Source: Siphonodentalium dalli (lineage: Eukaryota > Mollusca > Scaphopoda > Gadilida > Siphonodentaliidae). From it: a stretch of DNA of 64,000 bases. A program made the position numbers and the translations under genes. The notes under the pieces were generated by a model. The model saw only the letters and a list, made by a program, of their open reading frames with translations. It did not search any database and had not been told where the DNA came from. How positions within the stretch are numbered: the stretch's first letter is position 1; the number at the start of each line of letters is the position of its first letter. This document shows, piece after piece, positions 1 to 64,000 of this stretch. The stretch covers positions 93,989,345-94,053,344 of the forward strand of contig CP136061.1 of the NCBI GenBank assembly GCA_032622095.1, in the 5' to 3' direction.

Positions 1-225
1 TTTTTTTTATATTTGACAACAAAGTTCCATTAAAATCTACCGGTACGTTAGATCGTTGAAACAGTTGGGTTAAATATAAATGTGATTTGCATAATGACCT
101 TAAAGCCGATATTATGTACGGATTTAAATTTCCTGTAATTAAAAATACTAACCTTCGTATATTTCTACTAATAAAACATGTTTTAAACTCGAGAAAAAAA
201 GACGATACAAACCAGGAATCTAACC

Positions 226-352
226 CCGGTGTACTTGCCGTTCGGCCGCAGTGTACTTGCCGTTCGACCGCGGTGTACTTGCCGTTCGGCCGCGGTGCTC
301 AGCCGCGGTTCCACAAAGTGACACCGCGGCCGAACGGCAAGTACACCGCGGT
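226..352. repeat. 22-bp direct repeats with an inverted copy
   Basis: Three direct copies of a 22-bp GC-rich unit containing GTACTTGCCGTTCG lie at about 226-248, 249-270 and 271-292. An inverted copy (CGAACGGCAAGTACACCGCG) follows at about 330-350. The arrangement can fold into a hairpin. It lies just left of a hAT-like element in otherwise AT-rich sequence. The flanking bases 1-225 show no feature I can name. Confidence 0.8.
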
Positions 353-394
353 GGCATTGGACACTTGTTTTGTCCAGCGGGGTAGGACATTTTT

Positions 395-1454
395 AGTGGT
401 GTTCCGATAATGAAAAAACCCATCGGACTGATTTCCGATAACTGGAGGCACAATCAGCCGATTTTCGATTCCGATTCCGATGTTTATATATATTGTGCAA
501 TTGCTCCCATAATGAACCTTTATACACTCATTGCACTCCCTAATAAGTCCCTATCCCGGTACAGTTTCAAAGCCAAATACATCAAGGAAATATATACACA
601 CTGTCGCAAAGTGTTTCCACCGATGTCAGTTTTGCGCTGCCTTTGATGTACCAGTATACCGGAGTTGTTTTGACAAAGAGATCAAAGGTGCCGACTCAGA
701 GTAACATTATGACCTGTGTAAAAGTCTTGGTTGAATACTTATAAGTTGCGACAATATATGGAATGGCGATGATTATTAACTAAATTTAGATTGATGGATA
801 GTAATTGCTGCCATATTTGTCTGAGATTTCCCAAATTCCCGTTGGTTACACCTTTTGTCTTTTAACAACTGGAAAGCTTTTATAGTTCCGCCTACTCAAT
901 TTTTGTTTTGTGCGACCACCTCCAAGTTCAATGTGGAGCTAAGCTTATTTCATTGCGTACGCTGTACAGGTGAAAAAGCTAATAATGCCCCTTCTCATGT
1001 TGGTCGTTATTGAAAACATTTATGATCGCGATTATACTAATTCATTCAGTGCCTGATTCAAATTATTGACATAGCATGTGACGTCACATGGTATGTTCTC
1101 AACAGGAAACTACACTGTAATGAGGTCAGCTGTTTAAAGCTTTCTTTGAATCTAGTTTGTGTCAACGCGATTGAAGCAATAACTTCATATTACACAGGAT
1201 GTCGGGCATGTGTATTGCCATGCTTATATATAATCATATCAGACTGTTTGGACAATGCCAATAGCTTCTTTTAGGCTGTTACAACTGTGTTTTACATTCA
1301 ATACTATGGTTGTATTGCATAAATTTATGAAAGCATGCATATTGCGCTTAGATACTTTGTTTTGACAATCGGTAAAATCCAATGTTCAACCGCGAGGTAC
1401 GATTAATAACCGACGGGCTATTACGGCCGATTCCGATTATCGGAACATCACCAG
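395..1454. mobile_element. hAT-like non-autonomous element with near-perfect 8-bp TSD
   Basis: The left end reads AGTGGTGTTCCGATAAT and the right end is its inverted partner ATTATCGGAACATCACCAG. The flanking octamers are ACATTTTT (387-394) and ACATTTTG (1455-1462), seven of eight matching, which is the size of target duplication made by hAT transposases. Inside are further TTCCGAT/ATCGGAA blocks next to both ends. No transposase-like reading frame is visible, so this is a deletion derivative or MITE. A related solo end is at about 19464-19580. Confidence 0.55.
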
Positions 1455-1462
1455 ACATTTTG

Positions 1463-3091
1463 CTCAGTGTGATGATGCAATATAGGAGCGATGCATCCAT
1501 GATATTTGTCGTAATATGCTAATTTTATATAATAAGAGGTTGGTAAACCATCAAACAGATCATATAAGGGACAAACTGTCGAAAAGAGCTGGCACTTTAT
1601 GATTAATTATGGTTAATTGTGTTATTGAGATGGTTACAAATTTGTTCACAAACTGCATTGTGGGTGTACGCATACATATAGATGGTAATAATAACCACTT
1701 GATTTTAGAGTTATCCATCTTTACCTGCAAGACCGTCCATTTGACCTCAATCTTCCTCTTGCCTGTGGCCCAAACACGATAGAAATAATAAATTTCAAAA
1801 ATCGATATCTGATCACTCTGAGCTTTGATGGGTAGGATCCTCGACTCGATATTTTTTACCCCCGAAGCCAAACAAATAGTAATTTAGGAGCGTCTGATCG
1901 GATTGAGTACCTTTAATGTCAGGTTATCATGTCACCAATCAGTCTCCTGATTAGTAATTTCCAACCGGATCAAGATTAATGATTAGCTGCATAATGATTT
2001 TTGCGCATCCACATAAATGTACTATGAAATGTTTTACTTCAATTAATAAAACTTACTTGAAATTGATATAGCTTATACAACTGAAGAATTGCACATGCGA
2101 TGTTATTTTCTGTTAGCATACTTGCTCTGATATTTCCCTACCGCTTTATAGGAATACAAACGGGACTGACTTCCAAGATCTACTTGCGGCTAGCCGATTC
2201 AATTCAAGATTTGATTTGATGTTGACATCAGCTCCCCCATTCAATATCAGATTTCGAATCTGTGGAAAAGTGCCGATTGGCAGGGCCCTAATCTATGCAT
2301 AGTCTGATAAAATGGAACTAAAAATTGTGAGGTCAACCAAAATCGCATCCATTAATTGTATGTGTGACAAGCCATGGATATTTCATAATCGTTTCTGATT
2401 TTTTGGGGGTAACATGTAGATAGGAGCCTTCAATTTTTTCCGAAATTTTACTCTTTGTATGACTATATCCTTCGGCCACATCTCTCATCCTATCATCACC
2501 ATACTTCACATAGATCTTCAAGGTGACCACTAGATGAAAGCCATGGATTGTTTTGGAGGAAACGTCACCATAAAACAATAGTAATGTCTGAAAAGATGAA
2601 TCCGTATTGAGTGTATTGTTTTTGTCCTTTTCATGATAAAAAAATAGTCCTGCAAATGGCTACCAAAAAACTTAAATATTCAATGAAAAATGTCTGATTT
2701 ATTTTCTAGCAGACAGTCGTGATCTCAGATAGTAGACAGAGTGTAGACCCTAATTGGAAATCTTAAGCTAGATAATGCAGTGCATTTTTTGCAATTATTT
2801 CCTGTCATATTCTCAATGACCTCCCCAAATTTTAAATTTTTTTTCAAAACCACTGTTTTATATAATTAGAACATCTCTCTCATATTGTGAGGGTGAACAG
2901 GTGTTGTTATAGTGCTATAGCATACATTTGTTATAGAGGCTAATGATTATCCCCTTCATATTGATAGTTTGAAATTGCGAATTTTTGTTAATTCACGAAT
3001 GGGGCAGCTCCTTAACTTATAATACACCTGATTTATTAATAATTTTGCAAGTAAAGAAACAGGCGTATATAGCCATGGGCCAGTGATGCTC
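1463..3091. other. unassigned AT-rich sequence, probably katanin intron
   Basis: I see no exon, RNA gene or clear repeat in this stretch. It lies upstream of the first katanin exon in the window and probably belongs to the preceding intron. I looked for the preceding katanin exon, which should encode the Walker B region and end near an LLxQMDG motif, and did not find it; it is presumably left of the window. Confidence 0.4.
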
Positions 3092-3095
3092 TTAA

Positions 3096-3352
3096 CCCTT
3101 TCAACGGCTTTCATGGCGGGAGCTGTGCTGGAGCAGAAATAAAGATCCTGTGCCAGTGCATTCTTGAATATATTAATATGCGTGGGTTCCCCATAGGTAG
3201 TCTCACATATATTAGAGAATACTGGCTTACAAGGTCAAGGTAAATATTGTTAGATCAATGTATTATCTTATATATGCAAGGCTCCCTATGGGAGACTCGT
3301 ACATTGGAACAGGGTTTTCACAATATTTCAGGAAGCTTCAGTCATGAAAGGG
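3096..3352. mobile_element. TTAA-flanked MITE (257 bp) in katanin intron
   Basis: The element starts CCCTTTCA and ends TGAAAGGG, flanked by TTAA at 3092-3095 and 3353-3356. TTAA duplication with CCC ends is typical of piggyBac-like elements and also seen in Kolobok. Its interior holds diverged hairpin sequence (GTGCCAGTGCATTCTTG, TTAGAGAATACTGGC) related to the hairpins at 28072-28142 and 29632-29740. It ends 54 bp upstream of a katanin exon. Confidence 0.6.
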
Positions 3353-3390
3353 TTAAAGACTATTGAGATAATATTTCTGTAACTATGTGA

Positions 3391-13721
<10,331 letters not shown>

Positions 13722-13960
13722 TTTTCTATGTCCTATTTTCACATTTTGTTTTTAAAGTGCTAAGAATATAACAAAAATTTACATGTAGTTTATATATAAG
13801 TTGCATGTATATTCTTTTTTCTGCGAATCTGTGATTCTGTCCTGTTCTGTCCGGGAAATAATTTTCTGGGCTGATGTGGGAAAAATATTTGTTTTTGGAT
13901 ATGAAGGCTATTTTTTCAGGGTTGTATATATTGAAATAAAATATATTGTGTTTGAAATGC
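13722..13960 (+). other. KATNA1: katanin 3' untranslated region with poly(A) signal
   Basis: AATAAA at 13935-13940 lies 214 bases after the stop codon, followed by GT-rich sequence (TATATTGTGTTTG). A second AATAAA-like sequence follows near 13966. The exact cleavage site is not determined. Confidence 0.6.
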
Positions 13961-14733
13961 TAAGAAAATAAAAATATCTACATGTAGAATAAGACTATTT
14001 ATTCAGGGTTGCCACTAGGGGTATTGGGGAAAGGTTAGGGCTGGGCGATATTTCAATATATTGACTATAGTCGGTTTGGAAAAGAAAAACTGTATTGAAA
14101 CAGTGTGTAAAATAAAAATTCAATATATCGCAACCGCAATTTTAGCACCTCAAAATATGGTTTCAAGATACAATCCAATACTGAGTTGAATACTTTAGCG
14201 TGGTGGAAGATGAATGCCAAAAATTTCCCAAATCTAGCGAAGATTTCCTGCAAGTAGTTGTGAATTCCTGCGACAAGTTGTGCTTCCGAGTGGGTCTTCA
14301 GCACTGCGGGACATATAATTTTCTCAGAAACGAACATGTCTCAATCCATCTTGAGTTGACGTGTTAGAGTTCCTTGCCAAGAATTTGGACAAATAAACTC
14401 ACGAACTGCAATATTGTATTACTGTTCAATGATTAATAATAATTTTTCAGCGTTTAGTGCAAAGCACATTAGCCGAAAAATATTGTATTCGCTGTTCGTG
14501 ATAATGAGTGAGCGATCTATTATAACGTGTGCCTGTAATTCACTCAATGTTGTTGCGTATTCCAGAAGGCCGGAACTTTATAGAATGGGCACATGTCATT
14601 CTGAGAATAGTTTAAATCATTTAATGCCTGGCGATAGCGTATACAATTCTACATCCCTTATAACGAAAACCCGGAGTGTTATATCTCTCGTTTAAAATTT
14701 GATTTTACCTGGTATTTTTCAATAGTAAAATAA

Positions 14734-16963
14734 TCTATATATATAAAACCCGTCGTCTGTGTGTGTGTGTATCTGTCTGTGTGTGTATAACTCGGTCACG
14801 CTTTTGGCGCGTTTATAACTTTTTAACCATGCGTCTAATGTGACCCAAATTTGTACCACTGCCTATAGTGTGTCATACAAGGTGACTCACCAAATTTCAC
14901 GCCGATTGGTCCGAGCAAACCTGAGATCTAACATGGTCCCCAAATGCGGTATCTGCACTCAAGTAGACACTATTTCTTATGACGTTTGTCCAAATGACGT
15001 CATTGACGTCGAACGCAAACCAACACTTGCTTTGCTATTGTAGGCGAAACTTCCATGCGCTCAACCAAAGAGTTGTTGGAAATAAGCGCTAATTGTATGT
15101 GTCAGTTCAGGTACATTGTGAATTTAGATAACGAATGTTGATTTTGTCGCGGAAGTGCATGTATAGTGGGGTGTAGTCAAGACTCGAACGTTCTACCGTC
15201 GTTGGGAATGGGTGGATGTAGTGGGGTCAAGACTCGAACGTTCGTCGTTGGGCATGGGTACTAATTCTAATATGGTATTTTGATTCTATTTTAATTTGCC
15301 AGTTGGGTTTGAACATAAGTAAATAATGCTGTATTTGATACGAAAGTTGTGCATTGAGTGTGGTATCGAAGGAGTACCAGTATACATGGGAGATGGCGAA
15401 TGGACAGTCTGACCTCCCGCCAGTGGGTACCGTGAACTCAGTAAATTCGCCAAACTCAGTTAGAAAAATCACATTCTCGGGACAGGCCTAATAATAGGGC
15501 CTATAGTGTAAGTAATACTGCCGACGCTAATTAATGTTCTTTTAATCTTTCGGTTGAGTGCAAATCTGATAAAAGAATAAATGTTTAAAAGATCACAATG
15601 TGCGCGAAGCGCACGCAGTTTAAATTCATATAATGTGCGCGAAGCTCACTACGAGGCTGCAGACCCCTCCCCGCTAAATAAAGGTTCCGAATAGAGTCTG
15701 TTTCAGTTAGTAGGCCCTATAGATAAAGTAAAATATCTTGATTGTTGCGTTCCATATGTGCATGCATATATATACGTGGGTTGGGGAGATGATGTTGGGG
15801 GCAAAAATACAGTTTTATTGAAATAAAGTTTTCATACAAATGGGCCGCGCAATGCATGGCGAATGGACAGTCTGACCTCCCGCCAGTGGGTACCGTGAAC
15901 TCAGTAAATTCGCCAAACTCAGTTAGAAAAATCACATTCTCGGGACAGGCCTAATAATAGGGCCTATAGTGTAAGTAATACTGCCGACGCTAATTAATGT
16001 TCTTTTAATCTTTCGGTTGAGTGCAAATCTGATAAAAGAATAAATGTTTAAAAGATCACAATGTGCGCGAAGCGCACGCAGTTTAAATTCATATAATGTG
16101 CGCGAAGCTCACTACGAGGCTGCAGACCCCTCCCCCGCTAAATAAAGGTTCTGAATAGAGTCTGTTTCAGTTAGTAGGCCCTATAGATAAAGTAAAATAT
16201 CTTGATTGTTGCGTTCCATATGTGCATGCATATATATACGTGGGTTGGGGGCAAAAATACAGTTTTATTGAAATAAAGTTTTCATACAAATGGGCCGCGC
16301 AATGCATGGCGTGTGATCATTAGGCCGCATGCATAATACAGGTTCCAAAGGGGGTTAAAATGTGCTGCAAGCTCCCTATATGTGCGCGAAGCTCACACAG
16401 TTCAAGATCATATATAATGTGCGCGATGCGCAGAAAGGGGCTGTAGACCCCTCCCCGCTGAATAAAGTCTCCCGAATTGAGCCTGTTTCAGTATAGATAA
16501 AGTACAATATTTTGATTGTTGAGTTCCATATGTGCATGCATATACATGGGTTGAGGAGATGAGGGTGGGGGTAAAAAATACAATTTTATTGAAAAGTGTT
16601 CATACAAATGGACCGCACAGTGCAGGCGTGTGATAATTAGGCGGCATGCGGAATACAGGTTCCAAAGTGAGTCCGTTCAAAATGTGCAACAAGCTCCCAA
16701 ATGAAGGCTCCTGAATTGAGTATGTTTCGGTTGGTGCATAGTAGTATTTAAATAATATACTGATTTTGTTTCGTGCAATATGTGCATGCGCATATGTAGA
16801 CTGGGTGTGTAGAAATACAGTTTTAGTGAAATAAAGTGTTCCAACGCGCATCCAGTAACAATAAAAGAGAAGCATGACCATTCCATGTGTCCATGAAAGC
16901 GGACACTAGAAAATGACAAAGAACATTTATATACCCGTCATTTTGTGACGGGCAACCCCCTAG
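14734..16963 (+). mobile_element. non-autonomous Helitron (2,230 bp), nested in hAT
   Basis: Starts TCTATATATATAAAACCC after an A (14733). The 3' end has the hairpin CCCGTCA-TTTTG-TGACGGG (16934-16952), a short spacer and CTAG, then T (16964). TC start, 3' hairpin, CTAG end and insertion between A and T are the full set of Helitron hallmarks. No Rep/helicase frame is present. The interior contains TG repeats (14758-14790), a Helitron-style CCAAATTTCACGCCGATTGG block and a tandem array. Confidence 0.88.
15394..16640 (+). repeat. ~460-bp tandem repeat inside the Helitron
   Basis: Unit 1 (15394-15854) and unit 2 (15855-16306) are nearly identical, except for a 14-base gap in unit 2 near 16250. 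A third, diverged unit covers about 16307-16640 and a fourth trace runs to about 16850. Shared markers are ATGTGCGCGAAGCTCAC, GCAGACCCCTCCCC and CATATGTGCATGCATATA. Short GCGCGAAGCGC palindromes recur in each unit. Confidence 0.85.
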
Positions 16964-17235
16964 TATTCAATAAAACCCTATATCGCGGTGTTATTTTGGA
17001 ACAATCGCGGTTTATAAAAACATCAATACCGCCCAACCCTAGGAAAGGTACCCCTATTGCTGCTGAGCGAAATCTCAGTCCATCAATAAACTGAATATCT
17101 AATAGTATATAGTAAATCAATCGATATTTAAGCCAAGTTCTGAATGTCTATAGTAATATAAGTAGATACTGTCAAGATATCATGATTGTGTATTATTTTT
17201 AACAATTTGAAGGGTTACGTAATGTAAGGGTGTTG

Positions 17236-18942
17236 TCATTTGGCACTGCATATAAACATTGATATTGTATAGGTGCCATACACTTTGCTACAAAATGTCA
17301 AGTTAAATTCGCAGGTGAAATAGATGAATCATGACAACAAGTTGTACCATGAAATATTCCTGATCATCCTTCAGCAGCTAACATGGAATTCGTCCAGTTA
17401 ATCATAAATCAGAACAGTTAGTTATTTAAGAACGATATCGCAAATATATAACCAGGCAAAATTAATAACATGGCTTCACTGTATGAACGGAAGTGAATGC
17501 TGTATCGCGGTAATCGGACATAAATAAAAGTCGCTCGCCTCAGCTTGACTACGGTAAGTATATTTTCGTCTTTCCCTCCAATTGTGTAAAAATCCCAGCC
17601 CGGGTGCCAATCTGCCTCGATGAGGGGTATGTTCCGCTACATGTTCGTACTAATTTCGTTTCAGTGCCGTGTGTAGTTCTCTTGTAAATCAAGGTTAAAC
17701 CTCCTATTTTCGTGCTAAAAACACGTCACGTCTTAGTTCAGTAAACTAAACGAAAACACCTTAACGAGCAAAGCTCTGGTTTCCGTTTAGTTTCTTAACA
17801 CCAAAATGCATTCTCCATAATGTATTTGGATATTGGAAAGATGAAATTTTATGCCTTTGACCTGACTTGGACGAAACAAATGGGGTAAACTTGTCAACTA
17901 ATACGTATAGTCGTATATATACAAAGATCAAGCCGATTGGCCGACTTATATGATTTTGAGAGCGAAATAACAAACATCGAAAAGTGTAAACAAACCCGAT
18001 TCCCCAGTCAAATTGACTGTGGCCTAGATATTTTACAACGCTGACACCCTGAAATAAACACCCAAATATAACGCAAAATTCAAACAATTCGTAACGGAGT
18101 CTTACCCTGATCGATAGAGAATACATGTAATCGTGCAAATATATTGTTCTAAACAGCACACACACACACTTTAATTCGCAATTAAGAAGGTATTTATCGA
18201 AGCATAATTTGTGTTTACATCAGACTAATTTAAGCACGTGAAATTTTGGTTGTTACAATTTCAGGAATACGGGTCAAATGCGGCTCAGTCGGATACGAAA
18301 CGAACACCGGTAAACACGAGTGTCATAACTTGATTCAGTCTTTGTGTGATACACTCCGTCATATTTAGTTTGTAATTTTCTTTGACGTCAACGCGGGAAT
18401 GCGTATTGTAGTATATTAACCCATGGTTAGGGCATATTGATATGCTTATTAAAGCAAACTGTTTTATACATACACGGCATGCATACATTTGTGAAACAGA
18501 TATATGCTTTGCAAAAGTTCTTGGTCACTGCAACATACCATTTTAACTCATTCAGTGCCGGTGACGTATAATGTCGTTTATATACATATATACGTCGCCC
18601 GAAAAGCGCCAACCATTTGCCGGCGACGTACGTCGCCCTGAACATCTCGTTTAAAGCATGATCTACTGTGTGAAAAACTCATAATTTAATTATTGGTGTA
18701 CATGTTTAAAACACTGCGGATTACAAGTTCCATCTTGGCAGAAATTTCATCGGGGGAGGGGGTGAGGGTGGGTGATGTGTTTATACGCGCATGCGCAGAT
18801 CCGACTTGTAAACCATGGCGTAGCTGAGCATATCTCCGTTCAAAGGACGTATCGTGCAGCTCCGTCAGTTGAGGCATTCGAGATATATAGAGCCTGAAAT
18901 CTGCAAGACTGTCAGCGAGTAAATAAATATATTTTTCAGTGC

Positions 18943-18981
<39 letters not shown>

Positions 18982-19961
18982 GCAGCCTTTGCATGACTAT
19001 TTTTTTTTATCACGTACGGACCAAAATAACATTCGATCACGTTTTCAATAATCTGGCAGACATAACTACTCAATATTGATTCATCTTATTAGACGTTATG
19101 TGGTTTTGTGTGTATTTTTTCCTTAAAAAAATAGTTCTGCAAATTATGGAAATGAAAAAATGTGTGAGGTAGTCCGTACCGGCAGTATATATATATACAC
19201 GTTATTGAAACATAAAAGTATAAAACATCTGTACTCAGTCTTCGTTGTTCTCGCACACGGCCATATTCACACACTTACCTCTTGACAAACTCCAGCCCAA
19301 ACTCCGGGCAGAGTTATCTCCCATAGCTCCGCTGAGATACTATACTGTCATAATGACATTAATTGGTTAGAAATTCTTACGTGTTTTAGTTCTTGTTTTA
19401 GGATTAAAATTGTCTATGTCTGGCTCATTCATATTGTTCTTATATATCAATACCGAAAGATAGTGCTGTACCGATTATTGGCATCGGCTATCCGATCGGG
19501 ACGACATAGGCCTATGTGATGTCGGCAAGATATCGGTATCGGCAAAATTTAGTCTCCTGACCGATATTGTCAACCGATACATGTCGCGTCCTTTGTGAAC
19601 ATTGTTACACCAATTCCGGCTTTAATATTAAATAAATGACGGGTATTTCTTTTTAAAATAGCAACTGTCTTATGTACGGGTCAGCCCCCCCCCCCCAATC
19701 ACATACGTGATATACAATGATGACAACATCGACAGGAGACTGCTGGTACTCTCATGACCAAAATAAACATTTCAAAAGGTACCGTAGTTCCGTATGCTTA
19801 TAATAATTAAAGTTAAAACATAAACTATACAATTAAAATTACTTGCGAATGCAGAGTAGCATATGTTGAAAGCAAATAACTGACACCCCTGGTGTTAGCT
19901 TGAGAATGGAATCTTCATATGACGAATCAGACTGATGTATCATAAGTGACGTGCATGTATT
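17236..19961. other. largely unassigned sequence
   Basis: No gene can be supported. Points of note: a TATA-like ATAAATAAAAG at 17520-17530 followed by a good donor G|GTAAGTAT at 17553; a GACGTA-rich block around 18560-18640 with the inverted pair GGCGACGTACGTCGCC; and a 35-base T tract at 18946-18980. A solo end of the CCGAT family (19464-19580) and a C tract near 19687 follow. The 134-codon minus frame at 17761-18165 has no recognisable features. Confidence 0.4.
18946..18980. repeat. poly(T) tract, 35 bases
   Basis: Uninterrupted T run; it could be the reverse-oriented tail of a retrocopy, but no adjoining retroelement or target duplication is recognised. Confidence 0.9.
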
Positions 19962-20390
19962 CACGTGGGTGTGAAATTAATTCCGCGCCACGTGCGACAG
20001 TAACTTGTCACATGGTTATTATCTGCAAGGCGGGTGCCGGGCATGCAGTAATATCAAACGATTATTTGCATGCATTTGATGTCATCGAGTAGGAATCTCT
20101 AATAAGCCACGTGTTGACAGATGACACAGTAAACTAAAAATCACAGTGTTTATATAAATAGACGAGTCACACTTGACCAGTTTGCATTAAAGTCACCGTA
20201 GTCACGGTAGTCGTTACTCGCTATTCCTCGTTAGGCCTTTTTAGAAACATCACGTGTTGACAAAATTTAAGTGCGTGCATGTTTAAAGTGCCCTTGATTC
20301 AAATTGATTGATGTACTGGTATATACGATGACTGAAGATGGGGCGACTAACTTGTTTGATGGAACCATCCGAACCAATCAGAGTGCTCTA
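19962..20390 (+). promoter_or_regulatory. candidate promoter: four CACGTG E-boxes around a TATA box
   Basis: CACGTG occurs at 19962, 19989, 20108 and 20251. Two are embedded in the longer word CACGTGTTGACA (20108 and 20251). A TATA box, TATATAAATA, is at 20151-20160. Further on, ACCAATCAGAG (CCAAT box) and TGGGCGGGA (GC box) lie near 20373-20400. E-boxes of this type bind bHLH factors such as USF, MYC/MAX and CLOCK. No downstream gene is recognised, so promoter function is inference. Confidence 0.35.
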
Positions 20391-20399
20391 TGGGCGGGA

Positions 20400-21506
20400 T
20401 TTGTATGTGCTGTCATGGGCAGAGCAAATCACGTCAACAATTTGTGCGGGACATTGTAGGTGTTATTAAACGCAAGTTCAACTTCTGAAATTGAGTTTGG
20501 AAAATTGAAATTGAGTTCCTTTGAGTCATCTTTGAAAATGCCAGCCCTGCCCTTAATGGAGCCCCACGCAAGCACACAGGTATAGTGTGGGAACTTTGTC
20601 AATTTATCAATTATACCAAAAACTTAATTATGTCGACCTTTTCCACATAAATATACAATGCAGAAAACAGTAAATAAACTGTCAATTAAAACATAATAAA
20701 AGAAACACGTCGTCGGCATCAATTGGCGCTACTGTTCTATCGATATGATGGGTTGGTTAAAGAACTCAACATTCCACATTTTTATCCGATTTGATAGCCG
20801 GAAAATAACACCTGGTTCGTTCCGCATTCCGGCTATAGTTTTGAAATCGTACAAAAAATGAGAAAACGTGATGTGTTTTGGAAACAAGAAAACGCTGTAA
20901 ATGTTCAATAAATGAAAGTATTGTCAACTACCCGCCAGCCAACAATAAATGGAAGATACATATCAAACGGTAATATGACTCAATAATCTAGAAAGTTGTA
21001 TTTAGAAAATTTCATTGATCAATTTGATGGATCACATGATTAGACGCTAAAAAATGAAACTCAGTATGCATCCTGATGCTCAAAATACTGAGTTCATATT
21101 ATGGAACTAGTCACGTCTGCGATCAAAAGCACATTTTTCAAATTATACCATGTCTTATTTTGTAACAAAGACATGTTTTGGATGCCTTAATATCCCATTG
21201 AAAGCCACGCTTAGCGATTGTCCCCTGTTTCCTGTGTTTTCTCAACATACGAGCCCGATTTCAAAGCGTGGTGCTCCCAACAGAATTGAAGGCACGGTAA
21301 GATCTGACAAAAAAACATTGAACCCTTTTACGGCTGGTTAGCATCATATCGCACGGTTCTAACTTGATTTTCACATGCCACAAATGTACATTTTCATATT
21401 TCCACAGCCAATATTGCTACTTGTGCTAACAAATGTTTATTAAAATGGTCAAATGTCACAATCAAGATATGAGCTGCGTTAGTTCATCCTACAAATAGTC
21501 CTTGAA
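20400..21506. other. unassigned sequence
   Basis: AT-rich sequence without a recognisable gene or repeat. A 44-codon frame starting ATG at 20329 overlaps the CCAAT/GC boxes and ends at TAG; it has no supporting similarity. Confidence 0.4.
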
Positions 21507-23757
21507 TGTCCAATGTTTGAGATTTCCCCTTGTTGGTTATCTTAACTTGCACTTTGAGTAACCATGAAAACCCCACACTCTTTTGTCAATGGTAGTCTTT
21601 TATATTTTAAAACTATAGATTAACTATAGTTTACAATGTGCTAGAATTTATCCAAAATACGACAAATTGTATCTTGTTTTAGTGGAAATAAGTCACATGA
21701 TAGCATGTTCTAGAAAATAACACAATATAACACAGTATAAACTATATATATACTAGTATTTTATAAATGTAAAATATTACATTCGACCAAAGATGGTGGG
21801 TTTCCAAGGTTACACTCGAGAAAGCGATACCGTTTATTTGCACATGGTATACAATAATATTGACACATAATACGTGGCATCCTAAGTCCCAATGCGATGT
21901 ACCACATATGGGCGTATATTTAAAGAGCCCTTTATAATTACCAAAGTTCCATATACATTGTACTTGTAACATAAAAATACAGGGTTTTGTTTGAACATAA
22001 GTGTCATGGCAGCGCACGAAAATATATAATTTAAACGAGTGGCCAAGCATAATTGTCCTTACCACGCACAGTTTGGACACGTGTGGTCATTTTAACTGGA
22101 GTCTGTCTGGACTATTTTATGGAACAATATTTTGAATCTTCCGCTGACACAAATCAACCCATTGTATTGTATAAGAAGAAGGAAGAAATATTGATATTAG
22201 AAAGTAATTACCCAGCTAAAACAGGTTGCGAAATGTTACCACTCAAGCCCATTGGTCGACTGCCGTTGTCTCCTTGCAACATCCATATCTCGGTGGTAAT
22301 TTCTAACTAATGTTATTATGCATAGGCCTATTATACACACTGACAGCTAATCCGAAAAAAATTACCCGTCAGTTATTCATGTCAGTCGACAATATGTTCT
22401 CTTGATATAGATGGTTTATGTGTATACGTGCTGGTATTTTATACATTTGAGTTAACATAATAGTTATGGCGCGATACGTTGGCCTCTACAATCCTCTACA
22501 AATAATTCCCTTACCTCAGCTATATACCTAATTAATTTTAAGAGTTAAATTGACCATCAATAATGTCATCGTTGTCCAATTTCGGACTTGTATTTCTGTT
22601 TACCCGCCATAATATCACTTCTTATGGCTACAAAGACATGTATACAAAACCTGAACACAGCAATCCTTTAGTCATTATTTAATCTATATATTCCAGAGAT
22701 GGATCCGGCTGATATGCAGACATATGCCATCAAATTGGCAACATATTTTGTCAAGCAATCTATAAGAAGCCACGCAGGAGAAGAATTGGCAAAACAAATT
22801 AGCCATAAAAATCCGGACTCCACAAATCGGTAGTTCGGCAGTATGGTGTAACACCCGAAACGAGGGGGGCATCCGACCCAAGAAAAGGATTCGTCCATCT
22901 GAAATATAAAAATGGGGCTTATATATAGATTCAGCGACACGTCGAAATGTGGTCCACCAGAAGCATCGATCGGGAAGCAAGGGGAAGGTCTACATAAAAG
23001 GGCACTTTATATGAATGTTATGGACTATAACCAATGGAATACACACATGCCAGTTTAATATACAAGTATATAACTTAACAGCTCCCTGCAAATTCCTTCA
23101 ATTTTACATGGATTGCATGCATCAGTATGGTGACAAAAAGGCAATCTGTGGCACCCCTCGCCCTCCCTTGACCAAGGTCGCATGTTCCATCTGCATCCTG
23201 GTCCTGTTTGATGGCATGACCCTCCCCGTGAAATATAGGGAATATCCTATTTTGGTGTATGTATTTGTACTCTTTGGGATCCAATTTGTCGATTATACTC
23301 AACTCAACCCCAAAACATCCGACTACCGTTTCGAATTTGATTGTCACCATTAAGTTATAATTTTTCAACTAGGCTAAATAAAAAAATGCAAATTTAAACT
23401 AAAAATCCACCCGGAAAGATCAAGATTCTATTTGTTTAAAGTCTGAATTTTCCAATTTGTTGTTAAATTGGAGGGTTAAAATGTCCAACTATTAGTAGTA
23501 TTTGATCAATTGGGGTGGGGGTACAAGCGCATCCATATTTATTATATCTATTTCGGTGTTCAACACACCATGCCACACACACACACACACCATGCCACAC
23601 ACACATTTTTTGCACCAGCTGGAGGTAAAAATAAAAAGTTTTATTTGTTGAAACAAAGATTGTAGATTACGACCGTAATATGAGTTCAATTATGCCCAGT
23701 AGTTAAAGTGCAAGTTAAGATAACAAACAAGGGGAAATCTCAAACATTGGACGTTCC
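21507..23757. mobile_element. 2.25-kb element with ~50-bp inverted ends
   Basis: GTCCAATGTTTGAGATTTCC with TTATCTTAACTTGCACTTT (21508-21560) on the left is matched by AAAGTGCAAGTTAAGATAA and GGAAATCTCAAACATTGGAC (23704-23752) on the right, with only a few differences. I could not find a target duplication, so the exact ends are open. The interior holds a decayed coding stretch (22697-22980) and CA repeats (23576-23607). Confidence 0.55.
22697..22980 (+). pseudogene. decayed coding stretch of unknown family
   Basis: After a possible acceptor (tatattccag) a frame starts ATGGATCCGG at 22699 and reads MDPADMQTYAIKLATYF, then SHAGEELAKQISHKNPD, before TAG at 22831. Coding-like sequence seems to continue in another frame (RQYGVTPETRGASDPRKG, then FVHLKYKNGAYI). 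The amino-acid make-up looks like real protein, but I do not recognise it. Its place between the inverted ends at 21507 and 23757 suggests a remnant of the element's own gene. Confidence 0.3.
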
Positions 23758-23809
23758 TCTCACCCCTATGCATCATGACTCGAATGGCCCCACTTGTGAC
23801 AGCTTGTGA

Positions 23810-24110
23810 CATCCTTAAACCATGTTATGGATGTCATATCATGGGCATGATTATATAAAAGTTTTATAGCAATCGGCGGCAAACATTTGTTCTACCCCTC
23901 CCCCTGTTTTGCCCCTCAACGGCGTCACTTTAGAAAATTCTAACCCACACCATTATCTTTCTAGTAAAAAGTTACCCCTAGTTGACAGTTTGGTGCCATC
24001 TAGATGATTCCTCGGCGCTAAACTTAGTTTATAAATTTTGGTGCCCCTCCCCCCTTCCGTGCATCCCTGACTCAAACGGTGCCACTCTTGGTATATTTAA
24101 ACCACACCAT
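23810..24110 (+). repeat. dispersed repeat, copy 1 (partner at 29380-29570)
   Basis: TTTTAGAAAATTCTAACCC-like, CACCATTATCTTTCTAG and AAAAAGTTACCCCTAGT-type blocks in the same order as at 29460-29540. The copies share a preceding ATATCATGG..ATGATTATATA block. Both are C-rich and diverged. Confidence 0.6.
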
Positions 24111-25299
24111 CAGATTCTGAAAAGGCCTCTAGTTTTTGACATACCCCTCCCGCTAGTATAACTAGTTGAAACTTCGCATGTATCACCGCTGCAACATTGT
24201 GCAAACGAATATGTGTGTCTCAGATGACGAAACCGAGTGCCAAGAAATGAAAATCGACATTTTATGGTAAAAACAACGAAAAAACACGATATTTCAGGGG
24301 TGGGGGGGGGGGGGGGGGGGGGGGGGTCGGAAAACAATTTCAGGCACGTATATGAATTTCTGTGCATACTATTTATCATGGATGTTAACATGGACATGTA
24401 AATAGGAATGAGTCATTTTTAGGTCATTTTGCCAAAAAAACATGGCTGCCAGTGGCCATCTTGGATTTCAAAATTTGCAACAAAATACAACACAATAACT
24501 GCCTGCAGTCAGTTTACCAGTTAGAATTACATTATTTCTCTCATTCAAAGTGGTTTTGAAGCCCAACTCATTGCCAAAACACTTAAAAAACAAGCAGAAT
24601 TTTTTTTTTTAGTTGCGGAAAAAATTGCTTGTTGGTGGCTTTGACCACCCACCCACCTCGGCATACGTGCCGGAATTTTTTTTTCTCATCCCCCCCCCCC
24701 TGCCCCCCCCCCCCTGAATATTTCGGAAATTCTGAATCTTTATCTGAAATTTATATAATTTTGCATAAAACATACATACATTCTGTTGAGAGGATATAAA
24801 TAAAGTTATCAAAAGGGGAAAATGCTAACCTGGGGGCATCGGGTTATCATAACTCGCAGTTTTGGGGAATTTTTTCATAAAATTTCCCCTTTTTTCACTT
24901 TTAATCCATAATGTAAACCGCGAGTGATCAGTGTCCATACAATTAATTCTGGCGTGTTACATATCAAAATTTTCTGCATTTATATGGTAACCTAAAGACA
25001 TGCGCATTATTAAGATGGGTTTCGTATTGCCTCCGTATAACCTAATTTATTAACCCTCCCCCCTAAATGCGATTTTTGTCAACTTTGAATGAAAACTGAA
25101 AATGTCAATGACACATTTAAATGATTAGCGATCCAAAATAATAAAATCCAAATTAAGTCAAACTATGTCCAGGTACAACATAACATCCACAATATAGGCA
25201 TATGGTCTTGCTTGAACTTGAGCAGAAAGCAAAATTAACCCATAGAGTTTGCTCATCAGTGTTATCATTCAGAGCTGGCATATCAATAATAGATCATTT
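24111..25299. other. unassigned, with homopolymer G and C tracts
   Basis: A G tract of more than 20 bases at about 24300-24327 and C tracts at 24690-24715. Frames across them give poly-proline or poly-glycine and are not genes. No other feature is supported. Confidence 0.5.
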
Positions 25300-25459
25300 T
25301 CATGGGACATCATCGTCACTGTCATAAACATCTACAGAGTGTTCCCTGCTGTTAGGACAATCAGCCGAACATCCACATATATCGATGCACTTCATGCCTG
25401 CATTTGCATTTAGCTGACAAACTGCAGTCTTTGTGCTCACAAAAGAGATGAGTCAGGTC

Positions 25460-26536
25460 CAGGGACGTGGTTAGAGGGTATATGTTGGGGGGAAATTCCA
25501 ACTGCATTCCCCCCCCCCCCCCTTGAATCATAATCAGACAAGTTTTGCATAATTTCATTTTGCACCCCCCCCCCCCCCCGTTGCACCTCAGTGTTCAGAC
25601 TTTTAACATTCTATCCGCCGCCTCCCCCGTTGCACCTCAGTGTTCAGACTTTTAACATTCTATATATTCATAAACCATGGTTCTATATTCCCGGTATGAA
25701 AAATTGCATAAATCCTAACATCTAGTAGTCTAACTCCAGACAAATGCACACGGCTACTGGCAAGACCAGGACACACCGGGCTGACCATGGTTGTTCGGCC
25801 CAGTGTGAGAAAATTTTGAAAACTATACAAGAATTGAAGCTTTCCTAGTGTTGGAAAATTCTCCAACTTATGACCATTTCAGTCCACACGTTTGCCCAAA
25901 TGTAGTAAAATATTGTTTTGTTAAACTAATTATAGCAGTTTTGTATTGGCCACAGGGGGAGGGACAATGATACACCGGGCCGAACCATACCGGGCCGACC
26001 ATGGTTCGGGCCGGTGTGGGAAATTTTTCAAATCTGAACAAGAAAATTGCAAAATCCTAGCATCTAGACTAGCATCAAGCCTTCCTAGAGTTGGAAATTT
26101 CAAACCTGACACCCCCCACTTAGGTTGGAAAATTTCCAACTGATGACAATTCCAATGACAATGTTGACCAAATGTATGACAATATTGTTTTTTTTAAATT
26201 AACTAGAAGTTTTTGACTGGCCACGGCCCACGGAGAGGGACCGGACACAAGCTTTCCAGGTGTTTGAAATTTCCAACCTGTACCACCCCCCCCCCCCCCC
26301 CCCGTAAGGAAAATTTCCAACTGATGACCATTTCAGTCCAAAATTTTGACAAAAAAATAGGAAAATATGCGAATATTGGTCCAAAAACAACTAATATATA
26401 TTCCCCCAATAAATTGTTTGAAAATCAAACTACAAGAACATTTTCAACCTATTGTTGGTGTGAACTTTCCAACTAATGTTTTGGCAGGTATGAAATTCCC
26501 AACTGTTGAAAATTTTGACCAAAGTTGGGGTGACAC
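25460..26536 (+). mobile_element. hAT-like element, copy A (right end lost), inside the PIN-family pseudogene
   Basis: Begins CAGGGACGTGGTTAGAGGG at 25460 and follows the complete copy C (41856-42929) through ACTCCAGACAAATGC, ACACCGGGC..GACCATGG and CCAACTGATGAC blocks. It stops after GGGGTGACACCCCC, so the CCACGTCTCTG end is missing. Pseudogene sequence abuts both sides: its Cys-rich tail left of 25460 and its MHALTG block right of 26536. It also contains a 49-bp tandem duplication (about 25567-25664) and long C tracts. Confidence 0.7.
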
Positions 26537-27442
26537 CCCCAGTTAATGCATGCATAGCAGGTAGACAAGAACATATATGTCACCACCAAGGGTTTTAGCT
26601 ATGTCATGTATAGGCACGTAAGGGTGACATGTGGTGGTTTTCCCAGCGTGGCCAGCATTCATGAAAACTGTGCTTCCGATAAGGCCCTTTGACATGTAGT
26701 ATACAAGGAGCACCATTACATCAGTGTCATCACACTTAACTACGATACGATCTATATTGTTGGCAATCATAACACAATGAAAGATCATCCTCGTATCCGC
26801 CTCTTCGTATGTTGACGAAAGCGCTGTTATGACCTTCGATTACTCTGAATACACGCACTTCACTAGCAGATGGTCTTCGAAACCGCTCGCTAGCGTGAGC
26901 TTAGTTGCTTCATCTAGATATTCAACCGATTTCTCAAACAAGTAGTTGGACACGAAAGCTGCCAAGGAAGACTTGTTTTCAGCGTGTGTGAGGAATCGTC
27001 GGTAATTTGGAACTGGTCGAGTCCCCATGACCACATACGTGCGACCTTGATCAGAACTTGACCTTCTTTGTCGTTCCATACTCTTCACAGATTTTTCGTG
27101 ATCGTAACAATCGAAGACAAGGATAACTTCTTGTACCCCAGATTGCTTCCACAGATATATCAGTCGTTTGAGCACAATGCCGGCGTGATCATCAAATGTC
27201 GTGAAGTTGTTTTCTGATACGGTGCAGAGAAGCGCCATTGCATCGATGACATACGTTGTTTTAACTCCCGTGGCTGGGTCTGGAAGGAAGTTCATCTGTG
27301 GACAATGTGATTCTAGCTTCGCAACAAGGTCAGCTATGTTGGTTTTCCGAAAAGTGCCATCTGGATTGAAAAGAGATGGCGGTACTGTCGCCAGTTCGTG
27401 CTTTAAAACAGTATGTATACTAACGTCTCTGTTTGGCGACAA
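26537..27442 (-). pseudogene. PIN/XPG-like region of the broken family gene
   Basis: A 200-residue frame (27442-26840) carries VIDAMALL, VILVFDCYDHEKS and NKSSLAAFVSNYLFE; the acidic residues in the first two motifs match the pattern of a PIN-type metal site. It ends at TAA (26840-26842). The same frame stays open beyond the stop to about 26543 with EEADTRMIFHCV and VVKCDDTDVMVLLVYY, so the stop is a nonsense change and not the natural end. The block ends at MHALTG where the hAT-like copy begins. Confidence 0.65.
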
Positions 27443-27924
27443 TCAACAACATTCTAAACAACGCCTCAGGATCCAACGATATGGTCTTGCCTTGTGATAT
27501 CATCGGCTTTTTCATATCAACAAAGGTCACTACCTTTGGATTTGGCACCTTCTGCCAGTAGCTCACCTGTTTAGTATCCGAAGAGAGTCTTTGGGCGAAT
27601 AATTCCGCGGCAGTGGTCTTGGCCTTACTCAAACACACAGCCAACGCCTGTTGTACTTTTTGGCTTGGAACAGAGTTTAAATCGAACGGATTTTGCCAGT
27701 CATTTGCCAACAAGGAAACCATCCTCGATACATCGCGTTCATCTCGGGAAACTCGGATAGGAGATAATTCCTCGTGTTTTCTCTTGTCAGGCTTGTCGTT
27801 CACAAGTGCTTTCATCGAGAGGCATACTCCCCAGATACATGCCTGGTCAAAATCCACCTCACTCTGGCTCCTTTTCTGAGAGTAAAGCCAACGACATCAC
27901 CATGACTCTTGCACTCTCTATTAA

Positions 27925-28316
27925 CCCTTTACCCAACAAACCGGCCAAAACCGGCCAAATAAAGCTTCAACAGACTAAAATATCTTCGGTCTGTCTCAAT
28001 AGAACCATACAAATATGGATATCATTGGAACCGGCTCCTTGACCACATTGTGATAGTTACAGTTATGCCCTGTGCCAATGCATTCTCTTATATATGCGAG
28101 TCGACCATAGGTCGCCTCGCATATATAAGAGAATGCATTGGCCTAAAAAAAATCGTTTTTTAACACTTTTTACCATTTTTTCTTACATTCTTTAACAATT
28201 TTATAATTTTTAATGTGTTAAGCCAATGCATTCTCTTATATATGCGAGGCGACCTATGGTCGACTCGCATATATAAGAGAATGCATTGGCACAGGGCCCT
28301 TCTGTTGGGTAAAGGG
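27925..28316. mobile_element. TTAA-flanked MITE (392 bp) inserted in the pseudogene
   Basis: Inverted ends CCCTTTACCCAACA and TGTTGGGTAAAGGG, with TTAA at 27921-27924 and 28317-28320. The pseudogene reads into SIN on one side and continues with RECKSH on the other, so the element split a conserved block. It contains two 69-bp hairpins (28074-28142 and 28223-28291) that are exact reverse complements of each other, each starting GCCAATGCATTCTCTTATAT, around an AT-rich centre. Piggybac-like mobilisation is inferred from TTAA and the CCC ends. Confidence 0.85.
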
Positions 28317-28414
28317 TTAATTGATTGCTCCAAAGCCTGATCCGTCGGTACACCGTTGAAAGCCTGTGACGATCGTCGGACGAATCTGGGTGAGTTGTTT
28401 CCATGTCAATTATT

Positions 28415-28534
28415 TCTGCGATGTACACCGGTACGGCGGTACCCACTTTGAGTATATGCGATGTACACCGGTACGGCGGTACCCACTTTGAGTATCTGCG
28501 ATGTACACCGGTACGGCGGTACCCACTTTGAGTA
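28415..28534. repeat. 40-bp tandem repeat, three copies, within pseudogene
   Basis: ATGTACACCGGTACGGCGGT starts at 28421, 28461 and 28501, an exact 40-bp period. Each unit also contains an 8-base internal duplication (CCGTACCG on the minus strand). Since 40 is not a multiple of three, the array shifts the pseudogene's frame. Confidence 0.9.
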
Positions 28535-29379
28535 GTTGTTCTTTCCGGCGGCAGTGAACCATGGTACGGTTTCCGGACAGAATCAAGGTGTAAGCTAAAA
28601 TTACACTCCCGGTCAGCTCGTAACAACCTGAGTAATATCAAGCCCGCACACAGAAAGTCGTACCAGTATGCGAATGTGTGTGACGCTTCTATGCCAAGTT
28701 TGGCAAATTCGTTCAACTTTATCATTGTCGTCGATACTTCTGCCATTGCAACATCGATCACCTCCGTCACAAGCAAGTGGTCTCCCAGCGAAAAGGCCTG
28801 TTCCATTGTGTCGATGTGGTTTAACAAATATGTTGATAACAATTCTGATTCGTGGTTCGACATCCACTCGGATGCTGCATCCACAAAAACTCTGTAAAAG
28901 GCTTCAACGCACAATATATGATTCCCCGGACTGCTTTCCTTGTAACATTTATTGTACAGTCTGTGGTGCATAACCATCTGACTCCACTGAGAGTAAAGGC
29001 AATCCACCAGCTCCGTATAGCTTGCCAATCGCAGCATCGGATGCCATTGCAAGGTGCATTCCACCCAATCTCATGGTAACTTTATCGTTGATGTCATCAG
29101 GCCCCTGCCAGACCACCTCTTGTGCTTTCTTATATATATGGCCATATTAGCGGTCACAAGGATATGGTGCTAATATGTAGGCTTCAGCACTCTAAAAAGA
29201 GTTAGCATACGGTAGATATCAGTAACAGGGGTTGGTAACGCGCTCTGCTGCCCCTCCACCTTCCCTGCATATACACCACTGATCATACCTATCTTTCTGC
29301 ACTATAAATAGACATGCATAGGTGTTGAATGGTACATATTATCAGCTGTGTGTGCAAGGAAGTCGGAGGGACATCGAAA

Positions 29380-29570
29380 TACACTATTATATCATGGTGA
29401 TGATTATATATAAGTTTCGTGGCAAGTGGCAATCGACAACCAATTTTTTTTCTGCCCCTGACAACAACGGCCTCATTTTAGAAAATCCTAACCCTCACCA
29501 TTATCTTTCTCGTAAAAAGATACCCCTAGTAGACCCCTTTGGTGTCGTCTAGATGGTCCCCTGTGAATTT
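29380..29570 (+). repeat. dispersed repeat, copy 2 (partner at 23810-24110)
   Basis: Contains ATTTTAGAAAATCCTAACCC, CACCATTATCTTTCTCG and GATACCCCTAGTAGACCCC, as in the copy at 23.9-24.0 kb. Confidence 0.6.
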
Positions 29571-29629
29571 CTATAGAACACAGACAGACATTCGCAAATA
29601 TAGATAGAAAGAAGATGTATTGGCAAAGT

Positions 29630-30072
29630 GTGCCAGTGGTCTCTCTAAAATATGCGAGTCTCGCATATTTAAGAGAATGCACTGGCTTACAAGGTCAAGG
29701 TATTCTCTTTTATATGCGATGCTCGCATATATAAGAGAATGTATTGGCAAAGTGTTTTTCGCCAAAATTTAAGTAAGGTTCGGTCACTTTATTAATTCCA
29801 ACCCCGGTGGACGAGATGGGGGCGACTTCCCTCTTGCCATGACCCTGCAAGTTAAGCAACAAGTGAGTCTGTCATTTGCAGAACGAGGTTAGCATCACCA
29901 AATTCACCCTCTGTGAACCTCATTCTGCTGAGGTGTAAGCAGAATGAGGTCCTCAGAGGGTGAATTTGGTGATGTTAGCTCGCTATGCGGGGTAGCATCA
30001 CTAAACTAAATTCAACATTCTGCAAATGACAGACGCACTATTTCAAGGCTTTAACAAGTAGTCACGGGCATT
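29630..30072. repeat. duplicated unit, part R1 copy 1
   Basis: Starts GTGCCAGTGGTCTCTCTAA and ends AGTAGTCACGGGCATT. It contains the hairpins GCCAGTG..CACTGGC (29632-29685) and ATTCTCTTTTATATGCGA..(29701-29740), a block TTCCAACCCCGGTGGACGAG, and the GAGGGTGAATTTGGTGATG hairpin MITE (29878-30020). Its partner is 31400-31879. Confidence 0.85.
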
Positions 30073-30084
30073 GGGTGAGCCATT

Positions 30085-30925
30085 TTATAACGACCTGTTA
30101 TACCGTGCAATGAAATAATGTTTAATTGTCGACTTATCGTCGACGCTTAAGAGAGAATCGATAACTGTTCAAAAGTGGTGTGAATGATTTATGTGTGATT
30201 ATTTAACACGCAGTTGAAAATGTCGACGTCGCCTATGGGTGATATATGGAATCCTATTAGGGCCACTTTCTAATGGCGCTTTCTGCGCACTTTTTGTCGC
30301 TTTCGGCGCGCGCCGAAACATACCCTAATGGCGCGCCGAAAGCGACAAAAAGTGCGCCATTAGTAACGCGCCGAAAGCGACAAAATGTGCACCGTTACGG
30401 CGCACATTTTGTCGCTTTCGGCGCGCCGAAACATGCGCTAATATCGCACATTTTGTCGCTTTCGGCGCGCGCGCCGAAAGCGACAAAAAGTGCGCCGAAA
30501 GCGACAAATAGTGCGCCGTAACGGCGCATATTTTGTGGCTTTCGGCGCGTTACTAATGGCGCACTTTTTGTCGCTTTCGGCGCATCGCGCCGAAAGCGCC
30601 ATTAGCAAGTGGCCCTAATAGGATTCCATATTAATGCTATGTGTATATTATACATGCTATGTACCCCGAAACAGTATGTCCCAAATCAACGGCATTCAAC
30701 TTTCCTGATTTTTCCCATTCGCCACCAAACGATTTATCTTCAAACCAATTAATATTCTTGTGCGGAATTTTGCACTGAACGCCATGCAATTCGTATTTTT
30801 TAAAGAAATTAAATATTTAGTTAGTGGAAAGCATGTGAAGTCTTCCAAAAGCATGTCCCGTTATATATAATCATTACCCAAATGCATGCACGGTAGAGAC
30901 GGCTGATATTTTCACCAGAAACATA
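30085..30925. repeat. duplicated unit, part R2 copy 1
   Basis: Starts TTATAACGACCTGTTATACC and ends TTTTCACCAGAAACATA. It contains the GC-rich foldback at 30247-30628. The partner, 37334-38247, is almost identical outside the foldback. In this copy R1 and R2 are separated by only 12 bases. Confidence 0.88.
30247..30628. mobile_element. GC-rich foldback element with TGGAATCC ends, copy 1
   Basis: Ends TGGAATCCTATTAGGGCCAC and GTGGCCCTAATAGGATTCCA are perfect inverted copies flanked by TA on both sides. The interior is a cluster of short palindromic words, GCGCCGAAAGCGACAAA and its complement, alternating with GTGCGCC and CATTAGTAACGCG. TA flanks suggest a Tc1/mariner-like MITE, but the interior is unusual for that class. 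Confidence 0.75.
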
Positions 30926-31399
30926 TTATCGGAAATGAAGATAATTGCAACGTAAATGGGCCAGTTCTTGGTTTGAGCACGAACCATCTACTGCAAAATT
31001 CCTTGGGAAATCGTGTCTGATCATATTTTTTCTACTAAAAGTGCTAATGAGCACGATTGCACACGACAATCATGAACATGTTACCTCAACATGCACACCG
31101 TAAGTGTTGACACACAACAATTAATCACTCTGAAATATCATAGTTTGGACGGTGGGCTCTTTAACAAGAATGTGTCATGGCGTCACAGGGTTTTCCCACC
31201 CGAAGGGACTTCCACTGTTTGGGTTCGCAGCCTGGGGTCGACAAGCGGACCTGACTGACTGACGGACTTCCGCTGCAAAGCGGGGACTGACCCCGACAGG
31301 CAATTTGACCATCTCGTAAGGGTGGGTCACCTCTTTTGGGGTGCTCCAGCCGATATGAGTGGTCCGCAATAGCCCCGGGTTTAAAAAAAAAATATCCTG
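30926..31399. other. unassigned spacer between repeat units
   Basis: Contains no recognisable gene. A GC-richer block at 31190-31380 may be a fragment of another element. Confidence 0.4.
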
Positions 31400-31879
31400 T
31401 GCCAGTGGTCTCTCTAACATATGCGAGTCTCGCATATTTAAGAGAATGCACTGGCTTACAAGGTCAAGGTATTCTCTTTTATATGCGATGCTCGCATATA
31501 TAAGAGAATGTATTGGCAAAGTGTTTTTCGCCAAAATTTAAGTAAGGTTCGGTCACTTTATTAATTCCAACCCCGGTGGACGAGATGGGGGCGACTTCCC
31601 TCTTGCCGTGACCCTGCAAGTTAAGCAACAAGTGAGTCTGTCATTTGCAGAATGAGGTCCCCCCAGAGGGTGAATTTAGTGATGCTACCCCGCATAACGG
31701 GCTAGCATCACCAAATTCACCCTCTGTGAACCTCATTTTGCTGAGGTGTAAGCAGAATGAGGTCCTCAGAGGGTGAATTTGGTGATGTTAGCTCGCTCAC
31801 TAAATTCAACCTCTGGGGACCTCATTCTGCAAATGACAGACGCACCATTTCAAGGCTTTAACAAGTAGTCACGGGCATT
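31400..31879. repeat. duplicated unit, part R1 copy 2
   Basis: Near-identical to 29630-30072 but about 37 bp longer, because the hairpin MITE is more complete here (31650-31830). It ends CACGGGCATT directly at the poly(T) end of the LINE. Confidence 0.85.
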
Positions 31880-32195
31880 TTTTTTTTCTTCCAAATTTTC
31901 ATGTGGTCTCAGTTTCTATGATCATCAGTTTTCAGAGGATATGTCCGACCAAGTTTCACTAGGAAACAAACGTGGCAACCGGCCTGTCAGACTCCATAGT
32001 TTCATCATCGCCGACATGATCTTTATTAATAATAAAAACACAATACAGTTGAAGACGAAAGACGCGTACAAACATATTACAACACAGGACGGAAACGAAA
32101 CGCGAAAAAACAACAGCACAGCATAAAAAAAAAATACATTGGGACATCACAACACAGCAATCCATACACACATTCATGATGCAACCTGAAATATA

Positions 32196-35100
32196 CTAAT
32201 ATAAAGTATTTTTAAATAAATATTCCAATTTGTTTTCATCATCAAATTTTGCAAATAATGACCAGTGATCATGGAACATTTCTAAAGGAAATCTTTGACT
32301 GTCTACTAGTATTCTATATTTGATATCGTGCATGAAGAAAAAAGCGATGTCTGTTTTAGATATATTTTTTCCATGGCAGTACACTCTGTTTCTGCTTGAC
32401 CAAATTACTTGCCTATATGTTGCTAAAATGTGTAGATATGTCCCAAGATGTGCAGGCGATAAAACATTTGTTAGTATAGCTGGGCTCACGGAGAATAAAA
32501 TTAATCTGGCTTCTATGCGAAGTGGTCCGCCTACTAATCTGACTAAAAGTTCATAAAGAGCGTTTCTGATCAATTTTAAAAATTTGCAATGTAAAAAGCG
32601 GTGATATACTGTCTCCGCTTCGTGACAAAATATACAATTATATGTTCTGGAGATATTTAAAGAGCGTAATAAACTTTGACACAATATGGTGTTGTGAGAA
32701 ATGATCCATGATACACGTCTTCCTAAGGGTTCCATAAAACTGTGACGCAGCAGTTCCCAGACGCGTGCAAAAGGCACGTCTGGAAACTGCAGTTTCACTT
32801 TAGGAACGACTTTATCTTTATTTATGAGTAAATTGTAATAATCGCATGTTTTCATATTAATATGATCAATATTTGCAAAATCTATGGAACGTAACAGTTG
32901 TAAACAGGACTTGTAAAATGGGGAGGGGGTCAATGTATGTGGAGCGGAATTCGAAAATAAATTCGGATTATAATGTCTTAGTTGCAGTCCGAGCCAATAT
33001 CTGGCAAAGTATAACCATTTCTTGTCTTCTGCGGAATAAATAACTTGTCGGATATGATTCAAACGAAAGGCTTTCATTTTAAGATCAATGTTGACTGCGG
33101 CTAAGCCTCCGTCAACATAATCTTGAAAGAGAACTTTGCGTTTGACTAGTTCAATTTTAGAACCCCAAATAAAACGAAACATTTGTCTTTGAAATCTGTC
33201 ATGATAAAAGCGAGGTAACTCTAAATTTTGTCCGACATACCATAGTTTGCTACAAGCGAAAACTTTTGATTCAGTTGTCTTTCCGTGATAGGATAATCGG
33301 CGGGAAGTCCATAAATTTAGTATTTTTTCGTAATTTATCCAAATTGAGTGCCAAATGTCGTCTGAGGTTATGTTCTTTCCGAAATTAATGCCTAGTAATT
33401 TTTGGGGTCCGTCAGGCCATGAAATTCCGAATGCATGATCATCGGATACACGGAATTTCCCAAATTGTAGGCCTTTTGTCTTATTGATATTAATTTTGGA
33501 CCCTGAAGCTCTGCCATAGCGCTGTGCTAGTGATAAAAAACGTTTAACTGATTCTTCATCTTTACAAAAGGCTGTTGAATCATCGGCATAGAGGGAAATT
33601 TTGACTTGTTCGGAGCATCCGGGTGGATGTAACCCTATAATTCTCTGATCGGCGCGAACTTTAATGGCGAGTGGTTCAAGGCATAGGACATATAGCAGGG
33701 GAGATAAACTGCACCCTTGGCGGACTGAGCGTGATATGGGGAATGATGGGGAAATGTGTCCGTTAATATAAACGGAACTGGTTGCATCATTATACAATAA
33801 TCGTACGAAAGAACAAAACATTGGACCAAAACCGAAAGATTGGAGACATTGGAATAAATATGTGTGGTCTACCCTATCGAAGGCTTTCATTTGATCTAGA
33901 CAAATGAATGATATTGAAAGGTCTTTTTGTTCTACATAATCTAAAATGTTGCGGAATAAGTGTAGATTGTCAGTAATTGATCGACCCGGAGCAGAACAAG
34001 TCTGGTCCGGGTGGATCACTTCGCCGAGAACCTGTTTCATCCGCATTGATAAAATTTTTGAAAGAATCTTGTAATCTAGATTTAAAAGGGAAATAGGTCT
34101 CCAATATGCTAGTTCTTCCGCACGAGCTTTATCTTTGCAGATTAACGTAACGAGACCAGTTCTCTGTGATGGCGATAATGAACCTGTTAAATATAATTTG
34201 TTATATAAAGTGAGTAATTTCGGCCCTATGTAATCAAAAAATGTCAAATAAAAGTCTCTTGTGAGACCATCAGAGCCAGGGGCTTTACCAGATTGCATGT
34301 TTTTTAGAGACGATTTTATTTCATCTAAGGTAACTGGTCCCTCACATGAACTCGCTGACGTGTTCGAAATTTGTGGCACATCGTTTAAAAATTCATTCCT
34401 TATCTCTGGGTCTACTTCTTCTGCTGAGTACAGCTTTTTATAAAAATCTCGAGCATGATTGAGAATCGCGTCGTTAGTATCATACGTGTCATGTTCGTCG
34501 TGTAATTTTAGAATAATTTTTTCGGAGCTATTTTTGCTTTCTTTCATTGAAAAATATTTACCTGGTTGTTCGTTTCCATCTAGAAATTGTGCTCTGGCTC
34601 TAATTTTCGATCCTACTGATACATTTTGATCTAATTTTTGAAGTTGTCTTTTGACTGCTAAAATTTCTGATGTATATATGCCTGGGTCTAATGTATCTTG
34701 GCTTAAAATGTATCTATAATATTTTTCGCATTCCATAACTGCTTTGCTTTTAACTTTTGCTTTTTTCTTTGAATAAATTATGCAAAAACTTTTTATTTTT
34801 TCCTTCGTTGAATCCCACCATATGTCTATAGATTGGGTGATGGGAGGTAAATTGTTCCAAAATTTTATAAACTCATTAAAGAATTTTTTATCTTGTAGTA
34901 GAGAATCATTAAATTTCCAGTAACCTGGTCCTTGGGTAATTTTGGATTTTTGTTTCATTTTTAAAATTACATAATCGTGATCGGAAAAGGAGCATGGTTT
35001 GATGTCAATCGAAATTACATCATCTTTATTTCGTCTATAAATATAAAATCTATCTAATCGAGTAGCTACGCCTTGGCGTGTCCATGTTGTATTAACTAGA

Positions 35101-35665
35101 GTTGGATTTAAATGTCTAAAAATATCGATCAATTTATATTCCGTGCAATAAGCTTCTATGGTTTTGGATCCGACTGTGCCATTTATGGGATTTCCGCCAC
35201 GTTTATCTAATCTGGTATTTGATATGCAATTAAAATCGCCTCCCCAGATAAGGCATCGATTTGTTTTAAGATGGGAATGAATATTTTCGAGGAATTCTAC
35301 ACGCTCGCTTCCATCATTTGGGGCATAACTGTTTACAATTCGGTACCGGGATTCCCCAATTGAAAAATCAAGAACTAAAAGTCTGCCTTCGAAATCCCTA
35401 AAAATATTATCTAAAGTAAAGGGGACCCAATTTGCGATTAAAATTCCAACACCACGAGCTAAGTTAGTACCGAAAGACCAAAAAGATTTCCCTCCCCAAT
35501 CAGAGTTAACTTGTTTTGAAAATTTGATATTATCTATACATGCTTTTCTTGCAGGAGAATTATGTCAACTCTGTTTAACGTGCAAAAAGTAAACAGTTCC
35601 GCCCGTCTAGACATGTTGCGTAAACCACTCGCATTTAGCGTTAAGAATTTAAGGTCGTGATCCAT
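32196..35665 (-). pseudogene. LINE ORF2: endonuclease and reverse transcriptase, one frameshift
   Basis: ORF2 makes the nick (APE-type endonuclease) and copies the element's RNA into the site. It starts ATG at 35665 (MDHDLKFLTLNASGLRN) and reaches the endonuclease motif ILLQE. A single frame change follows near 35543-35549; from about 35545 the frame stays open to the stop at 32196. The endonuclease continues with VNSYAPND, GGDFNC and SDHDYV. Counted from codon 35132, the RT motifs are SGKAPGSDGL (281-290), LDQMKAFDRV (412-421, motif A), RQGCSLSP (471-478, motif B) and YADD (515-518, motif C). Near the end is a C-X2-C-X7-H-X4-C finger (CIFCHEAE..YHRFLHC). Total about 1,156 codons, usual for the group. 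Only the frameshift in the endonuclease is seen; the RT is intact. Confidence 0.85.
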
Positions 35666-36140
35666 AATGAAAGTTAGAGGTGAGAGACGTTGATTGGAAT
35701 CCAGGTGTCACAAAGGTCAGGTATAAAGTTCGCATGAAATATGTGTGACGCTCGCTGAGTATAGGGAAAAAAGCCCACTGAGTAGATTGGGCCGACGTGT
35801 ACAATGCCTCGGTAGAAAATACCACTCACGGCGACGCAGGTCAGCGAATTTGATGTACTTTAACCGATCAGCGTTGCAAGCAAAGAATAAAGCATTGTAT
35901 TGAATGTGTGCTAAAATCAGGCGATACGGACAATACAGACAATGAAACGACAATAAAACACGGCAGTCAAGTGCATATAGGTCAGCAAGAATAATTGAAT
36001 AGGAATCGTCAGGGGCGGGCGTGGTCGTTTGAGGGTCGCGGAAGAGTTTGGATAAAATCGTGGGACCTGCCTGGGTGTGAATATCCGAATTTGACATATA
36101 CATACTAATTAATTGATTAATTAACCATTTTCGTCGTCGT

Positions 36141-37203
36141 CTATCTGCAGCTTCTCAGAGTCTGATTCAGAGACCTCGTCGTTGGGGGACTCAACTTCTT
36201 CACCTCCGTTTCATCCGATGGTCTACGACGTCTTTTGTGGGTCTTTGGGTCTGTCGGTGGTACCATGTCCTCTGGGGACTGGGTCTCAACATCTTCTTCC
36301 TGCGTTTTCTCTACTACTTCTTCCTGCGTTTCCTCTACTACTTCTTCATCTTTCCTTTCGTCTTCCATGTCTTCATCTCTTCCTTCATCTCGTTCTTCTT
36401 CCGTCTCTTTTCTTCTGTCCTCTCGGCTAGCGTTCCCGGTGTCATCTCTGCTCTGATCTCCCTCTTCCCTGGTCTGCTGGGCCAACAACAAGGCTGCTAT
36501 ACGTTCTTTATCTGGTGGTGTCTGTCTGACCCCGGCGTTGGGGTCCATATACGTCGATGGGTGTGGCTGCCACGCCTTTCTTTGGTTGGTCTGGCGAGCT
36601 GAACATCTTGGATCGCTCTTGATATGTCCTTCTGCTCCGCAGGCTAGGCATATCGGTGGTCTCCCTTTAACAATACACAACATTTTTATGCCGTCAGCGA
36701 ATTTCACAATGTGAGGAATTTGGTGCATCATTCTGTTATCTCCTAGAATGTTAACTGTTCTTATCCCGGTTGCGATCCTTTTGTCGGATGCTCCGATGTC
36801 TTCCCCTTTCTATTTCAATTCCAATAACTTCGCCAAACTGGTTAAAATAGTTTCCCAAAAACGAATCTCTCACATAGGCTGGGAGCCAGTGAATCTTCAC
36901 CGCAATTATGGTTTCCCGAAGCAAGGATGGATACATTGGTATATCACCATACTGAGTTTTGAAACCTTCATTATACTTTGCCAACATTTCTGCTTCTTTG
37001 GATGATGTAAAAGAAACATACCATTCCCTATCAGATTCACCTTTCCAAATTATTAGAATTTTTGAAACGTCAATGTCTCTTGGCATGGCGTTAATAATGT
37101 CTAACCTTTGTATCCGTCTTTGTCTTGGTCTGTACTGGATAACTACTTTCACTGTAGCTTCGTATAGTTCCTTGTCGAAATATCTGTCTTCAATCCGTGC
37201 CAT
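36141..37203 (-). pseudogene. LINE ORF1: gag-like RNA-binding protein, one frameshift
   Basis: ORF1 proteins coat the LINE RNA. The first part starts ATG at 37203 (MARIEDRYFDKELYE) and includes an RRM-like stretch (ILIIWKGE, WYVSFTSSKEAEML). A frameshift in the run AAAGGGG at 36803-36809 moves the frame. The second part carries the zinc knuckle CLACGAEGHIKSDPRC (C-X2-C-X4-H-X6-C) and a long acidic, Glu/Asp/Arg-rich tail, ending at 36141. Between ORF1 and ORF2 are about 475 bases without a supported gene. Confidence 0.75.
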
Positions 37204-37333
37204 CTTGTCCGATAGAAAATTTTCCGTCAACAAAGAAAGAAAATGGCCGCCAAAATTTGGCGCCAATATTTTACCGAGAACAAAAACCAGACCGTCCGGG
37301 ACGATCTGGCCAAGCGAACAAATTATTTGACAA

Positions 37334-38247
37334 TTATAACGACCTGTTATACCGTGCAATGAAATAATGTTTAATTGTCGACTTATCATCGACGCTTAAG
37401 AGAGAATCGATAACTGTTCGTTCAAAAGTGGTGTGAATGATTTATGTGTGATTATTTAACACGCAGTTGAAAATGTCGACGTCGCATATGGGTGATATAT
37501 GGAATCCTATTAGGGCCACTTGCTAATGGCGCTTTCGGCGCACTTTTTGTCGCTTTCGGCGCGCGCCGAAACATACCCTAATGGCGCACTTTTTGTCGCT
37601 TCCGGCGCGCGCCATTAGGGAGTGGACCTAATAGTATGCCTAATGGCGCTTTCGGCGCGCGACAAAAAGTGCGCCATTAGTAACGCGCCGAAAGCGACAA
37701 AATGTGCACCGTTACGGCGCACATTTTGTCGCTTTCGGCGCGCCGAAACATGCGCTAATATCGCACATTTTGTCGCTTTCGGCGCGCGCGCCGAAAGCGC
37801 CGAAAGCGACAAAAAGTGCGCCGAAAGCGACAAATAGTGCGCCGTAACGGCGCATATTTTGTGGCTTTCGGCGCGTTACTAATGGCACACGTTTTGTCGC
37901 TTTCGGCGCATCGCGCCAAAAGCGCCATTAGCAAGTGGCCCCAATAGGATTCCATATTAATGCTATGTGTATATTATACATGCTATGTACCCCGAAACAG
38001 TATGTCCCAAATCAACGGCATTCAACTTTCCTGATTTTTCCCATTCGCCACCAAATGATTTATCTTCAAACCAATTAATATTCTTGTGCGGAATTTTGCA
38101 CTGAACGCCATGCAATTCGTATTTTTTAATGAAATTAAATATTTAGTTAGTGGAAAGCATGTGAAGTCTTCCAAAAGCATGTCCCGTTATATATAATCAT
38201 TACCCAAACGCACGGTAGAGACGGCTGATATTTTCACCAGAAACATA
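37334..38247. repeat. duplicated unit, part R2 copy 2
   Basis: Starts TTATAACGACCTGTTATACC directly at the 5' end of the LINE and ends CCAGAAACATAG. Differences from copy 1 are few outside the GC-rich foldback. Confidence 0.88.
37500..37954. mobile_element. GC-rich foldback element with TGGAATCC ends, copy 2
   Basis: Same ends and interior words as 30247-30628 but 73 bp longer. The extra sequence (about 37600-37660) holds a further partial end (CATTAGGGAGTGGACCTAAT), as if the palindrome had been partly re-duplicated. Confidence 0.75.
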
Positions 38248-38849
38248 GCTTGTTCATATCTATGGTTGCATCGTGGAGTGAATATCCTTTAATGTCTAGA
38301 AAAAATAAACCCAGGTTATGTTTCCTTGAATAATTTTTCAAAATCAATCTTTGAAACTAGAAATCGCTAGCGTAGGTTTATTCAGCGTCATTACACAAAC
38401 GCAGACCATTGGAATGTTACACGCTGTAGGCGAACGATTAAAAGGTTTTTCGAAAGCACACAGCGGTTGTTCGTTCATAAACTAGTTCATTGTCATAGGT
38501 GATGGATATTCAAAATATAAGAGCGCGCTGCATGAAACGAAAATCGTCATTACCCAAACGCGTCACTACACAAACGCTCCTTCTGTTTGGGTAATGACGC
38601 AATTTTAATTTTGAAACACCAGCAGTCAGATGCTCGTAGCCCGTTTATATATAACCATGGGTATATGCGAAAAATACACAACGAAAACACACTCCACAGT
38701 TTGGATCGATAAGTCTTGCCCTGTGTATTTTGATGTTGAATCTTTTGACAATCGGTCTTCCCTATCATTTCTACAACACAATTATCGTCTTACTTGCAGC
38801 ACGACTTTATCGTGTGATCGCCACGGACGCGTTTTCTTTCAGAGTATGG
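38248..38849. other. unassigned, with small palindromes and an inverted-repeat arm
   Basis: CGTCATTACCCAAAC at 38547 and GTTTGGGTAATGACG at 38586 form a hairpin. From 38614 to 38668 runs an arm with CAGTCAGATGCTCGTA and TTATATATAACCATGGGTAT whose reverse complement is at 43237-43284. No gene is seen. Confidence 0.5.
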
Positions 38850-38853
38850 TTAA

Positions 38854-40700
38854 GGGTATCCTAAACGTGACAAAGATGGCCGAATGAGTTTTTATACCCC
38901 TCTCTCCGATAAATTCCAGCCATTGCAAGACTATGTTTCCAATTTACATGCAATTTCACAAGGATATAGGAATATGATTGAACAATTTTTTGGCATCACA
39001 TCCATATTTTTAAAAGATATATTTGACTGAGAAAATTAACTGGAAAGTGAGCGAAATTATGCCAATCACCAGAAGTCAAAACTAATAAAGCAAACAGTTA
39101 TAATTATTGTGGCATCCTATAGATTAGGATTCCATGATGTGGAGAGGGACCATCATTTTAGAAAATAACTCACTATTTTAGCTACAAATCCATTGAGTTG
39201 AAGGCACCCTCCATCAGATGAACACAAATATGTGGCCATTTGCTTTTTGGGACTATTTTTTGGTATGGGAAGCCAAGTTGGCAATGATGTGAGCTGGATC
39301 ATAAGGATGTATAAGGCTGTCTATGTTTCCCCTATATCAACAATACCTCATGCACAATTGATACTGTATAACATATTTAAACAAAAAAATACACTGTAAG
39401 CTATATTTCCAACATTCCCTACGAAAATCAGATGCATCATATTTTGTGATACTGGTGCATTTTGACACAAATGGCCTGGCATACATTCATACTTCAGAGA
39501 TTTTCTAACAGAAATTACCCCAGACAGTTGAAAAACAACATCAAGAAGCTAGCATATATTGTAATTTGCTACAATTCTAGTTTAATTACCCCTAATATTG
39601 TTTTTAAAAATATTTTGAACTCATTTAGTCAGCCATTAAAACGAAACCAAAACGAGATTTCGACATGTTTTTGTTTTTCTGAGAAAGTTGATCAAACAAT
39701 ACAACAGCCCTAAAAAATAACTTGGATGACCGATTGCGCAGTTATCTATACCTGCATGAATTACATTTGTTGTGGATTATGTCCGCTCTGTATGATGCGT
39801 GTAACCTTGTTTTGATTGCTTTTAATAAGAATAGTTTGCATCTGCAAAGAGGGAAACTCGTGCAACACTAAAAATAGATTTGGGAAAGACCGGGAATCCG
39901 TACCCTCTAACAAAATAATACTTGATAGATATACACATTATTAAATAAATTCTGTTTATATATGAATACCGTGTTTTTGGATGTTAATCTAATGCATATT
40001 CCGGTGTTTTGCCATGTTTAACAACAAAAATTATTTAAAGAGTGAATTATTTCATACTTGTGAGAAATTTCGTTCGGAGGGTATTCCAAGTTTTTAGTCA
40101 CGTGATGTTTACAATCCATTTTGTCAAAGTTTGCCTTCAAATATCTTTTTTCTAGGAAATTGTCATTTAAATCAGCGATATTCTAAGGTTAGTTTTGGTC
40201 ATACAGTACTTAAGTAGGCTAATTAGTGGTGACTATATATTCTCAGATTTTATTATCTGTTAACTACAAATTGAAGTTCCCTATTTTTCGAGTGTTGTTG
40301 TGGATTTCGCATATCGAGCGGATACGACCACATTTTACACGGTGAATTTCTGACACAAGAAACATTATAATGAAAAAGCAAGGTCCCTCTCAATATATTG
40401 GAATATCAAAGCATCTATCGGTAAACTATTATAGTAAAAACATGCAGTAATTTTACAGATATGAGTACTGTAAGAAAGTGTAAAATTTAAAACAACAATT
40501 GTTTCATAATTTTTTTTATATAGATTCCTGCGAGATGGGACAACATTTTACATTTCAAAATGATCTATGTTTTATACTTATAATATTGTATTGGTTCATT
40601 TTGGCCATTTTGCAAACCTTATAGTGAATTCGAGCTCATTATTTTATAAATTTTCGGCCATATTGGAAGAAATTTCAACTCTGTCACGTTTAGGATACCC
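38854..40700. mobile_element. TTAA-flanked element with 19-bp inverted ends (1,847 bp)
   Basis: GGGTATCCTAAACGTGACA at 38854 and TGTCACGTTTAGGATACCC ending at 40700 are perfect inverted ends, flanked by TTAA at 38850-38853 and 40701-40704. Inside both ends are GGCCGAA and TTCGGCCAT-type words. The interior is AT-rich with no recognisable transposase. By target and ends it belongs to a TTAA-specific superfamily (piggyBac or Kolobok). Confidence 0.85.
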
Positions 40701-40815
40701 TTAATACATTGCCGCCGGTGAAGTGTATTCTCGGATAAGAAACAAATATGCCTATGCCGAGGGCAGAAACTAAAGTTGCGAGAGGCACCCCTGGTTGAGT
40801 GTGGGATATTTGGCA

Positions 40816-41503
40816 CTCGAGACTTGGTTAGAGGGTTTTCGTTGGGATGGTCTCCACCTTGGAATTTCCAACTGCACCCCACCCAATTGAACCACACCAA
40901 ACTCATAAGTTTGCGTAAAGACTATTCCAAATGAACCAGTAATATTGTGGCCACTTGTCGTGCGGGGGGGGGGGGGGTGAAAAAGATTGTTCGGCCCAGT
41001 ATGAGATTAAAACATCTTAACATCTAGTCGTATAACACCACACAAATTTACACCCCGATCTTTTTTTTCCTTAAATTAATTAGCGAGTAACTACTGGCAA
41101 GGACACAGAACACACGGGTCGGCCGATGGTTAGGCCCGATGTGAGAACATTTTTCAAATATGAACATGAACATTTGACAATCCTATAGCATAAACCGGCC
41201 TCAAGTTTTCCAATTCTGGGAAATTATTAACCTGACACTCACCCATAGGTTTCAAAATTGCCAACTGATGGCCATTTGAGTCCATAATTTTGCAAATGAA
41301 ATGGAAATATGCAAATGTTGGTCTAAAAACAACAAATTCGTCATTAGAAAGTGTTGGAAAATCAATCAAACTACGAGAACAATTTCAACCTAATTTTGGT
41401 GTGAATTTTCCAATTAATTTTGCTCGGGGTATTAGGTATGACTACAATTGGGGGGGGGGGTAAGACCCCTGCATAACCACCCCTGTCGACAAGTCCCTAC
41501 TTG
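40816..41503 (+). mobile_element. hAT-like element, copy B (degenerate, internally deleted)
   Basis: Begins CACTCGAGACTTGGTTAGAGGG-like sequence corresponding to the CAGGGACGTGG end of copy C, and ends near CGACAAGTCCCTA, which corresponds to CGCCACGTCTCTG. Internal blocks (AACTGATGGCCATTTGAGTC, ATGGTTAGGCCCGATGTGAG) match copies A and C. Runs of 12-14 G interrupt it. Confidence 0.6.
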
Positions 41504-41855
41504 ACACCCCATGCTAAATAATCGATACTAAGTTATGTTGGGTGGCACCGGGGGGGGGGGGGGGTCAGGGGCTACATCTCAGCCCTGTCGGGGAGTCATA
41601 GCCATCCCCCGTCGGTGAGTTATGTAATCGTCAACCCGGCAGCTAAAGCCCGCCCCCTGTCGGGGATATCCTGGTGCCACCCCTGTTTGAAATCATATAC
41701 AACTTTTAAAGAAGAAGACCACACATTGAGCAGAAATCAGGGGGAAATGAGCTCTCGTGACAACAAAATTGCACTAAAGACATCCCAATAAATCCAAATT
41801 AGATGCAACCGCATATTGTATATATATGGTATTGTTCTGTTTGCCTCTCTATATC

Positions 41856-42929
41856 CAGGGACGTGGCTATATGGTTTCCGTTAGGGGGTGTCCACCATGG
41901 GAAATTCCAACTGCACCCCCTTGAATCAGAATCACCCCAAACACAAATTCCATTTGCACCACACCCGTGTACATCAGTGCGCACGCCTACTATCCTATAT
42001 ATATCCTATATATTTTATTTTTTTTAAACATGGTTCTATATTCCAGGGTTGAAAATTCAGATAGTTTAACCTGAACAATTGCATAAATCATAACATCTAA
42101 TAATCTAACTCCAGACAAATGCCCACGGCTACGGGCAAGAGGCGGGGACACACCGGGTTGACCATGGTTCTTCGGCCCGGTGTGAGAACATTTTTAAAAC
42201 TATAAAAGAAAATATTAAATCCTAGCATGCATCTAGACTGGCCTCAACTGAACCTTTCCTGGTGTTGGACATTTCAAACCTCATATACTCCCCCTCAGGT
42301 TGGAAAACTCTCCAACTGATGACTATTTCGTCCACAAGTTTGACCAAATGAAGTAAAATATTGTTTTGTTAAACTAATTAGCAGTTTTGTATTGGCCACG
42401 GGGGAAGGGACAATGACAACGATAGTCGGCCCGGTGTGCAAATTGTTTTTAATCTGAACAAGAAAATCTCAAAATCCTAGCATCTAGACTAGCCTCAAAC
42501 CTTCCTAGAGTTGGACATTTCAAACCTGACACCCCACTTAGTTTGGAAAATTTCAACTGATGACAATTCAAATGACAATGTTGACCAAATGCATGTCAAT
42601 ATTGTTTCCTTAAATTAACTAGCAGCTTTTTGACTGGCCACGGGGGAGGGACCAGGACACAAACTGTTCAAGTGTTGGAAATTTCCAACCTGTCACCCTC
42701 CTAAGGTTGGACATTTCCGACTGATGACCATTTCAGTCCAAAATATTTACCAAAAATAGGAAAATATGCAAATAAATTGTTTGAAAATCAAACTACAAGA
42801 ACATTTTCAACTTAATGTTGGTGTGAAATTTCCAACTAATGTTTGGCAGGTATGAAATTTCCAACTGTTGAACATTTTGACCAAAGTTGGGGGGTGAGAC
42901 ACCCCAACCCCCCTGTCGCCACGTCTCTG
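41856..42929 (+). mobile_element. hAT-like element, copy C, complete with perfect 8-bp TSD
   Basis: Ends CAGGGACGTGG (41856-41866) and CCACGTCTCTG (42919-42929), inverted with one mismatch. Identical octamers TCTATATC flank it at 41848-41855 and 42930-42937, diagnostic of hAT. The 1,074-bp interior is built of repeated blocks (several AAATTTCCAACTG and GACCATTTCAGTCCA-type words) without coding capacity. Confidence 0.88.
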
Positions 42930-43615
42930 TCTATATCATATAAATACTTTTTCTAAAAACCCTTAAACCAACTCGACGTGCGATTTCCCTGCGCTCCTGT
43001 TGAGCAAATTCTAGTATAAAAAGTGCGTCTATTTCAGACAAAGTTCAAACAGTAAATTTGACCAGACAAGACATAGAAACCGCTAATCTCATATTACCAA
43101 TCTGACAACACCAGTCGAACATGATTACCTTTCAAAGCAATAACACCGGGCACCATGTTACGGACAACCACAGGCACGCACACCATGGATAAATACACGG
43201 TAAAAAGAACGGCGTTTTTTTTGTACGGTTATATCTGGCATATACCCATGGTTATATATAAACGGGGTACGAGCATCTGACTGCAGGGGTGCTATTCACC
43301 AAGCGAGACAATTTTATAAACCAGGTAGTTTATATGGTAGCGGCTGAACGCAAAGGTATTTTAGCGCAAACGACACACGCTGTCGATGGTGTGATTGGTC
43401 CAATCTATCAGATTTGTCACCTGTCAATTGACGCCGTCTTACGACCAATTCATGAACACTCACCGGCCACAATCGGCATGTATAGCGGTATAATTATTGG
43501 GTATAATTGTGTGGAGACTCATGCTTGCGTTTATATATCTGCAGAATGTTCAATGATATTAATGAGGTTTTTTAATTAGCACAGTGTGAAAATGAAGAGC
43601 CAAGAAGATAACGTC

Positions 43616-43800
43616 TCAGAAGAATTTTTTTCGTGTTTTGGTTCTGTTTGGATATTTCCCTGCTATTTCCAAAGAAAGTTCTTTCCATACATCATTTTTC
43701 CGGCGCTGGTGAATGGTGCCGGTTTCTTTGTTCTTTAATATTTTGATTCTTCTCTCCACAATGCCCAAAAAGGTGTTACGCTCGTCGGCAGTGGGGGGGG
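43616..43800 (-). pseudogene. Myb/SANT-like DNA-binding domain remnant
   Basis: On the minus strand the frame reads NTFLGIVERRIKILKNKETG, then NDVWKELSLEIAGKYPNRTK. Length and spacing of the aromatic/hydrophobic positions fit the Myb/SANT-like domain that accompanies PIF/Harbinger transposases and related host genes. Upstream it runs into a poly-proline stretch from a G tract and ends at KKFF. A full protein is not present. It may belong to the surrounding element or to another insertion. Confidence 0.4.
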
Positions 43801-44370
43801 GGGGGGTCTGGAAAACAATTGCACATATAGGGCCCAAAAAGATTTTTTCAGACCCCGATGGACCCACCACCCCATTTATGCAAATTTGTTCCTCCAAATG
43901 TTAGGGACCCACCCCCTTTCTCATATTTTTATAAAAAATTCAGAGTTTTTTTGCCGTTCTTCAATAACTGTGTTAACTGCCTTTCAATCCCATTCCACTA
44001 TCCTTTTTTGGTGCAAAGTGTGTAAAATTAAGACTCAAGCAATAACATCCTTAATCGGTAAAGCACAGGTCAGAAAAACGAAAAATAAACTGTATTTCCA
44101 GGTGTTTCCTGGTGTTTCCAGTATCTAACAATAATAATAAAGCATTGTGTAGGTACACTGTATGTCACAAATTGCCCTAGACCGCATTATAGCCTTAATA
44201 TATAGAGCGCGTTTAGTCTGACAGAGAACACTGGCCAGTGTAAATAGTGGTAAACAGGTCAGGGGTTCTACAATTATTTGTGCATGATCAAAGAACTCTT
44301 TAGTCTTATCCACCGGGGTGGGTGAGGAGGGGAATTGTTTTGGTTATGTATACACATAGATATATGGTTA

Positions 44371-44830
44371 TTATACCCCCGATATTAGTCGGCGGGTATA
44401 TAGTTGACGTCTCGAGCCGTCCGTGCGTCTGTCCGTACAAACATTTTGCATCATAACTCAAGAGTCGATCGGTTGTCATATTTTGATGTTCTATGACATG
44501 TGACGGACCAGAAATGGGGAACGAATATGCATAATATCACGGTTTGTGAGTACCAATACCTACCAGAGTTATCCATGGGCCCTGTTTATGAAATTCAATC
44601 CGTACAAAGTTTTTGCCATTTAAGTTGAAGTGTCGGTTGTCGAATTTTGAAGTGGTTTGATATGGTGATAGACCTGAATGATACGGGAAGGATGTATGCA
44701 GATATTACTGCATATCACAGGTTTTGCCTGTCGATGCATACCAGAGCTACCAACTTGGTTCCATCCGTAAACACATTTTGCATTATTATAACTCAACCAT
44801 TTGTATGTATATTTGTGCACTAGAGTCTGC
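44371..44830. mobile_element. TATACCCCC-type element, left end and TCCG block
   Basis: TTATACCCCCGATATTAG with GGCGGGTATA forms the end hairpin (44371-44400), followed by CCGTCCGTGCGTCTGTCC and two diverged repeats containing CAGAGTTATCC/CAGAGCTACC. The right end is not identified. Confidence 0.45.
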
Positions 44831-45927
44831 AGTATAGTCTCAGTCAGATTTTATTCTTGATTTTAGTTTGAACTTTGAAGACATTGAGGAATGTCATTTC
44901 TCAAAGTATCTGAATGCATCACATTATTTCAGTTCATCTATTTGTAAGCGATAACAGTATACAATTAGTATTGTAGTTTAGTCTTGTTGAGCAGTATTTA
45001 ATTATATAAGCTTCAAGATGAAGTTCGTAAATTCAAGGAGAATAGCGTTACCTTCAGTTGGGATTGTCTGAACAATAAACAGTAACGGCCATTCATCATA
45101 ACCAATTCAGTTTTATTTGGATAAGTGCTGCAAATTAACATTACTTGCAATCATTAAAAAGATGAGAAATAACCAGAAGGAATGAATTTGATTGCATGCC
45201 AGAACAAGACAGTATTTCAGACATTAGAAATTTATGAGATACCCTTTTCAATTTCATGTTATGCAACAATCGGGTCAATGATATCTAGTCATCATTTTGT
45301 ATTCACCATGTAGTATTTGTGATACAGTTTTTTTATTTTATAACTATTATTCGGGTAATACAACTGGGTAATACATTAATTTTTTTTACTAACTTACGGT
45401 TTTCCACTGAGAAGTGGGACGGGACCCTGTGAAATCCAGAATGTTGCTAAATCTGAGGCTAAATAGTCACTATAGCTGTCTATATAGCCATATGCCAACA
45501 AACATGATACTAACATGCTTACAGACAACATTGCATGGTCAGTACTTGTAAATTGTTTGAAAAAAACCCATTTTGGAAAAATGTTTACAAGCACGATTGT
45601 TTCGGCCTCTGGACCACCCACCCACCCCGGCCCTATATACGGATTTGTTTTGTAGACCCCCTCATGTCGTCGGTGGTATATTTTGCCCCACGTCCTTTTC
45701 CTCGGTTGCTCATTGTTGAAATGTGTACAAACGCGTACTGTTACACGCAGCATGTTTATGTGACCGGTGGTCAATCTATGATTGACGCCAATCACCTTGA
45801 TTGGATAATCCTATATGGCGCGGCGATGTCTTCCCATCGATATGTCCACCGATAGCTTCGCATTGAGCGTCGCCTCGTAAAACTACCTGGACTATATTAT
45901 AAACCCAGCCGGTGAATAGCACCCCTG

Positions 45928-47159
45928 GAGACACAGAAACGATCAAACAAATAAAACATGTTAAGGGATGCTCTGGGTGTATATAACAAGAACAAATATG
46001 ACATAGGGATTCGTTTTAGTGCGTATATATCCAATCGGGGGGGGGGGGTGAGTGGTTGTGGGGGGGGGGGTGGTGATAAACGAAACTTAACAAATTTTCT
46101 AAATGGATTGACGTTTACATCAAACAATCGCAGAGAGAAGCAGATGACAGTTTGAAAATCAATTGTTTCGGTACTTTTCAACAATCGTTCTGCCTGCGGG
46201 TGATTTCCGGCTCGTGTGGTATAGCAACGATGTCAGTGACACATTTTGGACCATCAGAATATCTCACTGACAATTCTATCTGATTGAGCGCACCGAGAAA
46301 CCCCTAAATACCAAATTTCAATTCGATATCTTGAAACATGTAAGAGAAATAAATCGACAATGTTTTCTACTGTAAATTCTCATTTCAATTTGTCGAACCC
46401 CTTGAGGAACAGAGTTTGATTGACGTATGTTCACGTTGTCTACATCAGAGTTCGTCTATCGTTTGGCGTCAAACCAAGTGTACTGTGGACCAGGGCATGC
46501 CCGACTTGATAGGAATCACCGTTTATGCGATCAAAAACTGTTTCCAATGATCAGATCTGTACCCTGTATTCGTTGACCTCTTAGAGAGTTTGAACTCTAA
46601 GTCACGCCCACAAAGCACATCAATTTCCACCACGTATATTCAAATGGCTGTATCTCATAGACGTCCCAACGTGCGGAGCTACGCGATACGTCGTTTGGAC
46701 GGATACATCATCGGTTACTCGATGATGTACATGTTGAATATATACTCATAACGATAATTCAACTATTAACTATTAAAGGGCACATGTCAACAAAGTGGCT
46801 CAATTTTGTTTGGTTTCATGATATTCGAATTAAGCACAAGTTTTGGAGAAAGAGCGAATTTGACAATGACGTTGCCCTGATTCAATCCAAAAAACGTTAT
46901 TGGCACATGCTGTAATGAACGACATTGATTGACCTTGACCTTGCCCTATAATTTTGCCAAATGGCATCGTGGTCACCAATATATGTGCTACATACTCACA
47001 TAAAATTCATCGGCATGTGACATATTTATTTTTTTCAGAATTTTCGGGACGAATTTGTTCATATAATGGAGAATCACCCAATAGCTCGATGTTAGATCAC
47101 CAGGCCACAAAATCTTTCTACTTCCTTGGTACTTGATGGGGTTGGAAGTGTTTAACTGT
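45928..47159. other. unassigned, with two G tracts at 46038-46074
   Basis: Two runs of 10 G separated by TGAGTGGTTGT and followed by TGG could form a G-quadruplex. The remaining ~1 kb shows no recognisable gene, repeat or RNA. Confidence 0.5.
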
Positions 47160-47700
47160 TTCTAGGGACTCGTCATTCAACCCCGTCCTGACTGACAATT
47201 CTTCCCAGAAACTCTGGAAGAACTCACATTTTTGGGGTTTTAATTTCAGGTTATATTTACGAAATCTCTGTAGTACTTCCTGTAGTACTCACTGAGTTCT
47301 AGCGTTTTCTTCATAACCGAGATTGGAATACAGATGGAAACCCGACATCCGCAGCACACACACTCTGCACTCTTCTTTATAAACAGTTTGCTATATCTGC
47401 TATGTATTTTTATGTATGTTCCATGATTGTATTAGGAGAGGGGCAAGTTTGTAAGTTTTGTAACTTGTGCCCTGATCCCTATGTATATTTTGTTTCTAAA
47501 TACATTAAAATATGTTTAAAGTAAAAGTAAAGTACTTCCTGGAGGTGATTAGACACTGAAAAACCTCCAATAACTACGTCGTCGAGATAGCACAAAGCTA
47601 CTGACCAGTTCAGGCCTTGAAAAACCAGGTTTATTACCCTCGACCAGGTATACGGGCTTCCCGAGAGCCCAAACGGCATTTTGACAAATTCTCAGCTTCC
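47160..47700 (-). pseudogene. Ty3/gypsy-like reverse transcriptase fragment with nested insertion
   Basis: On the minus strand MPFGLSGSPYTWSRVINLVF and CYLDDVVIGG (47679-47560) match the FGL and YLDD motifs of gypsy-type reverse transcriptase. The frame reaches NHLQEV, then is interrupted by an insertion (47283-47530) and resumes with QRFRKYNLKLKPQKCEFFQ (47275-47215), the region that follows the active site in this family. No LTR, integrase or gag is recognisable nearby, and upstream sequence to about 47860 is degraded. Confidence 0.75.
47283..47530 (+). mobile_element. 248-bp insertion with 11-bp target duplication in the gypsy RT
   Basis: AGTACTTCCTG is present at 47272-47282 and 47531-47541. 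The inserted sequence ends, on the plus strand, in an A-rich stretch (CATTAAAATATGTTTAAAG, then TAAAAGTAAAG), as expected of the 3' part of a 5'-truncated non-LTR retroelement or SINE. No coding sequence. Confidence 0.7.
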
Positions 47701-47856
47701 GTGTTTTGTACTGAATGACGTCTTTCAGCAGTCCTCATCTTTGACCAATACTTGATGGTAGGCATATACCGGGCATGGTAATAAGACGCCTTATGGACTT
47801 GGATTTTCTATAGAGCGAAGAACGTTGATACGGTGAGATCTTTGATGCTAATATAG

Positions 47857-48264
47857 ATGGTTGGTAAAGCTGAACTAATTGGCACCAAGTCATCAACATT
47901 TTACTTATCCAAAATGCCACCACGTAAGAGGTCGCTGACGCCTCACATAAAATGGGTGAACTCCCGTGTTGGTCATGTGAATAAGTACACTATTCTGTTA
48001 CCATTGGAAAATGGATGGACCGATGACGAAGGGATTTTAGAGACACTGTGGTCCGAATGTGGCATTCTTCCACCAACACTCCAAGATTTGCTTGTCGATG
48101 GAAACATTGAAAGCTCTGACGACGAAGAAGTTGAATCCGATGATATCAGGATTAATAAATACGAGTTGGTGTCTTGTTTACCATATAGGCTACTCGTGTT
48201 GAGGTTGGAGCTACTTGTTGTAGCGTGTAGTGTACATACAAATTGTCACACATTCGTGACATGA
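47857..48264 (+). CDS. hypothetical protein, acidic C-terminal half
   Basis: A 135-codon frame; a second in-frame ATG at 47914 (MPPRKRSLTPHIKWVN) is the likelier start. The middle reads ENGWTDDEGILETLWSECG and is followed by an acidic run, ESSDDEEVESDDI. The composition looks like genuine protein, and such acidic runs are common near the N terminus of transposon-encoded proteins. I do not recognise the family and see no domain. It could be an exon of a larger gene or a transposon remnant. Confidence 0.25.
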   Translation: MVGKAELIGTKSSTFYLSKMPPRKRSLTPHIKWVNSRVGHVNKYTILLPLENGWTDDEGILETLWSECGILPPTLQDLLVDGNIESSDDEEVESDDIRINKYELVSCLPYRLLVLRLELLVVACSVHTNCHTFVT

Positions 48265-48624
48265 TTTATTTTCAATGTCCCTGGTGCCTGATTGCTCCTC
48301 GTTGGTGTGGGTAGATAGGAGGGTTTTATACTCTCTGAACAGAACACATAATACAATACGTGGAATGGTATAAGGAACAAAACGCAATTTACCTCAATTT
48401 ATTATCTCATATAGTTTTTCCCAATCATGTAACTATAAACTTAGGGGTTATTTGCGAAAATTGTTCACCCTCCTGTGGACATTTGGGATTAAGTCATGTT
48501 AACATTCAAAGTTCTACTTTAGTTGCGTCCAGGTATACAAAAATAAGTCCTGAGAACTCTCGGGTTCCATATCAGGTAAACAACGCTACCTGACTATATA
48601 ATTATAAACAAAAATACGTAAAAA
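48265..48624. other. unassigned
   Basis: Contains a block (GTATAAGGAACAAAACGCAAT) resembling the start of the tandem repeat that follows, and TTTAGTTGCGTCCAGGTATA, recurring near 49530-49555. No gene seen. Confidence 0.4.
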
Positions 48625-49480
48625 AACAGGCATGTTCTCATTAAGGTATATCATAGCGGCCATTTTGGGTCTTTTCTGGTATCATTGACCCAAGAAAAGT
48701 ACGAGTAATACAGCGAATGGTTTACCCACAATCTTCATATAGCTGGACATAAGGTAATATCGCGAAATGTACCGACTGTTGCGGGTGATCGCAATGGCGG
48801 CCATTTTGTTTCTCCCTAAGTTGTCGATTGCAGATGTTTTTGTCAGATGATATTGAAGGATTAGTTGCGGTCATATAAACGTCATAATGTTCAAATATTT
48901 GTGACATATTATGATTGGTTTTGTGTTTTTTTCTGAAAAATTGTTGAAAAAAAAATCGAGTTTCTCAAATTCTGAGCCATATTCTGGCGGCCATCTTAGA
49001 TGTTGATTTACAAATTTGACATCAGTTAACGTAGAAATATATAAGGAACCAAATGAAATTTATTGCAATGTCATAGCTCTATTGATTTTTCCACAATCGT
49101 CATATGAATAGACAGAGTAATATCGCGAAATGTACCGACTGTTGCGGGTGATCGCACTGGCGGCCATTTTATTTTTTCCCTGAGTTGTCGATTGCAGATA
49201 TTTTGGTGAGATGATATTGAAGAATTACTTGCGGTCATATAAACGTCATAATGTTCAAATATTTGTGTCATATTGTGATTGGTTTTGTGTTTTTTTCTGA
49301 AAAAATTGTTGAAAATGTTTTTAATTTATGAAATTCTGAGCCATATTCTGGCGGCCATCTTGGATTTTAATTTACAAATTTAATATCAGTTAACAGAAAA
49401 ATATATAAGGAACAGAATGCAATTCATACATAGACATAGGGAAAAATCGCGAAATTTTCCAACCCTCATGGGCGCCATCT
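48625..49480 (+). repeat. ~362-bp tandem repeat, two copies plus a partial third
   Basis: CGCGAAATGTACCGACTGTT occurs at 48761 and 49123; CATAATGTTCAAATATTTGTG and TGATTGGTTTTGTG recur at the same spacing. A partial third unit runs from about 49349. Units carry GGCGGCCAT(T/C)TTG words. Two similar 60-codon minus frames result from the duplication. Confidence 0.85.
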
Positions 49481-49639
49481 TGGATTACGTCATATGCGGC
49501 CAGGTTGATTTCTTGTTAACATCCGGAATTCTACTCTAGAGGTATCCAGGTACATTAAAAAACGGTCCGGAGGAGTCCTGGGGGGGGGTCCATATGGGGT
49601 ATACCTAGCTGCCCGACTAATAACAATGATGATATTTAG

Positions 49640-50146
49640 TGGACTTTTACCCGGCACCGAACTCTACGTGACTTCGCACTAAGTGAGGTGTGGAAAATAA
49701 AAGCATAAATGTATCCAAAATAGACTTAAGAATATCAGCTGTAACAAAAATGTATATATCAGAAATTGTAAATGCTATATTTTGGGACGGAGCCGGCAAA
49801 TGCCGTATTTTCACGCAAGTAGATAAACGATTCTTAATAGCCTGCACATTGACAATATCTGTGTGTATTTTACGATATACGTTCGATGACGTTGTGTTGT
49901 TTACGTTGTGTGAATTTAGAGTTGTACTTCCTGCATCGGGTCACATCACGCCGTGCCAAGGACTCAAGCAATGGGGAGTGGAGAATGTGTGCCGCACGGG
50001 CAAACGGATAGGCCGATGTTACTCCTCGGGTCAAACTACACACCCGTACCAAGTTTCGTCAAAATCGGTTGAGCCGTTTTCGAGTCCATCGCGGACACAC
50101 ACACACACACCCTCACACACAAACTTTTCCTCAAATATATAATAGA
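49640..50146 (-). mobile_element. Helitron-like 5' end (3' end not found)
   Basis: On the minus strand the sequence starting at 50146 is TCTATTATATATTTGAGG, directly after the CTAG of the neighbouring Helitron. It is followed by GTGTGTG repeats and the block GACGAAACTTGGTACGGG, GTGTAGTTTGACC shared with the other Helitrons here. I could not locate a hairpin plus CTAG to close the element; the left limit is a guess. Confidence 0.45.
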
Positions 50147-51319
50147 CTAGCAGGTTAGCCCGCCACTGGCGGCAATCGTCAGAAATATGACAATATTTAA
50201 GTTTTAATTTTTGTTAATTAAATTGTTTTGTTTTTCAATGAGTTAATTGTGCCTTTTTAATTTTTCGTCTCATGGCTTTGTTCGAAAAAGCAATTGCAAC
50301 AGCTTCCGAGACACGTATGCTGCACCTAGGTGTACAATTTCGTCGAAATCAGCGAGTTTTACCCGATTTGACCTTGAATTGATCAGTAGGCTTCAATATT
50401 CGACACGGAAATTGACTGCCGTGGGCCACGGACTGCCGTAACAGTTGATAACATGTTCACATTCGGCGGATCGGGCACTGCGGTCAGTCAAAAAACATAA
50501 CGCGCACGCTATAACTCCGGTATCACTAACGTACGCGGCATTGGAAGGGTCAGGTTAACTTCCGCCTGGACCCACGTGGCGTGACGTAATTCACAACCAC
50601 GTGTATTTACCTCGAAAGTGTTAAAATTGCGCGACCGCGACACACACAATGGCCCGATATTGGGCACACGTTCCCTGGCATTTCCCAGAAGATATTCATG
50701 GGGAGGTCAAGTGACCAATTTTGAAATTTGCTGGTCGCATTCGTCTGTATGTCTGAGGAATTCTCGGCTAGATATTGTTACCAACATTACATATTTAAAT
50801 TAATCCCGCCGTGGACCCCATCACCAACGGCAACGCGACATGTGCTGCGTTCTAAAATTAGGTCGATTGCAGTGGATTCGTACAGATGACGAAATATGAG
50901 TGCGACAGATAATATTGTTTGATCGAAAGCATTTGAATTAATACGTCGCAAAACTCGCCTTGATGTTGGCTAATAGATATTTGTCCCTGCTAGGTGTTGG
51001 GAATGTCGTCACACAACACGCTCATGTCTGCATACAGTCTTACACGCACACGCCGAGACCCAGACGTAAGAATGACATTAGGCATATACGCTCTTTATCA
51101 ACTACAATGCGATAGGAACGCTCTTTAACTATCAACGCGATTAACCCCGGCCGTACCTTTGCGGTGATTTTGAGAGTGGAGAACGCGTGCTCTGAGCGAC
51201 GACGATTCCCGTGTGTTTTTACATTTAGATGGGAAGTTTGAACTCAATCGAGCGAACCGTTTTCGATTCTATGAAGTACATACATATATATATACGAAGT
51301 CTCAAATATATAGTATAGA
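50147..51319 (-). mobile_element. Helitron H1 (minus array), family 1
   Basis: On the minus strand it starts TCTATACTATATATTTGAG (51319) and ends with hairpin CCGCC-AGT-GGCGG, GCTAACCTG and CTAG (50150-50147). Termini match the three plus-strand Helitrons at 56117-59810. No Rep/helicase frame; non-autonomous. Confidence 0.82.
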
Positions 51320-52676
51320 CTAGCCGATGAGCCCGACGTTGTCCGGGCTATTCAAAAACCAAATTTCAAGTCGATAGCTCCACCCGTTTCCGAGATCTGG
51401 TCTGCGCATGCGCGAAGCTGGCGTCGCACGGGCTCGGCGACCCGATACAATTCGTATCCGTTTCCGAGATCTCGTCTGCGCATGCGCTGCACGGGCGTCG
51501 TGTTTTTTAATTTTATTCGGCCTTTTTCGGGCGGAAAAACTGACCCGATGAAATCCCCCCTTCCCTTCCTATGAACGACAGCACAACACGCATTTTTTTG
51601 TTTTTCATGAATTAATTCATGGTACCCGTCCCTCAAAGACTGACCCGATGAAAATTCCCCTGTTCCTAGGACATATATGACACAACAACCCATTCTGCCT
51701 TTTTAATCGAGATAATTGCATTCCGCGTTTCGTTTTGCATCCGTATTTTACGCATGGGTAGCCGTTTAGCAGCTTCGATTGTAATAAAGAGCGTTCATTC
51801 TTAAAGGGGTACTGTACCCCAATTTCAATAAATTCCCAGTGACAATAGCGATCTAATATGAATATTATATTATAAAATAACTAATTTGAGTCGACGATGT
51901 CTACTGAAAACGTTCCGGTTAACAGGCTATCGTAAAAGTTAAATTGAATTATTTAATATAAATTCATTTATGGCTGGAGTCATAAAATGGAGAATTATGC
52001 CATTACGAGTTACCGTTCTTGAAATCGCATATGTTGCATATATCGACGGCCATTCGCGAACATTATTGAGTTGCAAACAAAACATGTTACCTGCAATAGA
52101 AGGCATTTATAACCGATTCGGGGAAAAAGGAGAAAGAAACAAGAGTCATAAAGCGTCAAGTATTGTATAGGGAGAGAGATTGTTCGATGGAAGAGATTGA
52201 ATGCATCAATCGAGCTGTGAGCAATGAACTTCCGGTGATTCCTGCGATCTGCGTCTTCTCCAGTGAAGGTCAAAAACATGGCGCGTAGTTTGAAATCGTA
52301 ATATTTTTGTTTCCAAGATCAATATTTTCTTCGCTAAATTAGGTTTATACGAAACTCATATAACACGAACACAATCTAACTTGAAAGTTATTTCAATGGG
52401 AGTAAATAAAAAAATCGCCTATCTTAGTGTACAGTACCCCTTTAACACCTCCGAATATGGTCAATATAAAGATCGTTGATGCCATAACCCCCGAAGTGGC
52501 GTTTGCGGTGATTTTGATTGGGAGTGGAGAATCGGTGCTCAGAGCTTGTCCAAAATGCGACGTCGACGATTCCCGTGGGATTTTACCTTTGGATAGGAAG
52601 TTTGGTCTCGATCGGTCAACCCGTTTTCGATTCTATAAAGGACATACAGACAGAGGTCTTCAAAATATATATGAGA
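51320..52676 (-). mobile_element. Helitron H2 (minus array), family 2, with nested TTAA element
   Basis: Starts TCTCATATATATTTTGAAG at 52676 and ends with hairpin AGCCCGGACAACGTCGGGCT, CATCGG and CTAG (51323-51320). Without the nested element (51805-52441) it is about 716 bp, similar to H3 and H4. It contains the TTTCCGAGATCTGGTCTGCG block once and a truncated second. Confidence 0.82.
51805..52441. mobile_element. TTAA-flanked MITE (637 bp) nested in Helitron H2
   Basis: Ends AGGGGTACTGTAC and GTACAGTACCCCT are perfect 13-bp inverted copies, flanked by TTAA at 51801-51804 and 52442-52445. No transposase. The interior is AT-rich. Confidence 0.85.
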
Positions 52677-53243
52677 CTAGCCGATGAGCCCGACGTTGTT
52701 CGGTATATTCAAAAAACCAAATTTCAAGTCGATAGCTCTACCCAGCCCGACATTGTCCGGGCTATTCAAAAACCAAATTTCAAGTCGATAGCTCTACCCG
52801 TTTCCGAGATCTGGTCTGCGCATGCGCGAAGCTGGCGTCGCACGAGCTCGGCTACCCGATAAAATTCGTATCCGGGGCAAGATACATTCACATACCAAAT
52901 TTCAAGTCGATAGCTCCACCCGTTTCCGAGATCTCGTCTGCACATGCACGAAGCTGGCGTCGCACGGGCTCGGCGACCCGATAAAATTCGTATCCGGGGT
53001 AAGATACATTCACATAGCAAATTTCAAGTCGATAGCTCCACCCGTTTCCGAGATCTCGTCTGCGCATGCGCTGCACGGGCGTCGCACGGGCTCACCAATA
53101 CGACAACGACGACCGCCTGGTCAAACTACACACACGTACCAAGTTTCGTCCCGATCGGTCGAGAATCGTAGATTTGTATAAATGACTTACAGACATACAG
53201 ACAAACAAACAAACAAACAGAGGTCTTCAAAATATATAGGAGA
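52677..53243 (-). mobile_element. Helitron H3 (minus array), family 2
   Basis: Starts TCTCCTATATATTTTGAAG at 53243, ends CTAG at 52680-52677. Its 3' hairpin is altered (CCCGACGTTGTTCGGTATAT on the plus strand); an intact hairpin copy, AGCCCGACATTGTCCGGGCT, follows at about 52746, as though the 3' end had been partly duplicated. Confidence 0.75.
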
Positions 53244-53570
53244 CTAGCCGATGAGCCCGACGTTGTCCGGGCTATTCAAAAACCAAATTTCAAGTCGATA
53301 GCTCTACCCGTTTCCGAGATCTGGTCTGCGCATTCGCGAAGCTGGCGTCGCACGGGTTCGGCGACCCGATAAAATTCGTATCCGGGGCAAGATACATTCA
53401 CATACCAAATTTCAAGTCGATAGCTCCACCCGTTTCCGAGATCTGGTCTGCGCATGCGTGAAGCTGGCGTTGCACGGGCTCGGCGACCTGATAAAATTCG
53501 TATCCGGGGCAAGATACATTCACATACCAAATTTCACGTTGATAGCTCCACCCGTTTCCGATATCTCGTA
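52780..53570 (-). repeat. ~121-bp Helitron-internal repeats
   Basis: CCCGTTTCCGAGAT occurs near 52799, 52920, 53042, 53308, 53431 and 53551, a 121-123 bp spacing within H3 and within H4. Each unit carries CTGCGCATGCGC and ATTCGTATCCGGGG. Equivalent units in inverted orientation are at 57065-57240 and 58280-58570. Confidence 0.85.
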
Positions 53571-53881
53571 TGTAAGAGTACTATGGCCCGTATATCTCTC
53601 TGCAGATGCTAATAACGTTGAATGGTAAACAAACGCTCTTTATAGCGATGCGTCAAAAACAAACGCTCATTAAATTATCACTTGATTAACCACCGCAGTG
53701 CCGTTTTTTTGTGACTGAGAGTGGAGAATGGGTGCTCTGGGCTTCTCCAAAATGCGACGTCGACGATTCCCGTGGGATTTTACATTTGGATAGGAAGTTT
53801 GGTCTCGATCGGTCAACCCGTTTTCGATTGTATAAATGACAGACAGACAAACATACAGAGGTCTTCAAAATATATATGAGA
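53244..53881 (-). mobile_element. Helitron H4 (minus array), family 2
   Basis: Starts TCTCATATATATTTTGAAG at 53881 after an A on the minus strand (T at 53882), the expected A|TC target. Ends with hairpin AGCCCGGACAACGTCGGGCT and CTAG at 53247-53244. It carries three ~121-bp units. Confidence 0.82.
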
Positions 53882-56116
53882 TAAGACAGTGCGGTGGGTT
53901 GTAGCAGAGCGAGTTACAATGTGATAATAAGAATGCGGTTTCGAGCCACGAATCCACAGGGCTGCTCTCGGTCTTCACGTGGAAATATATATATATCCAC
54001 ATGTATTAAATAAACTGAGAAATCATGGTCTCATCAAATCGTGTGGTGCATTTCATCAGGTCTTCTTGTCCGTAGGTGGGAAAGCAATTGGTGAAAGTAT
54101 GGGTCTTGGGGACCATTTAAATTCAGAGATATCTAGTGTAGTTTTGACTCTTGAGATAAATGGGTATAGTCGGATTCCTTATGTCATTTTGCATTTTTGG
54201 TTTGTTAAAAGCGATCTGAAAACGGATTATGTATGCCTAGTAGGTGTGTTTTCAGGATTCACTTGTTTCCATTCTTGAATTTTGGCGGGTCGGCCTAAAT
54301 CGGGGTCAACATAATTTAGAGAGCGTTTAGTATTTACAGAAAACGATAGATGGTGCCATCTGGCGTATGGCAATCGGTGCGATTTGAAACTTCTCCAAAC
54401 TACTAGATATGACTGTTACATGTATTTTTGAAAATTTTGATGTGATCTGTTCATTCTTGTTGGCTACAGTTGTGATCAAAATTTAACACTGAGCCCTATG
54501 GAGATTCTAGTACTTTGGATAAATGGCGCCATTTTGCGTATTATGATATGCGCGTACTGATATTTCTAAAAAATACTAAGTATGAAACACAGACGTAGTT
54601 TTTAAAAGAATGGATGTGATCAGATGATTCTTGCTGGGTACAGTTGCGATCAAAATTTAACACTTAACCCTATGGAGAATTTCGTGTTATGCTCAAACGT
54701 TGATTGTAATATCATTTATTGACAATCGTGCGCAACTATATATGTGGACCACACTCGTGTTAGCCCCAATGCAACTATCCGTGATTTAGTAGATACAAAA
54801 CATGATATAGTTATGCATCAAGATACAGTAATTGGCAAAAGTAAGTGTCGAATGGTTTTGTAATTTCGATAATATGCAGCCTGTTGAATCAAATGAAAAT
54901 AGTCACAACAAGACTGTTCACGATGTTATTACATGTTATATTATTGTTTTATTTGATACTTGTCTGTCTTGTTGTCCACTGAATATTTTTTAAAACCACA
55001 TCGTTGATCATAACGGGATGTAGTGTCACAAATACACAGTTATATAGATGGTAGTTGTTCGTTGTCATTAACTCAATCGTTGTCATCGGAGTCCATCCCA
55101 CATGCACTGAGAGAATCTGTGTGTTTTCGCAGGATTTGTGCTACTGATAAATGGACATTTCGGTGCAGCTGATATCTTTACTATAGCGGTATAGGCTTTG
55201 CTTCAATACTTCCCAAGTCAGTTACATTTGCCAACTTCAGTACAGCGACTGAAACCCAACATTCACCATCTATATTCTGACCACAGTCAATTTCCACGCT
55301 TCGTGTGTAGATGTGAAAATCAAGTAAATTCGAATTTCCACTAAAGTAGAACTTTATTAGTAAAATAGATATCAACCATAGTTGCATTTCCTGCAAATTC
55401 CCAGTATGTTCTTAGTAACCGTTACTAATGAGCTATCGGGACCGGTGGCAAAGTCTCCCGATCTTATAATGATCAGTGGCCTATGCAGAGCATGGCTGCA
55501 TAGTTTTATACATACATGTGCCCAACTTTGAACAAAACCAGCACCATGTGATTAGACACGGACTAAATGAAGGCAATACCAATGAATGATTAGTACACCA
55601 TTGTGGCATTTGATTAGCAACCGTTGCTAACCTTAAATAAGACATATGGTTCACTTTGACGGCCAGGTATATATATCTCAAATTTCACAGTTGGGTATTA
55701 ACTGCATCGGAAACGCAAACGTTGAATTACGACCCTATCAGCTACAATTGCAATTTCTAGTGAATTCCCGGTAATTTCCTAGACTAAGTTTCTCGACCTT
55801 ACAATGATCAATGGCCCATGGGGCACTAACATGTACAGTTTCATATCTGCGTCACATTTGAACATAACCAATACCATCCGACTAAAGACACTATCTAATT
55901 TACGGGAAAATGGCACGGCCCAGAATGTTGATCGGTTCAAAGCCAAGTATATTATCGGGGGAGAACGATCCATTAAGCCTAAGTCGATGGTTTGTTCACA
56001 ACAGATGGGGTCATGCTACATTATGAATGATGATGGAAGTGTCCCCTCAAATATGTTCTTCGACACAGCATTGTCCCCGCACTGTGTCACTTGCATCTTA
56101 CTGTGTTGTCTATCTA
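53882..56116. other. spacer between the two Helitron arrays, with two local tandem duplications
   Basis: About 54430-54700 holds two diverged copies of a ~190-bp unit (GATCAAAATTTAACACT and CCCTATGGAGA in each). About 55385-55570 and 55750-55935 are a second diverged pair (AATGATCAGTGGCC / AATGATCAATGGCC, then GTGCCCAACTTTGAAC-like and CACCATGTGATTAGAC-like blocks). No gene is recognised; the 135-codon plus frame at 55804-56211 runs across the repeat into a Helitron end and is not credible. Confidence 0.55.
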
Positions 56117-57342
56117 TCTATACTATATATTTTGAGACTTCGTATATATGTGTGTATGTGTGTGTGTGTGTGTGTGTACTTCATAGAATCCAAAACGCGT
56201 GTACAGATTGAGATTAAATTTCGTATGTAAGTGTAAAATCGCACCGACACGAACGTGGTCGCGGTTTAGAGAAGCTCAGAGCACCCGTTCTCCAATCTCA
56301 AATCACCGCATAGGCACGGCGGGGGTTAATCAAGTGATTATTTAATGAGCGTTTGTTTTTGACGCATCTCTATAAAGAGCGTCTTTTTCCCCATTCAACG
56401 TTATTCGCATCTGCAGAGTTATACGGGAACGCAAACGTTATCGCTCGAAATTTATTCCCGGCGAGCACGGATGGCGCGCTCTGTTTTTACAGTATATACC
56501 TTCGGTATATACCGAAATCATCCCAGATAATCACGAATATAGCATCAGATTTCTCCCCAGATATACCGTTATAAAGCTAATGGAATCTGCCAATCTACGG
56601 GAAATTCCAGGGAATGCCGATTGAGCTCAAACTTGCTACCTACGGGAAGTGTCATACATATGAGTGTGTCCTTTATAGACTCTAACCGATTGAGCTCAAA
56701 CTTGCTAAATAAGAAAATAGCCCACAAGCCGTAAATATCAACAACAACGATATTGCTACCTACGGGGAGCAACGTTATTAGCATCTGCAGAATTATGCAG
56801 AGAGAAAGTGCTTTCCTATTTTTAGAACGCAACACATGTTTACGTCGCGTTGGTGATTGAGGTTCACAACGGGGTTAATTGACTGTCCGCTCTTTGCGAC
56901 GATGAGGTTCACGGCGGGGACTATTGACCAACACTCACAATTTCGTCTTTTGCATCAGATACCAACACCTCGACCGATCGGGACGAAACTTGGTACGTGA
57001 GTGTAGTTTGACCAGGTGGTCGTCGCTGTCGTATTGGCGAGCCCGTGCGACGCCCGTGCAGCGCATGCGCAGACGAGATATCGGAAACGGGTGGAGCTAT
57101 CGACTTGAAATTTGGTATGTGAATGTATCTTGCCCCGGATACGAATTTTATCGGGTCGCCGAGCCCGTGCGACGCCAGATACGCGCATGCGCAGACCAGA
57201 TCTCGGAAACGGGCGGAGCTATCGACTTGAAATTTGGTTTTTGAGTAGCCCGGTCCTGTACGGGGTTACATTGAAAAACTAAAATTAATGGATCGACCAA
57301 AGCCATGGGACGAATGCCGCCAGTGGCGGGCTAACCTGCTAG
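56117..57342 (+). mobile_element. Helitron H5 (plus array), family 1
   Basis: Starts TCTATACTATATATTTTGAG after an A (56116). Ends with hairpin CCGCC-AGT-GGCGG (57317-57329), GCTAACCTG and CTAG (57339-57342). TG repeats follow the 5' end. The interior has GACGAAACTTGGTACGTG and two ~121-bp units. Non-autonomous. Confidence 0.85.
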
Positions 57343-58676
57343 TCTATACTATATATTTTGAGACTTCGTATATATGTGTGTATGTGTGTGTGTGTGTACT
57401 TCATAGAATCCAAAACGCGTGTACAGATTGATCTCAAACTTCCTATGTAAGTGTCAAATCCCACCGACACGACCGTGGTCGCGGTTTAGAGAAGCTCAGA
57501 GCACCCGTTCTCCAATCTCAAATCACCGCAAGGCACGGCGTGGGTTAATCAAGTGATTATTTAATGAGCGTTTGTTTTTGACGCATCTCTATAAAGAGCG
57601 TCTGATTGCCATTCAACGTTATTTGCATCTGCAGAGAGATATACGGAACATACATTAAATTTAAAAAAACATTTGTTTCTGACCAACCCTGCGAGCACGG
57701 ATGGCGCGCTTTGTTTTTACAGTATATAGTTATATACCGAAATCATCCCAGATAATCACGAATATAGCATCAGATTTCTCCCCAGATATATCGTTATAAA
57801 GCTACTGGAATCTGCCAATCTACGGGAAATTCCAGGGAATGCCGATTGAGCTCAAACTTGCTACCCACGGGAAGTGCCATATATATGAGTGTGTCCTTTA
57901 TAGACTCGAACCGATTGAGCTCAAACTTGCTAAATAAGAAAATAGCCCCCAAGCCGTAAATATCAACAACAACGATATTGCTACCTACGGGGAGCAACGT
58001 TATTAGCATCTGCAGAATTAAGCAGAGAGAAAGTGCTTTCCTATTTTTAGAACGCAACACATGTTTACGTCGCGTTGGTGATTGAGGTTCACAACGGGGT
58101 TAATTGACTGTCCGCTCTTTGCGACGATGAGGTTCACGGCGGGGACTATTGACCAACACTCACAATTTCGTCTTTTGCATCAGATACCAACACCTCGACC
58201 GATCGGGACGAAACTTGGTACGTGAGTGTAGTTTGACCAGGTGGTCGTCGCTGTCGTATTGGCGAGCCTGTGCGACACCCGTGCAGCGCATGCGCAGACG
58301 AGATATCGGAAACGGGTGGAGCTATCGACTTGAAATTTGGTATGTGAATGTATCTTGCGCCGGGTACAAATTTTATCGGGTCGCCGAGCCCGTGCGACAC
58401 CCGTGCAGCGCATGCGCAGACGAGATCTCGGAAACGGGTGGAGCTATCGACTTGAAATTTGCTATGTGAATGTATCTTGCGCCGGGTACACATTTTATCT
58501 GGTCGCCGAGTCCGTGCGACGCCAGCTTCGCGCATGCGCAGACCAGATCTCGGAAACGGGTGGAGCTACCGGGTACAAATTTTTCTTATTGAAACGCGTG
58601 GAGCTAAAAATTAAAAAAAAATATTTAAAAAATGTCATGTTTCGGACAAGCCGCCGGTGGCGGGCTAACCTGCTAG
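57343..58676 (+). mobile_element. Helitron H6 (plus array), family 1
   Basis: Starts TCTATACTATATATTTTGAG directly after the CTAG of H5. Ends with hairpin CCGCCGGTGGCGG and CTAG at 58673-58676. The sequence is close to H5 over most of its length, including CGATTGAGCTCAAACTTGCT and GAACGCAACACATGTTTACG; it has three ~121-bp units. Confidence 0.85.
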
Positions 58677-58698
58677 TACTATATATTTTGAGACTTCG

Positions 58699-58740
<42 letters not shown>

Positions 58741-59810
58741 ATAGAATCCAAAACGCGTGTACAGATTGAGCTCAAACTTCCTATGTAAGTGTCAAATCCC
58801 ACCGACACGACCGTGGTCGCGGTTTAGAGAAGCTCAGAGCACCCGTTCTCCAATCTCAAATCACCGTAAAGGCACGGCGTGGGTTAATCAAGTGATTATT
58901 TAATGAGCGTTTGTTTTTGACGCATCTCTATAAAGAGCGTCTGTTTGCCATTCAACGTTATTTGCATTTGCAGAGAGATATACGGAACATACATTAAATT
59001 TAAAAAACATTTGTTTCTGACCAACCCTGCGAGCACGGATGGCGCGCTTTGTTTTTATAGTATATAGTTATATACCGCAATCATCCCAGATAATCACGAA
59101 TATAGCATCAGATTTCTCCCCAGATATACCGTTATAAAGCTACTGGAATCTGCCAATCTACGGGAAATTCCAGGGAATGCCGATTGAGCTCAAACTTGCT
59201 ACCCACGGGAAGTGTCATATATATGAGTGTGTCCTTTATAGACTCGAACCGATTGAGCTCAAACTTGCTAAATAAGAAAATAGCCCCCAAGCCGTAAATA
59301 TCAACAACAACGATATTACTAAATACACGTTTTCGGCAATGTGAGAGTTTTCGGGGAGCCGTGATGCCAACAACAACGACCCGAAGCCCTGAATGCCAAC
59401 AACAGATTCAATGCAATGTTATCTATTATGCAGAGAGATTTCACGACATTACGACGGGTACGGCAGACTCAAAATATTATGCAGACAGATTTCCCGACGG
59501 GAAGCGTTTGTTTTAAATTCAATGCAATGTTATCGTAGAGAGATTTCACGAAACAAAGAATGCGTTGTCTGTCGTTCCTAGGAAGGGGGAATTTCTACGG
59601 GTAAATTTTTCCGCCAGAAACAAAAAAATTAATTAAAACAATTTACAATTTAATTAAAACAATTTAAAATTAAAAAAAATTAACAATAAAAAAACAATTC
59701 AGAAACAAAATATATTAAATTTAAAAAACATTAAATTCATATTCAAAAATGACATGTTTCTGAAACAAAGCCATGGGACGAATGCCGCCAGTGGCGGGCT
59801 AACCTGCTAG
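58677..59810 (+). mobile_element. Helitron H7 (plus array), family 1, 5' end short
   Basis: Begins TACTATATATTTTGAG right after the CTAG of H6, so the first four bases (TCTA) of the family 5' end are missing. Ends with hairpin CCGCC-AGT-GGCGG and CTAG at 59807-59810, followed by TACTATATATAAG. It lacks the ~121-bp units and instead has a different, A-rich 3' half. Confidence 0.82.
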
Positions 59811-60892
59811 TACTATATATAAGACCAAACACATAATGCACACATATATCTTCTTATAACTAAATTATCTCTTAGAAAGTGTCCAGAGATTTCTTGCCTA
59901 TTTATACTGACAATTTATTTTTATTCTTGTGGCAAAGGATTTGAGGGAGTGATTTGTTATGCTGACTAAGGTGCTATATAACTCAGTATGTGAAACATGT
60001 ATGCCGGGGGATGTATCGAGTGGACGGGGAAAGTATTTTCTTTATCATCAGATGAACATAATTTAAACTCCCAATTTTGATAAACCCGACCAGGAATTGT
60101 AGAACAACCATCTATATATGGCAATATTTAGCAATACATATGGACATGATAACAATGTTTAACATTTTTAAACGATATCACCCTATCCACATGTATGGCT
60201 AAACATATCACTGGCATAGATGAGTTGTTGTAGTTGTTAGATTTATGCTGGTCGGGTTTCTCCAAATTTAATACCAAAACAGAATGATCCATAAGCTACG
60301 GTGGCTGGTTTAGGACATGGGAAATTGTTTTGTTTATTTCGTGGCCACGAAATACTAATTCGTTGCCACGAAATTACTAATTCGTGGCAACGAAATACTA
60401 ATTCGTGGCGTATTATAACTGATTGACCTTTGCATATATTCAGATACCTTTACGGAGGATGGGATATTTTATATCAATATACACATATTATAATACATAA
60501 TACATTTGACAAATATTGTATTGTATATTCGAGGGGTGGCATAGTCAGGCTAGACTGTCTTACTGCCACCCTGCTATACGGTATGGTTACACTTGATGAT
60601 GTTTTTAGAAACAATGCGTACGATCTCAGAGAAGCTACCATAAACCCCGTATGGCGTGGGACCCGGGCTCTATGTGGATATGAACGTCCGATATAAACTA
60701 GCCCAGAGACACTGTGGAGGATATATTCCTAGGAATGTGGTGCTCTCCCGAGCAATATTTACGTGCTTAGCGAGCAAATATTCCGGTGTTCTGTCACATT
60801 TTGCTCATTGTGCGACATAAATGACATGCGTGGGTAATAAACACGCATTTTAGTAATGTTTTAAACGCAAATATTGGACGACTGAATACGAG
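59811..60892. other. unassigned, with a small palindromic repeat at 60346-60412
   Basis: Four tries of CACGAAATACTAATTCGTGG-like sequence (60346-60412) alternate in orientation and can fold on themselves. No gene is supported in the remainder. Confidence 0.5.
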
Positions 60893-60910
60893 ATGGACGT
60901 GCCAAAGAAG
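60893..60910 (+). other. candidate first coding exon (MDVPKK)
   Basis: ATGGACGTGCCAAAGAAG is followed by an ideal donor, GTGAGTAATAT. The reading frame upstream is closed, so if real this would be the start of a protein. No matching downstream exon was found in phase. Low confidence; short words of this kind arise by chance. Confidence 0.15.
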
Positions 60911-61699
60911 GTGAGTAATATATGTTGTAATATTATGCCACTATATTGGCATACTGCCCAATAATATAAATAAATTACTCGATATTTTGCGTTATTTGGG
61001 AAATTCGTCACTTCAACGGCGTATTACCGACTTAATACTGAATACTGTATATTGTAACTTTGAATGCCTGTTCCTCAATACATTCCTGAAGTCAATGCAA
61101 CATGAAAATATCATTAATAACATACCAAATCGAAGAAAACGACCATAAAATAGGTCTACATGTGTATTCCGGTGGTTTACTGAGTCATTCCGGTGCTTTG
61201 TGAGTTGAATAATCGTTATTCCGGTGCTGTACTGAAAACTCAGCTGGCTGAAATCCTACTAAAACAACCTCGTATAAAGCCACATTGGTGATTATTTGTT
61301 AAGAACTTATAATACAAGCCATGTCGGGATACAAATGAAGTAGCTCACCCGTTCTGTAGTTAATATAACGTCAATTATTTTGACAATATGCTTATATATA
61401 TCGGCACGTTGGGAGACAAAACAATGACATATGAATACTCGTTATTCAGTAAATAATTAGATGTTAGTTATGCCTACTTATAAATATACGCGTGTATTAT
61501 GGATGCTATAAGAACACCATATAATGTATTTTCCTGCTGACATTGCGGGGACAGTTTGTCAAAGAATAATGCAAGTTATAAATGGGGCGAACTATAATTA
61601 GCTCGTCCACGGACGGATATCATGACATGCTAGAATAGGGATTCATGGTCTGATGTCCGTCCGCGGACAAGTTAATTACTTCACCTATGCATGAATAAA

Positions 61700-62150
61700 C
61701 ACCGGGACATGACAATCTGCGGGATGGGATGGGATATGGGACAAAACGACAATCTGCGGGACAGAATTTCAAATTGCGTGGGACGGCCGATATCTCGAGG
61801 AATACAGGGCGTAGGGGGGCTCATTTTGGTGTCTAACGAAATGCCCACATTCGCCCTATCCACACATATTAACCCCGCCACTGACCGGACACCAGAAGTT
61901 GCATTATTTGATCGACAACTGACCTAACATGGGGTGGAATTTGGGATAGCATGACAATCTGCGGGACGGGATTTTCAAATTGCGTGGGACGGCCGATATC
62001 TCGAGGAATACAGCGCGTAGAGGGCTCATTTTGGTGTCTCACGAAAGGTCCACATTCGCCCTATCCACACATATTAACCCCGTCACTGACCGGACACCGG
62101 AAGTTACATTATTCGCTCGACAACTGACCTAACATAAAATGCCACAAACA
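61700..62150 (+). repeat. ~205-bp tandem duplication
   Basis: AATCTGCGGGACAG at 61751 and AATCTGCGGGACGG at 61956; GGCCGATATCTCGAGGAATA and ATTCGCCCTATCCACACATA recur at the same distance. A short third trace (AATCTGCGGGATGG) is at 61709. Confidence 0.88.
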
Positions 62151-62544
62151 CGAAAAACTGCGTTCGACATTAATGTTTAGAATTTAGATTTCTCGATGAA
62201 TACGCTAGCAAACAACAAGTTTTGGGTATCAAATAACGCAGTGGAATACTGTGCATTCGTACAATTCGTACAATTCGTAATACAATTCGTACAATATGGC
62301 TGTTTTAGTGCGAATATTGTAATGGCGAACACGCAAACACGCGCCGATAAAACAGCTAAAAATAGACTCGATGTTTACAATTACAGGATCGATTTCAGCT
62401 GGTATATTCAATATAATGGGACGTATGGTATATCAAAATGTAGGATTAGACACAGGGAATGTATTTTTTTTAAATGGGTCCCACCAGGCGGTGAAATTGT
62501 TACAGAAATTCGCTCCAAGATATTCTCACTTATTTTTATTTCAG

Positions 62545-62635
62545 TTGTGACTAAAAGCCCAGATGCCGGAACCCAGCGACTAAAAGCCAAGTTACAAAAT
62601 AGATCAACTGGTTTGAACGAATGAATATGTCAATG
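62545..62635 (+). other. candidate exon with strong splice signals
   Basis: A pyrimidine-rich acceptor, CTTATTTTTATTTCAG, precedes TTGTGACTAAAAGCCC; ATG|GTAAGA follows at 62635. One phase reads VTKSPDAGTQRLKAKLQNRS and ends at TGA inside the exon. No family is recognised. It could be the end of a coding region with a spliced 3' UTR, or chance. Confidence 0.2.
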
Positions 62636-62855
62636 GTAAGACTATTCAAAAGAATATTCAAATCAAATAGTGTTTATAGACTTAAAAACTTATGTGTCCG
62701 CCATTCATATGCGGTGGATGTTCTCATATTATCTGCCAGTCATACACGGGGGAGGTTCTCATATGAACATATTATCATGTCACCTGGTTGGATCGACCAA
62801 TGAGGACGCTCCGTTTGTAGAAGCATATCAGGAGACATGGGGTCGTCATCTTTGT

Positions 62856-62890
62856 AGCCCGTCCCATATGGAATCCATATGGGACGGGCT
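62856..62890. repeat. perfect 16-bp-arm palindrome
   Basis: AGCCCGTCCCATATGG, AAT, CCATATGGGACGGGCT: perfect hairpin with a 3-base loop. Another CCATATGGGGTC-type word follows at once. No poly-U tract follows, so it is not a simple terminator. Confidence 0.9.
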
Positions 62891-63309
62891 AGGTTCCCAT
62901 ATGGGGTCGATGTCCGCCATTTTGTTTTTCATGGAACTCTGCCGCCTCGGGTATATTTTCGGTGTATTTTGGCACCAAGAAAAGGGATATCTGTCGGAAA
63001 TCAAGTTCTGTTAATTTAAAGACAAAGTACCATATACCAAAACCTCCATGTGATATATTTGAGAAATTCTAAACACTCATAAATTAATTATCAAACTCAA
63101 GTATGTTGTCCTGCTTCTGGTGATTAGTCATTGATTCAATGCGTTGACGTTCAACGCCCATGACGCGTCACTGTGACGTTACACAAGTTAATAGCCATAG
63201 ACAAAAAAATTACTTACTGGCAGATAATCAACTTCGTATAAGTAATTCAAATTCTCACACGGAAAACATGATATGTGGGTGACATGATAAAATCGTTACA
63301 GGGCTCGTT

Positions 63310-63419
63310 GTTGCCGGCTACGGTGACATATGAGGCTCAGCGAGATTAATATCGGGCTCGGCTAGCGCCTCGCCCGATATTAATCTCACTTCGCCTCATA
63401 TGACACCGTATCCGGCAAC
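63310..63419. repeat. inverted repeat with ~47-bp arms
   Basis: Left arm GTTGCCGGCTACGGTGACAT .. GATTAATATCGGG (63310-63356) and right arm CCCGATATTAATCTC .. ACCGTATCCGGCAAC (63373-63419) pair with few mismatches around a 16-base loop. It may be a small foldback MITE. Confidence 0.85.
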
Positions 63420-63439
63420 ATACCCATATAAAAATGTAC

Positions 63440-63720
63440 CTGCGTAAATATTGGTGTTTACCTAGGTATACCCCGGTACATATAGGTTTTACCCTGGTTC
63501 CACCCAGGTCACACCCAGGTTACACCCAGGTAAATCAGGGATTTATATAGATTTACCCAGGTGTTTTCTATATATGTTAGGTATAAACCCCAGTTTACCC
63601 GGGTTTTTACGGATTTACACCCAGGTATTTACACCAGGTATATACACCCAGGTATTTACACCAGGGTTTCGCCCAGGTATTTACTACAGTGTTCACCCGG
63701 ATATATACACCTGTGGTATT
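63440..63720 (+). repeat. degenerate ACACCCAGGT minisatellite
   Basis: ACCCAGGT or a one-base variant recurs at intervals of about 10-20 bases, mixed with TATTTACACC. The unit length is not constant. Confidence 0.75.
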
Positions 63721-63744
63721 TTGTTAAACTGTATAATCTGCATT

Positions 63745-64000
63745 GAAGTCACCTTATTAACCCTTTCTATATTACAGCACCATTGGCGTGTAGTTACCTT
63801 ATTAACCATTCTATATTAAATCATTAATTGACAGGTAGTTACCTTATTAACCCTTTCTATACTAAGTAACATTGGTGAGTAGTTACATTATTAACCCTTT
63901 CTATATTAAAGCACCATTGATGTGAAGTTACCTTATTAACCCTTTCTTTATTAAAGCATCATTGACGCGTAGTTACCTTATTAACCCTTTCTATATTAAA
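63745..64000 (+). repeat. 45-bp satellite, about six copies, running off the window
   Basis: CCTTATTAACC or its one-base variant begins near 63752, 63797, 63842, 63887, 63932 and 63976, so the period is 45 bp. Each unit reads about GTAGTTACCTTATTAACCC, then TTTCTATATTAAAGCACC and ATTGA. The array is cut by the window end, so its full length is unknown. Confidence 0.9.

Follow-up and report, generated by a model that had tools for sequence, protein, structure and literature searches.

The window analysed here is a stretch of 64,000 nucleotides from the scaphopod mollusc Siphonodentalium dalli (GenBank assembly GCA_032622095.1, contig CP136061.1, positions 93,989,345 to 94,053,344). It contains two head-to-tail arrays of short elements on opposite strands, which were placed from sequence reading, pattern scans and printed ends. 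In the notation used below, a caret marks an insertion point and a slash a joint between two units.

49600 to 50146, minus strand: L5, decayed fifth element of the left array, 5' end TCTATTATATATTTGAGG; 49600 is an arbitrary limit
50147 to 51319, minus strand: L4, family-A-type Helitron, 5' end TCTATACTATATATTTGAGACTTCG, 3' hairpin A and CTAG
51320 to 52676, minus strand: L3, family-B Helitron with a MITE-like insert inside
about 51803 to 52443, no strand assigned: the MITE-like insert in L3, inverted ends AAAGGGGTACTGTACCCC and AGTGTACAGTACCCCTTT, read directly from the sequence with approximate limits
52677 to 53243, minus strand: L2, family-B Helitron, 3' hairpin decayed and partly duplicated
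53244 to 53881, minus strand: L1, non-autonomous family-B Helitron, 5'-most in the left array, 5' end TCTCATATATATTTTGAAGACC, 3' end CTAG; a host A precedes its TC
53882 to 56108, no strand assigned: spacer between the arrays, inverted match to the outer flanks at most 16 bp
56109 to 56116, plus strand: two extra TCTA units directly before the R1 5' end
56117 to 57342, plus strand: R1, family-A Helitron with a family-B sequence block inside
57343 to 58676, plus strand: R2, family-A Helitron with a family-B block inside, site-1 joint CTAG/TCTATAC with R1
58677 to 59810, plus strand: R3, family-A Helitron, site-2 joint CTAG/TACTATATAT with R2
59811 to 59831, plus strand: R3 3' flank TACTATATATAAGACCAAACA, a TATA-like target site scoring above 99.97% of background A^T sites

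The four minus-strand Helitrons (50147-53881) and three plus-strand Helitrons (56117-59810) of an earlier note on this DNA are present in the opposed arrangement it described. All four left-hand elements were found, but the array does not stop with them: a 5'-type end, that of L5, follows the CTAG of L4 from 50146 downwards. Of the first 154 bases of L5, 114-140 match Helitron-bearing loci at 77-82%; its 3' end was sought and not located. The claim that one end type occurs on both sides holds for the 3' terminus, the 26-mer CCGCCAGTGGCGGGCTAACCTGCTAG being identical in L4, R1 and R3 and one base different in R2, but not for the supposed TC start of R3, which actually begins with TACTATATAT directly after the CTAG of R2. 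L1 and L3 share a different 3' end, AGCCCGGACAACGTCGGGCTCATCGGCTAG, which is decayed in L2. The left array combines families B, A and a third, and mostly does not belong to the family of the right array.

These elements are most likely canonical Helitrons, with 5' TC, 3' CTAG and a putative short hairpin, insertion between A and T, and RepHel-encoding partners elsewhere in the genome. CTAG, which conforms to the 3' CTRR terminus, ends all seven window elements, and six of the seven start with TC; the seventh, R3, starts with TAC after CTAG, which we read as a 5' end split by insertion. Stems of 5-6 bp, sought about 10-12 nt before the end, can be folded in L1, L3, L4, R1 and R3, are less clear in R2 and decayed in L2, with energies not clearly better than those of shuffled sequences (z -0.24 to -1.84). 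Insertion falls between A and T without target duplication, as in canonical Helitrons. An A precedes TC in 9/9 outer 5' ends of the control loci L035-L046 (3 of these 12 loci are joints, and in two pairs of loci the flanks are identical or almost so); on the 3' side, CTAG is followed by T in the right array and, apart from L004, L021 and one end in L046, wherever a 3' end is open. Two partners share the termini of these families, an element of 8,459 bp in family A and one of about 8.7 kb in family B. The B partner, L047, carries a 1614-aa RepHel frame with PF14214 and PF05970 that is alignable with Helraiser (7lcc) from residue 157 to 1587 (E 2.4e-271), its tyrosines 833/837 standing opposite Helraiser Y727/Y731 as counted on the alignment; in L016, the only A-family partner sampled, the coding sequence falls into three frames. 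Judged from the L047 frame, an autonomous partner with predicted Rep and PIF1-type helicase is present. Helentrons (Helitron2, including HINE) have non-canonical ends and targets and an endonuclease domain in autonomous copies. Membership in that group was rejected on the TC/CTAG ends, the A^T target and the absence of an endonuclease family among the Pfam hits. Arrays of the plant type, in which 3'-truncated units share one 3' end, were rejected as well, given that no two of the seven window units share a CTAG end.

Exact head-to-tail joining is a real feature of the cluster. The joints of family A fall at two positions of the 5' end, the A^TC boundary (site 1) and TCTA^TACTATATAT (site 2), the latter as in the R2/R3 joint. 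The exact 5' end TCTATACTATATATTTTGAGAC occurs 4172 times in the genome, 1966 times directly after GCTAG; the corresponding 27-mer of the site-1 joint has 1966 exact copies, and its reversed control none. There are 1827 further joints at site 2 (CTAG/TAC), so that 3793 of the 5999 counted family-A 5' ends (about 63%) abut CTAG. With 0-30 bases allowed between GCTAG and TTTTGAGACTTC, 6055 joints were found (control 3), among which only five lie nearer the inside, with at most 6 bases before TTTTGAGACTTC (control 1), and none of the five has the form expected for deeper A^T sites; 3'-to-5' joints thus occur essentially at two A^T positions. Orientation is the same in 86 of 87 cases of neighbouring family-A 5' ends listed within 10 kb of each other on contig C1 below 58.3 Mb. 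Counts are genome-wide, and positional tests cover the first 100 listed places per pattern search, all on C1 except in the test of joints with at most 6 bases. The sampled loci are not random: L001-L013 were chosen as multi-joint arrays; L017-L034 come from the list of ends with extra TCTA, skipping loci already sampled, known joints, a second site in one array and the window; and L035-L046 are single-TCTA ends not after GCTAG from the list of exact 5' ends, again skipping loci already sampled.

Insertions into host DNA adjoin a TATA-like motif on the 3' side of the insertion point. TATAWA lies at +2 to +9 in 51/72 host 3' flanks of family A and 59/74 of family B, against 104/4942 background sites; these flanks remain after dropping those that resemble Helitron 5' ends (15 of 87 unique A flanks, 11 of 85 B flanks), and one further B flank, a one-base variant lacking the motif, was left out of typing (59/75 with it). 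The elements' own 5' ends carry the same motif. Under a matrix built from host sites alone, and covering only +4 to +17 because the flank searches exclude C at +2 and +3, an element's own 5' end is its best A^T in six of the seven window elements and second in L3. Site 2 scores above all 10,320 background sites. By contrast, family-A site 1 matches poorly, reaching the 74th percentile of background under the A matrix and the 86th under the B matrix, yet joints there (1966) are as frequent as those at site 2 (1827), leaving about half of the joints not predicted by the motif. Even for site 2, the motif alone predicts about 0.7% of insertions, whereas that site follows 19 of 100 sampled 3' ends; another factor is therefore needed, such as a preference for transposase-bound ends or the spread of ready-made arrays. 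The host motif may be a TATA box or just easily melted TA-rich DNA: open frames listed downstream of 18 host target sites yielded nothing decisive for the promoter reading, and a G after the motif, with sites aligned on the motif, is not clearly enriched over TATA-bearing background sites. The flank TACTATATATAAGACC behind R3 could be the 5' end of an older Helitron or, equally well, a TATA-like host site.

Extra TCTA units before 5' ends appear to be associated with insertion at site 2. A site-2 joint lies within 2.5 kb downstream of 22 of 44 such 5' ends and within the same distance upstream of 5 of 44 (Fisher 0.00015, a guide only because two directions of the same ends are compared). In a matched region, a site-2 joint follows within 2.5 kb in 13/24 extra-TCTA ends versus 5/35 single-TCTA ends not after GCTAG (Fisher 0.0016); the corresponding figures are 9/24 versus 0/35 at 1.5 kb, 15/24 versus 5/35 at 3.5 kb and 16/24 versus 6/35 at 5 kb. 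The leftover rule is not exact, because the genome has 1827 site-2 joints and 884 extra-TCTA ends and because several arrays (L012, L013, L017) have extra TCTA yet no site-2 joint. Strict conservation of one TCTA per unit was rejected, several arrays (L012, L013, L025) having one too many, and we therefore claim a statistical association only. At 56109-56116, one TCTA would have been split off from the 5' end of R3 by insertion at TCTA^TAC, and the other would be host sequence or a further leftover.

Considered together, these patterns make it probable that the cluster consists of two independent head-to-tail arrays formed by canonical Helitrons inserting repeatedly at the 5' ends of resident copies, with concatemers explaining those arrays whose units are identical. 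The arriving copy, probably circular and with its CTAG linked to its TC, would enter the 5' end of a resident at one of two positions, the A^TC boundary or TCTA^TACTATATAT; newcomers would stack on the front ends of older copies because the front end resembles the preferred target sequence. The motif being directional, newcomers would keep its orientation and the array would grow at its 5' side. The right array would have started from R3, with R2 and R1 joining upstream of it one by one or in a single step, and the left array from L5, with L1 joining last. For arrays elsewhere whose units are identical, entry as rolling-circle concatemers is probable. More tentatively, and with somewhat less than even confidence, we suggest that RepHel may recognise targets through the very TATA-type sequence by which the 5' terminus of its elements is marked; each inserted copy would then bring its own landing pad. 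Arrays would then grow 5'-ward in one orientation toward satellite-like DNA, and copies in host DNA would stand close before TATA-box-like sequences, which may be promoters, with orientation and distance almost constant.

The earlier note had attributed the mirrored look to an inverted duplication followed by repeated rolling-circle events, or else to a preferred integration region. That an inverted duplication of one ancestral array made the cluster is very improbable. End type A does occur on both sides, and 70 inverted matches were found, of up to 389 nt at 91%. However, of the 25 longest of these 70, 19 pass through an internal 122-bp repeat that both arrays contain and that family B and R1/R2 have in common, and six through related 5' regions, so that the matches reflect shared element sequence rather than mirrored loci. 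Moreover, neither the order nor the family of the units is mirrored, the left array being mostly of another family, and no mirrored match longer than 16 bp exists between the spacer and the outer flanks (about 2 kb on each side), on which ground the duplication was rejected. The look probably arises because two oppositely oriented arrays stand 2.2 kb apart, an arrangement that is ordinary in itself. The same divergent layout was sought elsewhere, as had been proposed, and found: among 94 array loci in the first 48.3 Mb of C1, four opposite-strand neighbour pairs lie within 15 kb (two divergent and two convergent, two of them sharing one array; 1.35 expected at random), and seven separate same-strand arrays lie 5-15 kb apart. 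Arrays therefore cluster somewhat, in either orientation. This tendency to adjoin each other somewhat more than at random supports preferred integration, which stands in a sharper form: the preferred place is a resident Helitron 5' end or, outside the elements, a host A^T shortly before a TATA-like motif.

Relatedness among units bears on how the joints arose. If a circle had been copied more than once and the multimer inserted in one event, CTAG/TC joints would exist from birth, and Helraiser circles carry exactly this joint (PMC4778049). Such concatemers fit some other arrays with near-identical units, for example L001 and L013: in L001 three units are 100% identical, with best relatives at other sampled loci at 98-99%, and neighbours are at least 99.5% alike at 9 of 37 classified site-1 joints. 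They do not fit the window arrays, which lack near-identical units. R1, R2 and R3 differ over their full length, and each has its nearest relative at another locus (96.7, 98.7 and 98.5%, leaving aside a 58-base fragment), closer than its neighbours; the left array is a mix of B, A and a third family. Unlike units meet at 25/37 site-1 and 12/15 site-2 joints, some of which are copies of one another (L007 and L008 are examples); of 99 joints detected, 76 could be classified, the other 23 having no recognised unit on one side. A plain concatemer does not predict a CTAG/TAC joint with extra TCTA upstream. As the explanation of the cluster, concatemers are unlikely. Local amplification by unequal crossing-over or gene conversion between tandem units is slightly less likely still. 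It would suit L007, a higher-order repeat of units of 1301, 1118 and 1301 bp every 3.72 kb that are 99.8-99.9% alike between periods, and L008, where a repeated module includes its flank; but it needs two adjoining units to begin with, leaves the first exact joint unexplained and does not match the heterogeneous window units. An age gradient along arrays found no support: with one tie left out, it is the upstream unit whose best relative is closer in 8 of 14 site-2 pairs (sign test 0.79).

Whether tandem Helitrons originate as circle concatemers or by repeated insertion appears unsettled in the literature cited here. This genome supplies thousands of exact joints of two kinds, one of which, CTAG/TAC with its leftover TCTA, looks like the trace of an insertion into the 5' end of a resident copy. 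Should the landing-pad reading be true, target choice would be tied to 5'-end recognition in a eukaryotic rolling-circle transposon, and repeated site-specific insertion would offer a simple route from dispersed transposon to satellite-like DNA.

Several described systems resemble this one in part. Non-autonomous Helentrons of the oyster (HINE), as described in PMC7492417, have internal tandem repeats, subterminal inverted repeats and a 3' palindrome; the internal repeats recall the 122-bp unit here, whereas the ends and target are canonical here. Plant centromeric Helitrons (Xiong et al. 2016, as summarized in PMC12628747) likewise form head-to-tail tandems, for which rolling-circle replication was proposed, but are described as truncated copies, many of the arrays carrying several 5' ends and a single 3' end; here 7/7 window units have their own 3' end, and unlike neighbours prevail at site-1 joints (25/37, against 9/37 alike). 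PMC5148889 cites tandem Helitron insertions in bats, Drosophila, rice, maize and fungi, and adds individual cases of its own in which one Helitron entered another at its 5' end or close to it, as here; its fungal elements are of Helitron2 type with other ends and target, and the account concerns one or a few cases, against thousands here, and offers no motif in its description of them. Helraiser/Helibat, in the account of PMC4778049, has 5' TC, 3' CTAG with an upstream palindrome, A^T insertion without target duplication and an AT-rich target, strongest toward the 3' flank. It shares with our elements the ends, the A^T target, an alignable RepHel protein and the AT-rich 3' side; unlike it, the elements studied here have a phased TATA-type motif on that side, and over half of the family-A 5' ends counted directly follow another 3' end, whereas Helraiser re-insertions are described as not clustering around donor sites. 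Finally, TE dimers (McGurk and Barbash 2018, as summarized in PMC12628747) arise by repeated insertion at one preferred site, giving tandems able to seed satellites; insertion-site preference would build the tandems in both systems, but those dimers were described for Drosophila and for elements that make target-site duplications, whereas here the preferred site lies within the element itself.

The 2.23-Gb genome comprises 9 contigs, one of which, C1, contains the window (C1:93989345-94053344). A scan for ends, together with the printed ends, delimited seven Helitrons, L1-L4 in the left array and R1-R3 in the right array; they are given here with a decayed neighbor and an insert.

53244-53881, minus strand: L1, 3' end B
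52677-53243, minus strand: L2, 3' end B, decayed
51320-52676, minus strand: L3, 3' end B
51803-52443: MITE-like insert inside L3, with inverted ends (AAAGGGGTACTGTACCCC...)
50147-51319, minus strand: L4, 3' end A
49600-50146, minus strand: L5, decayed fifth Helitron, its 5'-type end TCTATTATATATTTGAGG running from 50146 downwards directly after the CTAG of L4
56117-57342, plus strand: R1, 3' end A
57343-58676, plus strand: R2, 3' end A with one base changed
58677-59810, plus strand: R3, 3' end A

All seven elements have a CTAG 3' end, and each abuts the next unit of its own array. Given these exact ends and this direct joining, the four minus-strand and three plus-strand Helitrons described in the earlier note form real arrays, and its coordinates are right. 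A 3' end was looked for in L5 and none was found. The left array is composed of families B, B, B and A, which differ in their ends, plus a third type, and all units of the right array have ends of type A; these are two real, independent arrays.

The window also contains a 1122-aa frame (32196-35564, minus strand) that matches reverse transcriptase, with weak endonuclease and zinc-binding matches below the cut-offs, and that is flanked by two short arrays of one 21-bp unit, 7.3 kb apart (30471-30518 and 37797-37844). Tandem repeats with periods of 174 bp and 45 bp are present at 5557-6593 and 63747-64000, respectively, and direct-repeat copy pairs about 364 bp apart at 48754-49427. In the right flank (about 61703-61808), 106 bp are 99% identical to a locus at C1:5.80 Mb (L002), a further recent repeat.

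The same note had singled out the mirrored placement of the arrays around a 2.2-kb spacer, an arrangement that proved to be ordinary. A BLAST comparison among the spacer and roughly 2 kb of outer flank on either side gave no inverted match above 16 bp. Inverted pairs numbered 70, and among the 25 shown, 19 run through a 122-bp repeat, detected by TRF in both arrays, and 6 through related 5' regions. Among the joints listed, the 94 array loci in the first 48.3 Mb of C1 include 4 opposite-strand neighbor pairs at most 15 kb apart versus 1.35 expected at random (two divergent and two convergent, with one array common to two pairs); same-strand pairs of separate arrays, at distances of 5-15 kb, number 7. 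Thus, there is some clustering of arrays whichever way they point, and the opposed layout recurs elsewhere.

The real feature of the window arrays is head-to-tail joining, not the mirror. Genome-wide, exact matches number 4172 for the 22-mer of the family-A 5' end (1966 preceded by GCTAG), 1827 for the CTAG|TACTATATATTTTGAGAC joint and 884 for the TCTATCTATAC form; B-type joints number 7162, and the 14-mer pattern of 3' end A occurs 8604 times. Of the family-A 5' ends counted, 3793 out of 5999 have CTAG immediately upstream, a lower bound because joints with extra TCTA are left out of this figure. With a gap of 0-30 free bases allowed from GCTAG to TTTTGAGACTTC, 6055 joints were found, compared to 3 in the reversed control. 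Nearly all of 100 joints listed from the 6055 either belong to one of two family-A kinds or start with TC as in related subfamilies, and a handful are irregular. In the first kind (A^TCTATAC, site 1), TCTA is present one or more times; the second (TCTA^TACTATATAT, site 2) lies four bases inside the 5' end. Six or fewer free bases were found in only 5/6055 joints, with the form expected for deeper A^T sites in 0 of those 5.

The R1|R2 joint is of the site-1 kind and R2|R3 of the site-2 kind; therefore, the start of R3, which lacks TC, is best read as a 5' end cut after its first four bases, rather than as decay. Entry at site 2 would leave the first TCTA of the resident element outside, upstream of the newcomer. 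Among the matches listed, a site-2 joint lies at most 2.5 kb downstream of 22, and at most 2.5 kb upstream of 5, of the 44 5' ends that carry extra TCTA. In the matched region, again among the matches listed, the proportions are 13/24 for extra-TCTA ends versus 5/35 for single-TCTA ends not after GCTAG, and other distances agree; for all single-TCTA ends listed, joints included, they are 15/76 downstream and 8/76 upstream. The right array, with two extra TCTA units before R1 and one site-2 joint downstream, is consistent with this rule, which is inexact at other loci.

Of 100 listed sequences 3' of end A, 24 look like host DNA and 76 pass a Helitron-sequence filter (at least one of the 76 is a 3' rather than a 5' end); site-2 joints account for 19 of the 100. 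Flank searches limited to a start of T, not-C, not-C gave 87 (A) and 85 (B) unique flanks as typed, of which 72 and 74, all from one contig and possibly hiding old, unrecognized Helitron ends, were kept as host. TATAWA starts at +2 to +9 in 51/72 A and 59/74 B host flanks, compared to 104/4942 background A^T sites that meet the same constraint in the window; from +6 to +11, host flanks are almost devoid of G or C, with T and A alternating in phase. Under a matrix built from +4 to +17 of these flanks, site 2 outscores all 10,320 background A^T sites, B site 1 reaches about the 99.7th percentile and the R3 3' flank exceeds 99.97% of the background; A^T sites deeper in the A end fall at the 51st to 61st percentile, and the score of family-A site 1 is poor (74th and 86th percentile). 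The element's own 5' end ranks top of 79-216 candidate A^T sites in 6/7 elements of the window; in L3 it comes second among 258. By this ranking, host targets look like the Helitrons' own start. By a rough estimate, the motif alone would direct 0.7% of insertions to site 2, versus 19/100 sampled 3' ends, so that either recognition of a bound 5' end or the spread of ready-made arrays must be needed besides the motif.

Some flanks recur. The B-family target flank TTGTTATATAAAAGAATATGG is found at C1:1873822, 30301629, 30325598 and 72833257 (two of the four 24 kb apart), with a one-base variant at C1:3508538, and is either a target that is itself repeated or a single insertion that has been copied. 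Three copies of the 3' flank TAACATATATTACAATATACA lie in a stretch of 17 kb (L008; C1:58272511, 58282093, 58288892); hence, the whole array module seems to have been duplicated there, flank included. Two loci about 0.41 Mb apart, L035 (C1:6055485-6058185) and L036 (C1:6463681-6466381), hold a Helitron with equal flanks on both sides, pointing to segmental duplication.

The right array and 13 fetched arrays together supplied 68 units; with a 58-base fragment set aside, those nearest to R1, R2 and R3 lie in L009 (96.7%), L007 (98.7%) and L006 (98.5%), respectively. R1 and R2 are 93.2% identical over 1136 bases, and R2 and R3 96.9%, restricted to the first 646 bases. Judging from these similarities, the right-array units appear to come from elsewhere. 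Neighboring units in L001, L002, L011 and L013 are identical or nearly so, which fits concatemers. Across 76 classified joints, neighbors are at least 99.5% alike at 9/37 site-1 and 1/15 site-2 joints, and at 25/37 and 12/15, respectively, they are less than 97% alike or have no match covering 60% of the shorter unit. L007 (C1:49027500-49037499) is a higher-order array of 1301, 1118 and 1301-bp units every 3.72 kb, its periods 99.8-99.9% alike; the 3720-bp spacing recurs at C1:8977640-8981360.

Each family has a RepHel partner.

C1:90679000-90688900 (L016): family-A partner element, 8,459 bp, family-A ends
Near C1:13.74 Mb: family-B partner element, about 8.7 kb, 1614-aa frame without a stop

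The A element's RepHel is split among three frames (664, 421 and 554 aa). The 1614-aa B protein contains Helitron_like_N and PIF1 domains and aligns with Helraiser (7lcc_A; E 2.4e-271, residues 157-1587), its tyrosines 833 and 837 lying, as counted on the alignment, opposite Y727 and Y731, mutation of which abolished transposition according to the Helraiser report (PMC4778049). At their 5' ends, R1-R3 match the A element at 92-98% over ~210 bases, aligned in one or two pieces (R3 lacks the first four bases), and their last 27-54 bases match it at 94-96%. With both ends similar, R1-R3 look like non-autonomous derivatives of the A element. Internal blocks of R1 and R2 are 93% and 88% identical to bases 76-294 and 76-322, respectively, of a family-B autonomous element, inside family-A outer ends. 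These two units (56117-58676) are chimeras of family-A ends around family-B 5'-region blocks (122-bp repeats), which perhaps arose when a 3' end within a mixed array was read through.

The Helraiser report describes circles with CTAG|TC joints, AT-rich targets, most strongly towards the 3' flank, and no clustering near donors (PMC4778049). Other sources describe fungal Helitron self-insertion, citing tandem insertions in bat, Drosophila, rice and maize (PMC5148889), oyster HINEs (PMC7492417), an AT preference of a wheat Helitron (PMC13286980), and maize Helitrons inserting near or inside others, after Yang and Bennetzen 2009 (cited in PMC3288121, PMC12477314); a review covers routes to tandem arrays, citing Xiong 2016 and McGurk and Barbash 2018 (PMC12628747). 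A literature search over titles and abstract openings returned no Helitron that targets a TATA-type sequence or carries its own landing site, which is weak evidence for novelty because most subscription journals were missing from it. The joining mechanism is the interesting part of the window arrays, and it is an already-known kind of process in variant form.
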